A stretch of DNA of 45,707 nucleotides from Methanospirillum stamsii (GTDB lineage Archaea > Halobacteriota > Methanomicrobia > Methanomicrobiales > Methanospirillaceae). Positions within the stretch are counted from its first letter, which is position 1, and each line of letters opens with the position of its first letter. The translations under genes and the position numbers were made by a program. Below the pieces are notes generated by a model that saw only the letters and a program-made list of their open reading frames with translations, had not been told where the DNA came from and did no database searches. This document shows, piece after piece, positions 1 to 45,707 of this stretch. The stretch lies in assembly GCF_003173335.1 (NCBI RefSeq), contig NZ_QGMZ01000022.1, positions 1-45,707 of the forward strand, given 5' to 3'.

Positions 1-816
1 GTAACTATGTCGTGGTAGAGTAAAGATAAGATATGCATCTTCAAGGAATTCCACATAAGATGCGATGGTGGTTACCGATCCGATTGAAGTAAAGGTTTTT
101 TTAAGGTTTGTAAGTGTAAATTCCCGGGATATGTTTCCAAGCAGATAAACCAGAATTTCGGTAATTACACGGGGATTTTTAATAGAATTCCTAAGGAGAA
201 TGTCTCTTGAAATAATATCAAGTAACAGATTTTGAAGAATTTCATCCATCCCATTTTTGAGGTATTCCGGAAAACCACCTGACAATAGATAAGCATGAAA
301 AGAATTCGAAGATTGCTTTTGATTATAATATATCAGATATTCCTGATATGAAAATGGGAACAACTCGATGGGGAGGTTTCTTCCAGTAAGTTTGGATCCA
401 AGTTCCCTACTTAATAGAGATGCATTAGATCCTGTGATTACTACTTTCTTTTGTTTATCCAGAAGATATCGCACATATAATTCCCATCTCGAGAGATTCT
501 GGATTTCATCAAAATAATAGAGATCGTTCTCTCCAAAATCTCTGAGAAAAACTTCTTCAAGAATCTCAAAATCTCTAATCTCAAACTCTGTTAGACGAGG
601 ATCTTCAAAGTTCAGGTAATTGAATTTTTCTGCTTTATTCATCGATTGCAGAAGAAGTGTACTTTTTCCGCATCTTCGAATTCCAGAAATGATAATTGCA
701 AAATTTTCCAAAGGCTGAATTTTTTTAAGATCCAGACGTAATACACCTTGATTGCGATTATTGATATTCTTTCTCTGAGCTCTGATAATCTGTGAAAGAT
801 CATCTTTCAGAATCAT
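1..816 (-). CDS. AAA_14/DUF4143-type ATP-binding protein, C-terminus cut by window edge
   Basis: I read this frame by hand from ATG at 814-816 leftward; it stays open to base 1, so the C-terminal part lies outside the window. The 272 visible codons contain a P-loop (GIRRCGKST, about residues 44-52), a Walker B-like LYYFDEIQ (about 100-107), a sensor-like VVITGSNASLLS and the FPFSYQEYL stretch, the usual order of archaeal and bacterial AAA_14 ATPases that end in a DUF4143 nuclease-like domain. The cellular role of this family is poorly defined; it is common in accessory regions and has been discussed as defence- or toxin-related. Here it sits beside toxin-antitoxin genes and pseudogenes, which fits accessory DNA. 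No frameshift is visible in the part present. Family assignment is confident, function is not. Confidence 0.85.
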   Translation of the reverse strand, partial: MILKDDLSQIIRAQRKNINNRNQGVLRLDLKKIQPLENFAIIISGIRRCGKSTLLLQSMNKAEKFNYLNFEDPRLTEFEIRDFEILEEVFLRDFGENDLYYFDEIQNLSRWELYVRYLLDKQKKVVITGSNASLLSRELGSKLTGRNLPIELFPFSYQEYLIYYNQKQSSNSFHAYLLSGGFPEYLKNGMDEILQNLLLDIISRDILLRNSIKNPRVITEILVYLLGNISREFTLTNLKKTFTSIGSVTTIASYVEFLEDAYLIFTLPRHSY

Positions 817-861
817 GTATAAAGTTGATATATTTTAATACTCATTAATCTATCCATTATG

Positions 862-912
862 ATTGGATAATATTGATCAATTGAAATGAATAATTTTATC
901 CAATGACATTGG
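862..912. promoter_or_regulatory. Inverted repeats upstream of the AAA_14 ATPase gene
   Basis: ATTGGATAA at 862-870 is the reverse complement of TTATCCAAT at 896-904. The second arm overlaps a perfect palindrome, CCAATG-A-CATTGG, at 900-912. The block is 46-96 bases upstream of the ATPase start in otherwise AT-rich DNA, so an operator is plausible. This is inferred from symmetry only. The rest of 817-1078 shows nothing else I can name. Confidence 0.3.
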
Positions 913-1078
913 AAATAGTAGATTGATTTTAAGTATCATTATAAAAATTTTATTTATCTCCCTAAATCAATCTCTTTTCGTATTTAAAATAGATATACTC
1001 TGAAGTATACTAATTTTAAGTCTGTTTATAAATAGAAAAACAGAATTATCTGCACTCATTCGAAGATTTCATAATAAT

Positions 1079-1386
1079 AAGGCTGAACTCCTGATATTAT
1101 ATGGCCGGAGAAGAGTCAGAAAAATGAACTTATTGACCAGTTTATTAGTCCGGTTGGCGGAATACGACTCCTCGCTCGAGAAGAATCAAGACACTTGTAA
1201 TTAAAACGAATATCATCTGAATTATCCACATTCTTTAAGGGCGATTAACTGTTTCATGCTCCATTTCCGGACTGGGATGAATTTTTTGTTTATCTTATGC
1301 AGCATGGAGATATACCAACAGTTACAGCCATCGATGAATTTACATATCTGGTCCAGGAAGAGCCATCACTTCCTTCTCTCCTTTAA
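1079..1386 (+). pseudogene. Remnant of an archaeal-ATPase (PF01637-type) gene, frameshifted
   Basis: In three frames this DNA spells pieces of the archaeal ATPase family in correct order. Bases 1079-1125 give AELLILYGRRRVRK, the Walker A region. One frame over, from 1126, come ELIDQFI and GGIRLLAREESRHL followed by a stop. From 1273 the frame gives WDEFFVYLMQHGDIP and TAIDEFTYLVQEEPSLPSLL, the Walker B region, with a stop at 1384-1386. The P-loop is doubly damaged: the Gly of RVGKT reads Arg, and about one base is missing in the following Thr codon, which shifts the frame into ELI. No start or C-terminal part is recognisable. It is therefore a dead fragment rather than a gene. Faint similarity may continue to about 1410. 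Confidence 0.75.
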
Positions 1387-1653
1387 TATTACTGGGATAA
1401 CGGTCTTTGCAATAAAAACCTACATCATTCTCTCTCAGTTCCATTTCTGCCTGTTTATTGGCGTTGTCTACCCAATTGATTAACGGTTTTCAAATAGGGA
1501 AATATCGCAATCTTTTGAAATTTTTCCTTCGTATTTAGTGGATATGATGTACGGAGGAAAGGATGTAAATGGAATACGCCCTGCATTTAGTAATTGAATT
1601 GCAGCAAACAGAATATAAGGGAGATGGATAAACCCCCCACATTCCTGATGAAT
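1366..1653 (-). pseudogene. Unidentified coding remnant downstream of the PIN gene
   Basis: On the minus strand, immediately after the PIN-domain stop and in the same frame, about 57 codons read GGFIHLPYILFAAIQLLNAG and then PPYIISTKYEGK up to a stop in NGTTTTCAA-rich DNA near 1482. Shifting frame gives LINWVDNANKQAEMELREND and FIAKTVIPVILKERRK, ending at a TGA at 1366-1368. The two pieces have normal protein-like composition and join plausibly with one frameshift, so I read them as the C-terminal end of a lost gene. I do not recognise the family. It overlaps the end of the opposite-strand ATPase remnant by about 20 bases. Confidence 0.4.
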
Positions 1654-2109
1654 TTATTTGATTGATGGGCGGTTATAACATTCTTCAGGTCTCATAACCG
1701 GAACAGCGGTTTTCTCTAAAAAATGTCGTTTATTCCAGGTAATAATCAAAGATACCTCATATATTTCTGCCACCCAGAATATCTTTGCATCTTCATATCG
1801 AATTCCTCGCTTAATCACATCCATGACACCCCGGGAATATTCCTCCCAGAAATGATCTTCAGAAATAAATCCCACTTTGGGAAAAAGAACCTCAATATCT
1901 CTAGCATTGAGGTAAGTATTAACAATTTTTTCTCCTAATTCTCCCTTTCCGCCGGAGGAAAGGATTCCTGCAAGTTCGAATAGATTGTATATCGTAGTTG
2001 CAATCCCGTTCTTCTTCAGATCATCAACACATTGTTTTGTAATAATGTACCTGGAATCATGGGTGAAAAAATGACATATTGCAAGAACGTCAGAATCGAA
2101 AAGGATCAT
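1654..2109 (-). CDS. PIN-domain protein, VapC-type toxin of a ribbon-helix-helix/PIN pair
   Basis: The 151-residue protein starts MILFDSDVLAICHFF, with an acidic residue early (D5, D7) as in PIN nucleases. It has a central acidic stretch (EEYSRGVMDVIKRGIRYEDAKIFWVAE) and a late IITWNKRHF block, the PIN C-terminal pattern in which Asn/Asp sits in a T-W-N or T-x-D/N motif. PIN toxins cleave RNA with a divalent metal; this one is likely a tRNA- or rRNA-acting toxin, but its target cannot be read from sequence. Its ATG overlaps the stop of the upstream antitoxin gene by four bases (ATGA), the arrangement of a co-translated toxin-antitoxin pair. Length matches the family. The frame is intact. Confidence 0.8.
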   Translation of the reverse strand: MILFDSDVLAICHFFTHDSRYIITKQCVDDLKKNGIATTIYNLFELAGILSSGGKGELGEKIVNTYLNARDIEVLFPKVGFISEDHFWEEYSRGVMDVIKRGIRYEDAKIFWVAEIYEVSLIITWNKRHFLEKTAVPVMRPEECYNRPSIK

Positions 2110-2420
2110 CTCCTGACCTCATCAATAATCTCATCAATGGAATCAGTGTGAAATGCTTCTGTAATTGCAGATTCTACATCAATTGGATCGTATTCATATG
2201 CAATATCACTAAAGGATGTAGTACCCTTTTTTCCATGAAGGGAACGGAAAACGGCCAGTTTGAGGAGATCTTCTGTTTGATATGCTTTAACCAGCCGTCT
2301 GACCCCGTCCATTATTACTTCAGTTCTATTCATATAGATTCCTTGATCCTGTAAGGTATCAATAATCCTTACTAAGTTTTCAGGAATCCGTACTTGAATA
2401 AGTATTGTTTTATTTGTCAT
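2106..2420 (-). CDS. Ribbon-helix-helix antitoxin-like DNA-binding protein
   Basis: The 104-residue protein begins with a short strand (TILIQVRIPENLVRIID) and two helices (IYMNRTEVIMDGVRRLVKAY), the classic ribbon-helix-helix DNA-binding fold of CopG/Arc type in about residues 5-48. The rest is acidic (DIAYEYDPIDVESAITEAF, IDEIIDEVRR), suited to wrapping and inhibiting a toxin. It lies directly upstream of the PIN gene with a four-base overlap, so it is the probable antitoxin and autorepressor. A possible AT-rich promoter lies between 2421 and 2470. The fold is confident; pairing with the PIN protein is inferred from arrangement. Confidence 0.75.
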   Translation of the reverse strand: MTNKTILIQVRIPENLVRIIDTLQDQGIYMNRTEVIMDGVRRLVKAYQTEDLLKLAVFRSLHGKKGTTSFSDIAYEYDPIDVESAITEAFHTDSIDEIIDEVRR

Positions 2421-2525
2421 GTTGAATTCATTACATATTCGTAAAAATACATATAGTTTAATTTGTCTATTTATCCATGATGTTCTTTACCAAATCCCGT
2501 TTTCAAAGAAAATGATGGATTAAGA

Positions 2526-2774
2526 TTATTGTTCATCCTTATGATAAAGCGAAAGAAACACGAGAAGTTCACTTCGTCAATCATAATAGTAAGATAATCG
2601 AAATGGCGGAATATACACCTCACGAGTATTTTTTCGACTGTATCGCATTGGTTTTCCAATATCTGGATTGTATATGATACTTAAGATCTGGTTTTTTATT
2701 CGTTTCTTTAATTGGTAATCTTTTATTTTTCGTATGCTTTTTTCAAAGGATGGATTATATGCTACGGTTACCAT
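2526..2774 (-). pseudogene. RelE/ParE-type toxin gene with an in-frame TGA
   Basis: From ATG at 2772-2774 the frame gives a 65-residue RelE/ParE-like protein: VAYNPSFEKSIRKIKD, NPDIGKPMRYSRKNTREVYI, PPFRLSYYYD. It then hits TGA at 2577-2579. The same frame continues without another stop as RSELLVFLSLYHKDEQ to a TAA at 2526-2528. That tail is exactly the last strand and the His-Lys-Asp-Glu end expected of this family, and the combined length of 82 codons is normal. I therefore read it as a full-length toxin gene broken by one nonsense change. The truncated form would lack the C-terminal residues important for toxicity. The start overlaps the abrB-like antitoxin gene by seven bases. Confidence 0.75.
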
Positions 2775-3034
2775 GATGACAGATTATTGATAAAATCAAC
2801 ATCACTTTTTTTGATGAAATTCCCCTTTTCATAATCTGCAAAAGCTTTTTCAGTTTTTTCTGCAAAAATGATGTCCTCTCGTATAGATTCTTCCAAATCA
2901 GAAAGAGGTTTAAGAATAAAACGTTCTCCTTCTTTAATCACAAGCATCTTTTCCCCCTCCGAAAGACCTTTTCTCATTGATGCGGGGATAACAATCTGGC
3001 CCTTTGAGCTCATTCGAATAATGCCAATTTCCAT
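2768..3034 (-). CDS. AbrB/SpoVT-type antitoxin
   Basis: The 88-residue protein begins MEIGIIRMSSKGQIVIPASM, the hallmark swapped-hairpin AbrB DNA-binding domain (SSKGQIVIPxxxR) in residues 1-48, including GEKMLVIKEGERFILKPL. The acidic C-terminal half (EESIREDIIFAEKTEKAFADYEKG) resembles toxin-neutralising tails. It overlaps the RelE/ParE-like gene downstream, forming an AbrB-RelE module. Such antitoxins bind palindromes in their own promoter; a perfect inverted repeat lies eight bases upstream of the ATG. With the toxin frame interrupted, the antitoxin may now be an orphan. Confidence 0.8.
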   Translation of the reverse strand: MEIGIIRMSSKGQIVIPASMRKGLSEGEKMLVIKEGERFILKPLSDLEESIREDIIFAEKTEKAFADYEKGNFIKKSDVDFINNLSSW

Positions 3035-3042
3035 TTGAGATC

Positions 3043-3060
3043 AGTAAGACATATCTTACT
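3043..3060. promoter_or_regulatory. Perfect inverted repeat upstream of abrB-like gene, likely operator
   Basis: AGTAAGA at 3043-3049 and TCTTACT at 3054-3060 are exact reverse complements with a four-base spacer, starting eight bases upstream of the antitoxin ATG. An AT-rich block further upstream (about 3068-3083) could be the TATA element. Autoregulation by the AbrB protein is inferred. Confidence 0.5.
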
Positions 3061-3408
3061 TCCTCTGTATTAATATTTTTTACATCAACCCAATAAACCA
3101 GGAGAAACATCCTACCAGTGAGTTATGACAATCCAAAGAAGAAAAAATTGTTCTGCATATGTCATCGGTTTAGATGAGCTGTGAACCTAACAGATATCTA
3201 AAAAATTACTTTAAACTTCCTTTCAAGAATAATTAAGGAAAATCCCGCAGGGTTCAGCAAGTGCGTTTTTTGGCATCATGATTAAATATTATGAGTCGTT
3301 TCTTAAATTTTTGATTTGGAAATCCAATAATGCCTCATTAGTTCGTAGTGAAATTTTGTCTATCCTCAGTTCATTGCCTGCATATACAGTTTCTCTAAAA
3401 AATTCTTT
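3061..3408. other. Intergenic region without recognisable gene
   Basis: About 350 bases between the antitoxin operator and the end of the double glycosyltransferase gene. I find no convincing frame on either strand, no RNA-like structure and no strong repeat. It marks the boundary between the toxin-antitoxin patch and the glycan region. Confidence 0.5.
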
Positions 3409-5001
3409 TTATTCCATAATATTTTCAGATTTACTAACTTTTGTCCGGTTCATATAATAATTATAGATAAAACCCTCCATTCCGATGATAGATCCTATAA
3501 CAATCAAAGTCAGACTAAGAGAAACCACAAAAAATTGCGAATTAATAAATTGAACATCACTAAATAGGGTTAAAAAGAGGATTGTAACTCCAATCATTGC
3601 AATAAAAGCTGCAGGAATGTCTAAAATGACAATAGGATGTTTATAATTTATCTGGCCAAAAATATCCGTAAATACTGATATTCCATGCACTACCGGATTA
3701 TGAGTTGATGTATCATCAATATCATATCGTACATTAATGGGAATCTCTTTTATGTTGAGATTTCTCTCACTTATCTGAATAAGAATTTCAGATCCGGCTG
3801 ACATTCCTTTGGAAGAGAGATGCAGGTCCTGAATTGCTTTTTTGTTGTATGCACGAAATCCACTCTGACTATCGGTGATTTTGTTTACTCCTGCTGCTGT
3901 TGTTAGCAGATCAAGTAACTTCATTCCAAATCGCCGGTAAATTGGAATCATACTTGAAATCTCCAGAAAACGGGAACCGATAACAACATCGGCCCCATTT
4001 TCTAGTTTTTTAAGTAAATTTTTTATATCTGAAGGGTTATGCTGACCATCTGCATCGATTGTTACCAATGCTTCAGCATCCATTTTCCGGGAGATAGAAA
4101 AAATGGTTTTTAATGCGGCACCATAACCTTGATTGGAGGGGTGTTTAATGACAATAGCTCCCGCTTCTTCAGCAACTTCAGCGGTTTTATCGGTTGATCC
4201 ATCATCTACTACCAAAACAGTATTTGCATGTTGTAATGCTCCGGTAACTACATCGGCGATATGTTTTTCTTCGTTATATGCAGGCAATGCAATTACAACG
4301 TTTTTCAGAGATCCCGTTCTTTTCTCTTTTTTCCGAACCGTAATAGGAATCTCGGCTACTCTTAATCCTTTTTCAGTTAGAATCCGGGTAACGCTAGTTT
4401 GTGGAACAGCCCGACATAAGAAATCTTTCAGGAGATCATGAGCCCCATCTCCATATGCGACAAATCCCGGATATTTATCGGTAAATACATAAGAAGATAC
4501 AATATCCGGATTACGTAAAAAACGGGTTCCAATAACAATGTCTGCTTCGTTTTCCAGAAGCAGGGTAGTGAGATATGGAATCTCGTTTGGATTATAAAGG
4601 CCATTACCATCAATGGTAACAATAATGTGATACCCTAGATCACGTGCATGGTTTATTCCAATACGTAAGGCAAATGCTTTTCCTTTATTTGGATCAAGTT
4701 GAATTACTTCAGCACCTGCCAATTTCGCAATCTCATTGGTACGGTCAGTGGACCCATCATCAACAACAATAACCCGGCTGGAATGCTGTAGACTTAACAG
4801 AACCACCATTCCGATGGTCAGTTCCTCATTATATGCGGGAATGACCGTGGCAATCTCTGCTTTTGCCAGATTTTCATCGAGATTATGATTATATTCACCC
4901 TTCTTTAATTCCAGCACCCGATTGATACAATGGAGAAACCGTAACATTTCAGGAGGATTTTCATTTGGAAGCAAGAGTGGATTATTTATCTCTCCATTCA
5001 C
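3409..5001 (-). CDS. Fused double GT2 glycosyltransferase, dolichyl-phosphate sugar synthase-like, with two C-terminal membrane helices
   Basis: The 530-residue protein holds two GT2 units. Unit 1 (about 50-225) has TVIPAYNEE and VVDDGSTDRT but its metal-binding motif reads IDGNG and the later acceptor-side region is shortened. Unit 2 (about 233-425) is canonical: ALPAYNEE, VVDDGSTDKT, TIDADGQHNPSDI (316-320), GSRFL and DSQSGFRAYN. Two hydrophobic segments at about 456-480 and 491-512 anchor the C-terminus. The family transfers sugars from nucleotide donors to polyprenyl phosphate on the cytoplasmic membrane face. The chosen start is GTG at 4999-5001. The frame stays open upstream past 5150, and an AAGGGGTG block near 5155-5162 looks like a Shine-Dalgarno site without a standard start codon after it, so the true N-terminus may be up to about 50 residues longer. 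Confidence 0.85.
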   Translation of the reverse strand: MNGEINNPLLLPNENPPEMLRFLHCINRVLELKKGEYNHNLDENLAKAEIATVIPAYNEELTIGMVVLLSLQHSSRVIVVDDGSTDRTNEIAKLAGAEVIQLDPNKGKAFALRIGINHARDLGYHIIVTIDGNGLYNPNEIPYLTTLLLENEADIVIGTRFLRNPDIVSSYVFTDKYPGFVAYGDGAHDLLKDFLCRAVPQTSVTRILTEKGLRVAEIPITVRKKEKRTGSLKNVVIALPAYNEEKHIADVVTGALQHANTVLVVDDGSTDKTAEVAEEAGAIVIKHPSNQGYGAALKTIFSISRKMDAEALVTIDADGQHNPSDIKNLLKKLENGADVVIGSRFLEISSMIPIYRRFGMKLLDLLTTAAGVNKITDSQSGFRAYNKKAIQDLHLSSKGMSAGSEILIQISERNLNIKEIPINVRYDIDDTSTHNPVVHGISVFTDIFGQINYKHPIVILDIPAAFIAMIGVTILFLTLFSDVQFINSQFFVVSLSLTLIVIGSIIGMEGFIYNYYMNRTKVSKSENIME

Positions 5002-5403
5002 TTTGGATTTATCATTTTGAATAAGTGTTTCCTCTATCCTGTCAACTACTATTTTATTTCCTTCCGGTACATTTTCCTGTTGTTGCCCATATTTTTTATT
5101 GTCATTATTGGATTGATATCCAATGGGATAAGTGTCGGAAGAAATGATTACAACACCCCTTAACTGACTAAATAATTATTGAAGAATATATAAGTATCTG
5201 AAGATTGATTTTGTAAATGTTACCTGTAAAAAAACCCTGAATAATTTGAAAACGCCTAATCCGGGAGAATTTAGAGGGATTCCGGATTATCTATTAATCT
5301 TATAAAATGTCTTTATCTAATCATAAAAAAAGTCAATTCAGATGATTTCACTTGATGGAAAAAAGTTATCCTTCAATCCTAATCCGCTATTAGGTGGTAA
5401 GAT
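5002..5403. other. Intergenic region, partly open frame upstream of the double GT2
   Basis: Bases 5002-5160 continue the minus-strand frame of the neighbouring glycosyltransferase without a stop and may encode a polar, low-complexity N-terminal extension. The part from about 5163 to 5403 is AT-rich with no gene I can support and probably carries the promoter of that gene. Confidence 0.4.
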
Positions 5404-7293
5404 TTATCTGAGCACGTTGAGTGCCTTACTTTGAATAACCGGATTTGAATATACTGGTTCCCGGGTGACGGGGATTGAACCGGAGTCTAATGATGGACCA
5501 TTTACTTGTCCTTCTTTGTTCAGGATATTTTCCGGATTGGATATTTTTGAGAATCCATTGTTTTGAACACTTAGGTGATTGGTATTTGTAATAGTCATGA
5601 TTGAACTGGCAGATATTTCAATAGTATTATTCGCCACGATTAATTGCACGATGAAAACCCCTGGTGTGTTATAGGTATGAATTGGGTTTTGTTCTGTTGA
5701 ATTATTGCCGTCACCAAAATTCCATTGCCATGCTGAAGGAGAACCGGTTGATGCATCAATGAATTGTATTGTCAGAGGGAATATCTCTGTACCTGGAATC
5801 CCATAAAATTTTGACTGAATAGGTTCTTGTTCTGATGTGGTGATAGTAAAACCGTTATCCTGTTTAATTGTTCTTCCATCCGGATTGGTTACAATTATAT
5901 CCCATTGACCGGGTATTTTACCCGTAATCGGGAAATTACAGGTAATAAACTCTGACGATTGTACATCGATATTTGTTGCATAAATGTCAGGCTGTCCGGT
6001 CAGATTCAGGTAAATATTTATCCCTTGGGTAAAATCGCTCCCGGTAAGGTTAACTGCCGGAATTGCTCCATAATTCTGGGCTGAATTTGGCATTACTGAA
6101 GTGAGAGTAAGGGGGGATGGTGTAACTGATGTTCGTGCCTGAGCTGAATCCGGGTGAATCATGAGTGATGTTACATTCACTGCTTCGAAATCTGTTCCTT
6201 TGATATTCCGGAGTGTTTTAAGGGCTTCATTGTCCCAGCGTTCATCCGGAACTCCGGATAAATCCCATGAGCCTCCGGCATTATCTGCAAGAATAACACC
6301 ATATTTTTTCATCGCTTCCATGATGACCCGTGCCTGGTCCGGATAACCGGAGGTGTCAAAGGATGATTTTAATCTGAATCTCTGTCCCATCGGGGGATAT
6401 TCCGGATTGGTTAAATCTGATGCATAATGTCTTGCCGGCCAGACAAATGCTTTTTGAGTATCGATGGCTGTAGTCCGGATGGCATGTCTTATCTCCCCTG
6501 CTGCTACTTCTTCATATCTGACTAATCCTGGTAGGATTGGAAGGCCAGCGGCATCTGCAGATGTGAAACAGATTGTCCGCAAATCATTGCTGGAAAGATT
6601 GTAAACTGCTCCAGAACCGGCAGTCCAGTTTCCATCAGCCTGCTGGATTGCTTTATTTAATTCATAGAGATAGCCATTTTCTTTATCCACGATAAGCATA
6701 TGAAAGTCATGATCCTGTTGAATGAGTGGATTTTCCGGAATAGGATACGGACCACAATCACTTTCATGTTCATAGTAGATTGTAACATCTACTTTAGGTT
6801 GGTCTCCTGGGACAACGTTATATGGGATTCCCCAGGGAACACCATTTTTTAATCCGGAATAAAATTGTGGTTTTGCTGTCTGGGTATCTCCGCCCATTGA
6901 TCTGATATAATCATCGGAACGGGGATCGACGGGCATTGTATCAATCGGGACATTCCAGATATTATCTTCAGGGAATATCTGGATTCCGTCGAGTGTAAGA
7001 ATCTCTGAAGATTGGGTTACAATTGTATCTTCCATTTGTGTTTTTTCTTCATGGAAACTGCTGGTAACCGGAGTTCTGACAACGAGCGGGGTTGATGATA
7101 ATACAGGTTTAGCTATTGATGGACTGGAGATTATCGGTGAATAGGAAACGGGAAGAGAAGGCTTTGGAATTGATGAGGATATACTTTTTTGAAGTGGAAT
7201 CGATGAAGGAATTTGAGATGCTGATGCTAATGCTAGCATGAAACTGAAAAATAACAGTATAATTATAATTCCTGATATTTTTCTTGCATTCAT
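5404..7293 (-). CDS. Large secreted protein: unrecognised globular domain plus IPT/TIG and PKD domains
   Basis: An export signal (MNARKISG then a hydrophobic run to ALASA) is followed by a Ser/Pro/Thr-rich linker and a globular region of about 280 residues (about 105-385). This has the conserved-looking blocks FPEDNIWNVPIDTMP, GPYPIPENP, TSADAAGLPILPGLVRYEEV, FVWPARHYAS and MGQRFRLKSSFD. I recall this region as a widespread uncharacterised bacterial and archaeal domain without an assigned reaction. Then come an IPT/TIG-like domain (about 405-485) and a PKD domain (about 490-570, WQWNFGDGNNSTEQNPIHTY), both typical of surface proteins. I chose ATG 7291-7293 rather than the upstream GTG at 7306-7308 because GGAGG lies eight bases before it. 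The gene lies beside glycosyltransferases, so it may be a glycosylated envelope protein. Confidence 0.8.
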   Translation of the reverse strand: MNARKISGIIIILLFFSFMLALASASQIPSSIPLQKSISSSIPKPSLPVSYSPIISSPSIAKPVLSSTPLVVRTPVTSSFHEEKTQMEDTIVTQSSEILTLDGIQIFPEDNIWNVPIDTMPVDPRSDDYIRSMGGDTQTAKPQFYSGLKNGVPWGIPYNVVPGDQPKVDVTIYYEHESDCGPYPIPENPLIQQDHDFHMLIVDKENGYLYELNKAIQQADGNWTAGSGAVYNLSSNDLRTICFTSADAAGLPILPGLVRYEEVAAGEIRHAIRTTAIDTQKAFVWPARHYASDLTNPEYPPMGQRFRLKSSFDTSGYPDQARVIMEAMKKYGVILADNAGGSWDLSGVPDERWDNEALKTLRNIKGTDFEAVNVTSLMIHPDSAQARTSVTPSPLTLTSVMPNSAQNYGAIPAVNLTGSDFTQGINIYLNLTGQPDIYATNIDVQSSEFITCNFPITGKIPGQWDIIVTNPDGRTIKQDNGFTITTSEQEPIQSKFYGIPGTEIFPLTIQFIDASTGSPSAWQWNFGDGNNSTEQNPIHTYNTPGVFIVQLIVANNTIEISASSIMTITNTNHLSVQNNGFSKISNPENILNKEGQVNGPSLDSGSIPVTREPVYSNPVIQSKALNVLR

Positions 7294-7705
7294 ACTTTTG
7301 TCCTCCACATGAAATGATAATCTGATGTCAGTGAATCTTTATGGTAAATATTGGGAGATTCTGATAAAAAATCAATGAATGTAATGCCATTTATTTACAT
7401 TTTTAATATTTTTCTTTTTTCGAACCTGTTAATCCCGGATATGTAGTGCATAACTATTCATATAAATAATAAGAATATATTGTTAAAAAAATACGTATGT
7501 TAATAAGATTTTTCTGAGTCATTGGTTTATCTGAATCAGTTTTTTTTCATAGAGATTTTTTCTCTTTTGATAAAGAATTACTTGATATAGAATCGCGGAA
7601 TGAAAAAAAGATTATTTTTTTTCACCATGAATTGAATGGACAGGTATTATAAATGGATAAAAGAATATTACTCTAATTTTCCGCATATGAGATGGACATC
7701 ACCTT
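7294..7705. other. Divergent promoter region between secreted protein and GT2 genes
   Basis: A 412-base AT-rich gap between divergently transcribed genes. TATTATAAATGG around 7644-7655 is a reasonable TATA element for the rightward gene. AGAGA-TTTTT-TCTCT near 7551-7566 can form a small AT hairpin. I see no coding frame. Confidence 0.4.
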
Positions 7706-8650
7706 ATGGAAGAAAAAGAATCGGGGATTTCCGTTGTAATCCCTTTAAAAAATGATGAAAATAGAATTGGCAACTGCCTGAGTGCAGTTTTCAGCCAGTC
7801 TTTGTCTCCTCTTGAAGTGCTCATAATTGACGGACACTCAACTGATAGAAGTCTGGATTATGCAAAAAAATTTCCTGTGAAAATAATTTTTGAAGACTAT
7901 GGAACCGTAGGTGGTGCAAGACAGGTGGGGCTTGAACATGCAAGGGGTTCCTATATTGCTTTTACTGATTCAGATTGTGTTCCTGATTTCAAATGGCTGG
8001 AAATCTTATTTATTAATTTTCAGGATGGAATTATCGGAGTTGGGGGCGGAATAAAAAATATCGGGACTGGGATATGGGAAGAATCTATTGGCCTTGCACT
8101 GGACTCTTTTCTGGGGAGTGCCAATTCTATTCAGGACCGGGTATTAAAAACTAAAAAATATGTTCACAGTATCAGTGGATGTAACAGTTTATACAGAACA
8201 GAAGATCTTCTCAGGGTTGGCGGATATAATACGACATATTTTATGAATGAAGATACGGATATCAATAAAAGACTTCTGGAAATGGATAAGTTGCTCTATG
8301 TTCCGGAGGCCCTCGTATATCATAATCAAAATAGAAATCTCAAAAAATTTTGTAAAAGAATGTTCTGGTTCGGGTATGGGAGAGGGTATAACCGATTATA
8401 TGATCTGCAGGTTATCCCCCCGATTTCCATATTACTTTTAATTCCTCTCTTCTTTTTTGCTCCGGCTTTGGCAATATATTTAATTATTCTATATATTCTT
8501 GTTGTCATGATATTTACTCTGTCAATTCTCATGAGAATTAATAAAATAACATATTTCCTGACAATTCCTGTGGTTTTTTTTATGGAACATATTTGGTATA
8601 CTATTGGATTTTGGTCCGGGACCATAAAACGAATAATCCAACCCAGGTAA
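7706..8650 (+). CDS. GT2 family glycosyltransferase with C-terminal membrane segments
   Basis: The 314-residue protein has the GT2 core in residues 8-225: ISVVIPLKNDENRIGNCL, EVLIIDGHSTDRSLDYA, the donor/metal motif FTDSDCVPDF, and the acceptor-side ED motif in YFMNEDTDINKRLLE. Helices in about 237-290 (PISILLLIPLFFFAPALAIY onward) anchor it in the membrane. It resembles archaeal Agl-type and bacterial surface-glycan transferases. It is the first rightward gene of a cluster with three more transferase or transport genes on the same strand and probably adds a sugar to a lipid-linked glycan. Donor and acceptor cannot be read from sequence. Confidence 0.88.
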   Translation: MEEKESGISVVIPLKNDENRIGNCLSAVFSQSLSPLEVLIIDGHSTDRSLDYAKKFPVKIIFEDYGTVGGARQVGLEHARGSYIAFTDSDCVPDFKWLEILFINFQDGIIGVGGGIKNIGTGIWEESIGLALDSFLGSANSIQDRVLKTKKYVHSISGCNSLYRTEDLLRVGGYNTTYFMNEDTDINKRLLEMDKLLYVPEALVYHNQNRNLKKFCKRMFWFGYGRGYNRLYDLQVIPPISILLLIPLFFFAPALAIYLIILYILVVMIFTLSILMRINKITYFLTIPVVFFMEHIWYTIGFWSGTIKRIIQPR

Positions 8651-8758
8651 AGGTGAAAGTTAAATTCATGTGTAACCCAAATTTTATAATGAGGAATGAT
8701 TTTTCCTATGGCGAATCAGATATCTGACCCTGATTGACAAATTTGAGGCATAAATTCT

Positions 8759-8767
8759 TTTATATAT
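8759..8767 (+). promoter_or_regulatory. Probable TATA box of the first GT4 gene
   Basis: TTTATATAT lies about 27-35 bases before the start-codon region at 8794-8803. With archaeal spacing the transcript would begin near 8790, almost at the start codon, and no Shine-Dalgarno sequence is visible, so a leaderless message is likely. Confidence 0.45.
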
Positions 8768-8793
8768 TGTAGTAGAATAATTCATTACACAAT

Positions 8794-9957
8794 GTGATTA
8801 AGATGAAAAATTCTGATATCGGTCCTAAATGTTGCATTATCTCTTATCCTCAGTCACTTCCCTTTAAATTTCCCTTATCAAACCTGATTGATGTTATCTC
8901 TCATATTTGTACTAAAACCACGGTAATTATCGGATGCTATGATAACATGGGCCTTTCATATCCAGATAATCAGGATATTAGTATTCATGAGATTATTATC
9001 AATACTGCCAATAACCAAAATAATCTATTGTTTCGAATATTCAGGTTCCTGAAATTCCAGATAAGATTAATCCGGATTTTTTTGCACAAAATTCCAGATA
9101 ACGATCTGGTAATTTTTTTCATGGATTGGAATCCTTCAATAATTATAATGGTTCTTTTAAGAATTTTGAAAAAAAAATCCATAATTATGTTACCTGCATC
9201 TCCAATACTCATGCAAAAGTTCAATCCTGATCCCTTTTCAGGTATTTCAAGAAAAATGATATGGGTTGGATATCTGTTAACTGACAGAATTATTGTTTTT
9301 TCAGAACATTTAATCCGGGAATGGAATTTAGAGAAATGGAGAAAAAAAATCCTCATTGATACAAATCATTTTGTCGATTTTAAGGAATTGACCATAACAA
9401 CGCCATATAATAGTCGTGATACTATTGTGGGCTATATCGGACGATTTAGCAAAGAAAAAGGCTCTGATAATTTTATTCAAGCAGCTTATATACTTTTGAA
9501 ATCTCATCCGGATATAAAAATCTACATGGGAGGTTCTCAGGATATGAATACTAAGTATGCCGGTTGTGATGAATTTAAAGATACCAATTGTTTAGAAATT
9601 GATACCTGGATTCCACATGATAAATTGTCTGTTCCTCTTAATAAATTGAAATTATTAATAATACCCTCATACACAGAAGGCCTGCCAAATATCATGCTGG
9701 AAGCAATGGCATGTGGAACACCTGTTCTTGCCACCCCTGTTGGAGCGATTCCTGATGTTATTAAAGACGGGGTGACAGGATTTTTCATGGAAGACAATAC
9801 TCCGGATTGCATTGTTAGTAATATTAAAAGAGCCCTCCAAACACCAGATTTGGATATCATTGCAAAAAACGCCCGGGATTTTATAGGAAAGAATTATTCA
9901 TTTGAAAATGCTCAAGAGCGATGGAACAAAATTATTCCCCTTATTCTTTCAAAATGA
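8794..9957 (+). CDS. GT4 family glycosyltransferase
   Basis: A 387-residue GT-B enzyme. The N-terminal half has the donor-independent Rossmann fold with two hydrophobic stretches (LFRIFRFLKFQIRLIRIFLH; SIIIMVLLRIL). The C-terminal half has the GT4 signature: TIVGYIGRFSKEKGSDNFIQ, IYMGGSQD and IPSYTEGLPNIMLEAMACGT, which includes the E-x7-E pair. Family enzymes transfer hexoses or related sugars from nucleotide donors with retention. The start may be GTG 8794 or ATG 8803; neither has a clear ribosome-binding site and a TATA box lies about 30 bases upstream. It is the second transferase in the rightward cluster. Confidence 0.9.
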   Translation: MIKMKNSDIGPKCCIISYPQSLPFKFPLSNLIDVISHICTKTTVIIGCYDNMGLSYPDNQDISIHEIIINTANNQNNLLFRIFRFLKFQIRLIRIFLHKIPDNDLVIFFMDWNPSIIIMVLLRILKKKSIIMLPASPILMQKFNPDPFSGISRKMIWVGYLLTDRIIVFSEHLIREWNLEKWRKKILIDTNHFVDFKELTITTPYNSRDTIVGYIGRFSKEKGSDNFIQAAYILLKSHPDIKIYMGGSQDMNTKYAGCDEFKDTNCLEIDTWIPHDKLSVPLNKLKLLIIPSYTEGLPNIMLEAMACGTPVLATPVGAIPDVIKDGVTGFFMEDNTPDCIVSNIKRALQTPDLDIIAKNARDFIGKNYSFENAQERWNKIIPLILSK

Positions 9958-10168
9958 ACACGTAAATCTTACATGATATCCGTCAAATCATCGTAATCAA
10001 TTTCCTTATCCAATGAATTTTTCTGGTAGTTCATTATCGCTCATTGTTGGAATTGTTTTTATAAAACTGAAAATTATATTATATCTTTTATATTTTATCT
10101 TATTGAAAAATATTCGCACAATTTACATGCAAAAGAATTAATTGACCTGATAATAAGATAGATTATTC

Positions 10169-11125
10169 GTGAAACCGGAATTTTCAATCATCATACCTCT
10201 GTATAACCGAGGGGACACAATAAAAAGGGCTATTCTATCAGTTGTGAATCAATATATAACAGATATTGAAATAATCATCATTGATGGGGGGTCTACTGAC
10301 CAGGGACCGGATATTGTTTCATCAATTCATGATAGCAGGATAATTTTAAAACAACAAACCGGAAATGGGGTTGCAAATGCCCGAAATGAAGGAGTTTTTA
10401 TTGCTCAATCAGAAATGATTGCTTTTTTAGATTCTGATGATGAATGGATGCCTGAATATTTAACAAATATTCGTGTCCTGAAAAACAGATATCCTGGTGC
10501 TGGGATATTTGCTACACGGTATGCAATACAGACAAAATCTGGTATCTTTACTAAAAGTAAATGTCCAACGTTTCCAAAATCGCAGAGGGAAGGAATTATT
10601 CCTGGATATTTTTTAGCAGCTGCAATATCAGAACCCTTAGCGACATCTGCTGTCGCCTTACCAAAACATATATTCTATGAAGGGGGCGGGTTTCCCGAAG
10701 GAATTAATTATGGAGAAGATATGTTCCTTTGGGGGAAAATTGCATTAAAATATGAGATTGCGTATTCTACATACATTGGAGCATTATATCATATTGATGC
10801 AGACAACCGATTGACGTATCTTCCCTCACATTATTATGACATCTATCCCTTGGTTTCATACCTTCAAAATGTCCTCTATCATAATCAGGTACCCGATGAT
10901 GAAAAAGAAAACATTCTGGAGTATATTGCAAGCAAGGAGATAAATCGGTCATATTATTATTATATTGCTGGAGATTTTTCTGAAGCTAAAAATATTTCTA
11001 AAAAGATTAAAACTAAAAAATTACGTTTAAAATTATTGAAACTAAAAATTGCTTTACATACTCCTTTACTGGTATTTGTAATATTAAAAAAAATACTTCC
11101 TTCTTATGAAGATCTCTTAAAATAA
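10169..11125 (+). CDS. GT2 family glycosyltransferase
   Basis: A 318-residue soluble GT-A enzyme starting at GTG. Motifs are FSIIIPLYNRGDTIKRAILS, EIIIIDGGSTDQGPDIV, GVANARNEGV, IAFLDSDDEWMPEYL (the DxD-like metal motif) and NYGEDMFLWGKIA (the catalytic-base ED pair). The C-terminal 60 residues are Lys-rich and helical (EAKNISKKIKTKKLRLKLLK) and may bind the membrane surface. Members of this subgroup build surface polysaccharides and N-glycans. It is co-directional with the neighbouring GT4 and GT-C-like genes. Confidence 0.88.
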   Translation: MKPEFSIIIPLYNRGDTIKRAILSVVNQYITDIEIIIIDGGSTDQGPDIVSSIHDSRIILKQQTGNGVANARNEGVFIAQSEMIAFLDSDDEWMPEYLTNIRVLKNRYPGAGIFATRYAIQTKSGIFTKSKCPTFPKSQREGIIPGYFLAAAISEPLATSAVALPKHIFYEGGGFPEGINYGEDMFLWGKIALKYEIAYSTYIGALYHIDADNRLTYLPSHYYDIYPLVSYLQNVLYHNQVPDDEKENILEYIASKEINRSYYYYIAGDFSEAKNISKKIKTKKLRLKLLKLKIALHTPLLVFVILKKILPSYEDLLK

Positions 11126-11250
11126 ATATCTCTTTCATGAAATGCGGTTATGAATAGAAAATCTCTGATTATGCTTCCTGTATTAAGGGAATATTTAATT
11201 AAGAAGAAGATGTAGAACTGGAAGACATAGAGTATTCTTATCAAATATCC

Positions 11251-13089
11251 ATGTTTAAAAATAATTATGTCTGGAAAGATTATCTTTTAAAGGGAATTCT
11301 TACATTTCTTTTTCTTATTATTAGCTATGCTTTATTGGAAACATGGAATACTCCTGCAATCGGGTATGAGGCCTCAATTTATCAATCTACTCCCTGGATT
11401 TTATGGATAAGCATCACTTTTTCATTTATTGCCGGTTCAGTTCTCATTATCAATTCCATCCTTAAGAATGGCAGCGAATTATCTATTTCGCGAAAATATG
11501 GCTTCACTCTCGTTTTTTTATCTTATGCGATTGTTTTAAGTATTTTTATGATAAGGGGCTATTATATGTGGTGCATTGGAGGTGATCCAGCAAGTCATCT
11601 CGGATGGATTAAAGAAATTCTTACAACGGGCGAAACTCCTTTGTCTCTTTTTTATCCTATTGTTCATATATATATCTCTGAATGGGTATATGTATCTGGT
11701 CTGGATATCATTATTCTGCACAAAATTGTTCCTTTTATTTTTGAACTGATTTTTATTCTTTTTATGTATATATTAGCAAAAACAATTTTTTCCGATAGGT
11801 CCGTAGCCGATATTGTTTTTTTAATTTCTTGTTGTTTTGTTTACAGCTACTATCTCCGGTTGACACCCAATATTTTAGCAAATTTTTTATTACCTCTGAT
11901 CTTTTATCTACTGTTCAGATTAATTAAAGAACGTAATGCTCCTTTTACGATAATAACAGTTATTTTTTTAATCTTAATGCCCCTTTTTCACACCGTAGCC
12001 ACATTGATCATTCTTTTTGTATTCATCTCCATTTTTATGCTTATTTTACTGGTTTATGTGAATGATTATCATTTTAAGATTATCAATGATATTAATATCC
12101 TAAAATTTCATCCGATTAAGTTTCTTTTTTTTATTTTGATAATCTGGTGGTTTTTTTGGCTATCCTTATTCTCCATTTTCAATCATGAAATACTCTCATT
12201 ATACAAGATGATAAGTTTTGAAAAAGATGAAGTTTGGTTGGATTCACTAAAAAACACTATTAGTGCTACTGATATGTACGGATACAATGTTCTTGAGCAG
12301 ATAATAAAAAATATCTGGAGTCAGATTATCCTATGTATATTATCTCTTTTATCTCTTCCCATTCTCTTAAAAAAATTACTTAAAGATCAGGAAAGTTATT
12401 TTTTAGTCTCATTAGCAATAGCTTTTATTGGGATTTTTACATTATCCGGTCTTCTGTTTTTTTTACAATTTGATTTTACTCCACAAAGACTACTTTTTGC
12501 AATATCCTTATTTGGTACAATCTTTGCTGCATATTTTCTCCACTATTTTCTTAAAAGTATTTTTTTAAGGCCAAAGTTTTTTCATAATTTACATATTCCT
12601 GCAATATCTGTGATTATAATTCTCTTTCTTCTTTTCATTGGGAGTCTTTTCATTGTATATTCTTCACCATATATTCTTACAACAAGTTGGCAGACCACTC
12701 ATTCAGAGATTCAGGGTTTAGAATATACTTTTAGCTACAGGGACATTTTTACTCCATTAACTGGTATCAACGTTGCACCAGGGAGAATGGCATATTATAT
12801 GTTAAATCCGATAGAACGAAAAAAACAGAATTTGCCTCGATATTTGAAGAAAAACATTCTGCCATATCATTTTGGTTATGATGATGCACAAACTCTCCGT
12901 GATATTTATCCAAATGGGACTGATTTTATCATTATGGAAATTGACAGAAGTATGTATCGTGATACATTGCCAGATATGGAATATCTTCGGTATTCATCGT
13001 TTGAGTTTGATCGGTTATCAATGGATCCCGGAGTTCTTTTAACCTATTCAAACGGAGGGTTTGATTATTATAAAGTGAGATCTGACTGA
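11251..13089 (+). CDS. Multi-pass membrane protein, GT-C-type glycosyltransferase candidate
   Basis: A 612-residue protein with about 11-12 hydrophobic segments over its first 480 residues and a soluble C-terminal domain (about 485-612). Just after the second or third helix a GGDPASHLGWIKEIL motif carries the acidic-x-H arrangement found in extracytoplasmic loops of GT-C enzymes such as the ArnT/PMT families. That supports a transferase using a polyprenyl-phosphate sugar donor on the outer membrane face. The donor could be produced by the double GT2 protein encoded at 3409-5001. I do not recognise a named family, so the role is inferred from topology, motif and neighbourhood. Confidence 0.65.
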   Translation: MFKNNYVWKDYLLKGILTFLFLIISYALLETWNTPAIGYEASIYQSTPWILWISITFSFIAGSVLIINSILKNGSELSISRKYGFTLVFLSYAIVLSIFMIRGYYMWCIGGDPASHLGWIKEILTTGETPLSLFYPIVHIYISEWVYVSGLDIIILHKIVPFIFELIFILFMYILAKTIFSDRSVADIVFLISCCFVYSYYLRLTPNILANFLLPLIFYLLFRLIKERNAPFTIITVIFLILMPLFHTVATLIILFVFISIFMLILLVYVNDYHFKIINDINILKFHPIKFLFFILIIWWFFWLSLFSIFNHEILSLYKMISFEKDEVWLDSLKNTISATDMYGYNVLEQIIKNIWSQIILCILSLLSLPILLKKLLKDQESYFLVSLAIAFIGIFTLSGLLFFLQFDFTPQRLLFAISLFGTIFAAYFLHYFLKSIFLRPKFFHNLHIPAISVIIILFLLFIGSLFIVYSSPYILTTSWQTTHSEIQGLEYTFSYRDIFTPLTGINVAPGRMAYYMLNPIERKKQNLPRYLKKNILPYHFGYDDAQTLRDIYPNGTDFIIMEIDRSMYRDTLPDMEYLRYSSFEFDRLSMDPGVLLTYSNGGFDYYKVRSD

Positions 13090-13145
13090 TTATTTTCTGA
13101 ATTATAATAATCTGATAATCTCCAGATAGGAACTGTGTTATTTGT

Positions 13146-14612
13146 ATGCCAAATTCCCAATCATTTTCATTTGTTTCTGATGTTGCAAAGATCGTTTCCG
13201 GAACGATGTTTGCTCAAATACTCATATTTTTATCTTCTCCAATCATTACCCGTCTTTATGGTCCGGAAGCATTTGGTATTCTCAGTATTTTTACTTCAAT
13301 TACTGTAATTATTGATGTAATAGCCTGTTTGTCTCTACAATATGCAATTCTTCTTCCGGACCAGGAAGAAGAAGCAGTGAACCTTCTGGGAGCATGCATA
13401 CTCATTGCGATATCAATCAGTATGATTACTGTTCCTGTTTTTATTTTTGGATCTGATTTGATTGTATTTCTCCTCGGGGCCCCTGAATTAAAACCTTATT
13501 TGATATTTATTCCTCCATTTGTGTTGATTAGTGGCTTTTTTATTGCTTTGAATCATTGGAATACCAGAACCAGACATTTCGGACGACTATCTATTGCCCA
13601 GATAACACAGTCATTTGTTGCAACCGGTACCCGTCTTGGAGCAGGTTTTGCTGGATTTGCAACCGGAGGAAGTCTCATTGGTGCATATTTTTTAGGCACA
13701 CTGGTTTCCACCACTACACTTGGATTACAGATTTATCGGGATGATCATAATTTAATAAAAAAGAGCATTTCATGGCATGGAATGATTTCTGCATTGAGAC
13801 GGTACAAAAAATTCCCTATTATGGATAGTTGGTCCAGATTATTGAATGCGATATCCTGGCAGCTTCCGATTTTTCTGCTTACAGCTTTTTTTTCTCCCCA
13901 AATCGCAGGTTTTTACTCTTTAGGTTTCATGGTCTTTCAAATGCCTATGGATCTTATTGGAAGGTCGATTGGTAAAGTCTTTTTTCAGCGTGCATCTGTT
14001 GCTCATTTAGATGGAACCTTGTCCATTCTGGTTGAGCATGTTTTTCGGGTTTTGGTAATGATTGGTATGTTTCCGGTTTTAGTCGTAATAATTCTCGGAC
14101 CTGGATTATTTGCTCTTATATTTGGGAAAATCTGGTATGTTGCAGGATTATATACCCAGATACTGGCTCCCTGGGCATTTGTATGGTTCATCTCCTCTCC
14201 ATTAAGTTCTATTTGGGCAGTAATGGAAAAACAGGAATTCGGGCTTAAATTTACATCGCTTAATCTTGTGACTCGTTTTCTCTCTCTTATGGTTGGTGCA
14301 GTACTTCAAAGTCCGATAATTGCCCTGCTTCTGTTTTCAATATCAGGTTTTTTTGTATATGGGTACCTGAATGTAAAAATGATGTTGTTATCTGGTGTTC
14401 AGGCGGTACAAATAAATCGAATTATCTTTGCAGATATTAAATTATGTGTTCCTTTAATGATTATTCTTATTGGATTAATGATTCAAGGAATTGATATCCT
14501 GTTTCTTTTAATAATCAGTATTATCTATGGAGTTCTATATTATTCACATATAATTCGATCCGACTCTCAAATAAAAAAACTCATGCGGGAGTTTAAACTT
14601 TCAATGAAATGA
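13146..14612 (+). CDS. Wzx-type lipid-linked oligosaccharide flippase (MATE/MOP superfamily)
   Basis: A 488-residue polytopic protein with about 12-14 helices and the usual N-terminus of the polysaccharide-biosynthesis/RfbX family (FVSDVAKIVSGTMFAQILIF, SPIITRLYGPEAFGILSIF). Family members flip undecaprenyl- or dolichol-linked glycans across the cytoplasmic membrane. It closes the rightward cluster of three glycosyltransferases and one GT-C candidate, giving a complete assemble-and-export set. Archaeal homologues in glycosylation clusters include the AglR type. Ten bases separate it from the convergent P-loop gene. Confidence 0.9.
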   Translation: MPNSQSFSFVSDVAKIVSGTMFAQILIFLSSPIITRLYGPEAFGILSIFTSITVIIDVIACLSLQYAILLPDQEEEAVNLLGACILIAISISMITVPVFIFGSDLIVFLLGAPELKPYLIFIPPFVLISGFFIALNHWNTRTRHFGRLSIAQITQSFVATGTRLGAGFAGFATGGSLIGAYFLGTLVSTTTLGLQIYRDDHNLIKKSISWHGMISALRRYKKFPIMDSWSRLLNAISWQLPIFLLTAFFSPQIAGFYSLGFMVFQMPMDLIGRSIGKVFFQRASVAHLDGTLSILVEHVFRVLVMIGMFPVLVVIILGPGLFALIFGKIWYVAGLYTQILAPWAFVWFISSPLSSIWAVMEKQEFGLKFTSLNLVTRFLSLMVGAVLQSPIIALLLFSISGFFVYGYLNVKMMLLSGVQAVQINRIIFADIKLCVPLMIILIGLMIQGIDILFLLIISIIYGVLYYSHIIRSDSQIKKLMREFKLSMK

Positions 14613-14621
14613 CAATTCATA

Positions 14622-15452
14622 TCATTTATTATTCTTATTATCAAATTCTCCCAAAAAATTTTTTATTCTCAAAATATTTTCCATGGTTGAATTTTTTAAA
14701 TCGATTGTCAGAATTTTTACATTTTTTCTCTTTAGAATTTCAATTCCAATTTCCGTGATAGAATTCTGCATTTGAATAATTTTTCGAAGCACGGTTAAAT
14801 CAACTAATGCATGATAATTATCAGAATCCCGATGGGCTATAGTAATTATTCCATTTTTACTTCGGTTATAAATTCTCGTAATTGCTTCTTCATTATCCAA
14901 AATGCAATGAATTATTCCGGCAGGAGGAGGGATTTTATGGAAAAAAGAGATAGCCTTTTTTTGATAATCATCATCCTGCCAGTGAGACATATAAAGACCA
15001 TATCCCAGAATGGTTCCTTCTTCTATCAGAAAAATATCTGAAGATTGAAAATTTTCAAGATTTATTATCCTGCAGGAATTTTGGTATAGGTTTAAGATCC
15101 TGTGAAGTCTGATTTGAGGATTGTAAAAATTAGTACCAGAGAAGTAAATTAAAAAACTAAAAAATGGATGATATAATATTTTTTCTTCTACTAATTCCTG
15201 GTCCGGATTTTTTAATACTAAATCACTAATTGTTTTTGTAATAGTGTTTTGAAATGGAAGACTGAGTAATATTGTTGCTAATAAATAATTATGGGAGATT
15301 CGCCAATTTTCTATTGCATATTTTAAAGCAACTTTTTTCCTTGCTTCATCTAATGTCAACCACTTTTCTGATTTTTTTCTTTGGCGAATTAAATCATCAA
15401 ATAGCGAGGTTTTTCCGATACCTTCTGTTCCAATAAATTCAATTCTCCTCAT
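14622..15452 (-). CDS. P-loop kinase-like protein in the glycan cluster
   Basis: A 276-residue protein that opens MRRIEFIGTEGIGKTSLFDD, a Walker A motif right at the N-terminus as in thymidylate-kinase-like and other nucleoside or sugar kinases. A later LIEEGTILGYGLY block could serve as Walker B, and RIYNRSKNGIITIAHRDSD is a candidate lid. The protein has no membrane helix. Uncharacterised P-loop kinases of this size recur in polysaccharide loci, where substrate is unknown; sugar, lipid or nucleotide phosphorylation are all possible. It is convergent with the flippase gene and separated from the next leftward gene by about 200 AT-rich bases. Confidence 0.6.
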   Translation of the reverse strand: MRRIEFIGTEGIGKTSLFDDLIRQRKKSEKWLTLDEARKKVALKYAIENWRISHNYLLATILLSLPFQNTITKTISDLVLKNPDQELVEEKILYHPFFSFLIYFSGTNFYNPQIRLHRILNLYQNSCRIINLENFQSSDIFLIEEGTILGYGLYMSHWQDDDYQKKAISFFHKIPPPAGIIHCILDNEEAITRIYNRSKNGIITIAHRDSDNYHALVDLTVLRKIIQMQNSITEIGIEILKRKNVKILTIDLKNSTMENILRIKNFLGEFDNKNNK

Positions 15453-15660
15453 AAAATTTTAGTATAAATAAAATGGTAAAATTCTTGTTATAAGGGATAA
15501 TGGAGATCAATTGTTAAAAACCTTCCTTATTATGAAAAAACCCATATTGGCTAATATTTTTTTTAATGAGATTATTCGTTGCTGCAACTTTTTTTAACCT
15601 ACTTACATAAATTACACACGAGGATAATAATTAGATGAAAGTTTAACCATTATTTAATTC

Positions 15661-16836
15661 TTAAATTTCTATTTCTTTAAATAATTCTTCAAACATGTAT
15701 CCAATGTCATCCCACTTAGGATAAGTTTCCATAAATATTCTTGCTGATTTCCCTAATGATAAAAAAAATTCAGGATTTTTAGCATAATTTTCTAGTATAG
15801 ATGATAATTGACCCGGATTACATTGATCTATTGTTATTCCTTTACCTTTTAATAAACCAGGTATACATGCAATATTTGTTGAAATCACCGGTTTTCCCAT
15901 AGCCATCGCTTCTAAAATACTAATTGGGACGTCTGAAATTACTAGTTTAAAGGGAATACAAATAATATCTGAAGAAGATATGTAGATTTTTATGTCCTCT
16001 GGGCTTAAATTTTGCGAAATAAATTTTACTGATCCTTCAAGATGGCTTTTTTTTACACTATTTTTTAATCGTATTTGATCCAATATTACGTTATTATTAT
16101 CGATTCGTGAAAGAAAAACTAATTTAGCGGGAATTTTCTCTCTAAATTTTTCAAATGATTTAAGCAATATGTCTGTTCCTCTGAGTGTCAGAGGAGATGT
16201 AAAATATATTATTAGAGGAATTTTTTCTGGGCATATTTCTTGTCGAATATTTTTTATTTTTTTTGAATCTGGTATTTCAAGATCAAAATCGGATATTCCT
16301 GGAGGTATAAAATGAATATTAATATTTAATTTTAGATTTTCTAGTTTATCTCTTGTATCTTTACTCATTGCAATAAGACAGGATTTGTTTTTTATTCTAT
16401 TTTTAACCAGGAAACGTGGTATGAGTGCTGAAATCAAATGATTATATAGTATTTCCGGATGTCTATAAAATTCGTTGATTCCCACATTGAATATCTCTTT
16501 TAATGAATATATTGGATTAGAAAAAATACCAATTATTGGTTTATTTATATATATCGGATTTTTTACAAGGCTAACAAAGTTTTCAAGAGTTATAATATAA
16601 TCCGGATCAATCTCTAAAAGTTTTTTGGATAATTCTTTACTTGGACCAAAAATATTGTGTAATCTATTTACTCTATGAAGTTCTAAATTATCTAAATCAT
16701 AATTAATTTTATTAGATATAACCGTAACCTTATAATCTTTTTTTAAAAAATATTGAATTATTTCCCAAATATATCTCCAAGGCTGATTACGAAAATTTTT
16801 TTCTTCAAAATCATAACAGATTACACAGATATTCAT
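15661..16836 (-). CDS. GT4 family glycosyltransferase
   Basis: A 391-residue GT-B protein. The N-terminus MNICVICYDFEEKNFRNQPW fits the acceptor-binding Rossmann fold. The C-terminal half has LIIYFTSPLTLRGTDILLKS, SSDIICIPFKLVISDVPISI and LEAMAMGKPVIST, with the loop before the second Glu reading SDVPIS rather than the more usual EGFPIV. It probably transfers a sugar during glycan assembly. Seven bases separate its start from the end of the secreted repeat-domain gene at 16844, so the two are probably co-transcribed. This stretch is notably AT-rich. Confidence 0.85.
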   Translation of the reverse strand: MNICVICYDFEEKNFRNQPWRYIWEIIQYFLKKDYKVTVISNKINYDLDNLELHRVNRLHNIFGPSKELSKKLLEIDPDYIITLENFVSLVKNPIYINKPIIGIFSNPIYSLKEIFNVGINEFYRHPEILYNHLISALIPRFLVKNRIKNKSCLIAMSKDTRDKLENLKLNINIHFIPPGISDFDLEIPDSKKIKNIRQEICPEKIPLIIYFTSPLTLRGTDILLKSFEKFREKIPAKLVFLSRIDNNNVILDQIRLKNSVKKSHLEGSVKFISQNLSPEDIKIYISSSDIICIPFKLVISDVPISILEAMAMGKPVISTNIACIPGLLKGKGITIDQCNPGQLSSILENYAKNPEFFLSLGKSARIFMETYPKWDDIGYMFEELFKEIEI

Positions 16837-16843
16837 AATATAA

Positions 16844-17812
16844 TTACATTTTTTGTAATAATGGGTCTATGATAGGAGTTACATTCAGTCCTTTATAGTA
16901 ATACCCGAGGTGTATCGGATAGATAGGACTTGGTCTTTTATCCTCTTCTCCAATAATGAATTTTGTGTAAATCGGATGTAATCTATTATCTGAAGTAAAT
17001 ATTTGTTTTATATTATCTGCAATCCAATGAAGATAGATCTCTGTTACTATGGATAAAAATGTTCTGTCGCCTTTCCATTCTTGATTACTCATGATGAACC
17101 GGGTAATTTTAATTGAAGAAATCAGATCCGCAAATCCCGAATCTGGGTGGAAATAGACAAAAACCTGACTATCTGATTCATTCCTCGTATCAAAATCAAT
17201 TATTTCAATATAATTCTCTATATCTTTAGTCAGATTTATTCCTTGATATCGAATGATTGGATAGTTTTTATCTTTATAATAACATTGAAGGGTCACCGGA
17301 TAGAGAGAGGATGATTTATTATTTAGAAAAATTTCCAGGTAATATGGGTAAAAAAAATGACCGATGGGATTGTCTTTTATTTCATTTTCAAGCCAGTTCA
17401 TATAGATTTTTGAAGTTAATGACTCTGTGCTCATGTTGCCAGTCCATTCAGGTCTGGAAATAATAAATCCGGATGTCATTCGTGAAATTAAAATATTTGC
17501 CTTTCCAGGTTCCGGAACAAATTGGACCGTGATTTGTGAAGACTCTTTCATCGAGGTAGGAAAATCGATATATGCAATATAATTGCGAATCAATCCGGGA
17601 AGTGAAGTATTTTCATATCGAAAAACTGGTTTTTTAATCAAGGGAGATTTATCCAGATAAACCGGTTGAAATGTATCAGTTTTCAAATGTTTTACATATG
17701 TAAAAAAGAAATTACTCTCTTCTTCATTTGATTTTTCGATAAAGAATAAAAATCCAATTCCGATTAAGGAATAAATTATTAAAAAAATAAGTAATAGATA
17801 GCGAATTTTCAA
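16844..17812 (-). CDS. Membrane-anchored or secreted protein with two copies of an unrecognised ~120-residue domain
   Basis: A 322-residue protein with an N-terminal hydrophobic helix (RYLLLIFLIIYSLIGIGFLFF) acting as signal or anchor. The rest is two related units. Unit A (about 60-185) runs KKPVFRYENTSLPGLIRNYI ... FIISRPEWTGNMSTESL ... IYMNWLENEI ... YPVTLQCYYKDKN. Unit B (about 186-316) runs YPIIRYQGINL ... FIMSNQEWKGDR ... IYLHWIADNI ... DKRPSPIYPIHLGYYYKGLN. The adjacent 205-residue protein carries one more copy. I know no function for this domain. The start is TTG at 17810-17812, because no ATG fits; GGAG lies 15-18 bases upstream. Close linkage to a GT4 gene suggests an envelope role. 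Confidence 0.65.
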   Translation of the reverse strand: MKIRYLLLIFLIIYSLIGIGFLFFIEKSNEEESNFFFTYVKHLKTDTFQPVYLDKSPLIKKPVFRYENTSLPGLIRNYIAYIDFPTSMKESSQITVQFVPEPGKANILISRMTSGFIISRPEWTGNMSTESLTSKIYMNWLENEIKDNPIGHFFYPYYLEIFLNNKSSSLYPVTLQCYYKDKNYPIIRYQGINLTKDIENYIEIIDFDTRNESDSQVFVYFHPDSGFADLISSIKITRFIMSNQEWKGDRTFLSIVTEIYLHWIADNIKQIFTSDNRLHPIYTKFIIGEEDKRPSPIYPIHLGYYYKGLNVTPIIDPLLQKM

Positions 17813-17908
17813 ATAAAATCAATTCTCCATATCATTACTCTATCAACTTTGATCCTGATATATTTCTTTGATAATAATATCTTAAAAAAGAAAAAAGAGT
17901 CCTTCGAT

Positions 17909-18523
17909 TCAGAGTGTTAATAAAAATGCATCCATGGCATTGGTTTTATCCAGTCCTGCATAAAAGTATCCCAGGTGGGTAGGATGTACCGGACTTGGAC
18001 GGTCATCACTCGCTCCAATAATCAGTTGCTCCCATAAGCCCTGAGCAAAAGAATTATTCTGGAATAGTGGTTCAGCATTATCTGCGACCCAGTGAATATA
18101 AATTTCTGCAGCGATTGATTCTGGGGTTCTGTCACCAATCCATTCTGGTCTGCTTAAAATAAAATTACCTATGTTTTGTGATTGTTTAACCGTTGCAGTA
18201 TTAGCGGGCAAATTAAAAAATATGTATACCTGGCCTTTTTTAGAATTATCTTTTTGAAATTCTATGTACTCAACATCTTCTCTAATTTCCGGAGGAAGAC
18301 TCGTGTTTGGGTAACGGATAACCGGCTTTTTGTTTCCGTAAGATGAAGTTACATCCATTGTTACCAATTCATTAGTTGATTCATCATTGTTTATAGTATT
18401 ATCAACATTATTATTGTCATTAATAACTGAAAATACCTGATTATTAGAAGATGCTGTACAGTATCCTGTTACAACCAGAATTAGGAAAAACGTAACGCAT
18501 ATTATACTAATAATTTTATACAT
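17909..18523 (-). CDS. Secreted single-copy paralogue of the ~120-residue repeat-domain protein
   Basis: A 204-residue protein with a signal-like N-terminus (MYKIISIICVTFFLILVVTG) and an Asn/Asp-rich linker. One domain copy follows: KKPVIRYPNTSLPPEIREDV ... FILSRPEWIGDRTPESIAAE ... IYIHWVADNAEPLF ... DDRPSPVHPTHLGYFYAGLD. Identity to the units of the neighbouring 322-residue protein is obvious by eye. I chose ATG 18521-18523 because GGAG sits a few bases before it; the in-frame ATG at 18557-18559 has no such site. Function is unknown; the tandem arrangement suggests duplication of an envelope component. Confidence 0.7.
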   Translation of the reverse strand: MYKIISIICVTFFLILVVTGYCTASSNNQVFSVINDNNNVDNTINNDESTNELVTMDVTSSYGNKKPVIRYPNTSLPPEIREDVEYIEFQKDNSKKGQVYIFFNLPANTATVKQSQNIGNFILSRPEWIGDRTPESIAAEIYIHWVADNAEPLFQNNSFAQGLWEQLIIGASDDRPSPVHPTHLGYFYAGLDKTNAMDAFLLTL

Positions 18524-18649
18524 TTTCACTCCTCTATGTAATATAAAATCGTTTTTCATTGTATATAATTATCTTACTATCATGTAAATTTTTTAACCCA
18601 AATCTGAAAAGATAACATTAATGGAAATTAGTAAATAAGTTCCTGTTTA

Positions 18650-21415
18650 ATGATTGGTATGGAAAAATATTTAAAAATTTTATCTTCTTTAAAACATAAT
18701 AAAAATTCTACAAAAATCACGAGATTTTGTATTGTTTTATTAATTTTTTTTCTTTTATTTGTCAGTGCATATGCCGATGTTGTTTCCGACCTGAATAAAA
18801 AAGCAAGTAATCTGAATAAAGAAGGGAACTATAAAGAGGCTCTGAAAGTTTATGATGAGGCGCTAAAAATAGATAATATTTCTACTTCCTCATTATTTGG
18901 CAAAGCCGAGACTTACAATAAAATGAAACAATTTGATAATGCCATTAGTACTTATGAAAAAATTATCTCTATCGAACCAAAAAATTTCTGGGCCTGGAGT
19001 GGAAAAGGAAATTCCCTAAAAAATTTGGAACGATATGATGAAGCTATTTCGGCTTTTGAAAATATGACAATAATCAATAGTAGTCATGTATCAGGGTATC
19101 AAAGTAAAGGAGGAGTTCTCCAAAAATTAAAAAAATATGATGAAGCAATTGAAGAATATGATAAGGCAATAAAAGCAGATCCAAAAAACATTTGGTCTTA
19201 TTCCAGTAAAGCAGGCGTATATAATGAGATGAAAAGATATCTGGATGCTATTTCAATGTTTGATAAAATGATTGAAATAAACCAGAGTTATTATCCTGCT
19301 TATACCTCAAAAGGAGATGCTTTACGTTCTTTAAAATTAGATAAAAATGCTCTGGATGTCTATGATGAAGCAATTAAGATAAATCCGGATTATATTTCAA
19401 CCTGGCTTAGTAAAGCAGCTGCATTAAGTACCCTGAAACGCTATTCTGAAGCATTGGCAGCGTATGATGAAGCGGCAAAAATTAATGAATCTCATCCCTC
19501 ACCCTGGTCCGGAAAAGCAAGTGTCTATAATCAGATAAAGGATTATGAAAAAGCCGCAGAAGCATATGATAAAGCGTTGGTCAACGATCCTAATCAAACA
19601 TGGTTATGGACGGCTAAAGGGAATACTCTAGTAAATTTAGAACAATATTCAAAAGCGGTTCAATCGTTTGATAAAGCAATTTCTCTCAATCAAAGTGATG
19701 CTAATCCATGGGTAGCAAAGGGAAAAGCCCTTAATCAGGCTGGTAATTATACTGAAGCGCTCGATGCATTAAATAAAGCAATAATACTCAATCCAAACTC
19801 TACAGATGCGATTAAAAATCGTGATAATTTATTAAAATTATTTGATTCATGCAAATCAATTTGCGTTCCAGAAAAATGTCCGGATCATCCGGTAAATGTT
19901 ACAGAGGAAGTTATCCCTTCTGAAAAACCCGGTTTATTAGATAGTATCTTTACATTTATCTTTGGAGTTAAAACGGATCAGAATATTCAGCTAAAAGAAG
20001 CAAGAATAAATAATGAATTGGTAATGCATGCGATAAAGGACATTATCCGATCCGATAATTCACTTATTATTACCGATAAAACCGCAGGAAAAGTTCTAGT
20101 GACCGATCTGAATGGAAAAGTAAATTTTGAATTACTCCCTAACAGCACCGGTTCTGATCCGATTACGGAATTTACTGATATAACAATTGATAATAACGGA
20201 ACAATTTTCATTCTTGATGCTATATCGAATAAAATCCATATATTTGATCCAACCGGAACATTCGTCCGGTCATGGGAACTTGATAAAAATGAAGAAGGAA
20301 AAGTAAAGCAGCCGCAGTCAATTTCTGTTATTCCTGGTCCAATTTCTATTATTATAATTGCTGATGCTGGAAAGGCGACATTACCGGTATATGATACAGA
20401 AGGGAAATACCTTGAAGATATAGAGATCGAATCAATATCAGAATCAGGTCAACTTTCCCAGTTAGATTTGCAAAAACGTTCTGTTTTATTAACCCAATAT
20501 CAAAACATTATTCCTGATCAAAATCCGAATCCTTCACAAGCTGAAAGAAATTTCGAAATAAAAAATGCAAATGATATTTACCAGATAAATTTCATTTTGG
20601 AGCGTGGAGATTACCTTGGGGCTCAAAAAAATACGGTAGTTGATCGCAACATAAACGATGAAAACCCGGAGGACTGGCTTCCTGTTATACAGGGTATGAT
20701 ACAGGATCCTGTTTTTGAAAAATCTGTTGAGCAGACATTTGAAAAACTTGACAGTATTCGTCGAGAGAAATCTCTTAATGATAGTGAATTTTTTGATCTG
20801 ATTACGGGATTCATACAACAATTGCCTCTGGACAAAGAAAATGATGTCAGATATCCGATTGAAGTTCTTCATGACAAGAAAGCCGGATCATTTGACAAGG
20901 CCATCTTTTTATATTCACTTCTTTATAAGGCCGGATATGATGTAATCTTTCTTTCTTATCCGGGGACAAACCATTATGCGGTGGGTATAAAAACAGATCA
21001 TGGGGCTGATCCATCTGTAATAACCTTCTATAACAAAGATGATACCATCTATTTCTATATCAATCCGGAAACTGCTTCCTTTGTCGGGAGAATTAGTCCA
21101 TCTGCCGAAAGCAGTGATCCATTCATGATTCATCTTCTCCCGGAAGATAAAGAACATGCAAAAATTCTGCCTGAATCAAAAATAAGGCTTAATATTATAG
21201 AAACACTCCATCAGGTTAATCAGAAGAAAGAATTCCTGGAACAAAAGATAAAAACTCTGGTAAAAACTGTACAAAGAAATCCACAACGCGACCTCGATAA
21301 AATTAAAACGGTGACACAGTTTGCTGAGAGTCAGCCTTGGAACACGGAAGGTGTATATCTCCGGTTGAAAAACTCCAAGGTCGGTGACATAAGCTTAAAT
21401 TATGGAATAAAATAA
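18650..21415 (+). CDS. Membrane-anchored TPR protein with propeller-like and transglutaminase-like C-terminal regions
   Basis: A 921-residue protein. One membrane helix near residues 25-43 (FCIVLLIFFLLFVSAYADVV) precedes about eleven 34-residue TPR units (about 45-400) with the pattern Y-x-E-A-x-x-x-Y-D-x-A-I-x-x-x-P. A Cys-containing linker (CKSICVPEKCPDHP) leads to strand repeats resembling NHL/propeller blades (about 450-570; ILDAISNKIHIFDPTGTFVR). A transglutaminase-like region (about 690-800) contains GSFDKAIFLYSLLYKAGYDV and PGTNHYAVGI. The position where such enzymes carry the catalytic Cys (G-x-C) reads Phe, so this copy may be a binding rather than catalytic domain. It is divergent from the repeat-domain genes and likely organises envelope proteins. 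Confidence 0.75.
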   Translation: MIGMEKYLKILSSLKHNKNSTKITRFCIVLLIFFLLFVSAYADVVSDLNKKASNLNKEGNYKEALKVYDEALKIDNISTSSLFGKAETYNKMKQFDNAISTYEKIISIEPKNFWAWSGKGNSLKNLERYDEAISAFENMTIINSSHVSGYQSKGGVLQKLKKYDEAIEEYDKAIKADPKNIWSYSSKAGVYNEMKRYLDAISMFDKMIEINQSYYPAYTSKGDALRSLKLDKNALDVYDEAIKINPDYISTWLSKAAALSTLKRYSEALAAYDEAAKINESHPSPWSGKASVYNQIKDYEKAAEAYDKALVNDPNQTWLWTAKGNTLVNLEQYSKAVQSFDKAISLNQSDANPWVAKGKALNQAGNYTEALDALNKAIILNPNSTDAIKNRDNLLKLFDSCKSICVPEKCPDHPVNVTEEVIPSEKPGLLDSIFTFIFGVKTDQNIQLKEARINNELVMHAIKDIIRSDNSLIITDKTAGKVLVTDLNGKVNFELLPNSTGSDPITEFTDITIDNNGTIFILDAISNKIHIFDPTGTFVRSWELDKNEEGKVKQPQSISVIPGPISIIIIADAGKATLPVYDTEGKYLEDIEIESISESGQLSQLDLQKRSVLLTQYQNIIPDQNPNPSQAERNFEIKNANDIYQINFILERGDYLGAQKNTVVDRNINDENPEDWLPVIQGMIQDPVFEKSVEQTFEKLDSIRREKSLNDSEFFDLITGFIQQLPLDKENDVRYPIEVLHDKKAGSFDKAIFLYSLLYKAGYDVIFLSYPGTNHYAVGIKTDHGADPSVITFYNKDDTIYFYINPETASFVGRISPSAESSDPFMIHLLPEDKEHAKILPESKIRLNIIETLHQVNQKKEFLEQKIKTLVKTVQRNPQRDLDKIKTVTQFAESQPWNTEGVYLRLKNSKVGDISLNYGIK

Positions 21416-21735
21416 CCTGGAATCTATTCTTTAAATAAAATTTTTTTGAAAGCGACATTATTTCTAGTCATCTGCGGTTTTATATTCGTTTATCTGAAAA
21501 ACACTATTATCATTAGAATAATGGTTAATCTTTTTTGGGATAATCATAGATATCTAAATTAATTGTTCCTTTTGATGTGGTTTAGAAGTAACCAATGATA
21601 ATTTATTTTGTGAATAACAAGTAATAGTAAATTTTTAGAGCCTTATTTGATAAATTTTTAGTGAAACTAAAATAAATTGACAAAACCAGTCCTACTTGAA
21701 TTATCAAAAAGGGAAAAAAAGGGGTATGTATCTGG
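21416..21735. other. Intergenic region between convergent genes
   Basis: About 320 AT-rich bases between the ends of the TPR gene and the PEGA gene. I see no coding frame, RNA gene or clear hairpin. T-rich stretches near 21441-21450 and 21528-21537 could serve as archaeal terminators. Confidence 0.4.
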
Positions 21736-22092
21736 TTATTCGCTGAGAAGTTTTTGAATATTTGCAATAAGATTAGTGTTCAGGCTGACCGGAATGGTTT
21801 CACCAGGGGCCGGATTCCCGGTAAGTTGCCTGTTATACTCTTCATATCCTTCAATTTTTATAGTTACATCATGGACCGGATTTGAATATACCTGCACTGG
21901 CACACTAACCGGTGTACTCCCAAATGAAATTCCATCAAAAATCACTTCTCCCTGTGGTTCTGAATTAAATTGGTACCATCCAATCATATTATCAGAAGAA
22001 GACCCATCTCCTGTATCAGCAGTTATCCCCTGAATGCTAATTACCAGAATCAGGAATATCAAAAATATTTTAAATAATGACACGTTCTTCAC
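21736..22092 (-). CDS. Small secreted PEGA-domain protein
   Basis: A 118-residue protein with a signal peptide (FKIFLIFLILVISIQGITAD) and a PEGA domain in about residues 44-110: YQFNSEPQGEVIFDGISFGS, TPVSVPVQV, HDVTIKIEGYEEYNRQL. PEGA domains are beta-sandwich modules of surface proteins, often next to S-layer or peptidase domains, and are abundant in Methanospirillum and relatives. Here it stands alone. Partner and role are unknown. It is convergent with the TPR gene. Confidence 0.8.
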   Translation of the reverse strand: MKNVSLFKIFLIFLILVISIQGITADTGDGSSSDNMIGWYQFNSEPQGEVIFDGISFGSTPVSVPVQVYSNPVHDVTIKIEGYEEYNRQLTGNPAPGETIPVSLNTNLIANIQKLLSE

Positions 22093-22251
22093 TCCCCCCT
22101 GACTTACTACTATACTCTATTGTATCATTTGCATCTATTAATAGTTTCGCTATGTAGGTAGAAATTTTAGGTATGATTGTATCTCCGGAATTATTACATA
22201 TAATGTGATTTTAAATCTAAATTTACATCATTTCTATGTCCAAACAAATAA

Positions 22252-22260
22252 TATTTATAT
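22252..22260 (+). promoter_or_regulatory. Probable TATA box of the GWN-repeat secreted protein gene
   Basis: The motif TATTTATAT lies 25-33 bases before the ATG at 22285. The spacing predicts a start site at or next to the ATG, and no Shine-Dalgarno sequence is seen, so a leaderless transcript is likely. Confidence 0.4.
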
Positions 22261-22284
22261 GATCATAAATATTTTAATAATACA

Positions 22285-23382
22285 ATGAATAAAATTAATC
22301 CTCTTCTCCTAAAAAAAATCAAATTTTTACTAGTAATTTTTCTGTTTAATGCTCTGGTTCTTCAACCGGTAACAGCAGACCAATTAGGTAACGAGACCTG
22401 TGTATCCAATAGTCAGTCATCTGTTTTATTACTGAATCAAAATACAACCGTCTATTCTTTATCAGATTTGCCTGACATTTCATCTGATAAAAATAAAACT
22501 CATGGAATTATTTTATTACATGACCAAAAAGCAATTACAAATCAACAAAGTACCTCTGTAAATAATTCTTTATCAATTATTCAAACCGGGAATAACATAA
22601 GTATTAATGGCCCCCCCTCTGTTTCAAATATTAATGTGCCAATATTCTCCTCATCAAAAATGCCTGGTGATTTTCAATTACAATTGAATCCCGGATGGAA
22701 TTTTCTCTCAACCCCGAAATCACTCAGTATAGGAAATAATACGTTTGAAATTTTTAATAATATCAATACAGCCAGTCATTCAATATATGGACATGATCCG
22801 GTTTTGGGCTGGAAAAAAATTTACAAAACAGAAATTTTTGAACCATATACCGGAATATGGATCTTTTCGGTACAAAAAGAATCAGTTTCTTTATTTTATG
22901 ATTCAGGTAAAATAGATACTTATAAGGGAAAATCGTTAAGAAAAGGTTGGAATGCAATTGGTCTTCCATCAATGATATCAATCCCGACAAGAGAAGCACT
23001 TTCATCAATATCTGATAAATGGGTTTTTCTGATTCCGTTTAATTCTACAACAAGAGCATTAGACGTACCTATTATCAAAGGATGGAAGGGAAGATACTCG
23101 GACCAATACGAATTGGTCCCCGGAAAAGGATATTGGATATACATGAGTTCTGATGGAACTCTTATCAGTTGTGATAAAAACCCTGATATTAATGTCACCG
23201 GAACGGTGAAATATAAAACAGAAATGGATAATGGGTGGTCTTTTTCAATACCCGGGACCATAAAAGGTTCAATATCGCCAGAAACCGGATTGATATCTAT
23301 AGAATCATCTGATGCAGTTATTACATATGGAGGAAAAACATATCCTCTGAAAATGAATATTAATGCTTTTATGGAACAATAA
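22285..23382 (+). CDS. Secreted protein with two G-W-N-type beta repeats, function unknown
   Basis: A 365-residue protein with a signal peptide (FLLVIFLFNALVLQPVTAD) and a polar, Asn/Ser-rich region to about residue 130. Then come two related units marked LNPGWNFLSTPKSL ... GWKKIY ... YTGIWIFSV and LRKGWNAIGLPSMI ... GWKGRY ... GKGYWIYMSSDG. A C-terminal beta-rich region ends near ITYGGKTYPLKMNINAFM. Similar GWN-x-x-x-x-P units occur in many archaeal surface proteins, but I know of no defined activity. No transmembrane anchor is visible at the C-terminus, so it is likely released or bound to the sheath or S-layer. It precedes the HTH-PAS gene by 72 bases on the same strand. Confidence 0.65.
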   Translation: MNKINPLLLKKIKFLLVIFLFNALVLQPVTADQLGNETCVSNSQSSVLLLNQNTTVYSLSDLPDISSDKNKTHGIILLHDQKAITNQQSTSVNNSLSIIQTGNNISINGPPSVSNINVPIFSSSKMPGDFQLQLNPGWNFLSTPKSLSIGNNTFEIFNNINTASHSIYGHDPVLGWKKIYKTEIFEPYTGIWIFSVQKESVSLFYDSGKIDTYKGKSLRKGWNAIGLPSMISIPTREALSSISDKWVFLIPFNSTTRALDVPIIKGWKGRYSDQYELVPGKGYWIYMSSDGTLISCDKNPDINVTGTVKYKTEMDNGWSFSIPGTIKGSISPETGLISIESSDAVITYGGKTYPLKMNINAFMEQ

Positions 23383-23454
23383 TCATAATTTTTACACAAT
23401 ATATTAATCTGTTACATATCTAATACAATACAGTTATCTCTCCTGGCTTTACCT

Positions 23455-25353
23455 ATGGAACGATTGGAAGAAATCACTGCGGTGATTTTGAATACTATTG
23501 CAAATGAGAAAACCGGCCTGAGTATTGTTGAACTTGCAGAACTAACCGGAATACATCGGAATGTCCTGGCAAAATATATCAAGGTTCTCGAGGCTCAGGG
23601 GAAAATAGAAATTTCCCGGGTCGGTGCAAAAAAATTTATTCAACTCAGTCATCGTGTCTCGGTATCATTTCTTAAGGTATTTACAACTCTTCCATTTTTT
23701 ATTTTTGATCGTCATCTTACCGCAATAGATAAAAATAAAGAAATTTTGGAATTATATGAACTTGAACATATAAATTCTGATATGTCAGATAGTCAGGATC
23801 GATTACTCAGTATTTTTCTTTCTGATGAGGTAGTTCCATTACTTCAGGATGGAATTCGCGGTCAGCGTTCACACATAGATTTAGAAACAGGAACTTCTAA
23901 AAATCCTCATTCATATTTTCTCACCATTATTCCAGTTGTGTTTGATAACGGAAGACCCGGATCAGCGTTAATTATTGAAGATAAATCCAAAGAAGAAGAA
24001 AAAAGAAAAAAATGTGATCTGATAAAAAATGCATATCAGGAATTATTGGAAAACCAGGTCCAATTTATTGTAAGGTTTAACAGAGATTATAAAATAATTA
24101 CTACAAATACATGTTTCTCCGAACACACCGGAATAGATGAAAAACTTCTCACCGGATCACAATTTATACCACCCTATCCTGAAGAAAATTTTTCAAATGT
24201 AATTAATCGAATGTCTTCAATTTCAAAAAGTGATCCGGTAGTGACACTTGATCTTCGCCGTATCAATAAAAATGGAGATTTTTCATGGGAAAGATGGAAG
24301 ATCAAAGGGATATTTGATAAAAAAAGTGGGAAATTTTTAGAGTATCTGGCGATTGGTATTGACATTACCGAACTTAAAAGGACCGAGCAGGAATTTCTTC
24401 ATTTAAAAAATAACCTTGAAACAATAATTCATACGAGGACGATTGAACTTCGTGAGGTGAATAATGAGTTAAATAAAGAGATCTTCAGGAGAGAAGGAAT
24501 TGAACGTGAACTTGCCCTGACAAAATTTGCAATAGACAGTGCTCATGATTTAATTTTTCTTTTAAATTCTGATGGCGATATCCAATATATGAACGTCCGA
24601 GCCAGGGAAAATCTTAATAATTTATCCGGTAAAACTCTGAATATCCGGGATATTCTAATTAATGATTCCAGATTAGGTTCTAAAAATCTCTTAACTTTGA
24701 CTCCAAATGAAATGATTGATTCGGGTATTTTAACGATTAAAGGTTCAATTCATAGTACTCAGGGAAAAGATATTCCGGTTGAAATTACCATGAGCCGAAT
24801 TATCGAACAGGGTGAAGCGGTTTTTTGTTGTATTGCAAGAGATATTACCGATAGAACGAAAATTGAACGGGATTTATATAATTATCGAAAACACCTGGAA
24901 CAAATAATTGATGAACGGACCAGCCGGTTACAAAAGGAAATTGATGAAAAGAAATTACTGGAAACAGAATGTTCTCAAATAAAAAATAATCTTATTTTAT
25001 TTACTGATAATTCTTTAGAGTCTGTCTTTATTTATGATTGCGATAATGAACAGTATTTTGATGTTAATCAAACCGCAGAGACGACTTTTAACATAGACCG
25101 AAAAAATTTAGAGATGATTCCGGAACTTTTTTCCAAAGTTGTATGTAAAAATGGAAAAAATCTTAATCATGTAATAAATGAAAAAAGAACAGAATTCAAG
25201 TTAAATTCAATGATATCCCTTCGAACAATAATACAATCAGAACAATTACTGGAAAAAGAAGTAATTATTACATTAAAATCTCTTGAATTAGATTATAAAA
25301 AATTATTACGAATTGGAGTCATTGATATCTCAGAAACATTGAGCATATCGTGA
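23455..25353 (+). CDS. HTH-PAS signal-transduction regulator
   Basis: A 632-residue soluble protein. Residues 1-65 form a winged helix-turn-helix (LSIVELAELTGIHRNVLAKY, VLEAQGKIEISRVGAKKF). Several PAS-like units follow: about 68-170, 200-310 (ending LAIGIDITELKRTEQEF), 355-475 (ending CIARDITDRTKIERDL) and 505-625 (ending IGVIDISE). They are separated by coiled-coil linkers with the ETIIHTRTIELREVN and QIIDERTSRLQKEI pattern. No histidine kinase domain is present, so it is probably a one-component sensor-regulator that binds DNA directly. PAS domains could bind redox cofactors or small molecules; the ligand is unknown. It is convergent with the receiver and hybrid-kinase genes. Confidence 0.8.
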   Translation: MERLEEITAVILNTIANEKTGLSIVELAELTGIHRNVLAKYIKVLEAQGKIEISRVGAKKFIQLSHRVSVSFLKVFTTLPFFIFDRHLTAIDKNKEILELYELEHINSDMSDSQDRLLSIFLSDEVVPLLQDGIRGQRSHIDLETGTSKNPHSYFLTIIPVVFDNGRPGSALIIEDKSKEEEKRKKCDLIKNAYQELLENQVQFIVRFNRDYKIITTNTCFSEHTGIDEKLLTGSQFIPPYPEENFSNVINRMSSISKSDPVVTLDLRRINKNGDFSWERWKIKGIFDKKSGKFLEYLAIGIDITELKRTEQEFLHLKNNLETIIHTRTIELREVNNELNKEIFRREGIERELALTKFAIDSAHDLIFLLNSDGDIQYMNVRARENLNNLSGKTLNIRDILINDSRLGSKNLLTLTPNEMIDSGILTIKGSIHSTQGKDIPVEITMSRIIEQGEAVFCCIARDITDRTKIERDLYNYRKHLEQIIDERTSRLQKEIDEKKLLETECSQIKNNLILFTDNSLESVFIYDCDNEQYFDVNQTAETTFNIDRKNLEMIPELFSKVVCKNGKNLNHVINEKRTEFKLNSMISLRTIIQSEQLLEKEVIITLKSLELDYKKLLRIGVIDISETLSIS

Positions 25354-25361
25354 CTATCCGG

Positions 25362-26258
25362 TTATTTTGGTTTCACTCCCCGTTCTTTTAATTTCCAGTC
25401 GGTGATGTCCTGAGCATATAATATATGACCTAAAATAGTTTCATTATCCAATCCGAAAAAAGGAGTGACCATCATCAAAAAATACTGAGAGCCACTTTTT
25501 TTAGTTTTATATATATTTTTAGATTTAATCCTGTTAAAATCGTAAATTCCCTCATATTCCAGAACGTCCCCTTTTTTTATTCGGGAAATTAAATTGGGGC
25601 TTATATTTATATCTGAAAATAAATTATAACCGGATAAATCTGAAGTATGAGTTACTCCAAAAAATTGTTCTAATGCAGGATTAAATTCATGTATCTTTCC
25701 ATCCGTTCCAAATACTCCGATACCTATCGGAGATAAATTAAAAATCCCTTTGAGCAGTTCTTCTTTTTCCAGTAATGCTGTATTTACCTGAACTATTTCA
25801 TTGTTACGAATTTCTACCCTGGTCTCGAGTTCCTTATTTGCTTTTTGAAGTTCTCTCTCTAATTGATTCAGTCTTATATGGGTTTTTACCCGGACAAGGA
25901 GTTCTTCAGGCTCGACAGGTTTTGTGAGATAGTCAACCCCTCCGATACTAAAAGCTCTTACTTTATCAAATGTTTCAGAAAGAGCGGATAAAAAAATTAT
26001 CGGAACATCTTTAGTTTTTTCATTAGATTTCAACTGAAGACAGGTTTCATATCCATCAATACCTGGCATCATAATGTCTAGCAGGATTAGATCAGGTTTG
26101 ATGAATTCAATTCTTTCTAATGCTTTTTCACCACTGATTGCAATTAAGACCTGATAATTTTCCTGTTCCAAAGCGACCTGTATCATACCGACAGAAGCAG
26201 GTGTATCATCTACAACCAGAATTGTTCCCCGGTTTTCCGGTTCAGTATCATCAATCAT
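25362..26258 (-). CDS. Response regulator: receiver, coiled coil and PAS domain
   Basis: A 298-residue protein. Residues 12-130 are a receiver domain with the acidic pair in VVDDTPAS, the phosphoryl-acceptor Asp at about 61 (LILLDIMMPGIDGYE), a conserved Ser in IIFLSALSE and the Lys in LTKPVEPEEL. A coiled coil (LERELQKANKELETRVEIRN) leads to one PAS domain (about 168-290, GIFNLSPIGIGVFGTDGKIH, ending ILYAQDITDWKLKE). There is no DNA-binding output, so it likely modulates a partner kinase. Its start overlaps the stop of the hybrid kinase gene by four bases, so it should be co-translated and is a probable phosphotransfer partner. Confidence 0.9.
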   Translation of the reverse strand: MIDDTEPENRGTILVVDDTPASVGMIQVALEQENYQVLIAISGEKALERIEFIKPDLILLDIMMPGIDGYETCLQLKSNEKTKDVPIIFLSALSETFDKVRAFSIGGVDYLTKPVEPEELLVRVKTHIRLNQLERELQKANKELETRVEIRNNEIVQVNTALLEKEELLKGIFNLSPIGIGVFGTDGKIHEFNPALEQFFGVTHTSDLSGYNLFSDINISPNLISRIKKGDVLEYEGIYDFNRIKSKNIYKTKKSGSQYFLMMVTPFFGLDNETILGHILYAQDITDWKLKERGVKPK

Positions 26259-28477
26259 ATCTTCAGACTCCTGATAAGAGATATTATTGCATCATCGTTG
26301 AATTTCAAACAATTATGCCGGACTTTTTGAATGAAAGAAGGATCTATCGAATCCTCTTTTTCCAATTGAATAAGAATCTGGTTAATCCGGGTAAAATTTC
26401 CTTGTTTTGCTAATAATTCAATGGTGTTTAAAGTTTCTGACGACGGAGGTTTAATCTCTTTTGCATTCTTTGATTCTTTATTAAAACTGGTTGATGTAAT
26501 TTCATCCGAAGGTTTTTCAATCCAGGTAATGTCCAGGTACCTACCAAGAATATTCAATAAAACATTTATATCGACGGGTTTTACCAGGAATTCATCACAT
26601 AAGGATTTAAAATCATGTTTAAATTCGCTTCTTGAGACCGATGCAGAAATACCAATAATTTTTATGTTATCAAATTTTGGATCTTTTCTGATTTCATGAA
26701 TAACATCAAGTCCTGTCATACCGCTCATAACAAAATCGAGGAGTATAATGTCAGGATGGTTAAAGGTAGTAATTTGAAGGGCGTCCGGACCATTGGTGGC
26801 TTTCATTACGATAAAGCCCAATGGATGAAGAAATGCTTCCAAGAATGAAGCATTTGAGATATTATCATCAACTACCAGAATTTTTTTCCGGGTTCCTTCG
26901 TACCCGACTATATTTTTTGCTTCTTTATCATCAGGAACGAATGTAAAAGATGGAGGAAATTTAATCCGGATTGAAAAATGTGATCCCTTGTTCGGTTCAC
27001 TTTTAAGGGTTAACGTTCCATTCAGGAATTCAATAAGGCTCTTTGTGATTGCAAGACCAAGTCCTGTTCCTTCTATCATCTCACCATGTTCACCGATTTG
27101 AGTAAATGGCCGGAAAATTTCATCTTTTTTATGGGTAGGTATTCCTCTGCCGGTATCGATAATATCGCACTGTAAAACCTGATCTTCTGATTGGCCATAA
27201 CTGACTCTGAAAATTACTTCTCCACTATCGGTATATTTTATAGCGTTATTCAATAAGTTTATTAAAATTTGTCGTAATTTTCCTTCATCCCCGAGAACAC
27301 AAGAAGGAATAGGTGATAATGGTTCAAATGTGAATGCCAGATTTTTTTCTTCGGCTTTTATCCGGGTAATATTGTATACCTCTTTAAAAAGAGACATCAG
27401 ATTGAATGATTTTTCATCAATCTGAATTGCCTGTGCTTCGATTTTACTTAAATCAAGAAGATCATTTATTAGAGAAAGAAGATGTTTTCCGCTGGAATAG
27501 ATGGTTTTTAGTTGTTCTTTCTGTTCCGAAGTAATATTGTCATATCGCTGCAATAACTGGGTATATCCTAGTATTGCATTGAGGGGGGTTCTAAGTTCAT
27601 GACTCATATTAGAAAGAAACGTAGTTTTAGCCTTATTGGATTTTTCAGCAATTTCCTTGGCTTTTGCAAGTTCAATAGTCCTTTCACGAACGAGTTCTTC
27701 GAGGTTCTCTCGGTATTTTTTTAATTCTTCTTCAGTTTTTATTCGCCTTGAAATGTCTGTTGCCATGAAAATGATTTTTTCAATAGTTCCTTTATCATCA
27801 AGTACCGGAGTATATGAAATATCAAACGTTTTTCCTAAAATATCTGAGGTTACAATATCTGACTGAAATTTTTTTTGGGCTAGAATATCATCAAAAGGGC
27901 AAATTTTTGTATTTTTCGTATAAAAAAAAAGTTCAAAATTTTTCCCGATTAATTCATTCTCTGGTTTTTTTAATAGTATTGTGGAAGCATAATTCGCGGA
28001 TAAAATTTTTTTATCAATATTGAGTACTAGTGTAACTCGTTCTGTTGAGTTGAATAATCCATCCCATTCTCGGCTTTTGCGTCGGATTTCCTGTTCTGCT
28101 AATTTATACCGGATGACTTTATCAATTTTTTGTCTGAGTTTTAAAAAAATATTGCCTGGCTCACCGGATTTCTGTATATATGAATCTGCTCCGTAATCTA
28201 TTGCCTGGATAACAATTTCTTCACGCCCTTTTCCTGTAAAGATAATAAAGGGGATTGAATTTCCGGATTCTCTTATCGTTCGTAAAAAATCAATTCCATT
28301 TATCTCCGGCATATCATAATCGGAAATAATCACATCGATATCGGTATTAATAAGAATTGCATTTCCTTCTTCTACCGAGGGAGCAGTATAAACAGAAATA
28401 TCTCCATCTTTTTCCAGGTATAATTTTCCTACTTCAAGAAGAGCGGGTTCATCATCAACATATAAAACAGAAAACAT
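26255..28477 (-). CDS. Hybrid sensor histidine kinase: REC-PAS-HisKA-HATPase-REC
   Basis: A 740-residue cytoplasmic protein. An N-terminal receiver (Asp about 53 in VIISDYDMPEINGIDF) is followed by a PAS domain (about 140-250, ending IFMATDISRRIKTEEEL) and a coiled coil. The HisKA phosphoacceptor motif is FLSNMSHELRTPLNAILGY. The HATPase domain shows LLNNAIKYTDSGE, DTGRGIP and GTGLGLAI. A C-terminal receiver (IILLDFVMSGMTGLDV, LVKPVDINVL) and a short helical tail that may be an Hpt-like or dimerisation element complete it. No membrane segment is present, so the signal is internal. It is transcribed first, coupled to the response regulator downstream by a four-base overlap. Confidence 0.92.
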   Translation of the reverse strand: MFSVLYVDDEPALLEVGKLYLEKDGDISVYTAPSVEEGNAILINTDIDVIISDYDMPEINGIDFLRTIRESGNSIPFIIFTGKGREEIVIQAIDYGADSYIQKSGEPGNIFLKLRQKIDKVIRYKLAEQEIRRKSREWDGLFNSTERVTLVLNIDKKILSANYASTILLKKPENELIGKNFELFFYTKNTKICPFDDILAQKKFQSDIVTSDILGKTFDISYTPVLDDKGTIEKIIFMATDISRRIKTEEELKKYRENLEELVRERTIELAKAKEIAEKSNKAKTTFLSNMSHELRTPLNAILGYTQLLQRYDNITSEQKEQLKTIYSSGKHLLSLINDLLDLSKIEAQAIQIDEKSFNLMSLFKEVYNITRIKAEEKNLAFTFEPLSPIPSCVLGDEGKLRQILINLLNNAIKYTDSGEVIFRVSYGQSEDQVLQCDIIDTGRGIPTHKKDEIFRPFTQIGEHGEMIEGTGLGLAITKSLIEFLNGTLTLKSEPNKGSHFSIRIKFPPSFTFVPDDKEAKNIVGYEGTRKKILVVDDNISNASFLEAFLHPLGFIVMKATNGPDALQITTFNHPDIILLDFVMSGMTGLDVIHEIRKDPKFDNIKIIGISASVSRSEFKHDFKSLCDEFLVKPVDINVLLNILGRYLDITWIEKPSDEITSTSFNKESKNAKEIKPPSSETLNTIELLAKQGNFTRINQILIQLEKEDSIDPSFIQKVRHNCLKFNDDAIISLIRSLKI

Positions 28478-28528
28478 AATGATATTCTTTGATTGTATGT
28501 ACCTGAAGGTTAAATATTTCGCTTATAG

Positions 28529-29824
28529 TCATACTATTTTTATCCTTTTTTCCGTTTCAGTCATCACCATATCCGGATAGATAATGATGTCGCCTGTTTT
28601 TACCGGGTTTCCAGCCAGAAGTTCAGAAAAAAATGGACCCGGAGAAATTCCTAGATTTTTCGCTTTTACCGGATCAAATCTGGTTTTGAGGATAACAAGT
28701 GAGTCAGAATCTAACCTGCAGGAAAATTTGGATTGTAAGAGTGTAATGCATAGTTGTGTGATTTCTTGTTTTACCTTGTCCTTACAGGTTTCTTCGGTAA
28801 TAAAAATGGCTTGACAGGCTTTTCCTTTACCGGCCAAGTGAACTACAGAATATTTTTCCAGTTCGGATAAAAATTCGTCTGGAGAATTTTTCATTACTTC
28901 ATCTATCAGATCTTCCGGAATAGATATCCCTGTCGGATGAGGACATGTTTCCAGGTTGTGCACAATAACAGTAGAATCTGCGAGGATATTATGAGCATGG
29001 TTTCGAATATTCAGATATTCATGAAAATTTAAATTTTTTAATCGTAAAAGATCATGTTGTCCCAGGACCGGAATCTGAATTTTTTTTGCATACTGCAATA
29101 TTTTTTGTTCTTCTTCTCCGGAGAGAGATTTCCTGTCAAGGTAAATGGCAACTGCCTGCGAACCCGTAATTATCTCCTGAAACATCCTTTCATCAAGGTG
29201 CCTGATATCCCGGGTTGGCATGATATGTCCAAAACCGCCCCTGGTTTTTTTGGAAATTTCAGTTTGTCTCTGAGTATAATGAGTTCCTCCAAATCCTGCG
29301 AGAGGAATTGTTGTTGATTTTTCTGCAAATATTGCCTCAAGAGATGCCTGTGCTACAGCATGCGCCCCTACTCTGTCATTCCATTCCTTTTCAGTACTCC
29401 CAATTTCGACAAAGCATGAAGGAATTAAAATATTCGTCGGACCATGATGAGTAGCTTCATACATCACTTCATAACCTGGTGGTGCATATCTGACAAGTCC
29501 TTTAATAAGTGCATGCATAAGAAAGGGATCCGCTGGTGTAAGAGTTTGGGGATCACCTCCATAATCTGCAGATCCGAAATTTCCTGTAACGTGAACAGTT
29601 AGTACCTGTCGTGGTTTTTCACTGGAATGCCTCGAGAGAAAGAGAATTCTATCAGTATCACTTGGAATATCCTGTCCATTCAGGTAAATTAATCTTTCAT
29701 CTGAATAGAGGTGTTTGATATCCGGATGAGAGTCATATTGTTTTTTGATAAGGTCACATAATTCCTGATGAATAAGAGTTCCTGCAGGATCCTTACGGGA
29801 ACTGATAAGAAGTGTAGATGACAT
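28529..29824 (-). CDS. dtdA: D-aminoacyl-tRNA deacylase, archaeal GEK1/DTD2 family
   Basis: The enzyme hydrolyses D-amino acids mischarged onto tRNA, a proofreading step in the cytoplasm. The 431-residue protein shows the family blocks RILFLSRHSSEKPRQVLTVH, LVRYAPPGYEVMYEATHHGP, PSCFVEIGSTEKEWND, VPLAGFGGTHYTQRQTEI-like and GGFGHIMPTRDI. These match the archaeal DtdA core, extended by a C-terminal region (about 290-431) seen in euryarchaeal members. I chose ATG 29822-29824 because an AGGA site precedes it at seven bases and homology starts there; a longer frame begins farther upstream at 29950 but overlaps the divergent 58-residue gene. Known homologues are zinc-dependent. Confidence 0.88.
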   Translation of the reverse strand: MSSTLLISSRKDPAGTLIHQELCDLIKKQYDSHPDIKHLYSDERLIYLNGQDIPSDTDRILFLSRHSSEKPRQVLTVHVTGNFGSADYGGDPQTLTPADPFLMHALIKGLVRYAPPGYEVMYEATHHGPTNILIPSCFVEIGSTEKEWNDRVGAHAVAQASLEAIFAEKSTTIPLAGFGGTHYTQRQTEISKKTRGGFGHIMPTRDIRHLDERMFQEIITGSQAVAIYLDRKSLSGEEEQKILQYAKKIQIPVLGQHDLLRLKNLNFHEYLNIRNHAHNILADSTVIVHNLETCPHPTGISIPEDLIDEVMKNSPDEFLSELEKYSVVHLAGKGKACQAIFITEETCKDKVKQEITQLCITLLQSKFSCRLDSDSLVILKTRFDPVKAKNLGISPGPFFSELLAGNPVKTGDIIIYPDMVMTETEKRIKIV

Positions 29825-29900
29825 GATAAATCCTATGAGATATGGGTTTGATTGTAACGAAAAGCTATAATCTTTATTCTTCGATAACTTATTAAGTAAT

Positions 29901-30077
29901 ATGGAATCTGAACAGATAAAATCGATATTAGAAAAAGAAGGCATTACCACTGAAATTGGTTGCCCTCAAGCATTTGAGATATCAGAAAAATATGGCGTTT
30001 CTAAATTGGAAATCGCAAAATATTGCAACATTCACGATATTAAAATCCGCGCCTGTCAACTTGGCTGTTTCAAATGA
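29901..30077 (+). CDS. 58-residue Cys-rich helix-turn-helix-like protein coupled to moeA
   Basis: I translated this frame by hand: ATG 29901 to TGA 30075-30077. It begins MESEQIKSILEKEGITTEIG, then CPQAFEISEKYGVSKLEIAK and YCNIHDIKIRACQLGCFK. The AFEISEKYGVSKLEIAKYCN segment looks like a helix-turn-helix. Four cysteines are present (C21, C42 and the C-x4-C pair in ACQLGCF). The stop overlaps the start of the moeA gene by four bases, so the two are co-translated. A TATA-like GCTATAATC near 29864-29872 predicts a leaderless message. A metal- or thiol-responsive regulator, or a small accessory protein in Mo/W cofactor insertion, are both reasonable; neither is shown. I recall similar CQLGCF-tailed small proteins elsewhere but cannot verify. 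Confidence 0.75.
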   Translation: MESEQIKSILEKEGITTEIGCPQAFEISEKYGVSKLEIAKYCNIHDIKIRACQLGCFK

Positions 30078-31279
30078 GCAGGTTTTTATCAGTTATTTCT
30101 GTAGAGTCTGCCCGGACAATTCTTAACCAGATTGCAGAGAAGACAACTGATGAAACAGTTTCTCTTTTAGAATCTGGCGGGAGGATTCTCAGAACAGATA
30201 TTACCTCCGAAATAGATATCCCCGGATTTGACCGTTCAACAGTGGACGGTTTTGCTGTTTTAGCATCTGACACTATCGGTGCAGGTGAGAGCATCCCTGC
30301 GATGTTACATCTAACCGGAAAGGTAGAGATGGGCGTTGAGCCATCAAAGGTAGTAACATCAGGTACTTGTATGTACATCCCTACCGGGGCATATCTACCA
30401 GCCGGGGCTGATGCTGTCGTTATGATCGAATATGCAGAAGCCATGGGCGATGATATTCTGGTGACAAAACCGGTTGCTGTGGGAGATAATATTGTTCATA
30501 GAGGAGAAGATTTCTCAGTAGAAAAATCTGCTCTTTTTTCAGGAACACGAATAACATCACGGGAAATGGGTGTTTTGGCAGCGTGTGGAGTTACTGATGT
30601 TCTGGTTGCACAAAAACCTCGGGTGGCAATAATCTCAACCGGAAATGAATTGATCAAAATTTCTGAAATACCCGGGTCCGGTCAGATACGGGATGTGAAT
30701 ACATATCTTTGTGCAGGTTTTGTAACAGAATGTGGTGGCATTCCAATTATTATAGGGACCATCCCTGATGAAAGAGAACTACTGGAACAAGCTCTCGTTG
30801 ATGCATTGGAAAAGTCTGATATTATTCTTATTTCCGGAGGAAGTTCAAAAGGAGAACGGGACATGTGTGCGGATATTATTTCATCAAAGGGAGAACTTCT
30901 GGTACATGGAATTGCTCTGTCACCTGGAAAACCAACAATAATAGGTAAAATTAATAATAAACCCGTGATTGGTCTTCCGGGACATCCCGCTTCTGCATAT
31001 GTAGTTCTAACGGCTCTTGTAAAAGATGTAATTTTTGCAATGACCGGAGAAAAAAGTTCACCTCCTCTTATGTCCGGTATACTGACATCTCCGGTTCCAT
31101 CAGCAAAAGGTCGTGAAGATTATATTCGTGTTTTTCTTGAAAATGATAAAGTCACTCCTGTTTTTGGAAAATCGGGACTTACAAATACTCTTATCAAAAG
31201 TGACGGCCTTCTTCGGATTCCGGCAGATCTTGAAGGATATGATAAAAATACCCGGGTTTTTGTACAAAGCTGGAAGTAA
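30074..31279 (+). CDS. moeA: Molybdopterin molybdenumtransferase MoeA (stand-alone copy)
   Basis: A 401-residue enzyme that inserts molybdate or tungstate into adenylylated molybdopterin, the last step of Mo/W cofactor synthesis. Family blocks are present in order: DIPGFDRSTVDGFAV, VAVGDNIVHRGEDF, MGVLAACGVTDVLV, RVAIISTGNEL, ILISGGSSKGERD and VIGLPGHPASAYVV. Length is normal. It overlaps the small Cys-rich gene upstream by four bases and is two bases from the second moeA downstream, so all three form one operon. In methanogens the cofactor serves formylmethanofuran and formate dehydrogenases. Confidence 0.93.
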   Translation: MSRFLSVISVESARTILNQIAEKTTDETVSLLESGGRILRTDITSEIDIPGFDRSTVDGFAVLASDTIGAGESIPAMLHLTGKVEMGVEPSKVVTSGTCMYIPTGAYLPAGADAVVMIEYAEAMGDDILVTKPVAVGDNIVHRGEDFSVEKSALFSGTRITSREMGVLAACGVTDVLVAQKPRVAIISTGNELIKISEIPGSGQIRDVNTYLCAGFVTECGGIPIIIGTIPDERELLEQALVDALEKSDIILISGGSSKGERDMCADIISSKGELLVHGIALSPGKPTIIGKINNKPVIGLPGHPASAYVVLTALVKDVIFAMTGEKSSPPLMSGILTSPVPSAKGREDYIRVFLENDKVTPVFGKSGLTNTLIKSDGLLRIPADLEGYDKNTRVFVQSWK

Positions 31280-31281
31280 AA

Positions 31282-33147
31282 ATGAGTAAACGATACCTGA
31301 AATTAACATCCCTGTCTGATGCATTAACTCTTTTGAAAAAGAGATTCTCCTTTATTCCAAAAGTAGTTACTATTCCTGTTTCAGATTCAATTGGAAAAGT
31401 CACTGCTCATGCTATCCATGCTCCTCTTTCATTTCCTCTTGGTCATCTTTCAGCAATGGATGGTATTGCAGTAAAATCTTCAGATACTATTGAGGCAACA
31501 GAACAGAGGCCAGTTCTTCTTCATAATTTTCAACAGGTAAATACTGGAAACCCGGTTCCATCTGAATATGATGCGGTTATTATGATTGAAGATACTGAAG
31601 AAGATGACGCAGGTATTCTTATTAGGAGTCCAGCATATCCCTGGCAACATATTCGTCCAGTTGGTGAAGACATTGCTCAGGGAGAGATGGTTCTTCCTGG
31701 CGGTCATGTTATTCGATCAGGTGATATTGGTGCCATGGCATCATATGGAATACTGGAAGTGGATGTCCTCTCTCTCCGGATTGCTCTTATTCCTACTGGT
31801 AGTGAGATAATCTCTCTTGGAACAATTCCAAAACCCGGACAGTTCATTGAGAGTAATATGCTGATGGTGTCAGCAGAACTTCGTAATTGTGGAGTAGAAA
31901 TTACTTTATTTCCTGTCATTCCTGATGATCCTGAAACCATTGCAGAAACAATATCGAGCGCAGTATCGAATCATGATCTGGTCATAATATCAGCAGGTTC
32001 TTCGAAAGGAACGAAGGATTATACAAACAGTGTCATTGAAAACCTCGGTGAAGTTTTTGTTCACGGAATCGCGATTAAACCTGCTAAACCGGTAATTCTC
32101 GGTGAGATATCTGGTAAACCAATCATTGGGATGCCGGGTTATCCTGTCGCTTGTCACACCATTCTCCGTGAAATTGTAATTCCCATTCTTTCCTGGTATG
32201 GTCTTTGTGTTTCAGAGCATCAAAAGGTTACAGCCCGACTTGCCGGATCTCTTCACTCAGAAATAGGCATTGATGAATTTGTTCTGGTAACTATTGGAAA
32301 AATCAGTGATAACTGGGTGGCACTTCCGTTATCGAGAGGTTCCGGCGTGCAGATGAGTTTAGTCAGATCTAATGGCTATATCACCATTCCTTCATCAGTT
32401 GAGGGGTTTGAAGCCGGAAAAGATGTTCCGGTTACTATTACTACACCGATAAGTGAAGCTGAAAAAACCATTCTCATCACTGGTAGCCATGATCCGGTTA
32501 TAGATTATCTCTCTGATGAACTCCGTGATAGTGGTATCTTTCCGGCGTCTGTACATGTTGGAAGTATGGGCGGGATTCTTGCATTAAAACGGGGTGATTG
32601 TCACCTGGCGCCCATGCATCTTCTTATGGATGATGGCGATTATAATATCGCATATCTGAAAAAATATCTTCCGGGAGAAGAACTGGTTCTCATCTGTGTT
32701 GCAGAACGGGAACAGGGGATAGTATCAAAAAATGATCTTTCATTTGATGATATTACAACTCACCGGTTTGTTAACCGGCAAAAAGGATCCGGAACACGTA
32801 TACTTCTTGATTATATGCTAAAAGAAAAAGGGTTAAATCCGGAATTAATTGATGGATATCACCGGGAGATGACAACTCATCTGGCAGTATGTCTTGCAAT
32901 TTTATCCGGAGATGCTGAAATGGGGATGGCAGTCCATTCGGCAGCCAAAGCATATAATCTCTCATTTGTTCCGGTAGGTACCGAAAGATATGAACTGGTT
33001 ATGAAGGCAGAGAGTTTTGAATCAGATTTCCGGATACAAAAAGTGATTTCGATGATTCAGTCAGAAAAATTCAGGCAGTTACTGGATAAATTAGGAGGGT
33101 ACCGGACACATGAAACAGGAGTAATCAGAAAGATCTCATATCCATGA
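31282..33147 (+). CDS. moeA: MoeA fused to a C-terminal periplasmic-binding-protein-like domain
   Basis: A 621-residue protein. Residues 1 to about 395 are MoeA: HLSAMDGIAVKSSDT, RPVGEDIAQGEMVLPGG, ALIPTGSEII, VIISAGSSKGTKDYT, IGMPGYPVACH. From about 400 on a PBP-like domain follows (ILITGSHDPVIDYLSDELRD; HLAPMHLLMDDGDYNIAYLK; NRQKGSGTRILLDYMLKE), the PF12727-type domain related to molybdate-binding proteins. The fusion is known in archaea and some bacteria and is thought to recognise molybdate/tungstate or cofactor. Together with the stand-alone copy it gives the operon two MoeA proteins, possibly specialised for Mo and W (inference). Confidence 0.92.
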   Translation: MSKRYLKLTSLSDALTLLKKRFSFIPKVVTIPVSDSIGKVTAHAIHAPLSFPLGHLSAMDGIAVKSSDTIEATEQRPVLLHNFQQVNTGNPVPSEYDAVIMIEDTEEDDAGILIRSPAYPWQHIRPVGEDIAQGEMVLPGGHVIRSGDIGAMASYGILEVDVLSLRIALIPTGSEIISLGTIPKPGQFIESNMLMVSAELRNCGVEITLFPVIPDDPETIAETISSAVSNHDLVIISAGSSKGTKDYTNSVIENLGEVFVHGIAIKPAKPVILGEISGKPIIGMPGYPVACHTILREIVIPILSWYGLCVSEHQKVTARLAGSLHSEIGIDEFVLVTIGKISDNWVALPLSRGSGVQMSLVRSNGYITIPSSVEGFEAGKDVPVTITTPISEAEKTILITGSHDPVIDYLSDELRDSGIFPASVHVGSMGGILALKRGDCHLAPMHLLMDDGDYNIAYLKKYLPGEELVLICVAEREQGIVSKNDLSFDDITTHRFVNRQKGSGTRILLDYMLKEKGLNPELIDGYHREMTTHLAVCLAILSGDAEMGMAVHSAAKAYNLSFVPVGTERYELVMKAESFESDFRIQKVISMIQSEKFRQLLDKLGGYRTHETGVIRKISYP

Positions 33148-33156
33148 TGTATCTGG

Positions 33157-33759
33157 TTACTCAAAAGAACCAGGCACTATTGCATTTACATAATTATACA
33201 ATAGGGATAACGCCTTTTTTTCCCTGGATCCACCACAGCGAACGATAAGGGAGCCATGATATCGAATGAGATCTGCTAGTTTCGGATCTCTGTTCATGAT
33301 GAAACGGGTACCATGGACTGTTGCTTCAATAATATTATTAAGTCCACGATGAACAGGGAATGGAAGAACCGGAGTTATTTCTGTATGAAAGGGATAGACC
33401 ATCACGAAGATCTTTTCCTGCGTAATATTTACCACATGAACTTTACATGCAATCCAGTTCAGGCATTCTTTCAATCTGCAGATTCGGATTTCATCACATA
33501 TTTCGTGAATATATGATTCATCTGAGAGATCTTCAAAAGCAGTTTTCACAAACAGAATTGGATCATGAGTGATGTGAATTACAATCCAGCCATCTTTTAA
33601 AATATGCTCCGCGGTGTGACTGGTTCTGAACACAATCATGGATAAAGTATCATTTTTACGGATGATTCCCATTGGAGCGGCGTTTCGTTCGGTATTTACG
33701 ATAACTTCGTTAATTCCTTCGTAAAAAATGGCATTCTCCGGATAGTTTAACGATCCCAT
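33157..33759 (-). CDS. DUF447 family protein
   Basis: The protein is 200 residues from ATG 33757-33759 (MGSLNYPENAIFYEGINEVI). This start lies six bases after GGAAGG; an in-frame ATG six bases earlier is an alternative, and the open frame to 33834 lies inside the preceding gene. Blocks NTERNAAPMGIIRKNDTLSM, VFRTSHTAEHIL, GLNNIIEATVHGTRF and SLIVRCGGSREKKALSLLYN match the archaeal DUF447 family, which has a flavin-reductase-like split barrel. From memory, DUF447 proteins also occur in tetrahydromethanopterin gene sets of methylotrophic bacteria, so a cofactor role is a reasonable inference. The start lies inside the end of the citG-like gene (13-base overlap), so the two are translationally coupled. 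Confidence 0.85.
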   Translation of the reverse strand: MGSLNYPENAIFYEGINEVIVNTERNAAPMGIIRKNDTLSMIVFRTSHTAEHILKDGWIVIHITHDPILFVKTAFEDLSDESYIHEICDEIRICRLKECLNWIACKVHVVNITQEKIFVMVYPFHTEITPVLPFPVHRGLNNIIEATVHGTRFIMNRDPKLADLIRYHGSLIVRCGGSREKKALSLLYNYVNAIVPGSFE

Positions 33760-34562
33760 TCCCATCCTTCCCCTAAGGCAATATAGAGTCCGGAGATCAT
33801 AATATCTGCGAGAGATCCTGGATTGTACCCGCATTCAAGGCAGAATAGATCAAGTTCCCGAGGACTCATCTTCCCATTTATTACTAGTTGTGCCTTTTTC
33901 TGAACAGTTACTGAGGCATCCAGACCGTATTTTTTTGCAATAAAGGTATCCGGATACTCTGATAGTAATTGGAGAAATACTTTTGAAATGGGATTCTTAT
34001 CAGAAAATATTTTTAGCAGATCTGCGGTGTACCTGGTCAGGACAAATCCGTTTACTATCTCATCTGCAACCAGGTCGTGTGGGGCTGAATATGCCATCAC
34101 ATCAAAGAAGGTCATGTTCCTATTTTTTAGTTCTTCCTTTGCCTTCGGATCATTGATATCGAGTTCATCATTCTCTCTGACACGAACCGCTGTATGAGCA
34201 AAGGCGTCATAAAAATCTAATGCATCATCAAGAGTGGTCTTTCTCACTATCTCATATGCACCGGGAATGTTTCTCCCCATCAGTAAGGGAATTAGTAAAA
34301 TGAATGCTCCGAAATGGGTATTACCCCCTTTATGTCTTCCAGTCAGAATAGTTGCGAGACGAATAAGTTCCCCGACAGACCCATCATTTTTTTCTGCTCT
34401 TTCAAGCGCTGGTCTGCAAAAAATCACCGAAGTAAAAAAATGTTCCAGTTTGGTATCAGGGAAGTCATGACACCGGTCAACATTGCCTGGTTTATCCCAG
34501 GCACAGACCTCAAAGGCCATCGCCATCTGGGCATATTCGGTAAGAGAAATTTCTGGTTTCAT
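33747..34562 (-). CDS. CitG/MdcB-like triphosphoribosyl-dephospho-CoA synthase family protein
   Basis: A 271-residue all-helical protein. The motif EVCAWDKPGNVDRCHDFPDT matches the conserved E-x-x-x-x-KPG-x-V-x-x-x-x-D/H of the CitG family (COG1767), and RHKGGNTHFGAFILLIPLLM is its second conserved block. CitG proper makes the prosthetic-group precursor of citrate lyase, absent from this context. Archaeal homologues linked to DUF447 more likely act in cofactor synthesis, perhaps on a ribosyl-containing methanopterin precursor; that is inference. Four bases overlap with mmp9 upstream, 13 with DUF447 downstream, so the trio is one operon. Confidence 0.82.
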   Translation of the reverse strand: MKPEISLTEYAQMAMAFEVCAWDKPGNVDRCHDFPDTKLEHFFTSVIFCRPALERAEKNDGSVGELIRLATILTGRHKGGNTHFGAFILLIPLLMGRNIPGAYEIVRKTTLDDALDFYDAFAHTAVRVRENDELDINDPKAKEELKNRNMTFFDVMAYSAPHDLVADEIVNGFVLTRYTADLLKIFSDKNPISKVFLQLLSEYPDTFIAKKYGLDASVTVQKKAQLVINGKMSPRELDLFCLECGYNPGSLADIMISGLYIALGEGWEWDR

Positions 34563-35662
34563 TTAAAAATTTTTTTCAGAAGTTTCTGAGAAATTTCTCT
34601 TTTTAAATCCATATATGTTGATTTTTTAACTCCTGCCTGCTTAAGTGCTGCATCCCTGAACATACATGGAGTTGAATCCTTACAACAATATGCAAGACTT
34701 CCAAAACAGGTATTTGCTCCCTGTTCAAGTGGTGTTCCGGCGACGGCTTCCATTTTCATGTTGACAAATTCCTGGGGTGAAATTTTGTATTTTTCAAGAG
34801 TTGGGAGCAGAGGGCAGGGTTTAACCGGCATGCAACAAAAGGCAAGTGATCTGATATCTCCTCCACGACATAATTGTTTTGGAGCATTATACCAACCGTG
34901 TTCTTTTGTATATTGCTCCATGGAAGTAACTAATGATGAAAGTGTTGCAGGGTCGGATTTCCGTGCAAGTGAAACCATATCTGCTCCGTGGGCAAACATC
35001 TCTTTGGCTTTTTCGTATGAATTTATTTCGTTATTTGCAATAATGAAAATCGGAGTGGCATCTCTGATTTTTTTAAGATACTGATGCCCGAAATCCATCA
35101 GATCAATATGCAAAATATCTGCTCCGGCTTTCCAGAGCAGACGTGATAATTCAATATCATCAGCGGCAATTCCTGCGCGAATTTTAACCGATACAATAAC
35201 CCCGGCGATCTTAAGTGTCTGGACATAAGCAATGAGTATTTCAGGATGATGAAGGAGATATTCACCACTATTTGCTTCAATCATCGGCTGTTGTCTGCAA
35301 TGTGCATCTATTTCATAGATAACAGAGTTGCCAAGTTCCTGTGCAAGAGATGCAAGAGATGCGGCTTCAGATGCCCTGAGGTTTATTACCGGAACAACTC
35401 CTGTCCCCTGAATAAGCGCTATCTGTTCTTTAAGGTTTTCTATAAGATTGCGTGGGAGAAACTCATCTCTCCCCTGATCTGAAATGATTTTGGCAGCGTT
35501 CAGGGTTTTTTTATCTATTGCATATCCTCCGATAATACCAAGACCGATATAATCAGATCGATCTCTAATATATGCCCCATCGGTAATACCAGCCATACAG
35601 GCTATTGCAACAGGCGATTTTATTGATTTGTCTCCGATACTGATTTTAAAATCCGTTTCCAT
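34559..35662 (-). CDS. mmp9: Methanogenesis marker protein 9 (DUS-like TIM barrel with Cys-rich C-terminal domain)
   Basis: A 367-residue protein. Residues 1-255 resemble a flavin-type TIM barrel of the dihydrouridine-synthase/dihydroorotate-dehydrogenase group (SPVAIACMAGITDGAYI, VSVKIRAGIAADDIELSRLL, ADILHIDLMD, IIANNEINSYEKAKEMF). The C-terminal domain has eight cysteines in two matching halves: C265, C276-C277, C283 and C319, C326-C327, C333 (LAFCCMPVKPC and LAYCCKDSTPC), which suggests iron-sulfur or zinc binding. This is the marker-9 signature found in essentially all methanogens. The exact reaction is not known to me. It leads an operon with CitG-like and DUF447 genes and is divergent from the cfb operon. 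Confidence 0.88.
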   Translation of the reverse strand: METDFKISIGDKSIKSPVAIACMAGITDGAYIRDRSDYIGLGIIGGYAIDKKTLNAAKIISDQGRDEFLPRNLIENLKEQIALIQGTGVVPVINLRASEAASLASLAQELGNSVIYEIDAHCRQQPMIEANSGEYLLHHPEILIAYVQTLKIAGVIVSVKIRAGIAADDIELSRLLWKAGADILHIDLMDFGHQYLKKIRDATPIFIIANNEINSYEKAKEMFAHGADMVSLARKSDPATLSSLVTSMEQYTKEHGWYNAPKQLCRGGDIRSLAFCCMPVKPCPLLPTLEKYKISPQEFVNMKMEAVAGTPLEQGANTCFGSLAYCCKDSTPCMFRDAALKQAGVKKSTYMDLKREISQKLLKKIFK

Positions 35663-35696
35663 TATATCCCTTGTCCATAATCATCGATCGTCTATT

Positions 35697-35734
35697 GGTA
35701 TAAGGTTCTCTAAGGGGGGCGGTATTGTTCTCTA
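35697..35734. promoter_or_regulatory. Direct repeats between divergent mmp9 and cfb operons
   Basis: GGTATAAGGTTCTCTA at 35697-35712 and GGTATTGTTCTCTA at 35721-35734 share GGTAT and GTTCTCTA, spaced 24 bases start to start, in the 176-base region shared by two divergent operons. They could be a regulator site coordinating both. No known consensus is claimed. Confidence 0.35.
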
Positions 35735-35786
35735 TTGAAAGAGGTGTGTTTGTCATCTACAGGTTGAAAGTATACAACTCATTGGA

Positions 35787-35794
35787 ATATTATA
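35787..35794 (+). promoter_or_regulatory. Candidate TATA box of the cfb operon
   Basis: The motif ATATTATA lies 45-52 bases before the cfbA ATG. Archaeal spacing would put the transcription start near 35818, with a short leader. The assignment is by composition and spacing only. Confidence 0.35.
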
Positions 35795-35838
35795 ACATTT
35801 GATAACTATTTTATGACGTGCAGTAATACCTACTGAGA

Positions 35839-36240
35839 ATGTCAAAGACTGGAATCCTTCTTGTTGGACATGGAAGTAAAAAGGAGTACAACCAATCCCT
35901 GATTACCAAAACCGCAGCGATTATCGCAGAAAAACATCCGGATTATATTGTTCGTTGCGGATTTATGGAATTTAATGAGCCAACAATTAAAGCATCACTT
36001 GATATGTTTAAAAATGATGATATCAACAGTATCGCAGTAGTTCCTCTCTTTCTCGCACGTGGTGTGCACATTGACGAAGATATTCCCGGGATATTAGGTC
36101 TTTCACAAGGTCAGAAGAGAGGAATATTCTCTCTTGCAAACAAAGAAATTCCACTTGTTTATGCAGATCCAATCGGACCAAATCCGCTTCTCGCAGATCT
36201 TATGATGGAAAATGCGAAGGCGGCTCTTGATACGATCTAA
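35839..36240 (+). CDS. cfbA: Sirohydrochlorin nickelochelatase CfbA
   Basis: CfbA inserts Ni2+ into sirohydrochlorin, the first committed step to coenzyme F430. The 133-residue protein is the short single-domain archaeal form. The two metal-ligand histidines are H11 (ILLVGHGSK) and H77 (FLARGVHIDEDIP), and the family block GFMEFNEPTIKASL is present. Short CfbA/CbiXS proteins work as symmetric homodimers and can also load cobalt. The last codon region overlaps the start of cfbE by one base, so the operon is tightly coupled. The intact reading frame and linked cfb genes make nickel the likely metal here. Confidence 0.95.
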   Translation: MSKTGILLVGHGSKKEYNQSLITKTAAIIAEKHPDYIVRCGFMEFNEPTIKASLDMFKNDDINSIAVVPLFLARGVHIDEDIPGILGLSQGQKRGIFSLANKEIPLVYADPIGPNPLLADLMMENAKAALDTI

Positions 36241-37454
36241 TGCGAATTCTTGTTCTTGATACTATTCATGGAGGGAAGGTGATTGCTGATCACCTCATTC
36301 TTTCCGGACATGATGTTGACATGGTTGATGTGTATCGCCATGCTGAAGGAATTACTGAAGAACTGGCTCTTACCCGGAAGTATGATCTGGTTACTACGCC
36401 AGTTCATCTTGACCCGGATTATCATCTCCTTAGAAATATTACTTCTCCGGTAATTTCTCATCATGAAATGGTTCGCTCAGTTTTCCCTCATAGTAACATT
36501 CCTCAAATTATTGAAATTACCGGAAAACGAGGAAAATCTACAACCGCTACTGCTCTGGCATTTTTACTCTCCGGCCCTGGAGTTCTTCAGACTTCTTCTG
36601 GTCTTTATTCCTACCCGGATAAACAAAAATTGGATAGATTCTCTATTACTCCCGCATCAGTTCTCTCAGCGTATTCTTTTAAACCAGCAGATGGCTGGAT
36701 GATTGCAGAAATTTCTCTTGGTTTTTGTGGTATAGGATCCTTAGGAATTCTCACTTCCGGAGATGATTATCCGGTAGCCGGGGGAAAAAGAAGTGCATTA
36801 GATCTCAAAAAAGAATCATCACATCTTTTCTCTGTTGTTCTTGTTCCTCCGGAAATAGAACTTCTTCATGATGGATGTATCTCTGTATCAGATCTTGTTG
36901 AAATTCACGGAAAAACGGCTTCATATCAATATCAGAACATCAAGGGGACTTTTTCGAATCCTCTTTTATTACTCTCCGGATATAAAACTCCCTTAATGCT
37001 GGCCGCTGGAGCGGCTCTGCTTATGGGTATTGATCCTGCTGCTCTTTCCTTTTTTACAGCTATATCTGGCAGGTTGGATACTCAATCCGATCATGGATTT
37101 ACGATTATTGACAATTCCAATAGTGGGACCTGTTATGATACCTCCTGTGATGCCTATCGTTATGGTAAAGAAATTGCTGGAGATGTTCCAATTACTCTTA
37201 TTATTGGACAGGAATCTCAATCCGTATGTGAAAATTTTGATACAAGTGAGATAATTTCCGCAATATTAGAGATTAAACCTCATGATGTTATGCTTATTCC
37301 CGGCGACAAGCGGATTAAATGCGATACCATCAGAATGATATGTAATAAGCAGAGTATTGGTTTTTCAATCTTTGAAACACCAGAAGAAGCATATGTAAAT
37401 GCAAAAACTCTGAATAATCCCCTTATCCTGTTTTCTGTGAAACGGTGGAAATGA
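36240..37454 (+). CDS. cfbE: Coenzyme F430 synthase CfbE (Mur ligase-like)
   Basis: The enzyme uses ATP to activate a propionate side chain of 15,17(3)-seco-F430 and close the carbocyclic ring F, the last step to F430. The 404-residue protein has a Mur-ligase P-loop, ITGKRGKSTTATALAF (about residues 92-107), and the later Mur-type ISGRLDTQSDHGFTIIDNSN block (about 279-298), the C-terminal ligase domain. The N-terminal domain is Rossmann-like (LDTIHGGKVIADHLILSGHD). It starts one base within cfbA's stop and overlaps cfbD by ten bases. Confidence 0.92.
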   Translation: MRILVLDTIHGGKVIADHLILSGHDVDMVDVYRHAEGITEELALTRKYDLVTTPVHLDPDYHLLRNITSPVISHHEMVRSVFPHSNIPQIIEITGKRGKSTTATALAFLLSGPGVLQTSSGLYSYPDKQKLDRFSITPASVLSAYSFKPADGWMIAEISLGFCGIGSLGILTSGDDYPVAGGKRSALDLKKESSHLFSVVLVPPEIELLHDGCISVSDLVEIHGKTASYQYQNIKGTFSNPLLLLSGYKTPLMLAAGAALLMGIDPAALSFFTAISGRLDTQSDHGFTIIDNSNSGTCYDTSCDAYRYGKEIAGDVPITLIIGQESQSVCENFDTSEIISAILEIKPHDVMLIPGDKRIKCDTIRMICNKQSIGFSIFETPEEAYVNAKTLNNPLILFSVKRWK

Positions 37455-38518
37455 TGAAATACGTACAACCACGTCCAAGTTCGATTGTTGCTGCCTTATA
37501 TACTGCTCGTGATCTTGAAGTTGATGTAGCGGTTTTGCATGGACCGTCCGGATGCTCTTTTAAGCATGCCCGTCTTCTGGAGGAAGATGGGATGAGAGTT
37601 CTTACGACCTCTCTTGCAGATAATGAATTTGTATTTGGAGGTCAGGCAAGACTTGAGGAGGTTATCCAGTATGCAGAAGAAAAATTCTCTCCTGACCGGA
37701 TGGCCATAATTGGTACTTGTGTTTCAATGATCATCGGAGAAGATTTGCAGGCAGCTGTTGATAATTCCGGAATCAGTACTGAAACCATTGCTGTTGATAT
37801 CCATGCAGGCTTTACCGAAAATATTGACGGAGTAATTGCAGCACTCAAGCCAGCTGCAGAGATCGGATGGATATCAACTGATGAATTGTCACGTCAACAG
37901 GAACTTTTAAAAGCGGCCAATCAGGTAGAAAGACTGAGAGGAGCTGCAATAAAGGAATATATTGAACCTTCAAGAGGTGACTTAAAACATCTGGTTGCTT
38001 CAAGATTGAAGGAATTAATTGAAGACGGAAAGAAGGGTGTTGCAATTTTGAATGCAAAAAAAGAAACCGCTTATATGTTCAGTGATGCCCTGCTTGCATT
38101 ATTTGAGAGTTCACCTGATGCAGATATCACTTATTCAGCGAACCTTGAACTCCGGGGTCTTCCAAAGGTTCGGCGGGATTCGGAAAGAATTGCAGCAGAC
38201 CTGGCTGAAAAGAATCTTCCATTTATTAAACAAGGTGCTCTTGATGAATATGGTGCCCTTGGCGAAAAACTTGGGGCCTGGATGCAATCCCAAAATCCGG
38301 ATTTTGCTTTGATTAGTGGAGTTCCTCATGCAATTCCTCCGGAATATACTGATGGGATAGAATGTTTTTCCATAACGAACGGTCCCAGGCAGGTAGCTCC
38401 ACTCAAGAGCCTGGGTCATGAACATGTTGTTGTGGAAATTGATCTGCACCCAAAGACACTCGGTGTCCGCAATATTGTAGAATCAGAGTTTGGTGCCGTC
38501 TTGAGGAGTTTAACATGA
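37445..38518 (+). CDS. cfbD: Ni-sirohydrochlorin a,c-diamide reductive cyclase, catalytic subunit CfbD
   Basis: CfbD is a nitrogenase NifD-like homodimeric protein that, with its ATP-dependent reductase CfbC, performs the multi-electron reduction and lactam-ring formation giving seco-F430. The 357-residue protein shows the NifD-like block PSGCSFKHARLLEEDG (Cys about 37, cluster ligand candidate), ADNEFVFGGQARLEEVIQYA and AIIGTCVSMIIGEDLQAA (Cys about 91). Length is typical. CfbC is not in this window and must be encoded elsewhere. The gene overlaps cfbE by ten bases and cfbB by four. Confidence 0.94.
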   Translation: MEMMKYVQPRPSSIVAALYTARDLEVDVAVLHGPSGCSFKHARLLEEDGMRVLTTSLADNEFVFGGQARLEEVIQYAEEKFSPDRMAIIGTCVSMIIGEDLQAAVDNSGISTETIAVDIHAGFTENIDGVIAALKPAAEIGWISTDELSRQQELLKAANQVERLRGAAIKEYIEPSRGDLKHLVASRLKELIEDGKKGVAILNAKKETAYMFSDALLALFESSPDADITYSANLELRGLPKVRRDSERIAADLAEKNLPFIKQGALDEYGALGEKLGAWMQSQNPDFALISGVPHAIPPEYTDGIECFSITNGPRQVAPLKSLGHEHVVVEIDLHPKTLGVRNIVESEFGAVLRSLT

Positions 38519-39909
38519 AGACATTCCTGATTTCCGGTGATCGTTCGGGATCAGGTAAAACCAGTATTACACTTGCAATAGCAGCAGCATTATCAAAAAA
38601 CCGTAATGTTCAGACTTTTAAAGTTGGAATGGATTATATTGATCCGTCATATCTTACCGGAGTTACCGGACGGCCCTGCCGGAACTTGGACTCATTTGTG
38701 ATGAACCGGGAAGAATTGATGGCTGTTTTTAATCATGCATGCATCGGGGCAGATATCGCCATTATAGAAGGGGTCAGGGGACTTTTCGAGGGTGCTGAAA
38801 GTGTTGACGATATTGGTAGTACAGCATCAATTGCCAAGTTTCTGAATGTCCCGGTCATTGTCGTTATTGATGCACGGAGTATTACCCGGAGTGCTGCAGC
38901 TCTTCTGATGGGGTTCATGAAATTTGATCCGGAGGTAAAGATTGCCGGTGTTATTCTCAATAATGTCAGAGGAGAAAAACATGTCAGAAAAGCAACCGAA
39001 GCAATTCAGCATTATTGTAATATTCCTGTTATCGGAGCGATTCCCCGGGTAGATAATCTGGATCTTACCATGCGGCATCTTGGTCTTGTTCCTTTTGAAG
39101 AAGGGTTGAAAGATAAACCATTCCTGGATAGGGTCGATTCCATTGTAAAAATGATTTGTAGTTATCTGGATCTCGATACTCTCCTTTCTCTTTCTTCTGA
39201 AATAACTAATCCGACATCGGTTCCTGAACTTTTTCAGGGGATTTCTACCAAAAATGGATATAATATAGCTATTGCCCGGGATGAAGCTTTTAATTTTTAT
39301 TATGCTGATTTATTCTCCCTGATTGAATCAAGAGGTTTTTCTCTTTCATTTTTTTCTCCGGTGAATGGTTCTTTACCAGATGCAGATGGGTATATCCTGG
39401 GCGGTGGTTATCCCGAGTATTTTGGAAAAGAATTATCTGAAAATTCTTCAATGATGGAAGATTTAAAGAGGGTATGTGATGGAAATATTCCAATTCTTGC
39501 AGAATGCGGGGGTCTTATGTACCTTTGTCGTCAGATTAAAGTACTCAATGAATTTTCAGGTCTTCATACTGGAGATACTTTTCAAATGGCTGGTGTGCTC
39601 CCTGCAACCTGTACAATTCCAAAAAAACGCATTGTCACCTATGTAAAAGGAAACACAACTTCTGCCTGTCCGTTTGGGAGTGAAAAAAAATCCCCGGTCC
39701 TTGGGCATGCGTTTCATTACTCTACGGTCTATCCGGATAATGGGGTATCTTATGCGTATGATCTGGAAAGGGGATTTGGTATAGATGACAAACATGATGG
39801 ACTAATCATGAACAATGTTGTCGGATCATATACTCATCTTCATCCAGTACCTTCCCGAAATTTTCTTTTTTCTTTTTTATCTGCTTGTGCAGATGATAGT
39901 ATTATATAA
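38515..39909 (+). CDS. cfbB: Ni-sirohydrochlorin a,c-diamide synthase CfbB
   Basis: A glutamine-dependent amidotransferase that converts the a and c acetate groups of Ni-sirohydrochlorin to amides using ATP. The 464-residue protein has an N-terminal CobQ/CbiA-type domain with P-loop LISGDRSGSGKTSIT (G8-T16) and VGMDYIDPSYLTGVTGRPC. The C-terminal class-I glutaminase domain has the nucleophile Cys about 331 in ILAECGGLMYL and His about 398 in GHAFHYS. It is homologous to CbiA of cobalamin synthesis; operon position with cfbA, cfbE and cfbD decides the CfbB call. It overlaps cfbD by four bases and is the last gene of the operon. Confidence 0.93.
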   Translation: MKTFLISGDRSGSGKTSITLAIAAALSKNRNVQTFKVGMDYIDPSYLTGVTGRPCRNLDSFVMNREELMAVFNHACIGADIAIIEGVRGLFEGAESVDDIGSTASIAKFLNVPVIVVIDARSITRSAAALLMGFMKFDPEVKIAGVILNNVRGEKHVRKATEAIQHYCNIPVIGAIPRVDNLDLTMRHLGLVPFEEGLKDKPFLDRVDSIVKMICSYLDLDTLLSLSSEITNPTSVPELFQGISTKNGYNIAIARDEAFNFYYADLFSLIESRGFSLSFFSPVNGSLPDADGYILGGGYPEYFGKELSENSSMMEDLKRVCDGNIPILAECGGLMYLCRQIKVLNEFSGLHTGDTFQMAGVLPATCTIPKKRIVTYVKGNTTSACPFGSEKKSPVLGHAFHYSTVYPDNGVSYAYDLERGFGIDDKHDGLIMNNVVGSYTHLHPVPSRNFLFSFLSACADDSII

Positions 39910-39910
39910 A

Positions 39911-39930
39911 AAAGAAAGAATTATTTCTTT
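39911..39930 (+). terminator. Possible AT-rich hairpin terminator after the cfb operon
   Basis: AAAGAAA at 39911-39917 pairs with TTTCTTT at 39924-39930 across a six-base loop, immediately after the cfbB stop. The stem is AT-only apart from one C-G pair, so it is weak; position is the main support. Confidence 0.3.
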
Positions 39931-39987
39931 ATATACTCCCTGATAAGAAAGATAATCCTTTTGAGAAAAGGAATCAGATACCTTTCT

Positions 39988-40854
39988 ATGCAGATTTATA
40001 TCGATGGGAAATATTATCCCAAAGAGGAGGCAAAAGTATCGGTTTTTGACCATGGTTTTCTCTATGGTGATGGTGTTTTTGAAGGTATCCGGGCATATTC
40101 AGGAAGAATATTCAGGTTGGATGAACATCTTGACCGCCTCTATGATTCTGCAAAAACAATCGATCTTAAGGCTTCTATTACAAAGGACGAGATGGCTAAA
40201 GCTATCATCGAAACCTGTAAGAAAAATAATCTGAAGGATGCATATATCCGGCCAATTATCAGTAGAGGTGTCGGCGATCTTGGACTTGACCCCCGGAAAT
40301 GTGCAAAATCCAGTGTTTTTATTATCGCTACGGAATGGGGCGCTATGTATGGTGATCTTTATGAAAAAGGTTTGAAGGCAATCACCGTATCAGTCCGGAG
40401 AAATCCGGCAGAAGCTCTTCCGCCAAATGTGAAAAGTCTTAATTATCTGAATAATATAATGGCAAAGATAGAAGCGAATTATAAAGGCGGAGATGAAGCA
40501 ATTTTCTTTGATACCAATGGATATGTTTGTGAAGGGTCCGGAGATAATATCTTTGTAATTAAGAATGGAGTTATTATTACTCCACCAACTTTGAATAATC
40601 TGCGGGGTATTACCCGGATGGTGGCATTAGAAATTGCCAATTCTCTGGGAATCACTGTTCTTGAACGTAACATGGGATATTATGATCTTTATTCCGCTGA
40701 TGAAGTATTTGTTACAGGAACAGCCGCTGAAATCGCTCCAATTACCTGGATTGATGGACGTGATATTGGGACAGGAAAACCAGGACCTATTACGCGTCAA
40801 TGTATGGAACAGTTCAAAATTGTTGTCCAGAAAGAAGGAACACCTATTGTTTAG
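39988..40854 (+). CDS. ilvE: Branched-chain amino acid aminotransferase
   Basis: A fold-type IV PLP enzyme that transaminates Leu, Ile and Val, here 288 residues. Blocks: [56 protein letters not shown], the PLP Lys in [30 protein letters not shown] and [15 protein letters not shown]. The upstream in-frame TTG at 39961 would add nine residues (RKGIRYLS) not typical of the family, so I chose ATG at 39988 with [10 protein letters not shown]. It stands alone between the cfb operon and a tRNA gene. Confidence 0.93.
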
Positions 40855-40867
40855 GTGGACTTATCCA

Positions 40868-40882
40868 AACCTTTTTATGTTA
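40868..40882 (+). promoter_or_regulatory. BRE/TATA element of the tRNA-Glu gene
   Basis: The motif AAACCTTTTTATGTT resembles an archaeal BRE/TATA pair and lies 25-39 bases upstream of the tRNA start at 40907, standard spacing for archaeal tRNA promoters. Confidence 0.5.
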
Positions 40883-40906
40883 TAGAGTAGACCTTTAGAG
40901 GCACCT

Positions 40907-40981
<75 letters not shown>

Positions 40982-41040
40982 TATAAACTATTAGTCCAAT
41001 TGTCTGTACCCTTTTTATGGACTAATTCAAACTTCTGACC

Positions 41041-42150
41041 ATGCCAGAAGCGATACTACTCTCAGATAATGATCGATTCAGTGGTTTAAAACCTGAGTAT
41101 TAAAATCGGTCTATCAATAACACTCTCATATAAAATAGAATCTTATCAGTCGATCTATTTCTTATAACCGCTTTCGAAGCAGAGAAACGGATATCTGCTG
41201 GCATTTCTCCCAAACACTCCTTAAAGATCGTATCAAGCCTGGTCACGATCCGGCGTTTTATCCCTCAATATTGTGATCTCACGATCCCATCTTTGTATAC
41301 TAGTGTTGACCGGATCAATAATGCCCCTTCGAGATGTGGCACTCCATTTTCCCGAAACACCTGGATAGATCTCGGCATAATTCTGAAACAGTTTGTACTT
41401 TGGCTGTTTGACAGTGAAGTAATCACCATGCCTGAGAAAAAAGTTCGCTCGATAAAAATACCAAAGAAACTTCCATCCCATAAAACATCTGAACTCCTCA
41501 CCGGTTACGAGATCTAGGCACTCATCTTAGTCTGCATGACACCCCGGGATAGAACCTTACTCACGACCATGTACGAAGGGGGGGGTTTCGTGTTGGAGAG
41601 ATCGGAGAGATGCGATGGGGTCACCTCAAAATGAATAATATCAGCATAGTCGTGAATGTGAGATTCAAAAGATGTAACCTCGATATATCTGTCTGGTCAT
41701 GAGAAAGAAACATCTCATCAAGTGGAAAAGTGAAAAACAGGAGAGTTCACTGATAATGCCTTGCTCTTCATCAACGAACGGAGAAGACAGATGACTCATG
41801 CAGCAGTAACTAGACAATTAACCCAACTTTCCATAAGGGTTGATATAAAAAGCATGTTTTCACCCATATCTCCCGATATTCCCGTATTTCACATTTGATT
41901 CTACAGGATATGAACGAATCAGTAATAAAACTCATGATCTGCGAACCGATTGACTCCCGGATGTTCATCAACTACGTAGATCTGACCGGAATGGATATTG
42001 ACCGGGAGGTTTTTAAACTCTATGGAATTGAAGCACTCAAAGATCAGTTTATCGGGGAATAACCTGAGCCCCGAGTCTGCCTGAAATGTCGGGAACCAAA
42101 TGGTTCGAATTTCTTTAGCCATGCATCATTACGGGGTGTAAGCCGAGCCA
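41041..42150 (+). pseudogene. Decayed tyrosine recombinase (integrase) next to tRNA-Glu
   Basis: Reading all three plus frames recovers an integrase end to end. The possible N-terminus is MPEAILLSDNDRFSGLKPEY with a stop at 41101. A core-binding domain follows (EKRISAGISPKHSLKIVSSL; DLGIILKQFVLWLFDSEVIT; MPEKKVRSIKIPKKLPSHKT), then a TAG near 41515. The catalytic domain begins PRDRTLLTTMYEGG and, after a run of eight G at 41578-41585, resumes as FRVGEIGEMRWGHLKMNN. Further pieces are FINERRRQMTHAAVTRQLTQ, HISRYSRISHLILQDMNES (the H-x-x-R box) and DSRMFINYVDLTGMDIDREV (the nucleophile Tyr). A degraded C-terminal zinc ribbon (CLKC, later Cys lost) ends it. At least three frameshifts and two stops make it non-functional. 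The style matches chromosomal integrases of Methanomicrobiales. Confidence 0.85.
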
Positions 42151-42241
42151 CAGACATCCCTGATCTAACGGGTCTCCCCCTCCCTTTTGGTGTTTATCTG
42201 GTGAGAGGGTGAGGAGCACTAGAGCAGGGGCGAGATACTAA

Positions 42242-42249
42242 TTTATATC
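42242..42249 (+). promoter_or_regulatory. Candidate TATA box of the Mrr-type nuclease gene
   Basis: The motif TTTATATC lies 34-41 bases before the ATG at 42283, predicting a leader of under ten bases. No Shine-Dalgarno sequence is visible before the ATG. The region 42151-42240 otherwise shows no feature. Confidence 0.4.
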
Positions 42250-42282
42250 TAATTTCAAACATATTTTTTAAACATATAAATT

Positions 42283-43740
42283 ATGTCTTTTCAATTTGAT
42301 GATCCATTATCTGAGTTAGTGGTTAAATTTACAAAAAGAGAAATTACCGAAGATGAATTCATCAAACTTAGAAATCAAATACACCCTATATCTCCTAGAA
42401 AAGCTTCGAATAAAAGTAACATTAAAAATCACTCTGAAATACAGTTTAATCAAAATTGTTATCAATGTGGAAAGTCAGTCTCAAATGATAGGGCCAATGT
42501 TTGTCAATATTGTAAAGGATGGTTTTGTAATGCTCATATAGAAAGACATAATCACTTCTGCATAAAAACAACTCCGAGTTCTGACGAAGGCAAAATCTAC
42601 GATACAATCAAGGATAAAGGTCGGGTAAAACAGGATTATAATTCAACAATCTATACATATGATTGTCATTTTTGCGGTAACAGTACCACCCGAAATGGTA
42701 TAATATATCACATTGGAGAAAAATGGTGTGGTAACTGTATTCTTCCAATTAGGAGTAAGGGAAAAACTAATAATCAAAATCGAGATAATTCCAAAATTAG
42801 CTATACTGTTTGTGAATATTGTGGGAAACGCTGGGAAAAATCTAAAATTAAAATTCATAATAATAAACAATGGTGTGGGATATGTCCAATTTTTAGTCCT
42901 GCAGAAATTGAATATCACCAACATATAGAATATCAAAAAAAATTACAAGATAAAATCAAAAAGTCCGATTCCTATGAATTTATTAAGGGCTTTAAGAAGA
43001 AATATCAATCCTATAAACGTAATGAAGAATGTTTTAAAACATTAAAGAAATTATTATCAACTAAAGGATATGATTTTGATGATGACATACTTGCTACATT
43101 AATCCGAGAGTCGGATTTTGATATATTTTGTGATGCCTTTTCTCAAACTAAAACCATAGATGACATCTTAAAAATTTTTTTAACATTTGAGGAAACAACA
43201 CAGAATAAAAAATTCCTAAAAAAAATATTAGGCGATAAACATAATTTTCGAGATAACATTGACTTACTAATTCAGAACTATAATTCAAGAGAAAAAGTCA
43301 AACAAGAAAAAGAGGATTTAGATAAATTCGCTGCAGGGTTATTAAAACAAGAACCATTTATTAAATATTTAGATAATACTTCAGGGCATGAATTTGAGGA
43401 GTTGTTGGGTAAAAAATTAAATGAAGAAGGCTTTTCCGTGACCGTTACAAAAGGATCAAGAGATCACGGGGCTGATATCATTATTTCTAAAAATAATGAT
43501 ACCTTCATTATTCAGTGTAAAAGATACAAAAAGGGAACCAATGTTAGTAATAAGGCTGTTCAGGAGATAGTAGGAGCATTAAAAGTATACAATGCAAAAA
43601 AAGGGGTGGTAATTACGAATCGGAGTTATACTAATCCTGCAAGGGAATTAGCTTTAATAAATGATGTTAAACTAATTGAACGGAGTCATCTCATTGAAAT
43701 CGAAAACGGGAAAACATTTACATCTTTATTATTCTCATGA
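42283..43740 (+). CDS. SHOCT-AN1-zinc finger-Mrr nuclease, putative type IV-like defence endonuclease
   Basis: A 485-residue intact protein with an unusual order of domains. Residues 8-33 resemble a SHOCT segment (LVVKFTKREITEDEFIKLRN). Residues 59-93 form an AN1-type zinc finger: C59-x2-C62, C74-x2-C77, C82, H85, H91-x-C93. Two four-Cys zinc units follow: C128/C131/C149/C152 and C177/C180/C198/C201, both ending W-C-G-x-C. A helical, Lys-rich linker (about 205-360) leads to an Mrr-type PD-(D/E)xK domain (about 365-470): GHEFEELLGKKL, SRDHGADIII (D398) and FIIQCKRYKKG (Q411, K413). Mrr domains cut DNA, often modified DNA. It stands alone between a dead integrase and an IS21 remnant, which fits an accessory defence gene. 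The activity is predicted only. Confidence 0.82.
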   Translation: MSFQFDDPLSELVVKFTKREITEDEFIKLRNQIHPISPRKASNKSNIKNHSEIQFNQNCYQCGKSVSNDRANVCQYCKGWFCNAHIERHNHFCIKTTPSSDEGKIYDTIKDKGRVKQDYNSTIYTYDCHFCGNSTTRNGIIYHIGEKWCGNCILPIRSKGKTNNQNRDNSKISYTVCEYCGKRWEKSKIKIHNNKQWCGICPIFSPAEIEYHQHIEYQKKLQDKIKKSDSYEFIKGFKKKYQSYKRNEECFKTLKKLLSTKGYDFDDDILATLIRESDFDIFCDAFSQTKTIDDILKIFLTFEETTQNKKFLKKILGDKHNFRDNIDLLIQNYNSREKVKQEKEDLDKFAAGLLKQEPFIKYLDNTSGHEFEELLGKKLNEEGFSVTVTKGSRDHGADIIISKNNDTFIIQCKRYKKGTNVSNKAVQEIVGALKVYNAKKGVVITNRSYTNPARELALINDVKLIERSHLIEIENGKTFTSLLFS

Positions 43741-43789
43741 AATCATCGGTCATGATCTAACATAACTGCACAGATGGAAAACGGACCCA

Positions 43790-43856
43790 CTCTTCGAGAG
43801 TGTTTTTGCTACTCTAAAATTGACCAGGACTTCCACTTCAATTTTGACCAGCCCTA
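43790..43856. repeat. Probable terminal region of the IS21-type element
   Basis: Two similar words, AAAATTGACCAG (about 43816-43827) and AATTTTGACCAG (about 43840-43851), lie in the noncoding DNA beyond the 3' end of istB. IS21-family ends carry several short repeated motifs of this kind. The exact boundary cannot be set, because the opposite end of the element is lost. Confidence 0.4.
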
Positions 43857-43910
43857 AGTGGAAAGTCATCACTCAAGTATAAATTCCTTCCTTAAAAGAA
43901 AGAGCCAGAA

Positions 43911-44000
43911 GGGTGGTGGCTTCGCCCCCTCCCTTCAACCCACCCCTGATTAGGATAGGCTCGGTGGGATGGACAAGCATCCCACCTTCGCAAAGAGAAA
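43911..44000. repeat. GC-rich ~90 bp repeat, copy 1
   Basis: This GC-rich block stands out from the AT-rich surroundings. It starts GGGTGGTGGCTTCGCCCCCT and contains a hairpin: GGTGGGATG at 43963-43971 pairs with CATCCCACC at 43978-43986 around a six-base loop. A second copy in the same orientation lies at 45395-45490, on the other side of the istB/istA remnant. Confidence 0.75.
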
Positions 44001-44008
44001 ATATCAGT

Positions 44009-44728
44009 TCAGGTATTCTTTGCCCTTCTTCGGTAACTGTGACCATTCATATTGACTATCATTGCCTGGTGAGTAATCCTGTCAAGAAGAGCAACAGTCA
44101 GAGTTTTATCATGAAACACTTTAATCCATTCAGAAAAAGGTAAATTGGTGGTAATAACCGTACTAAGTACCTCATATCGTGCAGCCAATATCTGAAATAA
44201 TAACTCAGTACCTTCCAGATCAAAGGTTATGTACCCAAGTTCATCGAGGATTAGAAGATCAATCCTTTTAAGCTGCCTCATCAATAACGTAAATCTTCCT
44301 GCTTTTTTTGCTTCCAGTAGCTCATTTACCAGACCTGCAGCAGTTTTAAAGTTCACTTTGAAATTATGCTCACAGGCACATACCCCAGTTGCAATAGCTA
44401 AGTGTGTCTTTCCAGTTCCTGAATTTCCAATAAAGACCACATTTTTCGTTTCCTGAATAAAATCCAGCGATTTCAGATCCGGCAGAAACATTCTCCCATC
44501 ATCTGGTAAATCCTGTACTGACAACTCTTCGAATCTTTTCTGGGTAGGAAATCCCGCTTGTTTGATGGTTCGGATATGCCGATTGGTCATCCTGATATTC
44601 AATTCAAACTGACAAGCTTTCATCAGAACCGAAATTATCTCCGGATCTGATCCACATTGTTCCTGAACCGACTGGTAAACACCGGCAATATGGAGTTGTT
44701 TGCACATTTCTTCCAGTTCATGTATCAT
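44009..44728 (-). CDS. istB: IS21-family ATP-binding protein IstB
   Basis: The 239-residue AAA+ helper ATPase of IS21 transposition has Walker A in VVFIGNSGTGKTHLAIATGV, Walker B in IDLLILDELGYITFDLEG, and the IstB-type C-terminus (ALLDRITHQAMIVNMNGHSY). I chose ATG 44726-44728 (MIHELEEMCKQLHI), with GGAG eight bases upstream; it overlaps the istA stop as ATGA, the arrangement usual for IS21 elements. The frame is complete. Its transposase partner is truncated, so the element is unlikely to move by itself. Confidence 0.92.
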   Translation of the reverse strand: MIHELEEMCKQLHIAGVYQSVQEQCGSDPEIISVLMKACQFELNIRMTNRHIRTIKQAGFPTQKRFEELSVQDLPDDGRMFLPDLKSLDFIQETKNVVFIGNSGTGKTHLAIATGVCACEHNFKVNFKTAAGLVNELLEAKKAGRFTLLMRQLKRIDLLILDELGYITFDLEGTELLFQILAARYEVLSTVITTNLPFSEWIKVFHDKTLTVALLDRITHQAMIVNMNGHSYRRRAKNT

Positions 44729-45345
44729 GCTACACACTCCACCACACAATCATATACGGTCAGATCCGGTTCCTGTACATTTATCAAATCATATACCTCT
44801 AACGATTCAACAGCCTGAACGACGTCTTTATTCAAAACCATTCGAATGGTGGCACATTCAGGTGAAACATGAATCTTCTGTAACTTCTCTATTACAGCAA
44901 TTAACTCATCCAAAGAGCATTCTTCCGTCAGGCTCAGTATCTGAATAAAATCTAATGGCCTGTCCAGGTAATGGGACTTATAAAGATTCTGAAGAGTATC
45001 AGGAGCTTGTTGAATTACCTTGGAGTGCATGAGTGATCCTGGTTTTCGTTCAAATGTCTTCAGGAAGTGACAAATATTGAGAGAATACTGTCCTTTTCCA
45101 TGTAATCTTTTGTGTGAGGCAATCAGCTCTGGACCGGATACAAGATCGATTCGGTCCTGATAAATCTTCAGCAGAATGCGTTTTTGACGATAACTATCAG
45201 GGACAGAGTAATAATTGCGATCAAAGGACACAAACGAGTATTTGGATATTTTTGCTGGTTTAGTCAGTACATTTGAATACTCAAGTGAAGGAAGGGGAAG
45301 CAAGGAATTCTGTTCATCTTTCAAGGATTCGATGGGAGTCTTGGC
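44725..45345 (-). pseudogene. istA: C-terminal remnant of IS21-family transposase IstA
   Basis: The frame is open from 45345 down to the stop at 44725, about 206 codons. It starts AKTPIESLKDEQNSLLPLPS and runs through RNYYSVPDSYRQKRILLKIY and SHKRLHGKGQYSLNICHFLK to VYDCVVECVA. This is the region after the DDE core of IstA, including the Mu-transposase-like C-terminal beta barrel. The helix-turn-helix and catalytic DDE domains (about 300 residues) are missing; a TGA (45346-45348) and unrelated DNA precede it. The deletion endpoint is near 45350-45390, close to repeat copy 2. It cannot encode an active transposase. Confidence 0.85.
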
Positions 45346-45394
45346 TCATCGCTACTTTGAGTGGGTAATTACAAAACCATAAGGGGAAAATCAA

Positions 45395-45490
45395 GGGTGG
45401 GGGTGCTCCGCCCCCCTCCCTTGAACCCAACCCCCAGGCAATGATAGGCTCGGTGGGATGGGCGAGCATCCCACCTTCGCGAGAGATTAA
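45395..45490. repeat. GC-rich ~90 bp repeat, copy 2
   Basis: The sequence is the same as copy 1 with small differences. GGTGGGATG at 45452-45460 pairs with CATCCCACC at 45467-45475; the loop reads GGCGAG instead of GACAAG. TAGGCTCGGTGGGATGG and CATCCCACCTTCGC are shared with copy 1. The two copies lie about 1.5 kb apart in direct orientation around the IS21 remnant. Confidence 0.75.
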
Positions 45491-45526
45491 GTTAAACAGA
45501 TTTACAATAAAGATAAAAATAACTTT

Positions 45527-45682
45527 ATGACGGGATATCCTCTAGAAAAAGATGCCATTCAATTGGTTCTAGGATTGAAAGAACCTTGGTCTGTAACACA
45601 AGTTTCCTTTTCAGATACTGAAAAAAGACTCGATATTTATATTGATTTCCCATTCCGCTCCCCCCCTAAAAAAACCGAATAA
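45527..45682 (+). pseudogene. N-terminal fragment of an ISL3-type transposase
   Basis: I translated ATG 45527 to TAA 45680-45682, 51 codons: MTGYPLEKDAIQLVLGLKEP, then WSVTQVSFSDTEKRLDIYID, then FPFRSPPKKTE. The LGLKEPWSVTQVSFSDTEKRLDIYIDF pattern is the conserved start of ISL3-family transposases, which should continue into a zinc-binding CPxC segment. Instead the frame diverges and stops. Either the element is truncated here or a frameshift lies at the C-run near 45660; the remainder would be outside the window. Confidence 0.7.
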
Positions 45683-45707
45683 TTTATGAAGGTCGGTCTT
45701 CGCTTAA

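Follow-up and report, generated by a model that had tools for sequence, protein, structure and literature searches.

A composite gene among dead mobile genes

What kind of protein is encoded by a gene that joins putative zinc-binding modules to a restriction-type nuclease domain, and why does it lie intact next to decayed mobile genes? One locus of Methanospirillum stamsii raises this question, near the end of the window (the whole stretch of 45,707 nucleotides that was analysed). The first-pass annotation had claimed a complete gene, and the interval does coincide exactly with an unbroken frame of 485 codons, starting with ATG and free of internal stops (Table 1). The combination of a SHOCT-like hairpin, an AN1-type finger, a double zinc unit and an Mrr domain is real, intact and so far unique, and it is of a known modular type.

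Table 1. Features of the locus, with positions in the window and residues of the 485-aa protein.
Feature	Position	Strand	Remark
tRNA-Glu(ttc)	40906..40982	+	synteny with sister species stops right after
Tyrosine recombinase (integrase) pseudogene	41056..42107	+	several in-frame stops, frameshifts
Whole gene: SHOCT-like hairpin / AN1-type finger / two zinc units / helical linker / Mrr_cat	42283..43740	+	
SHOCT-like two-helix hairpin, residues 7-33	42301..42381	+	AF2 helices; no match to PF09851
AN1-type C6H2 zinc finger, residues 59-93	42457..42561	+	ligand spacing, archaeal AN1 profile
Zinc unit 1, residues 128-152, C-x2-C-G-x10-H-x4-W-C-G-x-C	42664..42738	+	
Zinc unit 2, residues 177-201, C-x2-C-G-x10-H-x4-W-C-G-x-C	42811..42885	+	beta hairpins predicted
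Helical linker, residues 206-354	42898..43344	+	no family match; low-confidence helices
Mrr_cat PD-(D/E)xK nuclease domain, residues 363-472	43369..43698	+	catalytic E372, D398, Q411, K413
IS21 istB, 246-aa open frame	44009..44749	-	
IS21 istA, C-terminal 199 aa only, 5'-truncated	44725..45324	-	~516 aa in intact relative

The nuclease domain

The Pfam family Mrr_cat (PF04471) matches the C-terminal domain with 103.2 bits, against a curated cut-off of 21 (E 1.2e-29). Across 44 aligned homologues, residues G368, E372, D394, G396, D398, Q411 and K413 are invariant, so that the initial assignment of D398 and Q411-x-K413 as catalytic residues is right. Catalytic loss across the family, which had been held to count against a nuclease reading, was not found: the residues are kept, in homologues of the nuclease domain alone, none of them full-length. 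The structure model of this domain (pLDDT 92-98) has a PD-(D/E)xK fold, and it aligns with AF1548 (1y88, Z 14.9), AspBHI (Z 12.0) and MspJI (Z 10.8).

PADLOC cross-matches the protein exclusively to defence nucleases of Mrr type (ZorD, PDC-S02 and mREase_IV); these matches concern the nuclease third only, with no full-length match to any defence-system component. Matches to PF22722 pointed to an inactive NACHT-associated REase, and this candidate was dropped, the catalytic residues being intact. Upstream of the nuclease domain, in residues 1-355, Pfam detects no Mrr_N, SRA or winged-helix reader, the front of the model being of low confidence.

The zinc modules and the N-terminal hairpin

The AN1-type finger presents its ligands in the canonical C6H2 order (C59-x2-C62-x11-C74-x2-C77-x4-C82-x2-H85-x5-H91-x-C93). 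Moreover, Phe81 precedes the fifth cysteine, which is a feature of AN1 fingers (PMC5035049). It scores 14.6-19.6 bits against Pfam PF01428, under the 27.9-bit cut-off. Against a profile built from 42 archaeal AN1 fingers it reaches 24.4 bits, with a large term for composition bias; when the protein was shuffled 20,000 times, no shuffle came up to this value and the best scored 14.9. Of the textbook AN1 finger initially described, the eight ligands with their exact spacing were recovered but not the Pfam membership, and residues 59-93 are best called AN1-type, as judged from the ligands and the archaeal profile.

The two W-C-G-x-C units also held up. Unit 1 (C128, C131, H143, W148, C149 and C152) and unit 2 (C177, C180, H192, W197, C198 and C201) are nearly identical and constitute one repeated module: none of 10,000 shuffles aligns as well, and 0.00 chance occurrences of the corresponding DNA pattern are expected in the window. 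The beta hairpins of unit 2 are modelled with a pLDDT of about 67-77. When residues 1-261 were folded as a single sequence the result was poor (pLDDT 39.8), and the fold of the zinc units therefore stays putative.

At the N-terminus, AF2 predicts helices 8-17 and 23-33 with a pLDDT of about 93-95, and the region contains an 'ITEDEF' motif. The SHOCT profile (PF09851) does not match residues 1-51, nor does it match this locus in a scan of the whole genome, even at E 10. The SHOCT-like segment proposed at first thus keeps its two-helix hairpin and its motif but not a profile match; going by the model, it may be termed SHOCT-like and no member of the SHOCT profile. Elsewhere in the same genome, a 563-aa frame (G000:C78:187897-188307) shows up to five tandem SHOCT profile matches. 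For the linker, no family was found in Pfam.

Relatives of the modules and of the whole protein

AN1 fingers are known otherwise as partners of membrane proteases and in protein quality control. The first-pass annotation had described them as mostly eukaryotic or archaeal modules; they are not exotic here, being present in 254 of the 393 sampled genomes of the phylum. Membrane (rhomboid-like) segments are attached to the finger in every one of the best 30 matches. The finger studied here is most like that of small AN1-membrane proteins from its own genus; those of sister species share its C-x11-C spacing and are 40-49% identical to it over the finger. These archaeal AN1-membrane or AN1-rhomboid-like proteins nevertheless pair the finger with membrane segments and not with a nuclease, and they possess a conserved H-R-L-P motif that is absent from our finger. 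Three consecutive AN1-type fingers lie in another archaeal frame, of 261 aa (L023).

We then searched for the whole architecture. It was not found in the genomes of the genus, family, order and sampled phylum, in plasmids and phages or, with limited sensitivity in both cases, in viral contigs and 85,000 species genomes; the scans of species genomes and viral contigs rest on short peptide patterns, and only part of the field is visible to them. No full-length copy occurs in 11 sister genomes. Likewise, no second example was returned by residues 1-356 against the 393 phylum genomes, plasmids and phages, by scanning genome_contigs and viral_contigs for exact peptides, or by residues 107-356 against 232 genomes of the order. 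The last search gave only weak matches, rejected as a deoxyhypusine-synthase-like protein (as read from its sequence) and broken or out-of-frame stretches. In viral contigs, what the DNA patterns for one or two zinc units picked out were frames open by chance, plus a few zinc proteins unrelated to ours. Residues 100-355 have no homologue, so conservation of the zinc units could not be observed. In the literature, we found no archaeal protein reported to combine Mrr with AN1 or SHOCT. The claim that this domain order had not been described is supported, with neither a second example nor a paper found.

The nuclease domain, for its part, has many relatives among clostridial, plasmid and phage Mrr proteins, with up to 47-48% identity. 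Mrr relatives passed in the 85,000 species genomes numbered 387; the best 80 of them match in the nuclease third only, as do 21 relatives from viral contigs, and an AN1 finger is found in none of these 80 or 21. Seven Mrr domains, once aligned, proved too divergent for the alignment to serve as a search query. In the tree of nuclease domains, the protein is unplaced, on a long branch, but outside a well supported clade of 16 archaeal Mrr domains of the same order, to which most Mrr domains of Methanomicrobiales belong.

Mrr nucleases swap their front domains. The single-domain Mrr_cat restriction endonucleases of bacteria (membrane-anchored) or phages have a nuclease domain 35-48% identical to ours, with the same E, D and QxK residues. 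Their front ends vary (transmembrane helix, winged helix, zinc ribbon with or without TM2, one zinc unit) but never comprise an AN1 finger with two W-C-G-x-C units. One such protein, in Roseburia phage Jekyll (L081), associates Mrr_cat with a zinc ribbon and a TM2-like membrane part; its neighbours are an integrase and a toxin-antitoxin pair. The only archaeal protein among the best 80 of the 387 relatives and the viral ones comes from a Woesearchaeota genome (L231:4600-6339, 579 aa). It is the closest archaeal relative of our nuclease domain: its Mrr_cat, which shares 44% identity with ours, comes after a single C4 zinc unit and a long linker. An integrase is found less than 3 kb away, and a Polbeta nucleotidyltransferase is nearby. 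It differs in having neither AN1 finger nor tandem units, and its front parts are not significantly similar to ours; a similarity of the middle parts was tested and rejected as not significant. MspJI and AspBHI also have a C-terminal Mrr_cat fold behind an N-terminal reader, but their reader is SRA-like, whereas ours has zinc fingers in this place, and Pfam detects no SRA domain in it.

Genomic setting and possible origins

Cofactor and amino-acid genes, followed by tRNA-Glu, occupy the left flank, and the sister loci diverge directly past this tRNA in all five compared. The recombinase pseudogene has an intact counterpart in a sister species, a Phage_integrase protein of 402 aa, to which it aligns. 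With this decayed gene upstream and a 5'-truncated istA downstream, the presence of dead mobile genes around the nuclease gene was confirmed. The G+C content of the latter is 29.8%, versus 40.5% in the housekeeping genes on the left side (36240-40854). We looked for a repeat of the tRNA end as the mark of an element's far edge, and found none. The contig stops at 45707, and the right flank beyond is lost. The IS21 istA/istB remnant is flanked by a 49-base direct repeat (86%; window positions 43943-43991 and 45432-45480), each copy of which contains a short palindrome, and short pieces resembling it recur where other contigs of this genome end.

Since no full-length copy exists in the sister genomes, the nuclease gene is an accessory gene, within the remains of integrated elements. 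Because it lies between tRNA-Glu with a dead recombinase and a truncated IS21 element at the contig end, it is probably relict mobile-element cargo. Intact copies of the recombinase family are numerous, occurring in 73 of 108 related genomes, and downstream of most of them are replication-type genes (for instance for a UvrD helicase or a Rep ORF2/G2P protein) or genes of unknown type. At 2 of about 28 readable loci, the recombinase is followed instead by an FRG-domain gene or an AbiEi/AbiEii pair: in a sister genome (G004, L295) the gene directly after it is a 413-aa FRG-domain gene matching the candidate defence family PDC-S15, and in another genome (G059, L300) the recombinase is followed by the toxin-antitoxin pair. 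These neighbours are compatible with cargo, without being proof of defence.

A serious, if unlikely, alternative is that the nuclease serves, or served, the integrated plasmid or provirus itself, by excluding rivals, degrading host DNA or assisting maturation, rather than defending the host. The adjacent dead integrase, the close Mrr domains of phages, proviruses and plasmids, and the replication-type genes that follow the recombinase in several relatives would all fit such a role. However, the element is dead while the gene is still open, and the Mrr relatives of phages and proviruses have quite different N-termini.

The first-pass annotation had also seen in the intact gene the mark of a selected defence gene. 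The gene is indeed intact beside a badly decayed recombinase, but no defence island was seen: the genes to the left are housekeeping ones, and up to the contig end the locus shows neither a partner nor a methylase or other defence neighbour. An intact gene next to a decayed recombinase fits selection, and also a later arrival. It could be a recent or unselected passenger, i.e. a chance shuffle of domains, open by luck and functionless now, as the lack of a second copy in the searched collections, the relict surroundings and the AT-richness of the gene might suggest. We judge this improbable: the eight AN1 ligands, the four-cysteine units and the nuclease residues are all intact next to a recombinase with many lesions, and our Poisson estimate, which assumes equal ages, is that about ten lesions would be expected if the gene were as old as the recombinase. 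Finally, a nuclease of DNA repair or genome maintenance under zinc-finger control, like archaeal Hjc, EndoMS or NucS, is very improbable, for although the modelled fold resembles Hjc and EndoMS and the Hjc profile matches weakly, the Pfam match to Mrr_cat is much better and the gene is absent from all sister genomes, unlike housekeeping repair genes.

A proposed zinc-finger-targeted nuclease

We consider that the gene encodes a single-chain DNA endonuclease of the Mrr-class PD-(D/E)xK type, in which zinc fingers replace the usual N-terminal recognition domain and provide targeting, a reading to which we give a probability of about 0.5. Its role is probably one of defence, as we infer from the evidence above. 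AspBHI and MspJI divide the work between two domains: recognition of a modified base falls to a separate N-terminal domain, and cleavage to the C-terminal Mrr domain (PMC3874153). For SHOCT domains, which also occur next to zinc ribbons, an oligomerising role has been discussed (PMC3581485); AN1 fingers have been discussed as modules that bind proteins and are linked to the proteasome (PMC5035049). By analogy with the MspJI/AspBHI layout and with these SHOCT and AN1 precedents, the fingers most likely pick the target, DNA or protein, and paired nuclease domains would cut DNA.

In such a mechanism, the paired treble-clef-like units would bind either the target DNA or a partner linked to infection. 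The AN1 finger would bind a protein, perhaps a component of the host or of the invader, and so gate or place the nuclease; the SHOCT-like hairpin may help to oligomerise. The dimerised C-terminal domains would then cut foreign or modified DNA. The gene would have arrived as cargo of an integrated element and been kept as a defence gene, acting like a modular Type IV/Mrr restriction nuclease. As to its history, the most economical account is that a mobile nuclease cassette was joined to archaeal fingers. A bolder version, quite improbable in our view, is a new kind of archaeal restriction factor in which the AN1 finger senses a viral or host protein and unleashes the Mrr nuclease, aimed by the pair of zinc units; DNA cleavage would then be triggered by a protein and not by a modification.

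For now, the weight of the finding is limited, with a single instance and no partners or conserved context. If the zinc-finger-targeted reading is true, an AN1 finger with tandem zinc units joins the known front ends of Mrr nucleases. An archaeal protein-binding finger would then have been joined to a mobile nuclease cassette, which would offer methanogens a route to protein-sensing restriction.
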